From positions 151,273,748-151,337,747 of the forward strand of contig NC_080418.1 of NCBI RefSeq assembly GCF_029873635.1: a stretch of 64,000 nt of DNA, written 5' to 3'. Under the pieces are notes generated by a model. It saw only the letters and a program-made list of their open reading frames with translations. It made no database searches and was not told the DNA's origin. The position numbers were made by a program, and so were the translations under genes. Positions 1 through 64,000 of the stretch are shown here, one piece after another (within the stretch, counting starts at the first letter, position 1; each line of letters begins with the position of its first letter). Source of the DNA: Malania oleifera. Taxonomy: Eukaryota > Streptophyta > Magnoliopsida > Santalales > Ximeniaceae.

Positions 1-148
1 TAAACTTTAAAAATATATTTCATAACTCATATGAAGCACTGAGTTGACTGACAAGAATCATGTTTTTAACATCTGCACATTAATTATGCAAGAAAAAGGT
101 GCATACATACTGTTCTAACAATACGTCTTACTGGCCAAAAAATTATAG

Positions 149-3100
149 GAAGGTACCGCAGACAATCCAGGTGTAGTGCACCGCACACTTGAGGCTCTGT
201 TTAAACAGGCAGACGATAGCAACCAGGCTTTTCTCTTCAGTTTCAGTATGCTTGAGATTTACTTGGGAAATCTCAAAGATTTGCTCGTCCCTCCATCAAC
301 AAGTGCCACAGATCCTCTGCCATCACCGTGAGTATGCAGTTCCTTTTATTTTCTGGTGGGAGAGGTTAGTGTGAAGTTAGCCTTACATAATGCCAGATGG
401 TTTAACTAATTACGAAATTGCTTCCTATGAACTGTTGTCTCCAGCAAAAGCCACAAAAACAATTAAAATTCAAATTAAAAATTACCGGGCCTAATTACAA
501 CAACAACAACGAGCCTTAAGTCCTATTAGATAAGATCGGTTATATGAATTCTTTTTCTCCAATTCATTCGATTGAAAACATTTTCCTCTATTAGATTAAG
601 AGATATTAAATCCTTAAAACCTCATTCCAAGATATGTTCCTTTTTCATGCAAAAAACAATAATTAACTCACTTATCCTCACAATACTCTATTAGATCTAT
701 GTTTCAAATGCCTAAACGGCTAAACCATCTAAGCTGGTCCTTTGTTATCTTATTTTCAACTAGTGTTGTGCCTAAATTATTATATATATGTTAGTTTCTT
801 AGTTAATTTTTCAATGTTATACTACTCATCCACCTTAACATTCGCATTTCCGCAACTTTTACTTTTTTTGTACATGTTTTTGAATTGCCCAACATTCTAA
901 ACTATAAAATACATACTAATATTTCTATGCAATGATTTATCCTCATCCATTTAAATTAGATTCATGTGGGATAATGATAAAGAAAAGGAAGAGAAACAAA
1001 AAATTTAGGAAGAATTTGGTTGGAATAAATTTTCTATCCTTTTTTACTTTTTACTTTAAAAATACAAACATGGGAATCATTATAGTCGACCCTATAACCG
1101 TCTTATAAAAGTTTTCTTTTAATTTTAAGGGTATTCCATGGTCACATTACATGTCCGATGCACTCTTTCATTTTACTTAACTTGCTTTAATTTTATGTAT
1201 TACATCTTCTTCGATTTCCCCTTCCGCTATTCAAGATATCCAAATCTATTAATGCTAATAATTCCTTGGTTATCAAATTTAATCTTCTCTCAACTACTTC
1301 TCCTTATGTTATTGAGATTACATTTAATATACTTTGTCTTATTCCTATTGAAATTAGATTTCGTATATGCTAATAAGAAGGCCCTACAGTCGTCTTACAA
1401 ATCTTAGTCTAATTGCCACCAAAAAAAAAAATTAAATTAAAATAAATAAATAAAAATAATGGATCTTTTCCCTTTCGTTAGTGCGAAAAACATTGCAGAG
1501 ATTCCAAGAATATCTCTTTCCACTAAGACTTGAGAGGTCTTAAGTTTGTAACCTCTTCCAATATCCAATTATAGACTCGGAAAGCTTGCCTAGTAGTTAA
1601 ATTGTCAAACCCTAAAAATCAGGGTTACAAGTTTTTTAAGCCAGTCGGGAAACTCAACTGCAATCAAAGCTCTTTTAAAATACGAATTGTTGGTACAGGC
1701 TTGTAAGTGAGCAACCAAAACAAATTTTTAGTATTTCAGTTATCCTTGACGCTTCTTTCTTCCTAGTTCGCAATCTGTAGAAGTATAAACTTGGATTCAA
1801 TTGAAGGAAAGCAACTAACACGCTTTGAGAAACAAAACATGCTCTCTTTAGGCCTGTTGGCTGGATCAGTGCTGTACAGAGAAGGCAGAATGCTACAGGG
1901 CCAGCGCAGGGAGATTTAAAACCTGCACTTAGACCTGTAATTGTTTCAAATACAAAAGGCAACAAAGTTATCACACAAAACCAAATCCAATCTTACGGTT
2001 TGGCTATTGAAATAATCACAATTTCAAAAATCAAGGGGTTTGAGGCCATTATACTTCAAACACAAGGCTTTAGAGCACAAAACTCTTGATTTCAAATCAA
2101 ATCCCAAACACTCACAAGTTTGTTCCAAAGTCAAACTCTCTTCCTCCTTCAGCATGCCTAAAATCAAAGAATTAAATTTATCAACTTAAAACATGAATTC
2201 AATTCCAGAAATGTTGAAGTCTCAAGGTCTAATGCTCAAGCGTCTTCCTTATTAAAAAAGAATCTGTACTCCCTACAATAAATAACGTCAAATTTTCAAA
2301 TTTGATATGTAGACAAGATAGGCCAGCCAAATTTTGTCTAAAAAATAATCGAATACAAAACACTAACCTCTCCTGAGGTTTGGCAAAAAGAGAAAAACCT
2401 TCCCATAAAATTCAAAAAATCCAAGAACCTCCATTGAGATTTCAACAATTCTTAAAATTTACTAAAAAGACATAAACCTTTCCTTGTATTTGAAACAAAA
2501 AAAAAAGATGATTTTTTTTAGGGGTACGAGTGTTCCCAAAATCAAATGTCAAAAGAAATACGTAGAATTTTAAAAATCTCAAGGAAGGTTTGAGGGATTT
2601 TTGTTGTCTTTTTGTCTCGCCTCAAGGGAGATCGTTGTCTTTTTACCCAAAATAATATTTATAACTATAGAACTGCAAGTTCATCCAAACACATTGGCAT
2701 TTTACAGAAAAAGAGATACCACCACCATTTCGCTATTCAGCTACCCACTCAAAACCCACCAAGCAAGCTTCATCAATTTTCTTTGAAGTTTTAAGCTTCC
2801 TCCATTTTCCTTGCTAAATGCTAAAACATATTGAACTACATCTGCTCGGCAGATGTTAATGGAAGGCATCATTTTCTCAATGGGGTATTCAATACACAAC
2901 ATTTGAGTCAAAAAATTTTGACCCACGGAAAAGTACCTTTTGGAAAAACATGGGACAAAACATAGATTTGTAAATTAGGAGTCTCATATATCCAAAAATA
3001 AAAAACACCTTTTTTCTTTTTCTTTTTTCACAAAACTGCCCATTTCTCCGAGCTCAAAATCTTGCACCATATAAAACACCATAACACCTTTGCAACAACA

Positions 3101-6100
3101 TGAGGCTAAAGCACAAAACTTGCTTCTATTCGCCAGGTCAAAGCATAACCCTACTTCATCAATCCAACAAATGAAATGCTAATCTATTCCCTCACATAGT
3201 GATGGTCAAACTGTTTCTTCCAAAAGATGGGGGCCGAAGGTTCATAAACCACATCATATTCACATTAGGTGGCCATTCTTTCTTTCTTTCTTTCTTTAAT
3301 AGCAAAAGAAATATATTAAGAAAGAGGAGAGAAATTGCAATCTAGGAGAGGACAAGAGATCCCCATGGCGAGGAATTAATAAAAGGAAAAATAACAAATA
3401 AAAATCCAAATTAAAATTAAAAAATAAAAAAATAACAACCCTCTTTAAACCCTTCCCTTCATAATTTATGGAGCTCTGAAGTCTTGCTAATTCCCGCTGA
3501 TCTTTTCTCACTTTTCTAGCTCCATCCACTTGAACTGCATTTCCTCTTGGACCAACTAACAGCAATTTCATTCCATCCAAAAGAGTTCAGACAGCAACAT
3601 CCTGCTCATTGATCTTCTATACAAGGGTAGGAAGAACCCCACCCTTACACTCATTACTCCCAGCCAAATTATCACCCAAACCCCCTCTTCAAAACTAGAT
3701 TCAAGCGGAGAACGGGGCACATGCGAAATATCTCCCAATGCATCAGAATATTCTAAATTTTCGTGAATCTCATTCAACAATAGACCAGTACTATCACAAG
3801 CAAACTCACTATCAAATTCACTATCCCTTTCCGAGGCATCCCACAATTTTTCTCCTTGTGAATACCTCCTTTTTTTATGCCAGACTTCAAACAATTTAGA
3901 GACACTCTCAGAGTAAGAATTCCCAGCATCATCTACTACTAATAATTTGTCTCCATGCATGTTTGAATTCGTACAATTGTATACAAGCATATTTTCCTTA
4001 CCTTTCATCTTCTTTGCTGATTGCTGCTCATATACTCCCATAACCATATATAGCTGTCATACATTTATTTCCATTTCAGTAAATTCCCAGAAAGATTTTC
4101 CTCCTGACATGATCCATTGTTAAAACTTTCACTCTTTCCTCTTAATTCTTGGTTCATGGTATGCGCTGGATTACTGCCAGCCAGCACAGTGATTCCCCAG
4201 CAACAGGGCCAACATTTGTTTTTCCTTCGAAGCAATTAAGTACGTCTCAAAGAAACGTTCTACATTTCACATCCACCTCCTTCACCGCTTATTTGGCAAG
4301 GATAAGCAAACTGATTCACCACTTAATTTGCTATTTTGTTTCTTTATTATATAACATACAAGGACACAGTTCTCTGGGTTATTGGATGCCATTCTTTTTC
4401 AAAGAAAAACAAAGGCAAATAAAATTACATCATACTGGATCTTCACTGGAAATGTACATGCATGCAAATGCACATACTACATGGGCGCATCTCTATATAT
4501 TATTCACCAACTAAAAAAGCTCACAGTTTGAGAAGAATGTGATTATAGCTACTCTGCCACTATCCATTTGACAAAATGTCTACATTTTATTAAAAAATTC
4601 AACATGAGATATTTTAGTCCTGAAATACTTCAATTCATTAACAAAATATAATTCTCAAATACCAATTGAATGCTTACACTAAATAAGGGAATATTTTCTG
4701 ATGCAATCCTATATATATACCTATGTACAGGCTTGCAATCCAAACACGTCCAAAAGGAGGGGTTGAGATTGACAACCTTGTCACCATCCAAGTGAGCGAC
4801 TTCAAGCAAGCTTTAAGGCTCTATAAATTAGGATGCCGGTTCAGATCAACTGCTTCTACAAATTCTAATATTCGTTCAAGCAGATCTCACTGGTAATTAT
4901 ATTTTTCTTTAGCTAGTAGTCAAGGAATGCTCTTGAACTTATTTATTAGGTCCAGGCAAGTCAATTCAGTTCAACAGGACCCAAAAGCAGTGTTAAGCCA
5001 CAAAACCAAGATATTAAAGTAGATAGCTGTCCTATGCTTTTTGTCCAGTGATTTTGAGAATTGGCTTAATCAATGAACGATAAAAATATTTTACTAGGCT
5101 ATAAGTTGGCCTTTTTTTGGGCTGATCCCAACAGCATGATTCGCATAGCAATGACTTGCTTTGATGCTCCTGAGAGGCAAAGAGAAACAAACAAGATATG
5201 GATGGTTGACCTTGGTGGAAGTGAGCGTCTGTTAAAGACAAAGGCCCGGGGTAGAAGATTTGAAGAAGGAAAAGCCATCAACCTGTCATTATCAGCCCTA
5301 GGAGACGTCATCAATGCTCTCCAAAGGAAAGCACGCCACATACCATACAGGTAGGTAACTAAGAGTCAATGCTCAAAATTGATCACCAATTGGAAGCCAC
5401 CAAAAGAAATGAGCATTCATAAAAAACAAACATGTTTTATGCTAATCTACTCTCTTAGAAATAAATGAAGTGAATAATTTGTCAGCTTTACTTCAAGATT
5501 TGAACATGGGAAAAAAAAACTAAAACAAATAAATAAAGACATGGTTTCAGCCCATCTCTCAGAAATATCAGTGGCAGTTTCAGCATCAAACGGCAAACTC
5601 TAAATTAGAAGTTTTAACTTTTGACAGGAATAGCAAGCTCACACAAATTCTTAAGGATTCCCTCGGTAAGCAGCTTTTCACTGAACTCCATGTTACTACT
5701 GTTTATTTTTTCTTATTCGTGAACCAGTCAGTGGTGATTTGTCCATAAATGTTATACTTAAGATAGAGATAATAAACACAAGTCCCCCCACCTTTACAAT
5801 GTATATGGTTAACCTGTGGATTGCCTGTTCTTGGTTTTCAACGGCCACGTAAAGGGTATTCTCTAAGAAAATTGAACCTGCACCCATTCTTCTCCATGGC
5901 TATAATTATGGAATATATCCCAAGAAAATGTCTGCTCGCCAGATGGCAAGAATCAACCGATCAAGACACCTGTGCTCTTTCAGTGTGTGTGGCACATATA
6001 AATTATCCTTCCTTCTTCTTTTTTTCCATTCCAGATTCATTCACATTTACTAATTTGTATCCTTATCTTCAGGAGAGGACTCAAAAACATTAATGCTGGT

Positions 6101-6579
6101 CCACATCAGTCCCAAAGAAGAAGATCTGTGTGAAACAGTGTGTTCTTTAAATTTTGCAATACGCGTGAGAAGCATTCACCTAGCATGTGAGGAACCAACT
6201 GTAAGTCAATTTAAAATTTAGCTCCTTGTGCTATCCTTTAAATAATTATACAACCTTTATGATGTGAGTGTCCAATCTGATATGGTACGGTTTGTGCTGT
6301 TTATGAAACCCAGGACAAGAATATCCATGATTATGATCGTCAGACTTTTTTGTTTTTAACCATTCTTACATATGATAAGATAGTGACAAGTTACATGAAT
6401 TGCAAATTCCACATGATCTCAAGGACGGAAAACATAACATAAACGAGTGAAAATAAACTACACAAAACATGATTGAAAAGAGAAAACAGAATCCAGTCAT
6501 GCCAGAAGTTGCTAGAAATCAGAGATTAAATAAGGTATTCAGGTTCTGAAGTAGCTACATTAAGATCACATGGTTTTCT

Positions 6580-6615
<36 letters not shown>

Positions 6616-8684
6616 TATATTTTACAAACCTAGAAAAGCGTAGTAGTGCATGGAAGTACATTTACTAAGAAAAATCAGTATTTTAGCATTGATACCCAAC
6701 TCATGACATTAAAAAACAAGTTATTCGGATGCGGAGTGTTAGTTTGCAAGAATTCCCATCACGGTGACCAAATCTAGTCATATGAAACCCAAGAAAAAGC
6801 ACAACTGCTCGTAAATTTATGTGTTATAAAAGATCTTTTGGTCCAAATGTTGGAATGCAGGAAGTCAGATACAACAAGGCAGTTGCTATGACTACTCTGC
6901 AGCAGAAGCTGAAACACATTGAAGATGAACGCCATGACATTAGAAGAAAAGTCGAGACATTGAATAAGAGATTAGAGAATCTTACTAGGGTACCACCATC
7001 TTCATGTCAACCAGTGGATGCTTTCCATTTATCTACTGAAGTGCCGCAATATAGCATAGAAAAAATGAATAACAGGAATGGGAATGTTAAGGCATCATCA
7101 TTATCATCACCACAACCACCAAGATTTATGAGGCCAACTATTTGCAGTAGAAAAAAATCTAACACCACTCCAGAAGACCGATTTCTTGTCCATGAAAGGA
7201 AGAGTAGGACATTATCTCATCATGCGAGGTCTGAGACTATTCCAGTAAGGAATATTTCAGAATACAACTCAGAGTGCGGTATTTCCAGAACTAGCTGTTT
7301 GAGAGATCTTCACATGAAATACATGGCTGATAATGAAACAGAATGCAGCCTAGAAACATCTGTTTGTGACATCAAAACTGTTGTTTTCCCAGAAGAGGAA
7401 ATATCACCAAGAAGTTCAGGTCATCAAAAGTCTTGCCTCAGTTGCAGCAAGGGAAATGGGAGCAAAAGGATCAATGAAGTTAAAGCTATAAAATTCATGA
7501 AAGTGGACAATTGGCTTCATTCGCATAAGGGTGAACCCAGTGCCAGTGGTTACACTCATAGGAGTAAACAAGAACTTTCTATTCCCACCACAGAGCTTAA
7601 TCATGTGTGTAAATGGAGTAAAGCAGAAACATTACATGACAAGGAAGTGCATAATCATAAATTTACAAAGAAAAAGGCTGTCAACCATGATAAAGTTGAG
7701 AAAAAATTTGAAGAGTGCGTAAATGGAAGGTCCATGTCAGAAATGATGACCAAAGGAACACCTGCACTGTCAAGGAATTTATTTGATAAAGAGTCTAGAT
7801 GTACTTCCACCCCCCCTCATATAATTCATGGCAAGATAATGATACAAACACAATGTTTAGTAGAGAACTTGCTTATAGAGGACAACAAAAGGAGCATCTT
7901 TTTGCCACTTCACATGTGGTATGATAGTTTTAGTGAAAAAGATCAATATGGAGTACATGGAATGTCAACTGTGGAGGTGATAGCAAATGAGACACACAGT
8001 TCATTCAACAAAAATGGATCTGACCATTTTACTCCATTTGATAATGATAATACTATTGATGACCTAAGAGAAAATTCTGGCTTCTACATCCCAATTTCTG
8101 AACAAGAATTACACCATCAACAAGTGCCAATTGAAATGGCAATGGAAGACAAAGAAAATGGAGACTTGCATGACTCTTGCCAACAGTTACAGAAAGGAAT
8201 GATACCTAGCCGAAACGAAATGAGATCTCGTAAAGTTTTATTTATGGACAATGCAAATCAAAAGGATCTTACCATGTTTCTTCCCAAAGAACAAAGGAAT
8301 ACACAGAAACGAGGTGAGAATTCTGAACTCAACTCTTAAACAGTATGGATATGATTTTCTGCTCCAGTATATTTTTACTGAGCCAGACCTAATTTAGGCT
8401 GATTCTGTGAATATATGGAACTCTGGTAAACAAGAAGCATTCTATGGCTCGTAATGGTGCCCAAAGATTATTGAAAACACACACGCAGACAAGGAGAGAG
8501 AGAGAGAGAGAGAGAAGCTTTGGACTACGATGTATTCATTTGTTTTTCTCCCATTGTATCTTTGTCAGGAATATGGGATCTCCTCAAACATAACATCCAG
8601 AGTTTATCTGCCAGTGCTCTTCTAGGAATGGGACTTCAAAACTTGGGACTCGAGCATGACTTCTTCTATGGTTTAATGCTTTGA
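149..8684 (+). CDS. Kinesin-14 family motor protein, 5' end outside window
   Basis: Microtubule motor ATPase of the plant kinesin-14 class. Exons fitted by splice sites and phase: 149-327, 4731-4892, 5135-5350, 5628-5665, 6073-6200, 6861-8313, 8569-8684 (TGA at 8682-8684); every junction keeps frame and gives 763 codons. The first five exons encode the C-terminal half of the motor domain: [17 protein letters not shown], then switch I (NIRSSRSHC across a junction), switch II (VDLGGSER), [29 protein letters not shown] and [14 protein letters not shown]. The P-loop lies upstream of the window. Exon 6 gives a short coiled coil (about 45 residues), then a long polar tail with FMRPT, CDIKTVV and NWLHS blocks that I recall from the Arabidopsis At5g27550-like subgroup. 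The last exon adds a hydrophobic end ([18 protein letters not shown]). Intron 1 is 4.4 kb and holds transposon debris; 1411-3295 within it shows nothing I recognise. No frameshift or stop seen. Family call is strong; the exact paralogue is not certain. Confidence 0.9.
700..1410 (-). mobile_element. RTE-type LINE, C-terminal fragment in kinesin intron
   Basis: Reading the - strand from about 1400 to 1090 in shifting frames gives [29 protein letters not shown] and [16 protein letters not shown]. These match in order the C-terminal part of the RTE-clade reverse transcriptase protein, and the related piece at 30030-30665 (GGEIDEDVMHTVKAGLAKW). Several stops and frameshifts make it a dead fragment. 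The lower part (700-960) resembles the same region more weakly. Confidence 0.6.
3296..4047 (-). mobile_element. Probable LINE ORF1 tail fragment in kinesin intron
   Basis: Two - strand reading frames, 4047-3568 (159 codons) and 3580-3296, join across a frame change. The second carries [21 protein letters not shown], which resembles the basic end of plant L1-type ORF1 just before the endonuclease ORF. The upstream acidic, serine-rich stretch has no recognisable domain. A (TTTC)n run lies at about 3277-3297. It could instead be unrelated intronic sequence with a chance ORF. Confidence 0.4.
6581..6620. repeat. AT/AC microsatellite in kinesin intron 5
   Basis: About 24 bases of alternating AT followed by an AC run, within the intron between 6200 and 6861. 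Confidence 0.95.
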
Positions 8685-9809
8685 AGCAACCTCACTGAAA
8701 GATGATCTGCATTATCAAGCTCACTGAAAGATGGTTTATAAATTGTATGGAAAGGCAACATGATGTTAATCTAAATGTTGAAACCCGGCTGTTCTGATTG
8801 CTGCCTTCTTCAAACCAAGCTCCACACCTCCATGATGCGTTCCTATGCAATTATGTGGTCACATCAAGACATTTTCATACAGTATTATACTAAAATGTCA
8901 CATTGAAGCTGTAAAACATAGCCAATGCATCTGAGAATCTTTCTTTGTTCTTTTTTTGGGGGGGGGGGGGGGGGTTGGAATATGGGTACTCTATTTGTGT
9001 AAATGTGTGTACACCTATTTTTTTTTATGCATGTTTTTATATAGAGGGCTCATTCATGTTCTACAGCATTGAATAGCAATTTTAAAGAGTTTCTCTACAA
9101 TGAACAATGAATATATTTTATTTTCTATCCAAAAAGGGAGGGGAAATAAAAAAAACAATTACAGAAAGTGCCTTCTTGTTGTTATGCTGTTCATAAACCC
9201 CTTAAATGATCTCAATTTTTCATGCGCATAATATCAATTTACAAAAGGGAAAAAAAATGTAAAGAAATTTAAACGTGAAATATGAAGACCCTTTTGCATC
9301 AATCTTAACTGCCCTACTTCAAACTTCAACAATTTCAATTTCTGTCCAAGTGCGACATAGTGAAGATTAGGATGGAAGAATGAGAATAAGATTAAGGCAG
9401 AATCGTCACTTCGTCGATTAGGGAAGAGAGAAAATGAATAAAACCCTAATGGTGGTCTACAAAAGAGCAGTGGGTTCAGAAGCCTAATTATGCATAAGTA
9501 TTAGGCATCTTATGAACAGTTGTCATTATTGGTTGGATGTTATGTTTGTCCTAAAAGGGAAGAAAAATGAAAGGAAATCCAAGGAAAGGGAAATAACAAC
9601 TCTTTCCCTATAGCACACCCAAATCAGGCACCAATGATTGTATGTTTTGTGACAAAAGGAATGGCCCGGGGACTATTATTGAAAAGCCCTAAGGCCTCTG
9701 AAGGAAAGAAATTTAAACAAAAAAGGGAATGAGGAAATGTTTCCCTTGCACACCCAAACCAAACACCAATAGTGGTATGATTTTGGGACAGAAGGATTGT
9801 TAGCTTTAG
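8685..9809. other. Kinesin 3' flank and intergenic DNA
   Basis: Holds the presumed 3' UTR of the kinesin gene (no clear poly(A) signal chosen), a run of 17 G at 8958-8974, and a degenerate duplication: the block around 9605-9660 (CACACCCAAATCAGGCACCAA) recurs around 9745-9797 (CACACCCAAACCAAACACCAA). No coding sequence seen. Confidence 0.6.
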
Positions 9810-11760
9810 TGTAATCCCAAGAGAGGGGGTGAATTGGTATTTAAAAATTCCTTCTTAGGTCAATCAGTCTAGTAGCAGTATTACACAACATAGGGGCAGT
9901 CTAAGTATATATGAAATTGCAGATATGAAATATTTACCAATATTTAAAGCATACAACGCAATTTCAGTATTTCTCAACTCAATGCAATTCTGTGTCTATT
10001 AGATACGCAGTATATTCAGCAAGAAAATTAAATCAAGCACACAGTAGAATATAATGCAGGAAATGTAAATGTGACACCAAATATGATATTGGAGTTCGGC
10101 CAATCCTGCCTATGTCTCCACCTTGGCACACCTGCACAAGGATTACACTAAGGCTCACTTAATGGGTGGAGCAGCACCTTAACAATCAGGTCAATTAGCA
10201 CAGGGCTGGCCTCAATCTTTACAAACAATCCTTATCGGACTGGATTACCGTCCCCTCAAGCCACGCATGGAATACAACAGTATTTTTCTCAATATAACCG
10301 GTACAGTGATTATGCTTTCATGTAAAGCAAATATGTACCAAAATACAACACAAACAAATATACACTCACAGATGATATGAATTTAATGCTCAGGTGAGAT
10401 CCAATATGTAAACTCTCTAAGATGTGTGAGTATATGTACATGTGAGAGTTCAACCTTTGATTCAAGATAAGATATTCAACACACAAATGATTAAAGGAAA
10501 TTTAGCACAATCCAAATCAAATATCTCAAGGATATTCTAAATGTAAAGCACAATAGATATTTTGGATTGAAGCTGGCAAAAATAATATCAAATATAATAT
10601 GTAAGCTTGTGTAAAATAATATTTTTACAAATCAAAATTCACAAGCTTGATGAGTCTTGCAATCAAGATGCAAAGACTCACTAGCTATAAGGGTATTCCC
10701 GCTCAAAGATTTATTGTTTAAACCAGGGGGAAAACCCTAACTAAGAACTCTCAATGAAAATAATCAATCAACAAGCAATGAGAGTTTTAGCAATGTAAAA
10801 CACTCAATAACACTTTTGGGAACTTGATCTATCAAGGGAATAGCAAAATAGAGTGTATGGAAGTAGTATGGGCTAAATGGGATTTTGAAAGTTTGAGAGA
10901 GTTTTTCCTTAATGATCTTGCTAATTAGCCCTTAATTTTGCAAATGAGAAGATATATATAGGCAAGGGCAAAATTATGACCGTTGGGGACTCAATGGGCA
11001 TTATTAAAAAGATTTTAAATGAGTTTAACATTTTAAACCTATTTAACCCCTTTAATTTTTCAGTAAAAATTAATTTACCCCGCGAGATTCGGGTGCCCGG
11101 TCTGAGGTTCGGGTGCCCGAATAGACACTCAAAAATTCACTTTTTCAAGGTTTGGGTGCCCGAAGTAAGGGTTGGTCGGCTGAACAAAAAACAGAATGTT
11201 TCTGTCTGCAATTCGGGTGCCTGAACTTGCCAATTCGGTCGCCCGGGGCAAATTTGAACGTGGGATTCGGGCGCCCGAGTTGGTAAAAAGGTGTCAAATC
11301 GGGGATTCAGTCGCCTGTGGAAGATGCAGTCAAAAATGTTCGGCTGCCCGAATCCAAGTCAACATGTTGACTTGTCCACGCTTCGGGCGCCCGAGGCGTT
11401 TTGAACGCCACAAGTTCGGTCGCCCGACCTCTCTTAAGATTTTAAATTAAGTTCAATTTTTTGCTTCAATTAATTCCTCTGATTATGTAAGTGATATGGG
11501 AACTTATTAGTGCATATGTGTTGGGACCTAAGGTCTTTTCAAGTACACCCAAAAACCTAGCATCGGTCGACTGCCCTAAGGTCATTCGGTCCCTATGGTC
11601 TTGTTGAACATTAAATCCTATCATGCATGCAGATGCATTATTACAGACCATATCAATTATTACAAACCAATTAAAAAGGAATGCAAATACAATAGAGAAT
11701 AGGTCTTCATTCTTTTGATTCTTCAGATGCCATAAATGAAGCTTGATCTTCATAGTCTGT
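9810..11760 (-). mobile_element. Unclassified LTR-like repeat with palindrome array
   Basis: The left end TGTAATCCCAAGAG and the following GGTGAATTGGTATTT recur at 46113-46150, so this is a dispersed repeat. No coding domain is seen. A TATA-like box on the - strand (10951-10962) lies just downstream, in that strand's direction, of eleven copies of a CG-rich palindrome (11084-11430). This suggests an LTR-type promoter reading the - strand. The right boundary is a guess; no matching second LTR or TSD was found. Confidence 0.5.
10951..11430 (-). promoter_or_regulatory. TATA box with array of TTCGGGCGCCCGAA-like palindromes
   Basis: Eleven copies of a motif with consensus TTCGGGCGCCCGAA lie in about 345 bp (11084-11430), for example TTCGGGTGCCCGAA, TTCGGGCGCCCGAG, TTCGGTCGCCCGA and TTCGGCTGCCCGAA. 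The consensus equals its own reverse complement. About 120 bp further in - strand direction lies CCTATATATATC (10951-10962). A promoter with sites for a dimeric DNA-binding protein is inferred. Confidence 0.5.
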
Positions 11761-13649
11761 ATGGCTTGCTTAAGTTCCTACCAACAGTGCATGCTAAGGA
11801 TAGACCTGTTCAAGAAGCTCAGTGCACAGGTGAGAAACATTGGTTTTGTCATAATCAAAACGAGATCAGACTCATAGAGTCAACAAGGATGAACCATCAA
11901 ACCTTTATTATAAAGTCGTATGACTTTCAAAAGGAAAGAATTTTAAAAACGAAAGGAAAGGGGGACTCAAAATCACTAATTTCAAATTTTGAAATGACGA
12001 AGAGGGAAAGTTATTAATCGATTTTTTATTTTCAAAAGGATGAATTTGAAAAGAAATTGAATTTGAAAGTCAATGTTTGAAAAGAAGTTTTTTCCTTTTG
12101 AAAACATTGTATTTGCATATGCTCCAAACAAAGATATGATTTTGAAACAAATGATGGTGCTTTTGGAAAAGAACTAAGGGTATCATCATCAGCCAATTTT
12201 AAAAAAAAACTTGCTACAAAAAAACTCTAACAAGCCACCATGAGGATTTTGATTTTTCAAGCATCTTCCAAGATTTTATTTATTTCTGGAGTTATTCTAT
12301 TTTTTTATCCTTTTGAGAATTTCCCCTATTTTTTGAATTTTTTTTTTTTTACATTTTTGTTGATTTCATTTGGATTTTCTAGTACACTAAGTATATTGAA
12401 TAAAAGGAAAATAGGGAAAAACTACTATTGTAAATATATTTTTGGTATTTTATGATTTTTCTATTTTTTGTATTTTGGGAATTTTTAGCCATTTTTAAAC
12501 TAAAAAAAAAGGAATAAAGAATTAAAAAATAAAAGTATAAAAGGGGGGGTTAGGTCAGCCATCTCTCTAACCTCGAAAAAAGAAAGAAAAAAAAAATATA
12601 ACAATAAATCCAAGAAGAGAAGAATTTTTCAAAACAAAAGGAGAAGGATTCTTGGCACAGATTGAAATTCAATCGAAATTCATTCAATGGGATTAAGTCT
12701 TAAAACTGGGCTAAGGGAAAAAAAATATTTTAAAAAACGGAGTAAGGACTTACTTTGAACTTGTTTGAATTTTTACCACACAAAAGATATCTCAATATGC
12801 ATGATCAAAGTTTCATCTCACAAACAAAATTTTGAAAAACATTATCAAAGTTTTAACACAAAAAAAATAATTAAATAAAAATAAAGACTAGAATGGAAGA
12901 ACGAAAGAAAATGAAAGAATGGCACCTTGGGATGGAGGAGGAGGATAAGAAAGTCGAGTGTGAGGTTTTTTTTCTCTCCAATCAAATGTGAGTTCTCTCC
13001 TTTCTTGAAAAGAACTAAATGTTGGGCTCCTAATCTCTCAATGCTCATGAGTATTCCTCCCTTTCTCTCCCAAAAATCAAGTGTGTCTAGAGCTCATTCC
13101 TTGGTGATTTAATAGGTACCAAGGGTTGACTTTAGGGGAGACATGTCATAAATGCAGAAAAGATTTTATCTGCAAGATATGTCTCTCCTTTCATGATTCT
13201 CTCCATTTATTTGTGCCAATTAAGGACTGACCCCGAAGCACAATAAATGGAACGAACTATTCTTTTAAATCTCCTCCTACATATTGTGCAAATTAGGGAT
13301 TGACCCTCACGCACAATAAATAGGTGAATCTCCCCCTTTGTGTCTTCCCCATCTACTTTAAAGAACTAGAGATTGCCCCCTAATCACATTAAATGTGAAA
13401 ATCTCTTTGTCTCCTCATGCCAAGGTAGCCTCTTAATTTTTAAAAACATCGATTGACCCCACATTTTCAAAATAAAATGCAAATAGACCCCCAAGGAGCG
13501 AGGGGCAGTTAATTACACCATCCAAAGACAAAGGCCCTTGGACCCCCAACGTATGGAACGAAGATCACAATTAGAAGAATAGAGGAAAGGAGATTGTTTA
13601 AGGGAAAAATGGATCTAAAAGCAAGCCCTATCAAAATGGTCATCGACAC
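11761..13649. other. Unassigned AT-rich DNA with diverged repeats
   Basis: No gene recognised. Around 13215-13480 a short unit recurs three or four times in diverged form (TGTGCCAATTAAGGACTGAC, TGTGCAAATTAGGGATTGAC, then weaker ones ending in GATTGACCCC). 12470-12640 is rich in A runs. Probably old transposon remains, but I cannot name a family. Confidence 0.4.
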
Positions 13650-15032
13650 AAACATATTGCAAACAAGGAGGTTAAGGATTCTATTAATACAACTAGCTAA
13701 AAGTAGAGATTAAAAATTTATTAAAAACCTCACTTGACCAAAAGCTTTCTAGCAAACCATTTATAAGAAAAATAAACCCTCGCCTGGCCAAAAGCAATCA
13801 CCAGCAAATTTGGATAACCCATCCTAAGACCCTTGATCGCACCCCTCCCCAATCCACAACTAAGCATCCTACTCAATACAACCACCAGAATAGATGAAAG
13901 AAACAGAGATAAAGGGTCACCTTCACATCCCCTCTCAAGCACTATTCCAGAATTTAGGCTCATGACTAGCTAGAACTGCAAATAGAGCTAATGAAAGGCA
14001 ACCCTTAATCCACTTTTTCTGTTTAGGACCAAATCCTTTCATTTCTATCACCCTATCAAGGGACCTCAACAAACCCATTCATAGGCCTTCTCAAAACGAC
14101 CCACCCTTTTTCTATGATTACACTTGACATCTTCCACAACTTCACTAGCCACCAAGGCAGTATCCAAAATTGACAGCCTACCATAAAAGCAGTCTGAGAA
14201 ATGGTTTTCTTTTTTGTAAAGGGAAGACTTCTTGTTGTCCTTGTTTTCCATATATCTTCTTTTCTCTTATAATACAAGTCTTTGTTCATAAAACTTTAAA
14301 AAAAAAAAAAAAGCAACAGTCACCTGATACCCCACTCAATCCACTGGCAACGCCTTCATTGAAATCTTGTACACATCCATCACCAAATTGATGGGTTAAA
14401 AATCTCCCACTTAAAAAATTTATCTTTCTTGTGGATCAAGGTAATGACAATTGAATTGACATGCCTACCCACCACCCCATTAGCAAAGAATTCTCTAAAA
14501 AAACTCTAACAAATCATCATTAATGATATTCCAACAAACCTAAAAGAAATCAGAGTGAAAACATTTGGATCTTAAGCCTTCTCTTTCTTGATCTCAAACA
14601 GCATTTTCCCTCGCATCCTCTTTGTCAAAAAGTATATTTAATCATCCCGCCTTATCCACCAAAAAATAGGAGACCAATCGGGCCTTCTACTCTACTTGCA
14701 TCTTCTGAAAACAACTCCTCAAATAATGGATTAATCATTAGCACTCAACTCTGGGTTCCTAATCACCCCACCCAAATCATTCACCTTTTCTAACAATAGC
14801 AACACAATGAACATTCTAGCATCAAAATTTTCTTTTACCCACTTCAACTTTGATTTTTGCTCTCAACTAGTTTCTTCTTACAATAGAATTTCATCAAACT
14901 CATTCAATTACCCCATCCTCTCAAGATCTATCTAGATCCATTGCCTCCTCAAAAATACCATTCTTCCTACCCCAAATGGCCAAGCAATTCTTTGTTCCAC
15001 ATCTTGAATTTATTCTTAGTTCAAATTTTTCA

Positions 15033-15670
15033 TAAGAGGGAAAGCCTTGACCATAGTAAGAGTGCTACACAGTACACTTAAACCAGAAGGTCACAGATTC
15101 ATGTGATGAAAACAGTCTCTCCAATTGTGGAGGTAAGGTGGTAAGGTTGTGTGTAGGGGTGAGCATAATTCGATAAAACTGAATTAACCGAGTGAATTCG
15201 GTCGGTTCAGCTCGATTAAAAATTTATTCGGTTTAGTTTGATTTTTATTTTCATTGAATTTCAATTTTCAATTTTCAGTTCGGTTAATGGGTTTAATATA
15301 TTCGGTTAACCAAATTAATCAAATAGTATAAATTAATAATAAATAATTATATATTATATATATTAAAATATATCTTTTTATATATTATATATATATTAAA
15401 TTTAACATTTATTATATATATTTTTATATTTTATATATATTAAAATATTAAATCGGTTAACCGATTTAACCGAAATTTGGTTCGGTCGGTTTTGAATTCG
15501 GTTAATATGGAATTTTGGTCCGATTCAGTTAATGAAATTTTTTAATCGAATTTTTTCCGTTAATTCGATTAATTAACCAAATTAACCACACCGACCAAAT
15601 GCTCACCCCTAGTTGTGTGCATCATGCCCTCCAACTCCCCAAATATGCATGGGAGCTTTGTGCACTAGAT
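15033..15670 (+). mobile_element. Au-like SINE split by a hAT element
   Basis: The left part begins GAGGGAAAGCCTTGACCATA, followed by GGTCACAGATTCATG (a B-box-like polymerase III promoter motif) and AAACAGTCTCTCC. The right part (15620-15670) ends with GCATGGGAGCTTTGTGCACTA. Together these resemble the tRNA-derived Au SINE of plants, whose copies end in a GGGAGCTT-GTGCAC stretch. The two parts join cleanly once the hAT element and one copy of its 8-bp TSD are removed. No SINE TSD was established. Confidence 0.65.
15154..15611. mobile_element. Short non-autonomous hAT element (MITE), 458 bp
   Basis: Terminal inverted repeats TAGGGGTGAGCAT and ATGCTCACCCCTA. Flanked by a perfect 8-bp TSD GTTGTGTG (15146-15153 and 15612-15619), the hAT size. 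The interior is AT-rich with many GGTTAA/TTAACC pieces and no ORF. Inserted in the SINE, so younger than it. Confidence 0.85.
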
Positions 15671-16479
15671 GTTTCATTTTCGCATTTGAACATTTTCATG
15701 AATAAGAACCTTCCCAACCCTCCACAAAACATTCTTCCCTTGAACCCCAAACCCAATAAACAAAGCCAGGATGACTTGGCCACATTTATCAAACCTAAAC
15801 AAAGCTGGCCGCTATTCACTGAACTAGACCCAAGAATAAAGAACTATGGGATAGTGATGTGACATCACCCTGGGTAAGCCTTCCTGAAACAAATTAGGAA
15901 AATCACCCTCCTATTTATGAACAAAAACCTACCAAACTATGAACTGCAACAAAATTCCCGCCTGCCAAAAACCATGTAACTATTTCCACTTTATATCTCT
16001 CAAATCACAACCCCTAATAAAATTATCAAAAACACTTGAAGTAATCATGTACCCAATTTGCTTCTTATGAGAAAACTCAATGGCATAAAAATCGTCCTCC
16101 ACTAACCACAAAGTACAACAGAGTATAAACACAACATACAATTTCTTGCAAAGAGAACTCCTAAGATGAATACAATTAGAACCATAAATAAATGTGAACC
16201 ACCAGCAGCCTTGTCCTCCAACTCTAGCTAAACTGAGATAGAGAAAGACCCCATAACCTTATTCATTCTATTACCAACCCAAATGTTTGAAATCATAAGA
16301 ATACCCTCCTAGCTGTCAAAATCTCTCTTTTTTAAATATAGATTCCTACTACTCCTAATCAAAACTTACCCAACATATCTAGCTTAGATTCTTGATTCAT
16401 GACCTAGGACAGGACAAAAGAATAACCTACCTAACATTATGACATTTCATGGGATCTCCAAGGCTCCTAACATTTCTGC

Positions 16480-17300
16480 TTAAAATATTCCTTCCAAATG
16501 CTTATTACCCCCTCCCCCCAAAACCCTTCTCCATTTTATGGAATCATAGTTAAAAGAACTAGCCAAATAGTGCAATTCTCTCTCCATCTCCACTTTCTTT
16601 GCCTCCAATTTAGGAAAAGAGCCAGCCTCACTTCGAACCTAATCAAACTCATTCATCTAATACCCACACCATCCAACAAAGATTGTGAATATAAGGGAAA
16701 ACAAGAATTGGAATGGATCAAAAACCACGAATATACCGCCGAATGATCCAAAACCCAAAACCAAGTATCCCTAGCTGAAGAAAGATGGCACTTATTCAAT
16801 AACAACAACAAATATGAAAGTTCCAACAATTCTATATCTTTGAGAGATCTTCTAAAATGAAAATTCCAAGAAACCAAAGGGCTACCAGAATCAATCACAA
16901 AGAATGAAATTATATGATCTTGCCCTAAGCTCAAACAAAAGAGACGTAGAAAAGGTGTGGCTAGAATATTCCCCAAACTCGGATCTTTACGAAATTGAAT
17001 TTGAGAACTCATCCCCACCATAAATTTAATGTGAGGCATAAACAAGGGATAAATTTGAGAAATAGATCTCCAAGGGCTCTCAAAAGAACATCACAAACAA
17101 ACATTTGTACCCCCACCAATCCTTACCCACCCCGTACGTGCTTCTAATCACACTATGCCAAAGGGAGTGATCTTCTAAGGGAAAACGCCATAACCACATA
17201 GCTAAAAGGGTGATGTTTTAGGCACCAAATTTTCAAAACTCGGCCCTCCCTCCAATTTAGACCTACAAACCTCTTGCTAAATGATCTTTAAAACCCTGGA
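16480..17300 (-). mobile_element. LINE 3' fragment, zf-RVT region
   Basis: The - strand frame at 17045-16653 reads DHIISFFVIDSGSPLVSWNF then HFRRSLKDIELLEL, the block that precedes the zf-RVT zinc-binding domain in plant L1 LINEs; the same block occurs at 28687-28980. It lies upstream, on the - strand, of the RT fragment at 13.7-15 kb, the reverse of the normal domain order, so it belongs to a second LINE. Confidence 0.6.
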
Positions 17301-17419
17301 CTCCATACCACAAGAAATCCCTTACGATTTTCTTAATTTTCCTAGCAATCCCCACTAAAAATCCTAAAAATAGACAAATAATATAACAACATACTAGATA
17401 AACAAGCCTAGGTGAGGGT

Positions 17420-17930
17420 GATTCTACCCCCTAAGCAAAAATGATCCCCTCCTCTCATAACCTTTATTATCATTTCCAATGTGTTAATTCAAATCAGCTC
17501 CTATGAATAATTCTTATTCCCTTATATCATTTGTAACTATCCATATCTTCCCAAAAATGTCTCCTAAGGTTTTTTGCTAAGCCTATTTGAGGAGCATAAG
17601 CACTAATAACATTTATTATCTCTTGTCCTAAGACCATCTGATTTTTATGGTTCTATCCCCTACTCTTTTGACATCTACAATGCTATGTTTTAAGCCTTTG
17701 TGTACAACGATTCCTACCTCATTCGTATGCTTTTCTTTGCCAGCACATCAAAGTTTGAATCCTGATTTTCCAATTTTTTTGGCTTTCTCCCCTAGCCCCA
17801 TAGTTTCTTTGAGATACTATTTTATTATTTTCTCTTACATTAAATACTATCCAAATCCTTCTTCAAACTTTAAAAATATGACTTGCTTTAAATTCACATT
17901 TGACTAAGCCTAAATACTTCAATTAATTTC
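17420..17930 (-). mobile_element. RTE-type LINE, endonuclease fragment
   Basis: Read on the - strand near 17630-17510 it gives INVISAYAPQIGLAKNL and RRHFWEDMDSYK, the hallmark block of the RTE-clade apurinic endonuclease. Later residues are broken by stops. Same clade as the fragments at 700-1410 and 30030-30665. Confidence 0.65.
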
Positions 17931-17934
17931 CCTT

Positions 17935-18590
17935 TGAATAGTTTTATTTGGAAGGCAAAGGTTCTATGAAAAACTAAAGCTTTCATGTGGACTTTGATAC
18001 TTTATCGGCTTAATACCAATGATTTGTTGCAGAAAAGGAAGCCTCACAAAGCTATAATTCCAAATATAAGTATCATGTGCCATGACTCAAATGAAATCAT
18101 CGACCAGTTGTTCCTACATTGCAGGCTAGCTAAACGGCTTTGGTTTGTCTTGTTTTTAGTCTTTGGTGAGTTTGTAGTTTTCCCAAGGACAATTGAAGCT
18201 TTTTTAAAAGAGCATTACAAAGGATTTAGGAGAAGTAAGTAAGGGAGGTCCTTTGGAGATGTGCAATATTTGTTCTCCTTTTGACTCTTTGGACAAAAGG
18301 AATGCTAGGATTTTTAATGGCAAATCAAATCCTCTTGCTTGCTTTTGGATAGAGTGGTTTTCCTTGCGTCTTTTTGGGCACATTCTTTTTTTTTTTTTTT
18401 TTTTTTGCCGGAGGGGGGGTTTACTCTTGTCAAATCCTCAAAGGAACTCAAGGGGAGCATTTTTGTGATCTCTTTGTTTTATTTTTAAAAAAAATTATTT
18501 AAAGGGATACCTTATCCTCTAACTTGATATAAATTCTTCTCTTTCTTGTTAATGAATTTATTTATCAACCAAAAAGGAAAATAATTCAAT
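17935..18590 (+). mobile_element. LINE 3' end, zf-RVT region, plus strand
   Basis: The frame at 17985-18242 reads RLNTNDLLQKRKPHKAIIPN then CHDSNEIIDQLFLHC, with the C-H-C pattern of the zf-RVT domain. The frame at 18253-18468 has WTKRNARIFNGKSNPLACFW, the usual C-terminal block. A T run at about 18388-18406 and the AATGAATTTATTTATC-like end fit a LINE tail. Stops and frameshifts make it non-functional. Confidence 0.65.
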
Positions 18591-18904
18591 ACATTTCCAA
18601 CTTTTTCTTTTATTTGCCATCACTCAATCACTCTGTCAAAGAATGAAAAGAAAATAATCCTCTATTTGGTTGGGGAGGAGCCGAGAGAATAGAAGAGATA
18701 ATAAATGAATTTCTCTCCACTTCTCTCGTTTTGGTTGACATAGAGAGGAGAGAAGAGAAGAAGGTGGAGAGAAGGGAAAATATTCCCTTTTTTCCTACCC
18801 TAAATTGAGAGATTTGAAGAGAAATAAGGAGAATCTACTTTTAAAGACAAAAACAACATTAAGCAATTTTTTCATAGAAAAAAATTGATACTAAGTAATC
18901 AAAG
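18591..18904. other. Unassigned, GA-rich low-complexity stretch
   Basis: GAGAGAA-rich sequence between two LINE fragments. No gene or element recognised. Confidence 0.4.
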
Positions 18905-19508
18905 AAAGAATGTACAAGGAGGATAACAAGTCATCCAAACTAAACAAAACAAGAAAAAAATATGAAAACTAAAACAAAAACAAAAGGCCCAAATCAAATT
19001 AGCAGATCTAACCAATCTTGTCAAATATCCAAAAGAATCCTAACAAAAATACCCAAAATGAAGCAAAATAAGCAATTCGATACCAATTCAAATTGGCAAA
19101 CAAAACCTGATCATGGAAAATACAAGCATTCCTTTCTAGAAAAAGCTCCCACATGACAGCAATAACAGCACACCATCATAAAATCCTCACATCCTTACGC
19201 CCCACAAATCCTCTAAAATCAATCGACAAAAAATCTTCTAAAGTGATAGAACACACGCTCCAAAATAAAGGGGAAAAAAAACTTATTCCACAACAATCAA
19301 GCCACGACACAATGGAGAAACAAATGAGCTTGTCTCACTACTAGCACAACACATCACAGGCACATAAAGAGTTATAAGGCCTCTTGATTTGTTAAACATC
19401 GTTTGGGTTAACTCTCTTCTTAGGAATGTCATCCATACAAAAGTAGCCTTTGAAGGACCCTTACCTTCCAAAAATGATCAACGAATCTCAACTAAGTTAG
19501 ATGGATAT
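18905..19508 (-). mobile_element. LINE 3' fragment, downstream half of split copy
   Basis: The - strand frame at 19471-19283 reads EGKGPSKATFVWMTFLRREL, the block just before the zinc-binding region of plant LINEs. The preceding LINE block, WDFHLHRNLNDREAND, sits at 28.8 kb on the same strand. The two therefore look like one LINE split by the copia element at 19509-28764. About 50 codons expected between them are missing. Confidence 0.55.
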
Positions 19509-19678
19509 TGTTGAGATTTTTTTTAAATGAATGACCTAACTCAAAGATAGGTCTCTCCCTATATTTATAATACATATCAAATATATTTTAATGATCATAA
19601 TAAACTTGCTAACTCTCATTAATTAACATAAAACTAACACACTTAATAATATCTAAAAGACTAAAATAACCATCAACG
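19509..19678 (-). repeat. 3' LTR of copia 1
   Basis: About 170 bp, bounded on the + strand by TGTTGAG and CATCAACG (a decayed CA end). It lines up with the 177-bp LTRs of copia 2, including GGTCTCTCCCT and the adjoining polypurine tract. Confidence 0.8.
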
Positions 19679-19689
19679 CTCTCCCTCAA

Positions 19690-20625
19690 GTTGGAGCCTA
19701 GATATCATATGCTCCTAGCTTGATACAAATAAATTTAACAAGAGCATCCCTCAAAGCTTTGGTAAATAAATTAGCAAACTGCATATCAGAGTTCACATAT
19801 AATTGGAATTAATAAGCTACTGCACAAGTTTCTCCCGAACAAAATAGCAATCAACTTCAATGTGTTCCGTTCACTCATGGAAGACTGGGTTGGAGGCAAT
19901 ATGAAGAGTAGCTTAATTATCACACATCAACTCCATAGACTGAGAATGTGAAAAACTCAAATCTTCCAACATGTTCTTCAACTAAACAAAGTTTACACGT
20001 AGTGTGAGCCATAGCTCTATACTCAAACTCTGCACTTGACTTGGCCACCACAATTTGTTTCTTACTCTTCCAAGAAACCAAATTATCACCAACCAAGATA
20101 TAGTGCCCGATGTGCATCTTTAGTCGAAAGGCGACCAGGCCCAATCTGCATCTGTATATCCCTAAATAAAAGTATGACCCTTGTCTCGATATAAGAGACC
20201 TCTACCAAGTGCACCTTTGAGATATACTAATATGCAAATTACTGCATCCCAATGACTTGTCCTTGAAGAATCAAAGAATTGACTCACAATACTCGTTGCG
20301 GAAGATATGTCTGATCAAATGATTGTTCGATAATTCAACTTTCCAACAAGTCTACAGTATTGTCTAGGATTAGGAAACAAAACACCAATGTTCGGCACTA
20401 ACTTACTATTAGGATCCATGGGTATATCAACTGGTTTGGATCCCAATAGCCCAATCTCATCCAACATATCAAGAACATATTTCCTCAATGCCAAAACAAT
20501 TCCCATGCAAGATCTAGATACTTTCATACCTAAAACATATTTCAATGGTCCCAAATCTTTGGTTTGAAACTTAGTTTATAGAATGTTTCAAGGCTCAAAA
20601 TACCCTGATCATCATCACCTGTAAT
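19690..20625 (-). pseudogene. Copia 1 RNase H and RT C-terminal part
   Basis: The frame at 20554-20315 reads GPLKYVLGMKVSRS, RKYVLDMLDEIGLL and PVDIPMDPNSKL, the copia RT C-terminal region. At 20144-19920 NLVSWKSKKQIVVAKSSAEF then EYRAMAHTT is the RNase H region. Both are broken by stops between them. The reading frame is cut at 20625, next to the RT catalytic block, by the first hAT insert. Confidence 0.8.
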
Positions 20626-21789
20626 CATGGTTATGAAAATCGGACACGGTCACCTATCCAATCCAGTTCAGTTATAAGACTCAAAAACTAAATTAACTTG
20701 GATGAAAACCAGCCGACCTTGTGGGAGTTGGTGCGACCAGTCTAAACAGGGTCCAAAGCCAAGTCAGCCCGGCCATTGAAAAAAAAAAAAAATTTAAATG
20801 CGTAGTCTAGCTAGTATTTCTAGCTAGTCCACTACTCCTCATGTCACTCCTACCATTCCTTGCGTTGCAAGCTAGAAGATTTTCTTATGGCAGAATGTAG
20901 AACAATGAGGAAAGATGAAAGGGAAGGGAGAGCATTCTGTGCAAGAAAGGGAGGACGAGTATTCTGATACACAAAGAGAGAGAAAATAGGGAAGGGGCAG
21001 GGAAATTGGAAGAACTCACACATAGAATGGAAGTTAATTCCTTTTTGGGAAGACTCCACCTACTCTATTGATCATTTAATTTATTAGAATATTCATTAAG
21101 ATTTTTATTATTAATTTGACTTTTTAAAAACAACAATTTCTTTTTAAGACTATGAATGATGCTATAATAATTTTCTTTTTTGAGAATATATGCTTCCTAT
21201 TTCACAAAATTAAAAATTTAGAACGTACTAGTTAAATTAATAGTTAATAATGAATTTATATTTTTAATTTATTATTTGAAATTGCTACAATTGTAGACAT
21301 TTTAGATTATTTTTTTTCATTTTACTTATAATTAGTTTCATTTTCCCATTAACTAGTTTATGAAGAAAACGAAATATGCAATAAATAAATTAACAAAATT
21401 TAATTTTGCGCATTATTAATATTTTTAAAATTTTTTGAATCATACTAGAATAAATTTTATTTATTTAATATGGAAAGAAAATATAATAGAAGCTTTTTAT
21501 TTATTTTATTTTCATATTCTTTGTTTAAATAAAACTCAAGTTCCAAAGAAAACAAACAAATTTTAACTAAATAAACTCTCTATTTAATATTTATTAATTA
21601 ACCAAAAAATTTTAACTCCTTTGAACTAATTCAACATATTAATCCACTCAATACTATTTAATATTTATTTAATTATCTACATCAAATCACACACACACAC
21701 ACACATAATATATTATATAATATCACTTGTTTGGCCAGTTGAACCAAGTCAATGACTTAATCAAGTTGGTTAGTAGGTTTTAAACTATG
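20626..21789. mobile_element. Non-autonomous hAT-like element, 1164 bp
   Basis: Ends are CATGGTTATGAAAAT on the left and TTTTAAACTATG on the right, an imperfect terminal inverted repeat (CATGGTT/CATAGTT). Flanks are 8-bp near-duplicates, CCTGTAAT (20618-20625) and CTTGTAAT (21790-21797), 7 of 8 matching. Removing it restores the copia sequence around the RT YVDD codons. The subterminal regions carry GGTT/AACC-rich pieces typical of hAT; the centre is AT-rich with no transposase. Confidence 0.75.
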
Positions 21790-22409
21790 CTTGTAATTAC
21801 AATATCATCCACATACATAATAAGAAGGATCCTACTCAATGAAGCAGTGTTTTAAAAGGCAGAGGCGTAAGGCGAGGCGTTTTACCCTCCGCAAGGCGAG
21901 GCGTAAGCCTCAAGGCGTTGAGGCGTAAGCCTTTTGGGACTATATTTTTTTAAAAATAATTAATAAATAAAAAAAATTATATATAGTATAAAAATGAGAA
22001 AAATGTTAGAATAATGGAGAAAAAAATAAAAACATAATTCTTAAGTATCATATAGGCCAATTTTAGCTAACAAACTCAAACAATGCATGTTTAAAATAAG
22101 CCATAAGTTTTCAAAAAGAAGAGAAAAAACCAAATTACAACATCACAATGTCTCATCATCCAAGATTCTAATTTCTAAGATTCTAGTAAATCTTAATCAA
22201 CAAAGTTCAGAGGGAACTATCAAGATCTTCATCAAAGTCCTCATCTTCATTAAAATCATCTATAATAGGAGTTCTTCCACTAATAAATTCCTCTCCCACT
22301 TCAACATCATTGTCTTCCTCAATTGTGTCCAATGTTGGCCTCTTGCCTTTGTCTTGAGTGCCTACATATTCAATAAAGCTATAGGTAAGGAGTTAGGAAA
22401 AATGGAGAA

Positions 22410-24827
22410 TTATAAATTAGTAGATTCAAAAATGACAATTGATATGTATGTACTCAAGTTCTCACAATAATCACTATTCTTCCTTTTGCTAGGAAGATTA
22501 GAATGCGAGCTACCAGAAGCTTGTGTTGCTTGAACATCATCTCCTTCAAAAGGTACCACGGGCAAAGCTCTAATAGCATCAACATCTAGGAGATTTTCAT
22601 CATCAAACCAAGAAGTATCTTTTGGGAGGATAGGTTCTTCCTTCTCTGTTATCCATTCATCATCTGAAGCTACTTCTGACACCAATATTGGATCATAATT
22701 TTGTCTTCTTCTTATAGCTCTCTCCCTCAGTTTAGTGTTGTATTTAACGTAAACTAGACCATTCAATCTCTTGTCCTCTAATATATTCCTCTTTTTCGTA
22801 TGAATCTACAATTGAGTTTAAGCCATTTAATATTTTAGATATTAGAAGATATTTTCATATTTTAGTGAAACCATAATAACATGGCATTTGTAAGAAGTAA
22901 GAACTAAGAACCTGCTCAAATGTGCTCCAATTCCTCTCACATCCACTAGCATTACATGTCAGGCTAAGAACACGAATAGCAAGCTTCATCAATTCTAGGG
23001 TCTTTGTCCTAAAATGCTTCCACCAATCAGTTACAAAAAAAAACATGTTTAAGTTCTAAGTTATAAGAAGAAACAAGCATAGAGTACTACTAATTAACTA
23101 ATTTTTACTGATGTATTATTTTTACTTGGGCTTCTCAACATTCTGGAGTCAACAGCCACTCAAGACCCAAAATCCCCTCGTGCATTATCAAACAAATCCA
23201 ATTGGATGTCTGCAGCTAGCCTCTCCTCATATGTCAACATTCTATCCATGCATTTAAATAGTCCTTTCTTCACTTCTTCACAATCAGAGAAGTTCTCCTT
23301 AAAATGCAATTGGGGATTTAAATAATATCCTGCAGCATGTAAAGGGCGATGAAGTTGTTGAGTCCATCTATCATCTATTTTGCTCCAAATGGGTCCATAC
23401 TTCTTCTCCTTTCTATAAAAATTTGCAGCAATTTTTTCCTTCGCCGAATCCATCATCTCATAGAGAAACCCCATGGCTGGTCTTTCCTCAGAATCAACTT
23501 CCCTTAGAACACACACAAGAGGGACAACACTCTTGATAACATACGGCACATGAGGCCAAAAATCTTGGTCAAATAAAATTATTAAGCGACTCCTTATACC
23601 ATCATGCATTTTTGCATATGTAAAAGTGCACCACATCTCCGAAGAGAACATAGATTGAAGACCTCGCTTTTGTTTGTAAATGCTCTCAAGTGTCAAAAAT
23701 GCAGTAGCAAAGCGCGCCATTGCAGGGCGAATGAGTTCTTTGTTGTTGGTGAAATGCTTCCTCATCATTGCAAGTACATAGGAATGATTATAAATAAATT
23801 TCACAACTTGCTTAGCCTTCAGGATTGTGCTTGCATGGATCTTCAATTTTGCAATATCCTCCAACATGAGATTTAAACAATGTGCAACACATGGAGTCCA
23901 ATAGAGCTTCTCCCTCTTTTCCATAAGCTTTTTTCCACCATTTATCATGTTCTTCGCATTATCAGTTATCACTTGCACAACATTCTCCTCACCAACTTCC
24001 TCAACCACCTCATCCATATACTTAAACATCAAATCGCCATTTTTTATAGAATCAAAAGCATCAATGGATTTTAAAAACCATGTACCAGCAGGACTATTCA
24101 CAAGTAAATTAAGCAAGACCCTTGAACACCCATCAGTCCATCCATCAACCATGATAGAACATCCATATTCCTTCGAAGCTTTTTTGTGGTCTTTCAACAT
24201 GCCATCGATGTCTTTCACTTCATCATTAAGGATCCACGTCCTCATCTCATGCATAGATGGAGACTTGAAACCTGGCCCATAATTAGCAATACCATCCACC
24301 ATAACATGCCAATATACATCATCCATCAAATTAAATGGTAAAGCATTGTTGAACACACAACGGGCAACTTTCCTACACACTTCATTTCTTTCTTCCTTCT
24401 TCCATTTTGAGGTTAGAGTGGATTGTTTGGTCTGTGAAAATAAAAACTTATCCATTGGACCTCTAACCCTAGGAGTATGGCCACTCCCACTATTATGCTA
24501 CTCAAAATCTCCAACTAATGGAGACATAGCACTCTAAGTCCCTCCTCCTAGACCCTACTCAATCTCTTCAAGAAGTTCATTTCTTTTACCCTTCTCTTCT
24601 TGGAATTTTTCAAAAGCACTCTTGCACTCATCACTCACGTTTTGAGGGGCTTTTGGGCAAGGTTTCATTCCCTTCCTTGTACCAGCAAAATGATATTTAA
24701 ATCTTGTGATAGTCCCACTGCAATGTTGATTACAAAATTTGCATCTAAAATATTTTTCTCCATCAACTTCTTTTATGTATTTCCAAACAAAATCTTTTTT
24801 CTGCCCCTTGGAATCAGCTTCAGACAT
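22410..24827 (-). pseudogene. hAT transposase (BED zinc finger, DUF659, C-terminal dimerisation region)
   Basis: Start ATG at 24827. Residues 1-90 form a BED finger (FRCKFCNQHC ... HFAGTRKGMKPC). A DUF659-type core follows at 24455-23160 (MVDGWTD; VVQVITDNAKNM; WTPCVAHCLNLMLEDI), then the hAT C-terminal block (CERNWSTFEQ, 22855-23046). A 106-bp intron (22806-22911, GT..AG) joins STFEQ to IHTKKRNILEDKRLNGLVYV, ending near 22410-22470. Three TAG codons between finger and core and one TGA after NARGDFGS break the frame. Each is explained by one C-to-T change (CAG to TAG, CGA to TGA). The region 23047-23157 is also disrupted. It once would have cut and pasted the element; this copy is inactive. 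Confidence 0.9.
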
Positions 24828-24904
24828 GTTTCAGTAGGTGCAGCAAGATTTAAGCAATTAAAATATGAAACAAAAACCTCAGAGACAAGAGACAAGAACC
24901 TCAA

Positions 24905-25175
24905 ACCCGTCGGACAGAGATGAGAAGCTTGAAGGAATCATCGGAAATGGACGAGAAGCTTGGACGAATCGTTAGAAGCAATCGTCGAGTCTTCGGAGAG
25001 GGAGAAGAAGCTTCACCGAGAGAGAAAGAGTCAAGAAAGCAGAAGCTTTGTCGAGGCTTCAAAGAGAGAGCAGAGGCTTCGTCGAGGCTTCAAAGAGAGA
25101 GGAGAGGCTTCATCAGGCTTCGTCAACAGAGCAAAGGAGAAGGAGCTTCGCGAGAGCAGAGGATAAGGTTTTAGT
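24905..25175 (+). repeat. GA-rich subterminal region of the hAT element
   Basis: Short GAGAGAG/GAAGCTTCGTCGAGG-type units (AGGCTTC recurs) in the untranslated leader side of the transposase gene. Reading frames here are Arg/Glu-rich by composition, not genes. Confidence 0.6.
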
Positions 25176-25397
25176 GCATTTGGGTTTTGGCCTTTTAAAT
25201 ATGGGTTTTAAACTAGAATACTGAAAGGCGTATGCCTTGATGCTAAGGCATAAAAAGGCGAGTTTTTTGCCTGATGCGTACGCCTTCTCGTCTGAGGCGT
25301 ACACTTTTATGGACTTGTGCCTTTTAACTTACGCCTTGGTGCATTTTTGGCCTAAAACACCTCAAGGCGCGCCTCATTTACACCTTTTAAAACACTA

Positions 25398-28300
25398 CAA
25401 TGAAGTATGACGATAAAATACAAAGCCATCCACTACACACCATCGAAGACCAAACTCAAGTACTACAACATTGAATTGAGCAAACCATGCTCTAGGAGAC
25501 TGTTTTAAACCATATTGTGTCTTCTTGAGCCAACACACTAAGCCTGACTCCCCCTGAGCAACAAACCTAGGTGGCTGCTCCATATGTACCTCCTCCTCAA
25601 GATCACCATGCAAGAAGGCATACTTCACATCTAACTGATGCAGAGGCCAGTGATAAGTGGTGGCCAAGGAGATGAAGAGACATACTAGTGTAAGTTTGGC
25701 AACTAGGGAAAAAGTGTTGGAATAATCCAAACCATACACCTAAATATATTCATTAGCAACAAGATGTGCCTTTAAACAAGCCACAAAACCATCAGGGTTG
25801 ACTTTCACAATGTATGCCTAGCAACAATCAGCCACAGACTTGTCAACGGGAAGAGATACCAATTCCCAAGTATCATTGTCCTGTGAAGCATTCATCCCTT
25901 CAACCATGGCATTCCTCCACCCAAACTGGGCTAAGGCTTCCGAAACATATTTAGAAAGGGCAGTAGATGATATAGTAGTAGCAAAACAAACATAAGAGGG
26001 TGACAAGAAGTCATAGCAAACATAGTTGAAGATGGGATGTTGTGTACATGTGGCTTACCTTTCTGGACAGCAATGAGAAGATCAACATCATGGGAAATAT
26101 GATCATCAAACGAGGAAACCAAAGGCATGGTAGTACAAGCAACGGGACTCTCTTCCTTGGAGCCGCCTCGTGAATACACCTACAAATTAGGACTATTGAG
26201 ATGATGAGAAGGACTCAAACTACATGGAGACACAAGTGGTAGATTAGGTAAGGACAGCAAACTAGAATCTGGAAGATTAGGCTGAGGAAGAAACTCATTG
26301 AGATCAGAAACACTCAGGGACTGAGTGAAGTATGTCGTAGACTCAAAGAAGGTAACAGCTGCAAAAACAAAGAAGCGATGCAAAGTAACACTATAACAAC
26401 AATATCTCTTTTTGAGTATGTGAGTAGCCCAGAAAGACACATTTTATAGCACAAGGATCCAACTTTATCCAACACGGAAATTAGTTGATGAACAAAGGAC
26501 ACGCACCAAAATCTACGAGGAGGTAGAGAGAATAGAAGAATTAGGAAAGAGAACAAAGTTGGAAATTTTACCACTAAAAACAAAGGACAACATCATGTCG
26601 ATAAGATAGCAAGCAGTAAGTACAACATCACTCCTAAATACTTTAGGTACATGCATTTAATAAAATAAGGTACGAATGATTTAAAGGATATGTCTATTTT
26701 TCCTCGCTACAACCTCATTTTGCTAAGGAGTGTAGGCATAGGATGATTGATGAATAATGCCAAACTAAATCATATAAGTACTAAAATACTCTTTAGCATT
26801 ATCACTTCGAAGTATTCAAACTAGCAAACCAAAAAGAGTTTTTATTTCAGAACAAAAGGCACAAAATATATGAAATAACTCAAAACGATCTTTAATCAAG
26901 TATAGCCAAGTCATCCTTCAATAATCATCTGCAAAGGTTACGAAGTACTGGAAACCCAACTTGGACACAACTCTACTAAGACCCCAAACATCAAAATGGA
27001 TTAACATGAAAGGGCTTGCAGCCCATTTATTGACTTGGGAAGAAAAAGGGGCACGATGATGCTTTCCCAACTGACATGACTCACAATCGAGACTAGACAT
27101 AGAACTTAAATCAGGGACTAGATGTTTCACCTTTTCTAATGAAGGATGACCAAGGCAACAATGAAATTGGAAAGGTTTGGCAACAACAGTGCAGGCGGTA
27201 GAAGGAGATAGTGGCTCAAAGTAATAAAGTCCACTAGTTTCAAACCCTAAGCCAATCGTCTTCCTTGTCTTTAAATCCTGAATGACGAAAGAATCAGGGA
27301 AGAATGTTACTAAACAATTTGTGGATTTGGTACTCTTGCTAGCTGACATAAGATTGAAAGGAAACTCAAGAATATACAAAACTAAAGGAAGAAAAATAGA
27401 AGAAGTGGGATTTATAGCCCCAATTCCCTTAACAACAATGGTGGATTCATTAGCAAAAGTAACACAAGGTGAGTTTTTAGGATATTGGAGAGTAGAAAAG
27501 AAATTAGTTGTACTTATGATATGATCAGTGGTTGCTAAGTCTATAACTCAAGGACTAGGACAAGAACAACTGGATGACAAGCATGTTGTGAGAGATTACC
27601 TATTTGGGCAAGAGATGCAATGGGAAGAGCAGCTTGTTGTGACGCTTGATACTATTGGAAGTTGGAATACTCTTATTCTGACATAGATACCAGTATGTTA
27701 ACCCCCACTTGGCCCCAAAGGTGTGGAGTCAGTGGTGGCTGCATTGGCAGCCCCCAAAGGTGTAGCATCGGTGGTGGATGCATTGACAACGTGTTAAGGT
27801 TTAACGTGGAGATCCCAACACTTCTGAATAGTATGATTACCTCCTCCATAGTAAGCGTAGTAGCGAGGAGTGCCTCTACCATCGCTCAAACCACCTCGAT
27901 AACTTCTGTGGTTGCTGGGTTGAAAACTAGAATCATAATGTTAAGTAAAGGTTGTCCTCTCATAGCCAGATGCATGAGTAGGAGAATGTGTGTTGAAGGA
28001 AGCACGAAAGACGCAAGAATAAACACCGACAAATGATAACTCTACACTACTAAGCATCTAGGACTGGACTGCCTCAAACTCGAGTTTCAAACCCGCTAGA
28101 ACCCAAAGAACCATCATCTGCTCCATATGCTTTTGCATCTCATGAACATAAATAGTTATAGGTTGCACAATGTTAAGCTCCTCATGAATACGTTTCATCC
28201 CTCCAAAATAATTTGTAATTCTCCTATCTCCCTACCATAACTGAAAGTACTCCTACGATAGATCATACATATGTGTATTGTTTCTAGAGTACAAAAGCTT

Positions 28301-28560
28301 GGCATAATCCCAAATCCCCTTGCATGTATCTAGATGCATGCACATCTGTGCAATCAAGGGCTCCATCAAATTCCAAAAACAATCAAGGCATCTTCCTGAA
28401 TCCACACTTCTTTTCTCTTCTCATCAAAAGGACCAGATTGGAGCAAGTGGTTTGATTTTCCTAATCTTGCCAAATAAATTTGAACAACCTTAGACCGCTA
28501 AACATAATTCTTCCCATCTAACTTTTCAGTTATCTGTAGCAGCGATGAAGGAAACATGTT
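25398..28560 (-). pseudogene. Copia 1 gag-pol: gag, protease, integrase, RT N-terminal part
   Basis: From 5' to 3' on the - strand: gag region (28560-27600) whose zinc knuckle reads YAYYGGGNHTIQKC, with Tyr at both first Cys sites; a protease site decayed to IDLATTDH where DSGATDH is usual (27522-27550); the GAG-pre-integrase block HCCLGHPSLEKVKHL and CESCQLGKHH (27200-27050); the integrase start FDVWGLSRVVSKLGFQYFVT (about 26990-26930); and RT VKYAFLHGDLEEEVHMEQPP (25600) with YGLKQSPRAWFAQF (25500). Stops are scattered through it. Activity is lost. Confidence 0.85.
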
Positions 28561-28764
28561 TGACTCCATCCCAACATTCACAAACCAATTGCCACACCAC
28601 TTTCAAACAAGAAGAACAATCAAAACTAACCGAGACAACCACAAACAAGGTGAACCACTGAAGCAACCATGGGCAAGATGAACCACCTATGAACGGATAT
28701 AATACTGCCACAGCCTCACATCAACATATGAACATTGCCACTGCTCCAAGAGACTCACAAAATT

Positions 28765-29480
28765 ATACTGAAAGGAGTCCAAGAAAGAATTAAATGAAAA
28801 ATGGTCATTTGCTTCCCTATCATTAAGATTTCTATGAAGATGGAAGTCCCAAGAAATAATATAATTAGCAACAAACAAAAAAGATGAAATGGAAGCACCA
28901 TGATATAAGGAAAGACAAAAGGATAAGTAAAGACAACCCCAAAAACAAAAACACTGCCTTCCCAGCCAATGATCATCCAAAAAATAAATCTAACAACCAT
29001 CCCTCGCTTTAAACTTAGTACAAGGAGAGAAAAATGGTACAAGTTGCAACATGAATATCCATGGGCTTTCATGAGTCACCCCACACTCAAATATTACATC
29101 CCACCCACTCAATTGCAAGTTAAATTTACCTTTAATCACTTTCTGCCAAAGAGGATCCTCTTCCAAAGTAAAACACCATAACATTTACCAACAGAGGCAA
29201 TATTTTCAGATACCAAGCTACCAAGATCCAAGCACCCTCATTCTTGGACCTCCTAACTCACAAGATGATCTTTCCTCCCACCCACTTTGACCAAAGAAAA
29301 TCCCTCATAATCTTCTCCAATCTATCAGCCACCTTTATGCGAAGTAAACAAAGAAAGAAAATAAATTGATGAAAGATATGCTTGAATTAAAGTAATCCCT
29401 AAAAAAAGACCACGTTTCCTCAGGTCATGATGCTTAGAAACCTTAGTCACCAAGATCTCAAAATCAAGTTAGGAGGTATT
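28765..29480 (-). mobile_element. LINE fragment, upstream half of split copy
   Basis: The - strand frames give MLWCFTLEEDPLWQKVIKGK (29184-29120), SPWIFMLQLVPFFSPC, then WDFHLHRNLNDREANDHFSF (28860-28800): the plant LINE region after RT. Its continuation is at 18905-19508, across copia 1. The junction with copia 1 at about 28765 lacks an LTR. Confidence 0.6.
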
Positions 29481-30029
29481 TGTTTGATCTAAACGGCCTC
29501 TAGACAAAGGCTATGTCTAAAATGGTAGTGAAACGTCAAATATCAAAGCGTTTGGTGGTGGCTCTTAATTTTCTTAAAATTGATCAATAAAATATATATC
29601 CAGGTCTCATAAGTTATATAAAAAATTCAAAGGTCACTTCACCATTTCTTCCCCTAATGAAAAATAAGGGGCAAAAAGTCCAACACTCAAAAGAAACTCT
29701 ATCTTCCCCACCACAATCCAAAACATGCATGGAAGCTACAACTATGGCCCATCCAACACCCTTTTTTACCATCTCCTCCGGTGACAATGTGCAAAGCTTT
29801 CCCTATCTAGTAGCAGCTAACTTCTTCTTCATTCTTCAGTAACTCCTTCCTTTTGCATTGCTTCTTCGTAACTCTATTGAAGTTCAATTAATTTTTTTAA
29901 TCACTCCTTGTGAAAATGTTGCATCAACCATACTCACGTATATAAAGACCCCAACCACCTCCAATCCTCTCCCCATTAATTAGGGATATGACCTCATTGT
30001 TTCTCAACTACAAAAACTAAATAAAGCCA
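29481..30029. other. Unassigned spacer
   Basis: No gene or element recognised. The sequence between two retrotransposon fragments is AT-rich; one 61-codon frame (29657-29842) has no family features. Confidence 0.4.
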
Positions 30030-30665
30030 AATTATATAAAAATGTAAATTTAGTAAAGGAAGAGTAAATTGGAGATAAGATTAAACCTGATAATCAAGAA
30101 ACTAATAGCATTAGTAAATTTCAATATCTTGGATCTATTATGCAAGCGGGAGGAGAAATTGATGAGGATGTGATGCATACAGTTAAAGCAGGTTTGGCAA
30201 AATGGAGGAGTACTTCAGTCATGCTTTGTGATCGTAGAATACCGTAAAATTAAAAAGAGAGTACTATAAGACAGCTATAAGGCCAGCCATGCTCTATGGA
30301 TCATAATGTTGGAAAGCTAAGAAACAACATGTACAAAAAGTAAAAGTTGCCAAAAAGTGAATGTTAAGGCGGATGTGTGGTATAACATAAAAAGATAAAT
30401 TAAGGAACGGACATATTTGCAATAAACTACGCATAGCACTAGTTGAAGACAAGATAAGGGTGGGGCAACTTAGATGGTTTGGACATTTAAAACACAAGTC
30501 AAGCAACACAGCTATGAGGAGTGAGTTATTATTTCTGGTATTAAAAGGGATAGGGGTAGACCTAAAATAACCTGGAATGAGATAGTGAGAAAGGACTTAA
30601 TAGCTCCTAAGCTAGTACAGGAAAATGCCCTTGATCGAGCAAATCAGCGTTGTCAACACCAGGTT
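30030..30665 (+). mobile_element. RTE-type LINE, C-terminal fragment
   Basis: The + strand reads, in pieces, SKFQYLGSIMQAGGEIDEDV, AGLAKWRSTSVMLCDRRIP, KREYYKTAIRPAMLYGS, VEDKIRVGQLRWFGHLK and RDRGRPKITWNEIVRKDL, the ordered C-terminal blocks of the RTE reverse transcriptase. In-frame stops (for example after RRIP) and one frameshift near 30530 make it dead. A close relative lies in kinesin intron 1. Confidence 0.8.
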
Positions 30666-30729
30666 TAAATTATCCATTTTGATTACCAACATTTTGTGAC
30701 TTAAGAAAACCAAAGTAAAATGAACCAAA

Positions 30730-31160
30730 CCCTTGATTCCTTTACTTACCCTTTTATTTACAAAGAAAGTCACCACTTTATTTTGGTTTTTGAAAAGGTA
30801 AAATAAAGGAAAAACTTGTTTAGAGAAGATCTGGTCTGATACTACCATTGTGAATAGGGAAGGTAGACTTTTGAATCTTCCTAATTTGAGATTTAAAAGG
30901 TCTAGCACCCTAAAATACCCATTCCAAAAATGGTTGCAGCACTTAACCCTTGATTCCTTTACTTAACCTTTTATTTACAAAGAAAGTCGCCACTTTATTT
31001 TGGTTTTTGAAAAGGTAAAATAAAGGAAAAACTTGTTTAGAGAAGATCTGGTTTGATACTACCATTGTGAATAGGGAAGGTAGACTTTTAAATCTTCCTA
31101 ATTTGAGATTTAAAAGGTACCCTAAAATACCCATTCCAAAAATGGTTCCAGCACTTAACC
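30730..31160. repeat. Tandem duplication, 217-bp unit, two copies
   Basis: Copies 30730-30946 and 30947-31160 both start CCCTTGATTCCTTTACTTA and end CAGCACTTAA. They differ at a few bases and by a small deletion (GGTCTAGCACCC against GGTACCC). Confidence 0.92.
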
Positions 31161-33447
31161 TATGTGAGTGTGTGTCTCTCTCACTTAAAAATTCAAAAAA
31201 TTGAGAAAAAGGGTGAAAAACAGCAAAAAAATTACAGTTGCAAGATCAAGCAGTCAACCGCCTACACAAAGCAGTCAACCACTTCCTGTTGTTTTCTGTT
31301 TTGTTTGTTTTCTAAAAAATTCAAACTTTTTGCCCTTGGCCACTTTTGAAGAGGTCTTCATAGAATTCATATAGAGGCATATACCCCATGGGAATTCCAC
31401 TACTTTGAATGTCTTTTTAAATTCCTCAAACAAAGCATACCAAAACAAAGAAAAAAGAGAAAAGAAGAAAGAAATAACTTTTAAGTGAGTTTGAATCTAC
31501 AAAGGTAGATTGCATACATATTCTCCATTGCAGGAATCAACCCACTTGTAGTTCACCAAAACATTTTCAAAAAACAAGTTTTAGAAAACATTTTAATCAT
31601 CTTTTAAAAAGAACACTTGAAACCACTTGAAGTCTTAATAAAATTTTTTTATTAAAAAACTAATTTTTCAATTAACACTATGTTGAGCAGAGATTAAAGT
31701 CAAGTTTAACATTAAGAAAACTCCTTTCCACCCTCAAGTCGCTTCACAAGTGATTGCTTTGAAAAAATGGTATTTTCCTTGTTTAAATTTGAAAAAATGT
31801 TGATTTTTTGTGGGAGAACCACAAACCCACCTTGAATTAAATTTAAAAGGTTTTTGAGATCATCCAAAAGCCACATCATGGATGTATGACTCTAAAAATG
31901 TTTGAAGACTTTGCAAAAACTTGAAGACCTTGTGAAAACTCATGTGGATTCACTTTTGAAATAAGACACACTTCTTTTTTTATGGAACAGCATTCAGAAT
32001 CGATCAAATGCACTCTATTGAGTGTAGAACTCAAAAAAACTTGAAATCTTGAAGAAAAGCATGAAAAAGTGCAAAAATATGCACTCTTAGGATTTGACGG
32101 TCAATCACTCACTTCTTTTTTTATGGAACAGCATTCAGAATCGATCAAATGCACTCTATTGAGTGTAGAACTCAAAAAAACTTGAAATCTTGAAGAAAAG
32201 CATGAAAAAGTGCAAAAATATGCACTCTTAGGATTTGACGGTCAATCACTTGAGATAACAATCGTCTGTTTGATAGCCCAATGGGCTACTTTTTTCAAAT
32301 CTAGCAGGGGGCGGTCAACCACCTAAATGAACCAGTTGACCGTCTATATGTGAATTTTAAGAAAACATGCATTTTTTTTTATTTACAAACATGTTTTTTG
32401 CATGAAATTAAAGTAGAAACATATCCTAACACCTCTAAGATGCATTATTGATATGAACTAATGGAGAAAACATGAAACATTGAACATGACATTCATAAAA
32501 CATCAATATGCCTCAACATACAAAAACTCATAGAACACGTAAAAATGAATGAAGAGAAGGATTAAGCATTGACCTAGTTGAAGAAAACACCTTTGTAGAT
32601 TAAATGGAGGACCCTCACTTTTAAATTCACTCCCTAAATACCCAAAACAATAGATGATAGATGTAGTTGTCTCTCTTTCTTACTTTTAGCCAAACTTCCT
32701 TTTTTAACCCAACAAAACACTTATAAAATTCTCTCATTGCCCCTACTTGGGCATGCCCCTATCTCTCCCGCAAGAGGTCCTTTTATAGGCCTCCAATGAA
32801 ATGGAGGGTAAAGCCACTTTGAATTTGAATTTGGAAAATTAAAATTCAAAATTAACTACCATTAACTACCAATCACCAACTGTCAATGTCGTTGCTTGAA
32901 TGTGGCAACCTTACGACACATGGCATGCCCAAACTTCCCAGTCAATCACAAGAGTACAACAAAAAATTCAAAACTTGTTGGGGTCGACTGCAACTGCCTA
33001 TTTGGGGCGCCAAACAATAATGGTGGGAAAAAGCACCGGTCGACCGCCAAAGATGGCTAGTCAACCGCCTCATGCTGTTTTTCTTTCCCTTTGTGTTTTT
33101 TATCTAATTTTTTCATATGTTTAGCTCAGTCTTTGTTTTATTAGGTAAAAAATGACCATCGACGTATGGAAAATGATTCATGTCATAAACCCTGCCTAAT
33201 GGTACTTAAGGCTTGATGCTATTGTTGCTGTATATGCAGGAGTACTAGAAATATAACTTCCATCAATGATGATCCATGACTTGAAATATTGTTAAAAAAT
33301 TAAAATAATAAGTTTAATTTTTGTCTAACATGAAATTTCATTGTTTATTACTTATAATTATTAAATGAATATTGACAAGAAAAGCATTATATCTATTAAA
33401 TCTTTAAAAAAAAAAATTTGATTATGCCATTACCACTTACTTTTCCC
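31161..33447 (-). mobile_element. Unclassified LTR-like repeat with GGTCGACCGCC-type motifs
   Basis: No coding domain. Scattered copies of a CG-containing, nearly self-complementary motif: CAGTCAACCGCC (31250), CAGTCAACCACT (31270), GGCGGTCAACCACC (32309), CAGTTGACCGTC (32332), GGTCGACCGCC (33037) and AGTCAACCGCC (33060). A TATA-like CCTATAAAAGG lies at 32781-32791 on the - strand. The layout resembles the repeat at 9810-11760. Boundaries are unknown; 33130-33447 shows nothing recognisable. Confidence 0.35.
31969..32250. repeat. Perfect tandem duplication, 141-bp unit
   Basis: Copies 31969-32109 and 32110-32250, both running from CACTTCTTTTTTTATGG to GACGGTCAATCACT; I see no difference between them. 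Recent duplication within the repeat, or an assembly artefact. Confidence 0.93.
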
Positions 33448-33624
33448 AGTTAAGTAATTGAGTAAAATGGAAGACCTAAACTTAATGAGAGGTCTCTCCC
33501 TCTATTTATAATATATGTAAGTACAATAAGAATGACCATAATACCCTTATTAACTCACACTTATTACTAAAAAAACTCTAACACATGACAGCAATAATGC
33601 CCAAAGAGTAAATAACCATTAACA
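33448..33624 (-). repeat. 3' LTR of copia 2
   Basis: 177 bp, from AGTTAAGTAATTG to ACCATTAACA. By eye about 18 of 177 positions differ from the other LTR, so the insertion is not recent. Confidence 0.9.
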
Positions 33625-33849
33625 CTCTCCCTCAAGTTGGAGCATATATATCATATGCTCCTAACTTGTTACAAATGAATTTCACACGAGCACCTCCCAA
33701 GGCTTTAGTGAACAAATCAGCAAGCTGAAACTCAAACTTCACATGAGTGGTCGTAATGAGCTTTTGTACAAGTTTGTCTCAAATAAATTGGCAATCAACT
33801 TCTATGTGCTTTGTCTACTCATGGAAGACAAGGTTGGAGGCAATACGAA

Positions 33850-36800
33850 TAGCAACTCGATTATCACACATCACCTCCATAAGCTGAGAATGTGGAAAAC
33901 CTAGTTATTTCAACATATTCTTCAGCCAAACAAGTTCACATGTAGTGTGTGCCATAGCCTTATAATTTGACTAAGCACTCGGCCTGGCAACCACAGTTTG
34001 TTTCTTACTTTTCCAAGAGACCAAATTACGACTGACAAAGATTCAATACCTAGCTGTCGATCTTCGATTGGGAGGTGATCTGACTCAATCTGCGTCTATA
34101 TATCCCTGAATATGAGTATGACCCCGATCTTGATATAAGAGACCTCTCCCTCGTGCACCTTTGAGATATCTCAAAATGTAAATTACTGCATCCCAGTGAC
34201 TTGTTCTTGAGGAATCAAGAAACTGACTCACAACACTTGTTGCAAAGGATATATCTGATAATTTGGTAGAGTGACTGCAAGATAATTCAACTTTCCAACA
34301 ATTCTCCAGTAGCGACCTAGGTTAGGGAACAAATCATCCATATCTAGCATTAACTTACTATTGGGATCCATGGGTGTATCAACAAGTTTGGATCCCAACA
34401 GCCCCGTCTCATCTAAAAGATCAAGAACATACTTCCTCTGTGGCAAGACAGTTCCCATACGAGATCTCGAGACTTCTATACCCAAGAAGTACTTCAATGG
34501 TCCCAAGTTTTTGGTCTAAAACTTACTCTGTAGAAAAAGCTTTAGGTCCTAGATGCCACAATCATCATCACCAGTGATCACAATGTCATCCACATATACA
34601 ATGAGCAAAATACTGCCCAATGGAGTATGATGATAAAATACAGAGTGATCTACAGCACACCAATGAAGGCCAAACTCAAGTACAACCGCACTAAAATGGC
34701 CAAACCATGCTCTTGGAGATTGTTTTACTCCAGAAGTCATTGTTTTAATCCAGACAATGACTTCTTGAGCTGACATACTGACTCCCCATGAGCAGCAAAC
34801 CCAAGGGGTTGCTTCATATATACCTCCTCATAAAGATCACCATGTAGGAAAGCATTCTTCACATCTAACTAATGAAGAGGCCAATGACAAGTGGTGGCTA
34901 AAGAAATGAATAGACGTACTGAAGCAAGTTTAGCAACCGGGGAGAATGTGTCTCAATAATCCAAACCATACACCTAAGTATACCCCTTAGCAACAAGACG
35001 GGCCTTCAGACGAGCCACAGAACCATCAAGATTGACTTTCACATTGTACACCCAGCGACAACCAACCACAAACTTATTAGGAGGACGAGATACCAAATCC
35101 CAAGTTTCATTATCATGTAGTGCACACATCTCGTCAACCATTGTCACCCTCTGCCCAAAACGGGATAGGGCTTTGGAAATAGATCTTGAAAGAGCAAGAG
35201 AAGATAGAGTACTAACAAAACAGTAATAAGAGGGTGAAAAGAAGTCATGATAAACAAAATTAGAGATCGGATGTTGGGTACAACTGCGTTTACCTTTTAG
35301 AACAGCTATTGAAGGATCAACATCATGAGAAGTAAGATCATCCAATGAGGGAACTAGAGACGGTAGTAGAAGATGGAGGAGGCACTTTCCCCTTGATTCG
35401 TCGTGTGTATACCTGTAAATTGGGATGATTGAAGCAACGAAAAGGACTAAAACTAGATGAATATGTAGGAGGATTGGGCACAGATACTAGGTTTGGATTT
35501 GGAAGCCAAGGCAAAGGAAGGGACTCATCAAGGTCAACAAAACTCAAGAAATCATAGTATGGCGTAGACTCAAAAAAAGGTGACATCAGCAAAGACAAAG
35601 AATCAATGTAAAATAGGACTATAACATCGATATCCCTTTTGAGTATAGGAATAGCCCAAAAAAATACATTTGATAGCACGAGGATCCAACTTATCCATTC
35701 CTAGAGATAAGTGATGGACAAAGGACACACAACCAAATATACGAGGAGGAAAGGAGAACAAAGGAGCCTTAGGAAAGATAACTGAATATGGGATTTTACC
35801 ACCAAGGACAGAGGATGGCATTTTATTGATGAGGGAGCAAGCTATGAGCACAACATCACTCCAAAAGACTTTGGGGACATTCACTTGATACAATAGGGTA
35901 CGAGTGACTTCAAGAATATGTTTGTTTTTCTGCTTTGCAACTCCATTTGGTTGTGGAGTGTGGGCACAAAAAGACTGATGGATCATACTTTGTCACATAA
36001 GTACTGAATTGGGTACTAAAGTACTCCTTAGCATTATCACTACAAAGTATCCTAACATGTCAAATTGAGTCTTTATTTATGAACAGAAAGCACAAAAGAT
36101 ATCAAACAACTCGAAATGATCTTTCATTAAATATAACCAAGTCATCCTAGAGTATTCATCAACAAATGTAACAAAGTACCAAAACCTCAACTTTGATGCC
36201 ACACAACTAGGACCCCAAATATCAAAATGGACATGCATGAAAGGACTAACCACCCATTTGTCGACCCGGGGACCAAAGGGAACACGATGCTCCTTGCCCA
36301 ATTGATAGGACTCGCACTCAAGATTAGACACAAAACTCAATGTAGGAACTATCTATTTCAACTTGTCCAAGGACGGATGACCAAGGCGACAATGAATTTG
36401 AAGTGGTGTAGCTGCAACTGTGCAGGCAATGGGTGGAGAAGGCAACTCAAAGTAGTAAAGTCCACAAGCCTCACGTCCTATGCCAATTGTCTTTCCCGTC
36501 TTTAGATCCTCAATAACCATAGAATCAGGAAGGAATGTGATAGAACAATTTAGTGACTTTGTAAGCTTACTAACTGACATAAGATTGAAATGAGATTTAG
36601 GAGTGTATAAAGCATAAGAAAGAGAGATAGAAGGAGTAGGATTTACTGTTCCTATCCCCTTAACAGCAACAATGGACCCATAAGCAAGGGTAACTTGAGG
36701 GAGATTTTAGGATACTAGAGATCAGAAAAGAAGTTGGTTGCACCTATTATACGGTTAGTGGCAGCAGAATCGATAATCCAAGGACTAGTAGGAAGGATAC

Positions 36801-36935
36801 CAGTTGACATGCAGATTGTAGGACTACCTTTTGGGCAAAAGAAGCAATGTGATAAGATTCTTGTTGAGACAATTGGTACTGTAGAAACCTTGAATACTCC
36901 TCCTCTAATATAGCCACAGTACGCGGTTCACTCAA
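33850..36935 (-). pseudogene. Copia 2 pol: protease, integrase, RT, RNase H
   Basis: From 5' to 3' on the - strand: protease site WIIDSAATNR (36750-36780; DSGATDH is usual); GAG-pre-integrase HCRLGHPSLDKLK (36390-36353) and CESYQLGKEHRVPF (36320-36280); integrase HFDIWGPSCVASKLRFWYFV (36240-36170) and SFCAHTPQPNGVAKQKNKHI (35980-35910); RT with the intact motif YVDDIVITGDDD (34590-34555); GPLKYFLGIEVSRS (34500); then a decayed RNase H. Frames change often and several stops interrupt. Not functional alone. Confidence 0.85.
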
Positions 36936-38063
36936 TCAAGTGACTAACAAAGGAATCATACTTTCGGGATTTGCAAATGCCATCCAAACATTCACAAACT
37001 CAAACCAATGATCATAAGATTAATTGCTGGAACAATTGGAAGCACCACGAACAAAGCTGGCCACAGATAAATCAGTACAAGGCTGCCATAGCACCAAGAA
37101 ACTCACACGCATCCCCAAGAAAGCGACACTCAGCACTCAAACGATTGGAGAGGTGAACCACCAAAACTACCATGAACAAATCACCAACAACCTCAGATGC
37201 AGCCCACGAAAGCAACACTGCCACACCCTCACGCACAAAAACAAAAACAAAAACAAAAAACAAAAAATAAAATAAAATAAAATAAAAAACAGCTTATGAG
37301 CACTGCCACTGCCCCAAGAAGGTCAACAATGACCATTACTACACCGAAAAACAACTAACGAATTACCATGAGTGCATTGTCACAACAAAGATTGGATCTT
37401 GGAACAAAAACACATACCTAAGAGCTTGATATTTTGGTATATGGAAGGAATTAGAATAGTGAATCAAAAAACACAGCAAATCCTCAGACCCAATAAACTC
37501 ATTAACAATTGATAAGCAGCTTCACGAAGCATCAAACAACCATTCTTTGGGTGCCGCACTGCCACAGACGAGGTGAACAACTCCCCGACGGATATAGCAC
37601 TGCCACTGCATCACAACTGAACATATAAATGCTGCCACGGTTCCAAAAATATCACAAAGAAGCCTTCACAAGCCTTGAACAGCCAGTAACGAAATGCCAC
37701 GAGTGCATAGTCGGAAAAGGTTGAATTTTTTAGCAAAAAAAAAACTGACCTAACAACTTGATAATATAGTCTAGAGAAGGGATCAGAGCATGGCAGAGGA
37801 AAAAAAATGTGGCTGAAAATACACTCTTGCGTCGGCGTGTGAGGTCGGCCTTGCCGGCATTTGGCCGGCGCATGGGGGCTCCTCCGGCGATGGGGTTTTG
37901 TGGGGTGAGTTGTCCCGGGGGGGGGTTCTGTTTATGGGTGTATGGTTGGTTTTGTGAAATAATATGGGATGGAGGTGAATCTAGGAAGGACAGCCGCAGA
38001 AATGGTGTTTTCCAGCGACGGCTAAGGAGAGTAGGGTTTAGTTTGGATCACACTCTGATACCA

Positions 38064-38240
38064 TGTTGAGTAATTGGGCAAGATGGAAGACCTAAACTCA
38101 ATGATAGGTCTCTCCCTCTATTTACAATATATGTAAGTACAATAGGAATGACCATAATACCCTCATTAACTCACACTTATTACTAACAAAACTCTAACGC
38201 ATAATAGTAATAATGCTAAAAGACTAAATAACCATTAACA
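38064..38240 (-). repeat. 5' LTR of copia 2
   Basis: 177 bp, from TGTTGAGTAATTGGG to ACCATTAACA on the + strand. Next to it, inside the element, is CTCTGATACCA, the complement of the tRNA-iMet primer site. The leader (36950-38050) holds CACTGCCAC-rich repeats and no convincing gag. Confidence 0.92.
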
Positions 38241-38249
38241 TTTCCAAAA

Positions 38250-39720
38250 CAGTTTCACTTTGTGCAATTCAAAGGGTTAAAATTGAAAAATAGCACATTC
38301 AAATATTAGATATCTTAAAATTATTTAGTATTCAGATCCAATGACTGGTCAGAACTAGTTCATAAAATCATGTTTGAAGTTAAATGTTTAGCACTTGACA
38401 CCTAATTTTGCCAATTGCCCCCTTATCACCTAAAGGGACTCCGAAATAAGTCAAAGGCCATTCTACCATCCCCATAACCAGCAAGAAAAGAAAAGGTAGA
38501 AGTCACCTTTGGGCTCAAATTAAAACACCCAAACCACATTTACCCAAATTAATGTTAAGCTCCTGCAAAAACATTAAGAATAGTTTGAATTTTAGAAAAG
38601 GAGAATTTGTCATCAACCAAAAACGGAACAGCATCATGAGCAAATTGAAAGTGCAAAAATACTATTGCAACCCTACCCACCACAACACCCACAACATTAC
38701 CTGTATCAACCACCCTCTCAATCATCCTACTTAACACATAACCAACAAATAAAGAGGAAATGTGATATTGGATCCCCCTGTCACACCCCCTAGAAGCCAA
38801 AAAACAAGTCTAAGGTACTCCATTTATAATAACAGAAAGGGAAGTTGTAGAAATACAATCCCCCAATCCAACCTCTCCATCTCGCATCAAAACATGTCCT
38901 AACCAAAACTTTATCTAAAAAAATTCCAACTCACCCTAAAAGAAGCCTCTTCAAAATCTATTTTAACCCTTTCATTTTACTCTTCCTAGCCTCTTCAATA
39001 ACCTCATTATCCACCAAAACAATGTCCAAACTTTGTCTACATCTAACAAAAACAAAGTACCTCCTTAAGCTTATCAGCAAGAATGTTCACAATAATATTG
39101 TATATACTCACAAAACGATCTGATAGACCAAAAGTCTTTCACCTTAATAGAATGAAACTTCTTAGGAACTGAAGCAATCAGAATGGAATTCAAATTCTTA
39201 CAAATTACCTCCATTTAACTAAAATTCATGAAGCAATCTCATCAAATGAGTTCTAACCATATGCCAACAATGTTGAAAGAAAGAAAAATTAAACCTACTT
39301 AACCCAATAGCATTCTCTTTGTCCATGCCAAACACTGCCTACTTAACCTCTTCCTCTTCAAAATGTCTCCCCAACCATGCCATCCTAAACACTCGATACA
39401 GAGCATCGCTCAATCATTAATCAATGCAAAACCTCCTCAAAATACAAATACTTATAAAAACCAATAACCTCCTCCACTACGAAAAATTGACCTCTAACAA
39501 CTCCATTTTCAAGGCCACTCTCTTAACCAACTCTTCAAAAATATTACCAAATTCTCTTGGGGATCGACATGCTCTATCTGCTTTAAAATCCTATGCTTTT
39601 TGATCCTCAAATCGCCAAACACCTCCACATTCCATTTCTTCAAGGCTATCTTAAACCTTAAACAATTCGAAAATGTGGTTCTGCATGGGTTATTATTGTG
39701 AATGACCACTGCTTTTATTT
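38250..39720 (-). mobile_element. L1-type LINE, reverse transcriptase fragment
   Basis: The - strand frame at 39709-39509 has IALKKWNVEVFGDLRIKKHR, the linker between endonuclease and RT. At 38800-38555 the frame reads ISSLFVGYVLSRMIERVVDT then FQFAHDAVPFLV, where FADDA would be the catalytic box; the second Asp position is kept but the first is His. Stops between these parts. 38241-38400 is flank with no recognised content. Confidence 0.65.
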
Positions 39721-40493
39721 TTCTTCCCTAGGTTTCTCTCCACTCTCTCCCCACTTAAACCAAATAGAATAAAGATAAATTTATTTCTTTTCTCATCTTT
39801 GCTTATCTCCTAGTAATGGAGCGCAAATTTAATTAGGAAAAAAAAAAAACAAAACTAGCTAAGATGGTATTTTATTCTACCTTCTAAGCCCCAAAAGCTG
39901 GGAAGCAAACCCATTCATCATCATCTTGAACTGCTGCTAATTTTTGAAATTTTAGGATGGAAGAAGAAAGTGCAAGATATTAGAACAATAAGAACTTGGG
40001 CATGCAAAAAATTTTGCTAGTGTCAAATCCAAAACTTAGACAAAACAAAGATTTTGCAAAGAATATACCTGCTAGCTTAGAAAGTCAGAACTTTGATGCA
40101 ATGAACCCCAAGAGACGAGCAAGCCACTGAATTGAAGTCCAAAAGTAATCATGTAAGAACTTTGATGCAACAAAACCCAAGATAGAAGCAAGACACCAAG
40201 GTGAAGTCCGAAAGTATCGAAAAATGGTTCATGTATCGCTTTAGTAGATAAGATAACCATTGAATGTGCTAGCCTAGTCCATTGGTAAATTTACATTTAG
40301 CTGAAAATACATCTTGTCAATGTGAATCCAATTTACTAAGTTTTTCAATCGCAAAATTCTTTCCACATTTTTCTTGGGAGCTATAGCACCTTTACAAGTC
40401 ATGTTGCATAATTCTTTCTATAATGCACAAAGTTAGTTTCAAACAAAGAGGAAGTCTCCACATAAGTAGGAAAGCTTTGTTCCCTTGCTTGAT
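39721..40493. other. Spacer and 3' flank of the PPR gene
   Basis: Contains a 69-bp tandem repeat at 40088-40225 and otherwise AT-rich DNA. The 3' UTR of the PPR gene presumably lies in 40200-40493; no poly(A) site was chosen. Confidence 0.5.
40088..40225. repeat. Diverged tandem duplication, 69-bp unit
   Basis: GAACTTTGATGCAATGAACC (40088) and GAACTTTGATGCAACAAAAC (40157) begin two copies that both end near GAAGTCC(A/G)AAAGTA. Possibly a decayed plant repeat in the gene's 3' flank. Confidence 0.8.
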
Positions 40494-42185
40494 TCATGCA
40501 TCCATCTCACATTCCATTTGTACAAAACCAGCCATCTTCAACTGCCAGTTTATCTTGCCCAAAACTTCATATATCCTAGTAGATTTTGGATGTGATCTGT
40601 CACCGGCTATGAATTCATGAACTTTGTTATTCACCTCAATGAAACTCCCACCAGGCGTCTTCTTAATGCCCTTGTCCCGCATTTCCTTCCTTACTACCCC
40701 AACTTCAGTCCACCAACCACGGGCAGCATATATGTTAGATAAAAGCATATAGTTTCCGCCATTATAGGGTTCCACCTTTGCTAGATGCTGCAAAGCATGT
40801 TCGGCAAGCTCAGCATTGCCATAAATTCTCGAAGCAGCGAGAAGGGAACCCCATATAGCTCCATTTGCTTCAAATGGCATTACCCTAACCAATTCCAGTG
40901 CCTTTCGGAGGTAACCGGCACGCCCAAGTAAATCAATCATGCAACCATAGTGCTCAATTGTTGGTTTGATCCCGTACTTTGAACCCATACTGTTGAAATA
41001 TCCAAGACCAATTTCAACCAATCCAACATGGCTACAAGCAGATAGAATAGAAATAAAAGTAACTGCATTTGGCTTAACTCCAGCACTTTCCATGCGAGAG
41101 AACATATCAACAGCTTCTTTTCCAAGCCCATGTAGGGCCAGTCCATCGATCATTGTTGTCCAAGTTATAACGCTTCTATGCTCCATGTTTTCAAAAACTT
41201 CTAGCGCTTTGTTTAACTTCCCTAATTTTGCATACATGTCTATCAGGGCATTGTTAAGCTGAATGCGTCTAGAAAATCCATGCTTGTCTGCGTAGCTGTG
41301 GATCCATTTCCCCAATTCAAGGGCACCCAAATGTGCACAAGCCGAGAGCATAACCAACAATGTGATTCCGTCAGGCTGCACGTCCTCCAGCTGCATTCTC
41401 CGGAACATTGCAATCGCTTCACCTGATCGATCCATCTTAGCATAACCAGCAATCATGGCAGTCCACGAAATTACATTCCTGTCAGGCATATGCTCGAACA
41501 AGTCGCGGGCATTATCAGCATCACCGCCCTTAGCATAACCAGCTACCATCGCATTCCACAAGGTCACGTCTCTCACAGACACTTCGTCAAACAGCTTTCG
41601 GGCATCGGAAACGCACCCGCACGTAGAGTACATCTGAATGAGAGCCGTCGCCACATGAACGTCGAGTTCTAACCCTGTGCCAAGAGCTTGACAGTGTATC
41701 TCTCTTCCGACTTCAACTGCGGATAGACGAACAACAGCCTTCAAGACGAAGGGGAGGGAGTAAGCGTCAGGTCGAAGGCCTGCAACTTGAATGCCACTGT
41801 AGAGAAGGATGGCGTCTTTGGGAGAGTGCGTAGGAGAGCGAGAGAGAGCCCTGATGGCGGTGTTAAAGAGATAGATGTCATTGCCCTGTTGGTGAGTTTT
41901 GTGTGTAAAGACTGAATAGCCATAGTCTGAAAAGCCTAGAGAAGAGCAGGCGTCAATGAATCTGCCCAGGAGGAGGTTGTCCCGATCCAGCCCTCTGCGA
42001 ACCATGAAGCCATGAGTTTGGTACAAGTGTTTGACGTTGGAGCACAGATTCAGCAGAGGAACCACGTCTGGAGCCGTTGATATGCAGCGTTCATATTTTA
42101 ACAGAGAGAAGTGATATGGAGGAACTTGGGGTGGTCTTAGAATGATGGATTGGTGCACTGCTCGCTCGCGCACAGTCACTCGCAT
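40494..42185 (-). CDS. PPR protein, PLS class, E/E+ type, organelle RNA factor
   Basis: Intact intronless gene of 563 codons. PPR proteins of this class bind single-stranded RNA in mitochondria or chloroplasts, usually to direct C-to-U editing or processing. Repeats run from about residue 70 to 440 in PLS order; clear units include VTLWNAMVAGYAKGGDADNA (about 207), VISWTAMIAGYAKMDRSGEA (238), NALIDMYAKLGKLNKALEVF (312) and VITWTTMIDGLALHG (339). The E region starts near 441 (GAIWGSLLAASRIYGNAELA), and E+ near 506 (KTPGGSFIEVNNKVHEFIAG). The protein stops before any DYW deaminase domain, so an editing role would need a partner. The Arg-rich start (MRVTVRERAVHQ) could serve as a targeting peptide. 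It resembles At5g56310-type proteins from memory. Higher GC than its surroundings, as expected for a real exon. Confidence 0.95.
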   Translation of the reverse strand: MRVTVRERAVHQSIILRPPQVPPYHFSLLKYERCISTAPDVVPLLNLCSNVKHLYQTHGFMVRRGLDRDNLLLGRFIDACSSLGFSDYGYSVFTHKTHQQGNDIYLFNTAIRALSRSPTHSPKDAILLYSGIQVAGLRPDAYSLPFVLKAVVRLSAVEVGREIHCQALGTGLELDVHVATALIQMYSTCGCVSDARKLFDEVSVRDVTLWNAMVAGYAKGGDADNARDLFEHMPDRNVISWTAMIAGYAKMDRSGEAIAMFRRMQLEDVQPDGITLLVMLSACAHLGALELGKWIHSYADKHGFSRRIQLNNALIDMYAKLGKLNKALEVFENMEHRSVITWTTMIDGLALHGLGKEAVDMFSRMESAGVKPNAVTFISILSACSHVGLVEIGLGYFNSMGSKYGIKPTIEHYGCMIDLLGRAGYLRKALELVRVMPFEANGAIWGSLLAASRIYGNAELAEHALQHLAKVEPYNGGNYMLLSNIYAARGWWTEVGVVRKEMRDKGIKKTPGGSFIEVNNKVHEFIAGDRSHPKSTRIYEVLGKINWQLKMAGFVQMECEMDA

Positions 42186-42751
42186 TCATGGTCCTGTCGG
42201 TGGTCCGGCCAGCTTCCTCCTTTACCTTCCCTAATCTTCCCCTGATTCGAGTAAGAAAACACCCGACAGCCTGCGCCATTTGCGCCATTGTTTCGTAAAA
42301 TTAAAAGAAAATATTAAACACACGAGTACAAGTAGACTAGTAAAATGTATACAAATTCGTTAATCTCAATCAAATACAACTTGCTTTACTCGACTTATAA
42401 TCGATTCGCTTCTTAAATGAATCAAATATGAATTTTCATTTTATATCAACCCCCTTAGTGAGTCGGGTTAGATTTACCTGTGGATATCCACCAACCTACT
42501 TAAAAGCCCATTAACTGATTAATTATAAAAGTCCAAGACCTCCCCAGCCCACTACCCATTGCCAGCGCCCCACAGCCACACGCATGCATGCTGCTACATA
42601 GGATAATGGGATACAGCTCAGTCTCACAGTGTTCACTGTTCAGTAATCAGTGCTATTATTCACACTCACAGTATTAACAATAAGTATTTATTTATATTGA
42701 TATTGATGTTGACAAAAAAATATTATATTGAATAAATATTGAAGCTACTGC
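42186..42751. other. PPR gene upstream region
   Basis: Presumed 5' flank and promoter of the PPR gene, ending at the start of an LTR at 42752. No clear TATA box or element recognised. Confidence 0.5.
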
Positions 42752-43543
42752 TGTAACGACCCAAAAATTATATTGCTATGAATATAAAAATGTTTTGATA
42801 CCAATAATAATAATATTTACAATGTCAACCCGGACTCAAAGTGGGGTACCAGAGGTATTCATATTCTTAAATACATACTATTCATGCAGCGGAAAACATA
42901 ATGTATCAGAACCTCACATACAATATCAGATTTCTTATGACAACCTGCTTAATTTCCACATTTTTTTTTTTATAAAATCAATATCACAAATCTCAGCTCA
43001 ACAGATCATAATCCACCTAGACCCATGGATACCAGAGAAAAATCAAAATACAATACGGAAGCCTAAGCAGCAGGAAACATATAATCACAATATTGTAAAT
43101 ACAAAACATCCATCACATTATTACAAATACTAGAGTCACTATACCACTGTATTTCAGTATATACACATCTCAAACAAAATCTAGGGACATTTCCCCCAAA
43201 AATCCAATTGTCCTTACCAAAGCTTACCCTTCAAAAAGGGCAGACAATAGCTCTAATTCAACGGGACTTTTCCCACTCTCCTATCTAGGGCTCCTGAAAA
43301 GTTTATAAAATTTAGAGGTGAGACATCTCTCAGTAAGGGAAATAAACTTATATCAGTGTGTGGCAACATGATTATTTTGTGTTCTACATATACCATACAT
43401 AACATATGCTGTAACTGTTTGTTAAATCTGGGAAAACATATATATATCAAATCATGGCAGAACATACTGCATTTTCATAAACATATCTCATCTCATATAA
43501 TAATAATAACATAAAAACATTCCTGGTAGGTTAGCTGGCTATT

Positions 43544-43623
43544 GTCATGTATTACCCCCACATGACTGGATTGTGTGGCCCGAAGGCGGAACCTGACAAT
43601 GGTTGACCAACCACTGCCAAGTC
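43544..43623 (-). promoter_or_regulatory. Three-hairpin RNA module in LTR A1
   Basis: On the - strand RNA: H1 at 43623-43590 (arms GACUUGGCAGUGGUUG and CAACCAUUGUCAGGUU, with G-U pairs); H2 at 43587-43578 (GCC-UUCG-GGC); H3 at 43566-43544 (stem GUCAUGU/ACAUGAC, loop GGGGGUAAU). The same order and 80-nt total length occur in A2. Confidence 0.65.
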
Positions 43624-43945
43624 AAAAGTACAGTCTGTAAGTCTAATAGGTCTGCCTGACCTGGTCCGTACACCAGGGGCAATCACACTCTTCTTAAAAC
43701 CACATCGATCATCCAATCTCACACCACTCCATACAGCGGTGTTAACACAAATATTATAATCACGAAGACCATGGACACAAAGCAATGGTATCGTGCAAGT
43801 GCTAGCCTAGACCAAGCCAACCAGGTTCTGATATCATATAACATATATTAAAACTGTGATACATGGATATCTCATATCACTAATTATCATATCAATCATA
43901 TCATTTTGCATATATACGTATATCATGAAAATCATCGGCTTGTAC

Positions 43946-44175
43946 GCTGGTATTACACATTTTATCATAGCTTGGCCCGTATGCCGGCAAATCATAGCAC
44001 AGCCCATACGTTGGCAAATCACATCATAGCACAGCCCGTACGTCAGCAAACATATCATAGCACAGCTCGTACGCTGGCAAATCACATCATAGCACAGCCC
44101 GTACGCTGGCAAATAACATCATAGCATAGCTCGTACGCCGGCAAACATATATAAAAATCTCGGCCCGTACGCCAG
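43946..44175 (-). repeat. Tandem array with CCGTACGCYGGC core, LTR A1
   Basis: Six to eight units of roughly 20-32 bp, each with GCCCGTACGCTGGCAAATCA-like sequence and CATAGCACA spacers. Unit variants mostly differ at CG positions. Long reading frames here (CYDVICQRMGCAMI-type) follow from the repeat and are not genes. Matches 61132-61345 in reverse. Confidence 0.85.
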
Positions 44176-44722
44176 TTTTCCTATTATAAAAATCCGTATC
44201 ATAATCTCATTCCAGAAAATAATATTTTAAACATTTTATACTCATGCCACACTAAATAGATTTTCCGCATATTTAACATACCATCATTTTAACCATATTT
44301 TCCCAAATATAAATCATATATAAATACAGTCATTTCCCTAAATCAAATTCTATAATAATATACATACATTTTTCATAAAATACTAGCCTAATTTATCCCC
44401 TTACCTGGCCACTGAGAAAGCCCCCAAAATATTCTAGTCTAACACCCGTAGGATTTCCTGACCAATACCCTAAAAATGAAAACTCTCAATATTAAACTTC
44501 AGTATTTTCATGCGTACATCATTTCCTATAACTATCGCACGACCAAATTTGGCTTAAAAAGCCTTACCTCAACTCAGGGATGATTTCCAACTTGCTTTCA
44601 CCAACGATCCGCTCGGGCAGATTTGGAGAGAACTTTCCTTGGAGCATCGTGGTGGTTTCGGATTGTCGATCTAGCGTAAATTTAGCCCGAAATCGACGAA
44701 AGAAAGAGGGAGAACTGAAGGG

Positions 44723-44754
<32 letters not shown>

Positions 44755-44788
44755 TTAACTTAATAATGAAGATAATATCCGGATTTTG

Positions 44789-44951
44789 ATATTTATAGAG
44801 CAGAGGATTCGTCGACAAGCCACGTCATTCGTCGACGAATCGTTTAATAAATTTGTCGACGAAATTGAGTCCTCATCGATGAAATTCAATCGGCTCAAAC
44901 CTCTCTCGGTATCTCTTCGTCGACGAATCCCCTGTATTTGTCGACGAATTC
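44789..44951 (-). promoter_or_regulatory. TTCGTCGACGAA array and TATA box, LTR A1
   Basis: Six copies of a palindrome (ATTCGTCGAC, ATTCGTCGACGAAT, TTTGTCGACGAAA, TCATCGATGAAA, TTCGTCGACGAA, TTTGTCGACGAAT) at 44807-44951. Next on the - strand is CTATAAATAT (44789-44798). A TGACGTGGC sequence, like a bZIP site, lies between the first two copies. Confidence 0.65.
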
Positions 44952-45072
44952 TGATGATTCCCCTTGGTTATTCCTTCCAAAGTGCAATGTCATCGACTTC
45001 CTCCTTCTGTTACTATCTCCATTTCCCTTCCTCTTTATTATTTAAATCCCATTTTTTATTCAGGTCGTTACA

Positions 45073-46101
45073 GTTCTACTGTCTCCATAAATATACATAC
45101 ACATCCCCAAAAATCCATAAAATATCATAGGGATTCCACAAACATATCCCCCAACTCAAAACACTTACCCTGATACTATAGTACCAAGGTCTCTTCTACC
45201 TTGGAGTTCACTCCACACGGTTGTCCGGGTTTCCTAAAATGTTTAAATTCTTAGGTGAGACATTTCTTAGTAAGATGGGATAGATTATCATCAGTGTATG
45301 GTAACATGAGTTCTAGTATGTTATAAACATATCCTGTAAATAATTAACTGTAACATAATTAACTGTAACTGATAAATCATGTAAATATGTACCCATACTT
45401 ATATAAGTCTGGTAAAATCATATTTTCAACATAAACTTACTCTGGCATAATAAGTTTCTATATACATGTAAATTGCCTGCTATATCTATATAATATTAAA
45501 ATTTTCCCCTTGATGGATTTAGGTAGCTGATATCATGTATTACCCCCACATAATTAGGTTGTGCAGCTCATAGGCGAAACTTAGCAATGATTGGCCTACC
45601 ACGCTAAGCCAAAAATGACTCGTCTGTAAGCACGATTGGTCACCCCAACTTAATCCGAACTACCAGAAAGGATATACTACTCTTCAATTGCTCAATCGTC
45701 TACCATACACCAACACTCTATCTGAGACGTGTGGTGGCACCAATCTAAAATAATAGCTACAGTATCGTGCTCTGAATCTAAACTAATCCATCAGGGTTCT
45801 ACTACCATACAATTCATAATATAATTGTAACATATCTCATTTTCATATTTTTGCGTAAAATCTATTATATCATAATATCTTAATAAAATATTATATCATA
45901 ATTGATCATGCCATAAAGCCAACTGAATTATCGCAGCACTAGGTTGGCAGAACTATCATGGCACTGGATCGGCTGAACAGCTGCAGCACTGGGCCGGCTG
46001 AACTATCACGGCATTGGGTCGGCTGAACTGTCACATTATACTGAACAATATCATACTTTTTGTAATGTTTATAATATTTTCTAAAAATCATTATCAAACC
46101 A
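45073..46101 (-). mobile_element. Diverged gypsy-type LTR fragment D
   Basis: Interior of an LTR related to family A, - strand sense. It holds a GGCCGGCTGAACTATCACGG tandem array (45920-46030), the hairpin module (45608-45532) and the CTTACTAAGAAATGTCTCAC block (45290-45250). Both ends are lost: LTR A1 abuts on the left and a small repeat piece on the right. Confidence 0.6.
45532..45608 (-). promoter_or_regulatory. Three-hairpin RNA module in LTR fragment D
   Basis: H1 arms CUUAGCG and UGCUAAG (45608-45580), H2 GCC-UAUG-AGC (45575-45566), H3 stem AUUAUGU/ACAUGAU with loop GGGGGUAAU (45554-45532). The H1 lower stem differs completely from A1 but still pairs. Confidence 0.5.
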
Positions 46102-46150
46102 TGTTAGCTTTACTGTAATCCCAAGAGGGGGTGAATTGGTATTTTAAATA
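46102..46150. repeat. Truncated piece of the 9.8-kb repeat end
   Basis: GTTAGCTTTACTGTAATCCC and the following GGTGAATTGGTATTT match 9799-9845 almost base for base, including a few bases before the presumed element end. Confidence 0.75.
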
Positions 46151-47044
46151 TCAGTTACTTATATAGTATCAGACCCTGATGGATCATATTCAGTCAGTAG
46201 AGCACGGTACCGTAGCTATATTCAGTTCAAAGTCCAACCACATTACTTAGATAATATGTGGTATTCAGAAGTCGATCATACCTATGTTGTAGATAGGCTC
46301 CCCTTCAGATAAGGGTTGAGGGGGCCTATCTGACTATCGGAGTTCAGTTGACTTATCCTGGTCGGCCAGCCAATGATAGGTCCTGCCTACGGGTCGCACA
46401 ACCCTGTCATGAGGGGTTAAATCATGACTTTCAGTTATCCATCTAGGGAATTTTCTTAGTTATTATATATATGTATGATCAGATTTATAGAAAATAGACA
46501 TACCTATAAATATTAGAAGTGTTATGAATATAATATTTAGAAAAATCAGTTTATGTTAAGCAACATAGGTATGATTTATATTGTAATAGGTATATAGGTT
46601 TTCTCAGATTCCGTTATTTATGGTATTTCTAAATCAGATTTTACAAGCATGTAACTCACTTGCCACACACTAGCAATAACATATTTCATCTTACTGAGCG
46701 TTGTCTCATCCCAGTGATTTAATATTTTTCAGGTGATCCAGTTAGACGAGCAGATCAGGCTTGCAGATAGAGGGGCTACAGTACTGCCCTTTCTGAGGGT
46801 GAGTATTATGGGAAGTTATTTTGTGTGTCCCTAGTTTCAGTAGGGAGTATTTTTGGAGAATAGTTGTGTATGTACAGTTGAGGATTACTCTGACACTATG
46901 GTATTGTAGTATATGTGTGGATATGTTTTTATGTATTCAACTTTTCGCTGCTTAAGTTTATGCTTAGATTTAAATTAGAAGGTATCAGAGCAGTGTGAAT
47001 TTTAGTATATATATTACAAAAAAAAAATTTAGCAGGTCGTTACA
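46151..47044 (+). mobile_element. 5' LTR of gypsy element 2, left part lost
   Basis: Ends AGCAGGTCGTTACA at 47044, followed by GTTTGTATGAGCAGG, which looks like a decayed GTTTGGTATCAGAGCAGG primer site. Carries the hairpin module (46350-46428), the block CTTACTGAGCGTTGTCTCA (46692) and an ATTTTTCAGG acceptor-like site (46724-46733). A gypsy gag-pol relic follows in the same direction. Confidence 0.75.
46350..46428 (+). promoter_or_regulatory. Three-hairpin RNA module in gypsy 2 LTR
   Basis: H1 outer arms GACUUAUC and GAUAGGUC with inner stem CUGG-UCGG-CCAG (46350-46382). H2 is GCC-UACG-GGU (46385-46394). H3 has stem GUCAUGA/UCAUGAC and a GGGGUUAAA loop (46406-46428). Relative to A1 and A2, paired bases change together in H1 and H3, and the H2 loop stays in the UNCG class. 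Confidence 0.65.
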
Positions 47045-47046
47045 GT

Positions 47047-48365
47047 TTGTATGAGCAGGTTGTGGGCTTTCACGTCTAGACCTTCTCAGAACGGGTAGAT
47101 AAAGCTACAGTGATTGAGACTAGCTTACAGAGAAGTGCCCCAGTGTAGAGCCAGAGAAAGAGGCCCATGCCTCTTGATTTTCAGGTAGGTTCCAACCAAG
47201 GACCTTGGAGGAGGCAGGATAGCAGAGGAGGTCGGAGACAAGGGATGGGAGTTCGAGTGGTACAAGGCAGACTGATGCCCCTTCTCGGTCCCAGATGTTA
47301 TAGGAAACATCCAAGAGAGAGTCGGGTCAGAGAGATGGTTTGTTATCGATGCTATCATCCTGGCCACATGGTGAGAGATTGCCGAGCATTGCTAGTAAAT
47401 GCACCTACTCCTAGACCGTACCGAGGAGGTCACCAGGAACCCCGAGGCAGTCAGCGGAGGAATACCGCCCTAGCGTGGGTCTATGCTTTAACACCAAGAG
47501 ATGCTAAGGCGGCAAGAGATTTCGTGACAAGTATTGTTCCAATTATGTCTTATAAAGCAATTGTTTTATTTGATTAAGGGGCGACTCACTCCTTTATAGT
47601 TCGGGAGTTTTCCAAGTTTTGTGGGTTAGAAACTCAGCCGTTAGATGTCAGTTTGTCAGTGGCTATGCCGACTAGGGCTGTAGGGTTATGTAAGAAGGTA
47701 CTCAGAAATTGTCCAGTTGGTATTCAGGGGAGGTCTTTACCAACTAACTTGGTGGTTTTGAATATGCATAGGTTCAAGGTAATTTTGGGAATGGACTAAC
47801 TAGTTGCCCACTATGCTAGTATCGACTGCTATCAAAGAGAGGTAGTGTTCAGACCTCTAGGAGAATAGGAGTACAAATTTGTGGGGTCATGTATGCACAC
47901 CCCACCACAGTTATTATCTGCCATTCAGGAGAGGAGATTGTTGCTAGAGGGTTGTCAGGGATATTTGGCCTCTATGAATGCAGTATCAGAAGGGGAGTCG
48001 AGGTTAGAGGATATTTCGGTGGTGAGGGAATTTCCAGATGTATTTCCCAAGGATTTTCCAGGACTACCTCATGATCGTGAGGTAGAGTTTTCTATTGATC
48101 AAGTTACGAGGACAGCGCCGATTTCTAAAGCACCGTACAGAATGACACCAGCGGAATTAAAAGAGTTGAAATAACAACTATAGGAATTGTTAGATAAGGG
48201 GTTTATTCAGCCCAATTTGTCACCCTAGTGAGCGCCGATAATATTTGTAAGGAAGAAGGATGGGTCGATGAAAATGTGCATCGACTACAGAGAAATTAAT
48301 AAAATGACTATCAAGAATAAGTACCCGCTTCCCTGCATTGATGATTTGTTTGATCAGTTATAGGG
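47047..48365 (+). pseudogene. Gypsy element 2 gag-pol relic (chromovirus-like), truncated
   Basis: From 5' to 3': gag end with zinc knuckle CYRCYHPGHMVRDC (47341-47382); protease IVLFD then a stop, then GATHSFI (47565-47600, where DSGATHSFI is usual); RT start with VVREFPDVFPKDFPGLPHDR (48020-48075), [35 protein letters not shown] and [13 protein letters not shown] (48250-48360). Stops include TAA/TAG for Gln and Trp codons (K-stop-QL-stop-ELL, SP-stop-stop-APIIF). Cut at 48365 by LTR C2, so later RT, RNase H and integrase are absent here. Confidence 0.85.
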
Positions 48366-50769
48366 TGTAAAGACCCAGAAAATTAAAATAATTAAGAAAA
48401 ATAATAAATAAAATTAATTAATTAATTTAAACTATTAATCAATTAGTTAGTTAAACATTATTAAATTGATGTATTAAATAAATAAATAAAAAGAAATAGC
48501 ATGAAAGAAATTAAAAAAAAACTAATTGAAATAAGATATATATATATATATATGTATATATATTATAATAACTTATATATATATATATAAAATATGTATA
48601 AGTTAAAGTTTTAAAATATATATATATATATGTTATAATGATAACTTCTTGAAGCAGCTTCAGGAAGAAGGAAACATTTGTTTTTTTTTACAGAGAGGCA
48701 GCGTCTGCGTCCCCTCCATATCCTCGTCCCCTCTCTCCCACTCTCCTCCATCTCGTCTTCGATATTTGGCCGATCAGAAATCTAAAAATACCATTGGGCT
48801 CTGCTCTCCGCCACCGACAGTTCTACTAGAGTGGATATGTCGTGAAAGCGGTGTAGACATATCTCCCGGGGTAAGGTCAATTCTCAAACTTACCTCAATT
48901 TCTCTTAAATTATAAGGCCAATTAACGAACAGAAATTGCTAGGACATTCATCGGGAGATTCTCTACAATCTAACCGAAGCGGGTTTTCAAAATGGAACTC
49001 TGGGGTACCAATCCTAAATCGGGGGTAAGTTTAATAATTTAGGCTTTATTGGACTATTTAGGCTATTCAGAATTTAGGGGAATTTTAGGGAAAGTTATTC
49101 TAGGGATTGTAATGAGTAACGTAGTGATGTTTGAATTTCAGGGTTTCAGGGATTTTGAACACCGTGGGGCGTAGGTTGGGGTGTTAGCGGGTTTTTTTTC
49201 AGGAACTAGGTAAGGGGGAAAATATATATTAAACCAGAATTTTATGAATTTAATGGAAAATGAATTGTGTTATAAATACGTGTATATATTTTGGTATGGG
49301 TTTAAAATACCAACCACTTAAATTATGTTTTTCCAAGTTTAGGGTTGTTTATTATATACGTATATGCCAAAATGAACTGATGAAAGTGGAAAATATTTTC
49401 AAGATAATTATATAAGAAATGAAAGGTATTTTCAGTATATAAACATTAAATGTTGGTTGGCTTATTTTACAGGCAGTGTATGAATTTTATTACTAAATTG
49501 TGTGGCATGAGTAAATGTAAGTTCTGTGCAAATATATGTTAAATGTATGAGATGCAGGTTAAGTAAGTAATGCATTGAGAATAAAATATGATATGAACTA
49601 TGCTGCTTATGTGTGTTAATACAACAATGTAAACATGTGAAAGATGTTGGGTAAATGTATGATAGCTAAAAATGTTGGGTAAAACAGCTGAAAGATGTTG
49701 GGTAAAACAGCTAAAATATGCTGGGTAAAACAATTGAAAGATGCTGGGTAAATGTATGACAGCTGAAAGATGTTGAGTAAAACAGCTGAAATATGTTGAG
49801 TAAAACAACTGAAAGATGTTGGGTAAATATATGACAACTAAAAAATGCTGGGTAAAACAGCTGAAAGATGCTAGGAAATGAAATGAAAATGGAAATGAAT
49901 GAAATGAAAATGAAATAAGAAATGTGAACAATGTAAAAAGGGAAAGAGCTATATAAAGTGAAATGAAATGAAAAGTAAAAGATGGAAACATAAATAGTTG
50001 AGAAATGCAGGATAATGGCAAATAAAATAATGTATTATGGTATTATCAGTATTTATGTTAGTAGAACATGTTACATTTGGGTGAGATAAACTCTTCGCCC
50101 GAGGACTTGCTAAGAAAGGTGAGTGCCCTGGTTGTATCAGGTGTAGCAGTAGGCTGCATAACGAGCTAAGGCAGAGGGAAACTACTTGTATGGGTAGTTT
50201 CCCTATTCTTGGGAGCCTTCGCCAGTAAACTTTTGTATAAACTGTGTGAGTACAAGATTAATTTATCACTTGAGGGCTTACTAGGTAAGGTGAGTGCTCT
50301 GGTATGCTTCTACTGTGACCTTTGGGTTGCCCAATGTATTAGAGCAAAGGGGTGCTACTTGTATGGGCGAGTAATTACCCCTATCCTTGGGTAATCTCGT
50401 GGGTTAAATCTTTTGCATATGATTAATTAGGTCCAGAAAATGATTTCAGGAATTATGTTAAAATCTAAAAATGTTAAATATTATGTAGATTATAAACTCA
50501 TGTTGGCCACACACTATTTTAATATATTGTTTCTTCCCTTACTGAGATGTGTCTCACCCGAATATGAACTAATCTTTTTCAAGACCCCCATGGGATCGAG
50601 CTTAAAGGGCACGAGGTTGTTATATCATTTTGGAATATAGTAATAGAAAGGGTATAATTTCTGATGATGCTTTTAGGAATGTATAAACTCTATGTTTTAT
50701 GTTTTATGTTTTAAGTCTCCTGAGAAATGGGTGGTTGTGAAACATACAGGTGTTTGTGAATACTGGAAG
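48366..50769 (+). mobile_element. Gypsy-type LTR C2, right end cut off
   Basis: Begins TGTAAAGACCC in the RT gene of gypsy 2 and matches LTR C (55307-57726) in the opposite direction. Contains a GTAAGGGG donor-like site after CTAG (49206), a 24-bp tandem array (49640-49875), and two related blocks with ACTTGTATGGG: GGGAAACTA/TAGTTTCCC pair across the first (50176-50203) and ATTACCC/GGGTAAT beside the second (50374-50395). CTTACTGAGATGTGTCTCACCC is at 50538. Its 3' end is missing because the - strand gypsy element begins at 50770. Confidence 0.75.
49640..49875. repeat. Tandem array, about 24-bp unit
   Basis: About nine copies of AGCTGAAAGATGTTGGGTAAAAC with variants (ATGCTGGGT, ATGTTGAGT), broken by ATGTATGACA inserts. 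Reading frames on the - strand rich in SCFTQH come from this repeat. LTR C lacks a clear counterpart, so the array expanded in this copy. Confidence 0.85.
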
Positions 50770-51251
50770 TGTAATGACCTCAAAATTATATCATTTATAT
50801 ATATATAATCATACCTATGCAGCAGAAACATAAGTCATACATCCATATACACTATACAATACCAAAATTCTATACATACAGACTATAGTAATAAAACATT
50901 TTCTTCCAGTATCATCTACCCCAAAAACACAAAACTCTATCTCAAACTCACCCTATAACCAAGGTAATCAAGAAATCTCTATTCGCGAGTCTGATCTGCT
51001 CACCTAATTGGCTCACCTGAAAAATGTTAGAAAATAGAGTGCGTAGATGCTGAGTAAGTGGAAATATGCTATTACTAGTGTGTGGTGACTAAGTTACATA
51101 TAAACTTTAAATAACATTTGAGCTGTAATAAAATGATATATCTGTAAAGCATATCTTACATTTTTCGCAGTTTAAAACATAATTGTATCATCTGAATTTT
51201 TCTACTTTTCATACTACTAGTATCATACTATATTTATCAAATATTGTAACA

Positions 51252-51269
<18 letters not shown>

Positions 51270-51294
<25 letters not shown>

Positions 51295-51462
51295 ATTGTA
51301 CTTTTATCCTTGAAACTCTGTATGTCATAATTTGACCCCTCATGACAGGGTTGTGCAGCCCGTAGGTATATATATATATATATATACATAATTGTACTTT
51401 TATCCTTGAAACTCTGTATGTCATAATTTGACCCCTCATGACAGGGTTGTGCAGCCCGTAGG
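51270..51462. repeat. Tandem duplication (96-bp period) with AT microsatellite
   Basis: CATAATTGTACTTTTATCC starts at 51291 and again at 51387, and the text through GCAGCCCGTAGG is repeated. Copies are separated by (TA)n; the left copy is preceded by a long (TA)n run (51254-51290). It doubles the H2 and H3 hairpins of the RNA module. Confidence 0.92.
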
Positions 51463-51496
51463 CGGGACTTAACCTAGTCGGCCCTCTAAGAAAGTC
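51420..51496 (-). promoter_or_regulatory. Three-hairpin RNA module in LTR A3
   Basis: H1 outer arms GACUU/AAGUC with a second stem CUUAG/CUAGG (51496-51466), H2 GCC-UACG-GGC (51463-51454), H3 stem GUCAUGA/UUAUGAC with loop GGGGUCAAA (51442-51420). H1 is weaker than in other copies. Confidence 0.5.
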
Positions 51497-51677
51497 ACTA
51501 TACTCTACACTACCTCATCCTGGCCAAACTATATACTCTCCTAGGCGCGGGACTGGCCGATACCTCGTCAAACTGGCCCCCTCAACCCAGCGAACTGGGT
51601 AGCTGCATACTCTCCGAACACAGTTAACGGTAGGCACACACTATCTGAGATATGTGGTTACATGACTCGTTCTGAGT

Positions 51678-53699
51678 TATGCTTCCAAGTGCAGAAGTGT
51701 CAAGTTGTATCAAGGATGAGTCCAGGATCGTATTCCACAGGGACCACTGAGTATCAAAGTATTAATGCAAGTTTAGTGAAATCTTGTTGCTGAAAAATGG
51801 GATTTGAAAATCTTTTTGGTCTTTTATGATTTTGAGAACAGTAAACAGAGTGGGAGATGCTTGAGTAAACTATCAAAATGAAACTGAAATTTTATCAATT
51901 TTGCAAAAATGTAAATCTAATAAAGCAACCAAATTAAACAGATTAACTGAAACAATTTACCAAATACTCAGATTACGGGTCAATGTCTGTTTGCTTCCAT
52001 CGTTTACTAAATTCTTAGGCCTTACTCCTCTTCTTGTCAATCCAATCAAGGCATTAATAAGATGATATTTTATTACTTAGCTCGAGTAAATTTGCCACAT
52101 CCAAACGGAAGAAAATATAAACTCTCATTAAGCATCAACCGAATGTCGTGTAAATTAGTTGATGAAAATCCTAGATTAAATCAAGGTTTTGATGTGCCTA
52201 ATGTCAACAACAAAACAAGAAGCAAGAGCTAGCGATTTATCAACGATGCCTTCAATTTTCGGTTTTAACCAAATAAAAGTTTAACAATGATATCATAGGA
52301 TAACCAATAAACCATGGAACGCAAACGACATCGACCCACAACCCGAATTACTGAACTTAGCCACTCATGCTTGCAATAGAAAAAAAATGGAAATCCTACG
52401 TTTAATCAAGCAAGTATCAAAACACACTAAAACTAAAGACAATAACTTTGAACACGAAATTAAAACACGCACCAATAAAAACTCAATCAAACACATACGT
52501 AGACAATAAAAACCGAACCTTTAACAAAATTATGAATGAAAAAAAATAATAATTAAATTAATACGAATAAAATTTATTGCTAAAATTACTTGAGAATTCA
52601 AATACTTAATTAAAATAAAATGCAACTAAAACAGTTTTAAAAAGAATCCAATCTTTCAATTAATAACTAAAACAATAAAAATAAACAATCTTAATAAAAA
52701 TAAGAAGAACAAGAAAAAGAAAAGAAAAGAGAGAAGAGAGTAGCTGCAACAGCAGCCTCTGCTGCTGGCCGTGAAGGTTGCTGCTGTGTCACGGAGCTGT
52801 TCTGGTATGGTTGGGGTTGTTCTCTGCTGAGACAGGGGGTGCCTGTGATGCTATGTTCAGCCATGGCTGTTGAAGTATTGTTGCCGTGGAGTAGATGATG
52901 AGAAGAGAGTAGCTGCAGCAACAGCCTTTGCTGCTGGCCATGAAGGTTGCTGCTGGTACTCACGGTAGCTGGCAAGTTGGCCTCGGGTGAAGATTTGCTA
53001 CCGTGGAGTAGATGCTTCGGACAGCAAGGGGAAGGGTAGCTGGCAGCAGGCTGGGCGGCTGAAGAGGCTATAATACCAGGGCTGGAGTTGCAGAGGTAGA
53101 CAAAGAAACAGAGGAAGAGAGAGGATGAGAATAAAGCAAGGTAAAGAGAAGGAGAAGGAGAAGGAGAAGAAGAAGAAGAAGAAGAAGAAGAAGAGAGCAG
53201 AGCAGAGGAGAGGAGAGGAGAGGAGAGCCCTCACGGGCTGCCTGCCGAACAGGGGAGAAGAGAAGGGAATTTATGGGGGGAAAGCCCTAGACTCGGATCC
53301 GTGAAGCCATGACCCGACCCGTTTGCAAAGGGTTGACCCAACTTGATTTTTTTCATTTTTTTAATTTTCTGTTCGTTGCAAATTATGCTCTTCTAGAGCC
53401 CAAATCTCACCAAACTCAAAACACAAAAGTTGTAGAGGATCCTTTCTTATTTCTTTAGAAATTTGAATTGTCTCAATCGGAGCTCGGACGGAAAAGTTAT
53501 GCACGAAATACGAACAGGTATCGGCTTTGATTCCCGAGAATTTTCCTGCGACAAAAAATTACCAAAACTTCATAAATAGTGCAATAAAGTTCAAGAATGA
53601 TGATTTTGGCATTTTATTAAAATATTGGACAATTTTGGACATTTAATTAAAAATATAAACCAAAAAGCCCGGGTTAAACGTCCAATTACGTAGTTTCGG
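51678..53699. mobile_element. Unclassified 2.0-kb insertion in LTR A3
   Basis: Interrupts the LTR. TGAGT lies on both sides (51673-51677 and 53700-53704), a possible 5-bp TSD. The left part (TCGTATTCCACAGGGACCAC) is a sequence I know from dispersed plant repeats but cannot name. Holds a 57-bp direct repeat of GAGAAGAGAGTAGCTGCA-type sequence (52733 and 52901) and a (GAA)n run (53160-53195). Reading frames at 52691-53234 are low complexity. Confidence 0.5.
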
Positions 53700-54697
53700 T
53701 GAGTAATCATTACACTCTATCTGTATTAGCAACGGTACCATGCTTTATATTTTGTATCTGTATCTGTATCTGTCTGTAATCTTTTCACAGGGATCTGATA
53801 CTATATATATACATATATACTCTTTTACTGTTCTCATCATGTTTCCAAAATAACCATAACACTATTAATTTGTACTGTAAATACTGTAATATCTGTAGCA
53901 TCTTGATGCTAATAACTGTATAATTTGTTTGTATAATCTATCTGTATACTCTGAGTGTTATGACATTTAGGAAAACACAGCTTTATATATACTTTGTATA
54001 TACTAATTTGAATAAACATATGTATACTACTATATATATCTGTCTGTGTAATCATTTGAATAAAACTGTATATGTATACGTATTCTGTCTGTATAAAATT
54101 TGTAAATATCTAACTATATCTGCATAACTTGATATACTGAAAAACTATATAAAAACTCCATATCAGACAATATCTACTCAGGTCACACATACTTTAAAAA
54201 CTCATATTCTGTATAATAACTGGTATACATGCATATATATATATATATATATATATAATTTCTGCTGTAAACAATAGTCTGGAAAAAGCGTATAATTTAT
54301 GCTGGAAACTTACTAGAATTGCCTAGCATGGCATATTTCCCTTACCTAGTTTTTGAAAAGCCTCACTGAACTCTGGCCCTACACCCGCAGGGTTCACTCA
54401 ACACCCTGAAAATGACATCCTCGAGAACGAAACATCAATATTTTCCTGCAAACAATATTTCCTATAATTGCATGAAAAGCAGATTTTGAATAAAACATCT
54501 TACCTTGAATTTGGGATGAATTCCAAACCAATTCCACCAACGATCCGCTCCGACTTCATCAGGAGCGTCGTGGTGTCTTCAAATCGTCGATCCGGCAAGA
54601 AATAGGGTCGAGATCGAAGAGAGAAGGAGAGATGGTTGTTTAGAGAGAGAGAGAAAGTCTTTTGTGCCAAAATTTTGCTAAAAATTCAGGTTTTGGC

Positions 54698-54883
54698 AAT
54701 TTATAGCCCTAGGTTCGTCGACGAGACACGTCATCTCATCGACGAGTCCTTAAGAAATTTCGTTGATGAACATCCTCCCTCGTCGATGAATTTCAAACTG
54801 CCTCAAAACTTCTCTCGGTATTTTGTTGTCGACGAAACTTGTCCTCATCGACGAGCTATTCTTGTATCCTTGTCGACGAATCC
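54698..54883 (-). promoter_or_regulatory. CGTCGACGA array and TATA box, LTR A3
   Basis: Seven copies such as TTCGTCGACGAG, TCATCGACGAG, TTCGTTGATGAA, TCGTCGATGAA and TTGTCGACGAAA (54714-54883), with one more on the far side of insert B (60070). CTATAAATTG lies next on the - strand (54697-54706). The last copy is cut by insert B. Confidence 0.6.
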
Positions 54884-55306
54884 TGTGACGCCCTGATTTT
54901 AGTACAATTTTTTTTTAATAATAAATGAATTTTCACTCGTCATCAACAACATCCATAAATCGGCCACGTCAACAACCCAACTACCATCCATACGAGCCGA
55001 CCCGCATTGGTCACCGGGTAAAAAGTCATTTTATTTATAAAACCTAACAGCGGAAGACAGTATATTTATATCATCTAGAATACAATATCCAGAGTACTAA
55101 CATACATATTTACACAATACTATCTCATACCTAAAAATGATACAACCATAGGGAATCACACCTCCCTAGTCCAAACTCACCCTGTATATCCAACTCCCTA
55201 CTATCATGGAGCTCTATCACCCAGTCGGTCTTTGTTCCCTGAAAAATTTAGATAAATTGTGTAAGACACATCTCAGTAAGAAGGAATAAATTATTTACAG
55301 TGTGTG

Positions 55307-57726
55307 TGTAACGCCCCAAACCCTTCAACCCGGGTCCGGTGCGTTATACCTAATAAAATCCTTGATATTCCATAATTAAACCATACATACGCAGCGAAAA
55401 ACACAACTATGAACCTCAATCATACAAATAATACTAGAGTTTCCTAGTTCTATCCATAGACCATAATATCCTTCAACACCTGCATTTCCATAATTACATA
55501 TATCTCTTAAACATTTCAATATGTTCACAAACATTCTTTTCTCCACATACTTAAAACATAAGGAAGTGAAACATAAACATTTACATTCCCCAAAACTAAC
55601 ATAGGAATATACCATTTTCTTTATACAATCCTCAAAAGGCTAAAAACCCTCGAGCTCTCAAAGCTCAATCTTGAGGAAATCCTGAAAAAAGATAAATTCA
55701 TATTTGTGTGAGACACATCTCAGTAAGGGAAAAAATAATATATTAAACACAACATGTGGCTAACATGAGGTATATAGATATCATTTTAAATATAATTGCA
55801 AATCATTATCATAACATTAAAACTATTTTCTAAACCTAAACAATCACATGCAAAGATTTACCCACGAGATTACCCAAGGATAGGGGTGATTACCCGCCCA
55901 TACAAGTGGCATCCCTCTGCTCTGATACTTAGGTAACCCTAAGGTCACAATTAAAACATATTAGAGCACTCACCTTACTTAGTAAGCCCTCAAGTGTAAG
56001 ATTAATCTAGTACTCACATAGTTCAACAATAGTTTACCGGCAAAGGCCATAAGGATAGGGAAATCTACCTGCCCATACAAGTAAGTTCCCTCTGCCCTAA
56101 TACGTTATGCGGCTACTACCACATCTGTAGCTACTAGTGCACTCACCTTACTCAGCAAGCCCTCAGGTGAAAGGTACGCCTCGCCCAATCATAACATGTT
56201 CTACGTACATACATATTTCTAATATCATAATACACCATTTTTTCTATCATTATTCAATCATTCACATCCTTTCATGTTCATAACTTAACATTTCACTGTG
56301 TTTCACTTTAAGTGACTCTTTCCCATTTGTATCATTCACGTTTCACATTTCATTTCATTGCATTGTCATTCCATTGTCATTTCATTGCATAACCTTTTCA
56401 TTTCATTCCTTCATACTACAGCTGTTCTTTAGCCATCGTTTGTTAGTCCACATAGAAATGCGCTAGAATCTGCTAACATGACTGTCTTTTAGTTGTCTTA
56501 CGTTTACATGGTTGCATTTAACATACACACGCAACATTGTCCATATCACATTTTATTCATAATGTCTTACTTACTTAGCCTGCATCTCATACATTTAACA
56601 TATATTTGCACAAAATCTCATGTCACACAATTTAGCAGTAAAATTCATACATTGTCTGTAAAATAAGTCAATCAACATTTAACGTTTATATACTGAAAAT
56701 ACCTTTCATTTCTTACATAATTATCCTGAAAATATTTTTCCACTTTCATCAGTTCATTTTCGCATATACATATCTAATAAATAACTCTAAACTCGGAAAA
56801 ATATAATTTAAACAGTTGGCATTTTACCCATACCGAAACATATACACGTATATATAACACAATTTATTTTTCCATTAAATTCATAAAAATTTTGGTTTAA
56901 TATATATTTTTCCCCTTATCTAATTTCTTGAACTACGCCAACAGGGACTCCGAAAAATACCTGCAGCGCTCACCCGGACCCTGAATCAAAAATTCTAGTT
57001 CCATTAAATTAATCCTAAATAAAATACTATTTAAATATTTCCTAGGGCCATAATTCCCAAATAAATAATAATACCCACAAATATAACCATTTTTCCAAAT
57101 TTCTCAAATCCCACTCTCGCTTTGGAGTGGGACCTAGAAAACCCCAATTCAAAATTTACCTATGCCAAAATGACAACAACCGTGTTTAGGCCCAATCGTC
57201 GATTTAACCGCATATTTACAAAAAAATTAGGAATATAGGGAAAAATTACCTTTCCTCAGGAGCAGTGCCAAAGTCGTTTCCACGACAAATCTGCTCCAGT
57301 AGAAATGTCGGTAGTGGAACCAGGAATCCAATGGCACCTTCCGTTTCCTGATCCGCCGCAAACTTATCGAGAAATTGAGAGAAGGAGAGAGACGGAGACG
57401 GAGATGGCTGGCGCAGGAAAAACTCAGAGGGGGGGGGGGTTGGCTTTTGCTTCCGGAAGTTTATCTTTAAACATATATATATTTTAGACTTTAACTATTA
57501 CATATTATATATATATATATATATATCTTTTTTCAATTAATTTTTTTCAATTTTTTTTTATTTCTTTCATACTATTTATTTTTATTTATGTATTTAATAC
57601 ATTAATTTAATAATGTTTAACTAATTAATTGATTAATAATTTTAATTAATTAATTAACTTTATTTATTATTTTATTTATTTATTTTCCTAATTATTTTAA
57701 TCATTTTAATTTTTAGGGTCTTTACA
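55307..57726 (-). mobile_element. Solo LTR C, 2420 bp
   Basis: Ends TGTAACGCCCC and GGGTCTTTACA, with a perfect 5-bp TSD GTGTG (55302-55306 and 57727-57731). Matches LTR C2 (48366-50769) in reverse, including the two CCCATACAAGT blocks near 55897 and 56073. An uninterrupted solo LTR, the youngest layer of this nest. Confidence 0.88.
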
Positions 57727-58266
57727 GTGTGGCCATATGAGTTCAGTTATAACATGCTTTACTTTTCAAAATCACATTTCACCTGAGAAAATATACTGGC
57801 AAATATATTCTCATAGTCATATAGATATACAACACGAGCTTTTACAAGCTTTAAAAATCATTTCTTAAAATCAATCATTCCAACACATTTTTACCTACGA
57901 AGTTCCTGAGAATAGGGAAGATTACTCGCTCTTACAGGTAGCTTCCCTTTGCCCTAACATATTATGCCGCCGGGTATGGCCACATCTGATAACTATCAGA
58001 GCACTCACCTTACTCAGTAAGCCCTTAGGCGGAGAGTTTCACTTCGTCTCAATTATTTATGTCATTAACTCACACAGTTCATTTCTCATATTTAACATTC
58101 TTTATTTTTCAATTTCCATTCTTTCTTTCATTTATCATTTTAGCCAATTTTATCATTCTTTCACTTTCCGTTTTCATTTTACTTTCCAGCTCATGAATAT
58201 CCTTGGTATCAAATACCAACATCGCGTCTGTAACTCATGGCCACCTTGAGGATCTTTCTATCCACG

Positions 58267-58342
58267 CCACGCTTTCCCCCATGGTCAAGGTTGTGTGGTC
58301 CGAAGGTTGGATCTAACCGCGGTTGGCCGACCTAGTTAGATC
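58267..58342 (-). promoter_or_regulatory. Three-hairpin RNA module in LTR B
   Basis: H1 outer arms GAUCUAAC/GUUAGAUC, perfectly paired, around a GGUCGGCCAACC top (58342-58310). H2 keeps the UUCG loop but has a weak stem (58308-58297). H3 has stem CCAUG/CGUGG with loop GGGGAAAG (58284-58267). Lower stems share no sequence with A1 but pair. Confidence 0.55.
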
Positions 58343-59739
58343 AAAGTATCATATCACATATCGCGTCTGTAGTACGACTGGCCAACCTATAACCTTTATC
58401 CGGACTCAGGGGGCCTAACAACCCTACAAAAAGGCTTAGTCGACTGTCACGCCACACGCTCTAAGAGTCCGTGTGGTTGCACTAACACCATTAGCAATGG
58501 TACTGTGCTCAATATCATAACCATCCATCAAGGTTCACTACCACATACCCGCAATCATTATGCGGTATTGACATTTCGTCAATTATATTTCAGTATATCA
58601 CAATTCAGTTCAATATAAATATTCTCATCACTTTCTATGCACATTTCATCATCTCGTAATAATATATATCATATTTCACGTATTTTCACATTTTCCCAAA
58701 AAACTCATATCAGTAATTTGTACAAACTCATTTCTCATGCAAATAATTTCCACTCACAAATAAATACCACATTTCATTATTTTTCACTAATCACATCAAT
58801 CATTCTCATTTCAATATTTTCACAGAAAATACCCATCATTATATTTCACATTTTTCAACACATGTCATGTGCCACACAGTTTTCATCTAATATTCATAAT
58901 ATATTAGTTTCAGACTCCAAAACATCACAAATTAATATTACTCAAATGCCACATAATTTATTTGATATTTGTATCATAATAATTTTCAGGCAAAATACAA
59001 TATGCTCATTTTCATATATTAATTCAAACGATAATTCTAAAAATGCTACTATAATTTATTCCACTTACCTGACCTACTGAGAGTCTCGTTAGAACTCAAA
59101 TCTCATGCCCTTGGCACCCGAAACTCAACTCCTGCAATTTACATTTCCCTAGATTAATTAACATATTTCCCCAAAATAATATCCATCTAACCTTTCTTAT
59201 GCTTCATATACCTCAAATTAACATTTAAACTAATATTTGACACCCCCACTTAATTTTCTGAATTTTGCCTACGGATCCCAAAATTACACCCGCGGCACTC
59301 ACCCGGGCCCTAAATTCTGAAAATTCTACTTCAACTCCAGATGCTCAATATTTTAGCATTTATAAATTATTACTAATTAATTAAAAATAAGCCCTTTAAT
59401 AACCCTCGTACCCTAAATTTGGGGTTTTGCCCACGACGACTCCACGAGAATTTCGTCCCGCTAGACTTGTAGAGAATCATCCATAGATTCTCGTGGTGGT
59501 GTCCGTTCATCAATCAGGCTTATAATTTGCAAGAAATTAAAGATAAAGGGAAAATTGACTTACCCTAGAAGATACGTCTACGCCGCTCCTACCATCGATC
59601 CGCTCCGGTAGAAATGATGGTAGCGGAGAATGGAGCTCAACAGTATCTTCTGATTCTCGATCAGGTGAGAATCCACCACGCAACTAAGGAGAAAGGGAGA
59701 GAGAATGAGAGGAGAGAGAGAGTGTGTCTGCGCGTAAAA

Positions 59740-59886
59740 CAGAAGAAGAAGAAGAAGAAGAAGAAGAAGAAGAAGAAGAGGAAAGAAAATAAGAAAGGAA
59801 AAAACCTCCTGGAGCTTCTTTGAAGCTTCAAGAGAGTAATAATAATAATAATAATAATAACAATAATAATAATAATAATAATATAT
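59740..59886. repeat. GAA and AAT microsatellites in LTR B
   Basis: (GAA)n at about 59742-59779 and (AAT)n at about 59837-59883. The lysine-rich frame across the first is a repeat artefact. Confidence 0.95.
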
Positions 59887-60274
59887 TTAATTAATATTAA
59901 TAATAATATATTTTATTAAAAAAATAAAAATAAATTTTAATTATTATTTTTCTTTTCTTTTTTATAAATCTGATTAATTAATTAATTATTACTATTATTA
60001 TTATTATTATTTGGAATCACTCCACTAATCTTCTATATCCCTTTTTGGGGTTATTACAAATCCCCTGTGTTCGTCGATAAGATGCTGAAAATTCCTCGGG
60101 TTATTACATTCTCCCCTCCTTATAAAATTTCATCCTCAAAATTTATTATCCGGGTTGAACACCATCTATACTTTCCATCATCCCGTAAAGGAAAAGTGTA
60201 ACGACCTGAATAAAAGTGAGATTTAAATAATAAAAAGGAAGGGAAATGGAAACCAGAAACAGAAGGAGACAGCG

Positions 60275-60517
60275 TTCGTCGACGACATTGCATTTTGGGG
60301 GATAACCATAATTTCAAGGAAATTGCCAAGACTCGTCGACGAATACAGGGCCTCATCGACGAGTGCATAATAAAATTCGTCGACGAACACAAGGCTTCGT
60401 CAATAAGAAAATACCGAGAGAGGTTTTGGGGTAGCTTGAATTTCGTCGACGAATACAGGGTCTCGTCGACGAATTTAATGAAGGACTCGTCGACGAAATC
60501 CCCTGTTCTATAAATAT
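60275..60517 (+). promoter_or_regulatory. TTCGTCGACGAA array and TATA box, LTR A2
   Basis: Eight copies of the palindrome, among them TTCGTCGACGAC (60275), CTCGTCGACGAAT (60333), CTCATCGACGAG, TTCGTCGACGAA (60377), TTCGTCGACGAAT (60440) and CTCGTCGACGAAA (60487). CTATAAATAT follows at 60508-60517, then the CT tract, as expected for an LTR promoter with initiation near 60540. Confidence 0.7.
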
Positions 60518-60575
60518 GAAAATCCGGATTTTGACTTCCTAAAGAAGCTAAGTTTTCCCCCTCTCTCCTCTTCGG

Positions 60576-60615
<40 letters not shown>

Positions 60616-61131
60616 TTGGGCTTATTTGTCGCCGGATCAAAGATTTGAAGCTACCACGACGCTCCTGGCGAAGTTCTCTATGAGTTTGCTAGAGCGGATC
60701 ATTGGGAAAACAAAGTTGGAAATCATCCCTAACTTGAGGTAAGGCTTTTTAAGCCAAATTTGACTTTGTGGTAGTTATAGATAATGTTGAACGTACAGAA
60801 ATACTAAACTTTAATACTGGGACTTTTCATTTTCAGGGTATTGGTCAGGAAATTTGTCAGGAGTTAGATTAGATTGTTTTGGGGGCTTTCTCTGTAGTCA
60901 GGTAAGGGGATAAACTAAACTAGTTCCTTTTGAGAAAATGTATGTATATATATAGTATTTGATTCTGGGAAGTAAATATGTTTATATATATATGAGTTAT
61001 ATTTGGGAAAATACTGTTTAAATACTGTTATGTTGAATACGTGGAAAATATGTTTAGTGTGGCATGAGTATAAAACGTTGGAAATACTGTTTTATGGAAA
61101 TGTGAATGATACGGATTTTTATGATGGAAAA

Positions 61132-61345
61132 TCGGCGTACGGGCTGAGGTTTTTATATGTTTGCCGGCGTACGGGCTATGCTATATGACTGTGATTTGCC
61201 AGTGTATAGGCTGTGCTATGTTTGCTAGCGTACGGGCCGTGCTATGTGACTGTGATTTGCCAGCATACGAGTTGTGCTATGTTTTGCCGACGTATGGGTT
61301 GAGCTATGATAAAATGTGTAATATCGGCGTATGGGCCGATGATTT
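61132..61345 (+). repeat. Tandem array with GCCGGCGTACGGGC core, LTR A2
   Basis: Seven or so units: GCGTACGGGCTGAGG, GCCGGCGTACGGGCTATGC, GCCAGTGTATAGGCTGTGC, GCTAGCGTACGGGCCGTGC and similar, with CTATGTGACTGTGATTT spacers. Reverse-strand equivalent of 43946-44175. Differences between units are mainly at CG sites. Confidence 0.85.
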
Positions 61346-61654
61346 TCATGATACACGTATATATGCAAAATGATATGATTAGTGTGAGAATAAATGATAT
61401 GAAATATCTATGTATCACACTTTTAGTATATGCTATATGATATCATAACCTGGTTGACTTCGTTTAGGCTATCACTTGCACGGTACCGTTGCTATATGTC
61501 CATGGTCCTCATGATCATGATATTTGTGTTAACGCCGTTGTACGGAGTGGTGTGAGATTGGATGGTCGATGTGGTTATTAAAGAAGTGTGCTGTGATCGC
61601 CCCTGGTGTACGGACCAGGTCTAGAAGACTCATCGGACCTACAGACTACAGTTT

Positions 61655-61734
61655 GACTTGGCAGTGGTCGGCCAACCATTGTCAGGTCCCGCCTTCGGGC
61701 CACACAACCTAGTCATGTGGGGGTAATACATGAC
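61655..61734 (+). promoter_or_regulatory. Three-hairpin RNA module in LTR A2
   Basis: H1 61655-61688: arms GACUUGGCAGUGGU and ACCAUUGUCAGGUC form 14 pairs, three of them G-U, around CGGCCA. H2 61691-61700: GCC-UUCG-GGC. H3 61712-61734: stem GUCAUGU/ACAUGAC, loop GGGGGUAAU. The G-U pairs favour the transcribed strand, since the other strand would have A-C mismatches. Confidence 0.7.
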
Positions 61735-62459
61735 AACAGCCAGCTAACCTACCAAGAATGTTTTTATGTTATTATTATTATGATATGAGATGAGATATGC
61801 TTATGAAATGCAGTATGTTCTGCCATGTTTTGATATACATATGTTTTTCCAAATTTGATAAACAGTACTGAATATGTTATATATGATATATATAGAACAC
61901 AGAATACTCATGTTGTCACACACTGGTATTAGTTTATTTCCCTTACTGAGAGGTGTCTCACCCCTAAATCTTATAAACTTTTCAGGAGCCCCAAATAGGA
62001 GAGCGGGAAAAGCCCGCTGAGCTAGTGCTGTGTATCTGCCCTTTTTGAAGGGTAAGTTTTGTAGGGACAGTTAGATTTTTGGGGAAATGTCCCTAGGTCT
62101 TATTTTTGATATGTATATATGGAAATACTGTGGACTATAGCAACTCTGATATATTGTATTATATGGTATTGAGATGTACATTATTGTATGTTTTCTGCTA
62201 CTAGGGCTTCTGCTGTATGTTCTGATATATCGCTGGTACCCACGGGTCCAAGTGGATTGTGACCTGCTGAACTGGAATATGGGAAATGTGCTATTGATAT
62301 TATCAAAAAAAAAATGTGAAAAAAAAAAAGTAGGTCGTGACAAAAAGTGTCTACTCATTTTATTACTTACCCTCACTTATGACGGAGGAATACCATGGTT
62401 ACATTCTATGTTTTGGGAGATTACACAAATAAAATTAAAAACTACTTACTAACTAAATA

Positions 62460-63472
62460 GTACATGTACCTGCAAAAGAAACATTACCTAACTATTTACA
62501 TTACCTGATTGCTCTTGGAACAAATGTGGGTATTTCTTTTTAATTTCATCCTCGAGTTCCCATGAGACTTCTTCCATAGCATGGTTCCTCCACAAAATCT
62601 TCACTAGCTGAATTTCTTTAGTACGCAGTTCTTGTGTCATTCTGTCTATAATCTGTACTAGCATCTCTTCATAAGCTAGTGAATCCTTGAGTTCTATCTC
62701 TGCATAGCTAATTATGTGAGATGGATCTGGGATGTATTTCCTTAACATGAAAAACATAAAACACATCATGAATTTGAGCCAAAGCTGGCGACAAAGCTAG
62801 CCTATAAGCAACTGACCCTATTCTCTATAATATCTCAAATGGGTCAATATACCTAGGGTTCAATTTGCCCTTCTTTCCAAACCTCATAACTCCTTTTAGA
62901 GGAGCTATCTTAAAAAATACTCGATCTACCACATCAAACTATAGCTCTCGGCGATGAGTGTCTGCGTAGCTTTTCTGCCGACTCTGCACGGTGCTAATTC
63001 TTTCTTTAATTAGTCAGACCTTATCACACGCCTATTGTACAATCTCTGGACCCAACACTTTCCTTTCACCAACTTCATCCCAAAAGAGAGGAGAAAAACA
63101 TCTCCTGCCATACAGTGCCTCGTATGGGGCCATGTCGATGCTAGACCGGTAGCTGTTATTATAAGCAAATTTAACTAGTGGTAGAAACTGAGTCCAGCTA
63201 CCCCCGAAATCCAGCACGCATGCATGAAGCATATCTTCTAATGCCTGAATCGCCCTCTCAGTTTGTCTATTTGTCTAGGGATGGAAAGCAGTGCTAAATG
63301 CTAACTATGTACCCATAGCCTCATGAAAACTTTTCTAGAATCGTGAAGTAAACCGAGGATCTCAGTCTGAGACTATGGATACTGGCACACCATGGACGCA
63401 AACTATCTCCTGAATATAAATCTCTGCCAATCTGTCCATGGAATAACCGACTTTAATCGGAATGAAATGAGC
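62460..63472 (-). pseudogene. Gypsy pol C-terminal relic: integrase and chromodomain-like end
   Basis: Read from 63472 down: a degraded integrase core (CVHGVPVSIVSD-stop-DPRFTSRF-stop-KSFHEAMGT; FHP-stop-TNRQTERAIQALEDML), then FVGGSWTQ-like DFGGSWTQFLPLVKFAYNNS and APYEALYGRRC (63232-63032), a poorly kept stretch, then MLRKYIPDPSHIISY and ILWRNHAMEEVSWELEDEIK at 62769-62488, the chromodomain-like end of chromovirus pol. Two of the three listed stops fit C-to-T changes of CGA and CAG; the third fits TGG to TAG. It belongs to the element whose 3' LTR is A3; its upstream part is beyond the insertion at 63473. 60109-60191 and 62348-62460 are its 3' untranslated part. Confidence 0.85.
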
Positions 63473-63847
63473 TGTAACAACCCAAAGAATAATGTTATTT
63501 CAATAATAAAGAGGGAGAGAAATGGAAAAAAAAATAGAAGGAGACAGCAGACTTTGTTGACGACATTGCACATTGGGGGTAATAACCAAAAATTTTTCCT
63601 TGGTCCTCATCGATGAATACAGGGGATTCTTCGACGAGGGTATAACAGGACCTTGTGAAAGAGGGCGAGCTTCATCGACGAGAAAATACTGAGAGGATGT
63701 TTGGGCGACTTTGAATTTCTTCCACGAAGGGCAAGGTTCATCGACGAATTGTCTATTGATTTCGTCGACGAGATGACGTGGCTCGTCGACGAAGGCTGCA
63801 GTATAAATAGCCTAAACTTGGTTTATACACATAATTTCCGGCATAAA

Positions 63848-63897
<50 letters not shown>

Positions 63898-64000
63898 GAC
63901 AGTTCTCCTTCCAACTTTCTTTGATTTCGGCCCCATCAGTCGTCGGATCGACGATCTGAGGCCACCACGACGCTCCTGGCGGAGTTCTCTTCAAATCTGC
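63473..64000 (+). mobile_element. Gypsy-type LTR A4, right part outside window
   Basis: Starts TGTAACAACCC, family A in + direction. Array and TATA (63553-63810), (TC)n tract (63851-63894), then TCGTCGGATCGACGATCTGA and CCACGACGCTCCTGGCGGAG, matching A2 at 60628-60674. It interrupts the integrase gene of the - strand gypsy element. The frames here are within the LTR leader and are not genes. Confidence 0.85.
63553..63810 (+). promoter_or_regulatory. CGTCGACGA array and TATA box, LTR A4
   Basis: Seven or eight copies, more diverged than in A2 (TTTGTTGACGAC, TCATCGATGAAT, TTCTTCGACGAG, TTCATCGACGAG, TTCATCGACGAAT, TTCGTCGACGAG, CTCGTCGACGAAG). The last ends about 8 bp before GTATAAATAG (63801-63810). 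TGACGTGGC lies between the last two copies, as in A1. Confidence 0.65.

Follow-up and report, generated by a model that had tools for sequence, protein, structure and literature searches.

A three-hairpin module in related LTR families of one plant genome, possibly a signal for RNA dimerisation or packaging

Six gypsy-type LTR copies within a 64,000-nucleotide stretch of plant DNA (the window) had been predicted to carry the same three hairpins in the same order. The question that this locus raises is whether these hairpins are maintained as RNA structure and, if so, which step in the life of the elements they might serve.

The module and its copies

Copy A2 (61655..61734, plus strand) consists of H1, H2, a linker and H3. 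H1 (61655..61688) forms a 14-bp stem with the 6-nt loop CGGCCA, inside which lies the palindrome GGCC; H2 (61691..61700) is GCC-UUCG-GGC, with a UNCG-type tetraloop; the linker (61701..61711) contains CACAACC, which is identical in five families; and H3 (61712..61734) has a 7-bp stem and a loop starting with GGGG. We built a covariance model from 13 copies of the A, G and D families, with the A3 and B copies excluded, and scanned the window with it. The scan recovered all six copies, including the A3 and B copies outside the training set: besides A2, these were A1 (43544..43623, minus strand, 96.2 bits), g2 of family G (46350..46428, plus strand, 101.9 bits), D (45532..45610, minus strand, 84.3 bits), A3 of family C (51420..51496, minus strand, 62.0 bits) and B (58267..58342, minus strand, 46.0 bits). 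A second, partial A3 copy with H2 and H3 was also found (51323..51391, minus strand, 43.6 bits); it comes from a 96-bp stretch of the A3 LTR that is repeated in tandem without differences (window 51271-51462), so that both hairpins are doubled. Matches of the model to the opposite strand in the window reached at most 15.6 bits (E 0.07). Re-reading and the model together confirmed the places, strands and stems of the six copies as originally predicted.

All three hairpins appeared in the single-sequence minimum-energy fold of A1 and A2 only, while the folds of g2, A3, D and B were without one or two of them. H2 had been described as weak in B, which is true of the copy in the window, by decay, but not of family B as a whole, where the first pair is G-C in 20/30 copies and the second is C-G in 22/30. 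The weakness of H1 noted in A3 is real, and it is a trait of family C rather than a peculiarity of one copy: H1 in this family has 5 bp, an internal loop and then at most 5 bp below the loop GGGCCG, and one upper pair is most often A-C (8/21 copies). In copy D, the lower stem of H1 reaches 8 bp when two G-U pairs below CUUAGC are included.

We then searched the genome of the same plant (1,494,336,490 bases in 510 contigs, with the window in contig C2). The core pattern CCTNCGGGCYRCACAACC had 8917 and 8856 exact matches on the two strands, 17,773 in all, and the same pattern read backwards, used as the control, had none on either strand of the whole genome. A sample of 60 places, namely the first 60 of 100 listed CCTNCGGGCYRCACAACC matches, all lying towards one end of contig C1, was compared with the covariance model; all 60 matched at E ≤ 0.01, and 58 of them scored at least 38.5 bits. 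Because CCTNCGGGCYRCACAACC fixes the 3′ side of H2 and the linker, the free tests in this sample are H1 and H3 only. At one sampled place, L138 (19.6 bits), H1 is lost; at another, L160 (31.1 bits), it is of a different type; and H3 is broken in L156, which is among the 58 higher-scoring places. Five further searches used window copies as queries; each drew between 1077 and 5135 candidates, of which the best 40 were scored. Judged by eye, about ten LTR families carry the module. On contig C12 (G000:C12:5307094-5307949), a module-bearing LTR piece is arrayed in tandem, seen as three D-type matches with a spacing of about 368 bp.

At its gathering score Rfam 15 gave no match in the window; relaxing the limit to E 10 yielded two weak bacterial sRNA matches near A2 and none near B, nothing of relevance. 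Two longer module patterns had no match in IMG/VR, nor had one longer pattern in bacterial and archaeal genomes; two exact matches of the core in IMG/VR were chance-like (14.1 and 13.8 bits) and were rejected. We recognised no known ribozyme type in the module, and none of the papers listed by literature searches on the motif and on dimerisation signals of plant LTRs describes it. Taken together, the module was not found in Rfam or in print by the searches made.

Pairing, covariation and strand

If the hairpins matter as structure, families should differ in letters and agree in pairing. Column counts in a structure-guided alignment of 133 rows from five families, window copies counted in, bore out the claim that the lower stems differ yet still pair. 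The changes are family-specific and preserve pairing: in H1, position a3 is C-G or U-A, a4 is U-G, U-A or C-G, a6 is G-C or A-U, and a7 is G-U, U-A, G-C or A-U; in H3, c1 is G-C or A-U, c2 is U-A or C-G, and c7 is U-A or A-U. One of the 60 sampled places, L189, has C-G in place of U-A at a5. In an alignment of 103 rows, which was fitted to the model and includes three antisense H1 matches, L138 and L160, 91.9% of cells were paired, against 30-48% once partners were slid by 1-3 columns; both sides had changed in 18 of 23 pairs, and none of 500 shuffles reached the observed value on any of five measures.

Since copies share descent, we compared the pairing with a tree-aware null, in which substitutions are re-dealt along the tree. 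The three antisense matches, L138, L160 and the partial window copy were removed, leaving 122 rows, 121 of them distinct. The model alignment was 90.5% paired, against 56.4% under the null (sd 6.3, max 75.8), and it contained 13.7 same-branch compensations (4.2 internal, 9.5 terminal) against 2.1. For 11 representatives at 80% identity, 89.7% of cells were paired against 70.0, with 8.2 compensations against 1.3. We also used a MAFFT alignment built without structure, from which L156 was additionally removed (120 rows). Here pairing was 87.4% against 70.0% and same-branch compensations were 8.4 against 2.5, values that none of 200 simulations reached; slid partners were paired in 20-38% of cells against 87.2% unslid. 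Pair-breaking changes were in excess as well (136.9 against 109.1), as is expected if most copies are dead.

Single pairs gave a different result. In a tree-aware check of all column pairs, none of the 23 structure pairs and no other pair was significant at E < 0.05; the top pair of H3 reaches E 0.035 if only the 23 structure pairs are counted as tests. The data hold many copies and few families. We then tested each helix on the MAFFT alignment with 500 simulations, counting those that reached the observed double changes and the observed pairing, respectively. The counts were 0 and 4 for the lower stem of H1, 21 and 7 for H3, 64 and 67 for the upper stem of H1, and 500 and 63 for H2, which has no double compensation and keeps its pairing in five families. 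The lower stem of H1 and H3 are the only helices that stand alone statistically. The upper stem of H1 and H2 are without independent covariation support, and the case for H2 is solely its UNCG-type loop and its steady pairing. The proposed selection on RNA structure is supported for the whole module and for the lower H1 stem and H3 taken separately, but not for any single pair.

The unpaired parts behaved otherwise than the stems. The commonest letter is the same in all five families in 4/4 columns of GGCC, 7/7 of CACAACC and 4/4 of GGGG, while the 48 stem columns are split between 25 with the same commonest letter and 23 that differ. A pseudoknot between linker and loop (ACCY with GGGU), judged by eye, would fit A, G, C and D but have only 3 bp in B, and it offers no usable covariation; we set it aside. 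Among the 60 sampled places, 41 have GGCC in the H1 region. By reading, 13 of the other 19 differ from it by one transition, three by two and one by a transversion, and the remaining two are L138 and L160; of the three copies with two transitions, one is still palindromic, which equals the chance expectation. The commonest letters flanking GGCC in the loop are complementary in none of the five families.

A sixth family, F, was found starting from L160, by scoring the best 40 of 1790 candidates and fetching 20 loci, all of which match the covariance model (22.8-42.9 bits). Its own fold, parsed in 20 of 21 copies, has an H1 of 13 pairs capped by the 7-nt loop UUGAUCC; H3 has 6 pairs, and H2 is absent from the consensus fold of the family. 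The apex of H1 is thus self-complementary in this family too, as GAUC in place of the GGCC of the five others, and TGATC is present in the H1 region of 20/21 copies. The replacement of one palindrome by another fits the prediction of self-contact; a 4-nt palindrome arises by chance in 0.18 of random 6-nt loops and in 0.23 of 7-nt loops. The argument from the palindrome comprises two loop types, and the GAUC apex, a single event, would favour a kissing loop as one independent hint. The dimerisation through a kissing loop that was originally suggested has gained this hint and is otherwise inference.

With regard to strand, the prediction that many non-canonical pairs are G-U on the sense strand held between families and not within them. 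Among the commonest pairs of the families, those other than Watson-Crick comprise seven G-U and one A-C (one-sided p 0.035), in a count that leaves out pairs which a family lacks, as assigned by the analyst. Single-copy departures from a Watson-Crick commonest pair were 71 G-U against 87 A-C, with 29 others and 6 double changes, and are plain decay. Counts along branches point mildly in the same direction as the bias between families: inner branches had 27.3 G-U against 18.6 A-C in the model alignment and 23.7 against 17.3 in the MAFFT alignment, while terminal branches had 51.0 against 58.0 and 49.3 against 70.0. Over the cells of 121 rows, the same comparison favoured sense over antisense by 277 to 115. 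At family level the antisense strand has the weaker support (7 versus 1). Folding energy scarcely separates the strands: over 122 rows the mean z was -0.85 for sense and -0.65 for antisense, z fell below -2 in 16 sense and 2 antisense rows, and the sense fold was the lower one in 59/122. Such thermodynamic scores are uninformative. Overall, a sense-strand RNA element that was under selection while the elements were active is well supported, and we hold this with high confidence. The same folded shape, kept between families despite changes of letters, suggests a working part of the element RNA.

Host LTRs and the surroundings of the module

The LTR that contains A2 runs from 60197 to 62342 on the plus strand, with the ends TGTAACGACC ... 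GGTCGTGACA. Readable TGTAACGACC/GGTCGTNACA ends also delimit the LTR with A1 (45072-42752, minus strand) and the one with g2, which ends at 47044 (plus strand); D, A3 and B lie within nested or broken LTRs. The LTRs of module-bearing elements are about 2.1-2.6 kb long. A TATAAA ahead of a CT run (60509..60514, plus strand) is the likely core promoter of the A2 LTR, and in this window copy of family A the module lies about 1.1 kb downstream of it. TATAAR with a CT run occurs upstream of the module in 19/30 A, 8/30 G and 1/30 B copies, against 0-1/30 in controls taken downstream or on the other strand, where the upstream pattern also permitted a TC run and the controls did not. These counts make transcription across the module likely in family A and less clear in G.

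A TGGTATCAGAGC-type site, which we take to be the primer site for initiator tRNA-Met, follows the LTR end on the module strand in 7/30 A, 9/30 G and 4/30 B loci, where it stands 2.2-2.6 kb inside the locus; one further G and one B locus have it at another position. No primer site was found when the 41 minus-placed loci were read on the opposite strand. The module is upstream of the primer site by 0.6-1 kb. The gag family PF03732 was detected on the module strand at two loci, one of family A and one of family G (two of three pieces; 38.7 and 40.4 bits). These sites and gag establish the module strand as the sense strand of the element; LTR ends, a tRNA-type primer site and gag all lie on one strand, as in an LTR retrotransposon. 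The only other gag family found was PF19259 (Ty3_capsid), at 26.3 bits and below its cut-off, and a chromodomain (PF00385) scored 21.1 bits against a cut-off of 25.1 in one of four pieces; that pol piece adjoins LTR A2 on the opposite strand, so it may not belong to a module LTR. The hosts are probably Ty3/gypsy-type elements, chromoviruses, in related LTR families of one plant genome.

We then made all six pairwise comparisons among four LTRs, one from each of families A, G and B and the window's own C. Simple repeats aside, the module is the only island shared in all six, and between A and B it is the only match at all. A second island, TTACTGAG...TTTTCAGG, recurs in five of the six pairs. 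Together with AGGTAAGGGG upstream, this resembles an intron around the module: a putative intron, AG|GTAAGGGG ... TTTTCAG|G, is predicted at 60902..61985 (plus strand), and splice-like sites of the same kind occur in families A, G and B. An exact AGGTAAG falls in one 50-nt bin upstream in 8/30 A and 17/30 B loci, while no bin reaches a quarter of the loci in G; an acceptor-like motif lies downstream of the module in 19/30 A, 13/30 G and 12/30 B loci. E-type LTRs in the window (48385-50746 and 55520-57686) retain the second island, as TTACTGAG...TTTTTTCAGG, and gave no covariance-model match even at E up to 10, indicating that island and module are separable. Further upstream of the module, every family folds somehow, and no hairpin there is homologous by eye.

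Other features of these LTRs were noted in passing. The island TTACTGAG-GTGTCTCACC ... TTTTCAGG (window 61906-61990 and homologous places), present in LTRs with and without the module, contains the small inverted repeat TGAGA/TCTCA. GC-rich repeat runs of GCCGGCGTACGGGCTGTGCTATG type lie upstream of the module in A LTRs (window 43950-44190 and 61120-61340). E- and B-type LTRs have in common a second block of GGGCTTACTGAGTAAGGTGAGTGCTCT ... CTTCCCTA type (window 55900-56200 and 57900-58070), which contains inverted repeats, occurs twice in E and may be another structured element. A 563-aa open frame with internal repeats lies at 40494-42185 of the window on the minus strand.

Possible functions and known systems

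The structure of the module, its strand, its position upstream of the primer site and its abundance are observed, as is the presence of a TATA/CT site upstream of the module in many copies of A and some of G. We infer transcription, dimerisation, Gag binding and an intron location. Our tentative reading, to which we give a probability of about two in five, is a cis-acting leader RNA of LTR retrotransposons that most likely acts as a dimerisation/packaging signal; conserved hairpins on the sense strand upstream of the primer site, as such a signal should have, were found, in a region whose transcription is presumed. The module would single out genomic RNA for Gag and for pairing into dimers: contact between two RNAs would be made through the self-complementary apex of H1, and the nucleocapsid of Gag would bind the exposed G-rich loops. 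Stems are maintained by compensating changes, and the unpaired GGCC, CACAACC and GGGG as letters. If the flanking splice-like sites are used, the module would be present only in unspliced genomic RNA, and retroviral packaging signals below the splice donor are likewise confined to such RNA. The distance to the primer site speaks against a dimer site, being far for a retroviral one. In a broader version, H1 would be a kissing-loop dimerisation site and the three hairpins together would form the packaging signal for a whole group of plant Ty3/gypsy elements; their location in an LTR intron would restrict dimerisation and packaging to unspliced genomic RNA, and the palindrome would coevolve with itself from GGCC to GAUC. 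This version appears doubtful to us.

Among the alternatives, which we place below dimerisation/packaging in the order given here, the splice-like sites that flank the module in loci of A, G and B would also suit an element for nuclear export or retention (CTE-, RTE- or MTE-like) that lets unspliced, intron-containing RNA exit the nucleus, and the invariant CACAACC resembles a contact site for a protein or a tertiary interaction. Mouse IAP and musD have such elements, with a pseudoknot and kissing loops reported for the musD MTE (PMC12786077). Elements for export typically work close to the 3′ end, and the module is present in both LTRs; the intron is putative, and E-type LTRs have the island without the module. 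We regard this role as unlikely. The position between donor- and acceptor-like sites, together with a UNCG-type hairpin, could instead indicate an RNA element for splicing, 3′-end formation or leader translation, for example one that joins intron ends or exposes a poly(A) site; the acceptor-like island occurs without the module in E-type LTRs, and this reading ranks after export.

The hairpins are inverted repeats in DNA also, CAUG and GGCC are palindromic, and folding energies are nearly equal on both strands, all of which would be true of a DNA-level element with transcription factor sites or a cruciform. Such an element is improbable, since exceptions between families favour G-U on the sense strand by 7 to 1, the fixed motifs CACAACC and GGGG lack symmetry, stem letters change while pairing stays, and the A module in the window lies so far downstream of its TATA/CT site. 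The least probable reading is that chance inverted repeats of an ancestral LTR were spread by copying, with compensations due to chance or alignment; shared descent, the per-pair result (0/23) and the bias of model-fitted alignments towards the model favour it, but the aggregate excess holds on the sequence-only alignment against the tree-aware null, and the module can be aligned between families whose LTRs otherwise scarcely align.

The nearest parallel to a dimerisation/packaging signal is the DIS-psi leader of HIV-1 and MLV, a cluster of short hairpins with a self-complementary apex in a small loop and exposed G-rich loops. The module shares with it the cluster in a leader, the palindromic apex, the G-rich loops and possibly a position downstream of a splice donor; it differs in lying inside a 2.1-2.6-kb LTR, upstream of the primer site, and in having a palindrome of 4 nt and no Rfam match. 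To our knowledge, hardly anything is known of how plant LTR retrotransposons select and pair their RNA, and the main text of a 2025 review contains no word starting with "dimer". At 80 nt, with thousands of copies whose stems are specific to each family and whose loops are fixed, the element lends itself directly to structure probing, dimer assays and the exchange of loops.

Among LTR retrotransposons, kissing loops SL1a-SL3a of the Ty1 TIPIRT are proposed to start dimerisation and packaging, and the likeness lies in this proposed loop-loop contact in the RNA of an LTR retrotransposon; TIPIRT, likened here by its description, is at the 5′ end of the RNA, uses two different loops and includes a pseudoknot (PMC5454406). 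Barley BARE is, like the hosts of the module, a plant LTR retrotransposon, whose RNA is sorted into separate packaged and translated pools and partly spliced, but its splice junction is near the end of gag, and the portion of the report available describes no such hairpin module (PMC3735527). The musD MTE and IAP RTE are structured cis RNAs of LTR elements as well, from mouse and with a role in export, and are again likened by description (PMC12786077). Benachenhou et al. describe conserved modules in otherwise variable LTRs, as here, and stem-loops in long R regions; length variation blocked models for the LTRs of plant Metaviridae, the group to which the hosts of the module probably belong (PMC3601003). 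The module could provide a fixed point for identifying related LTRs, whose lengths were beyond those earlier models (PMC3601003).
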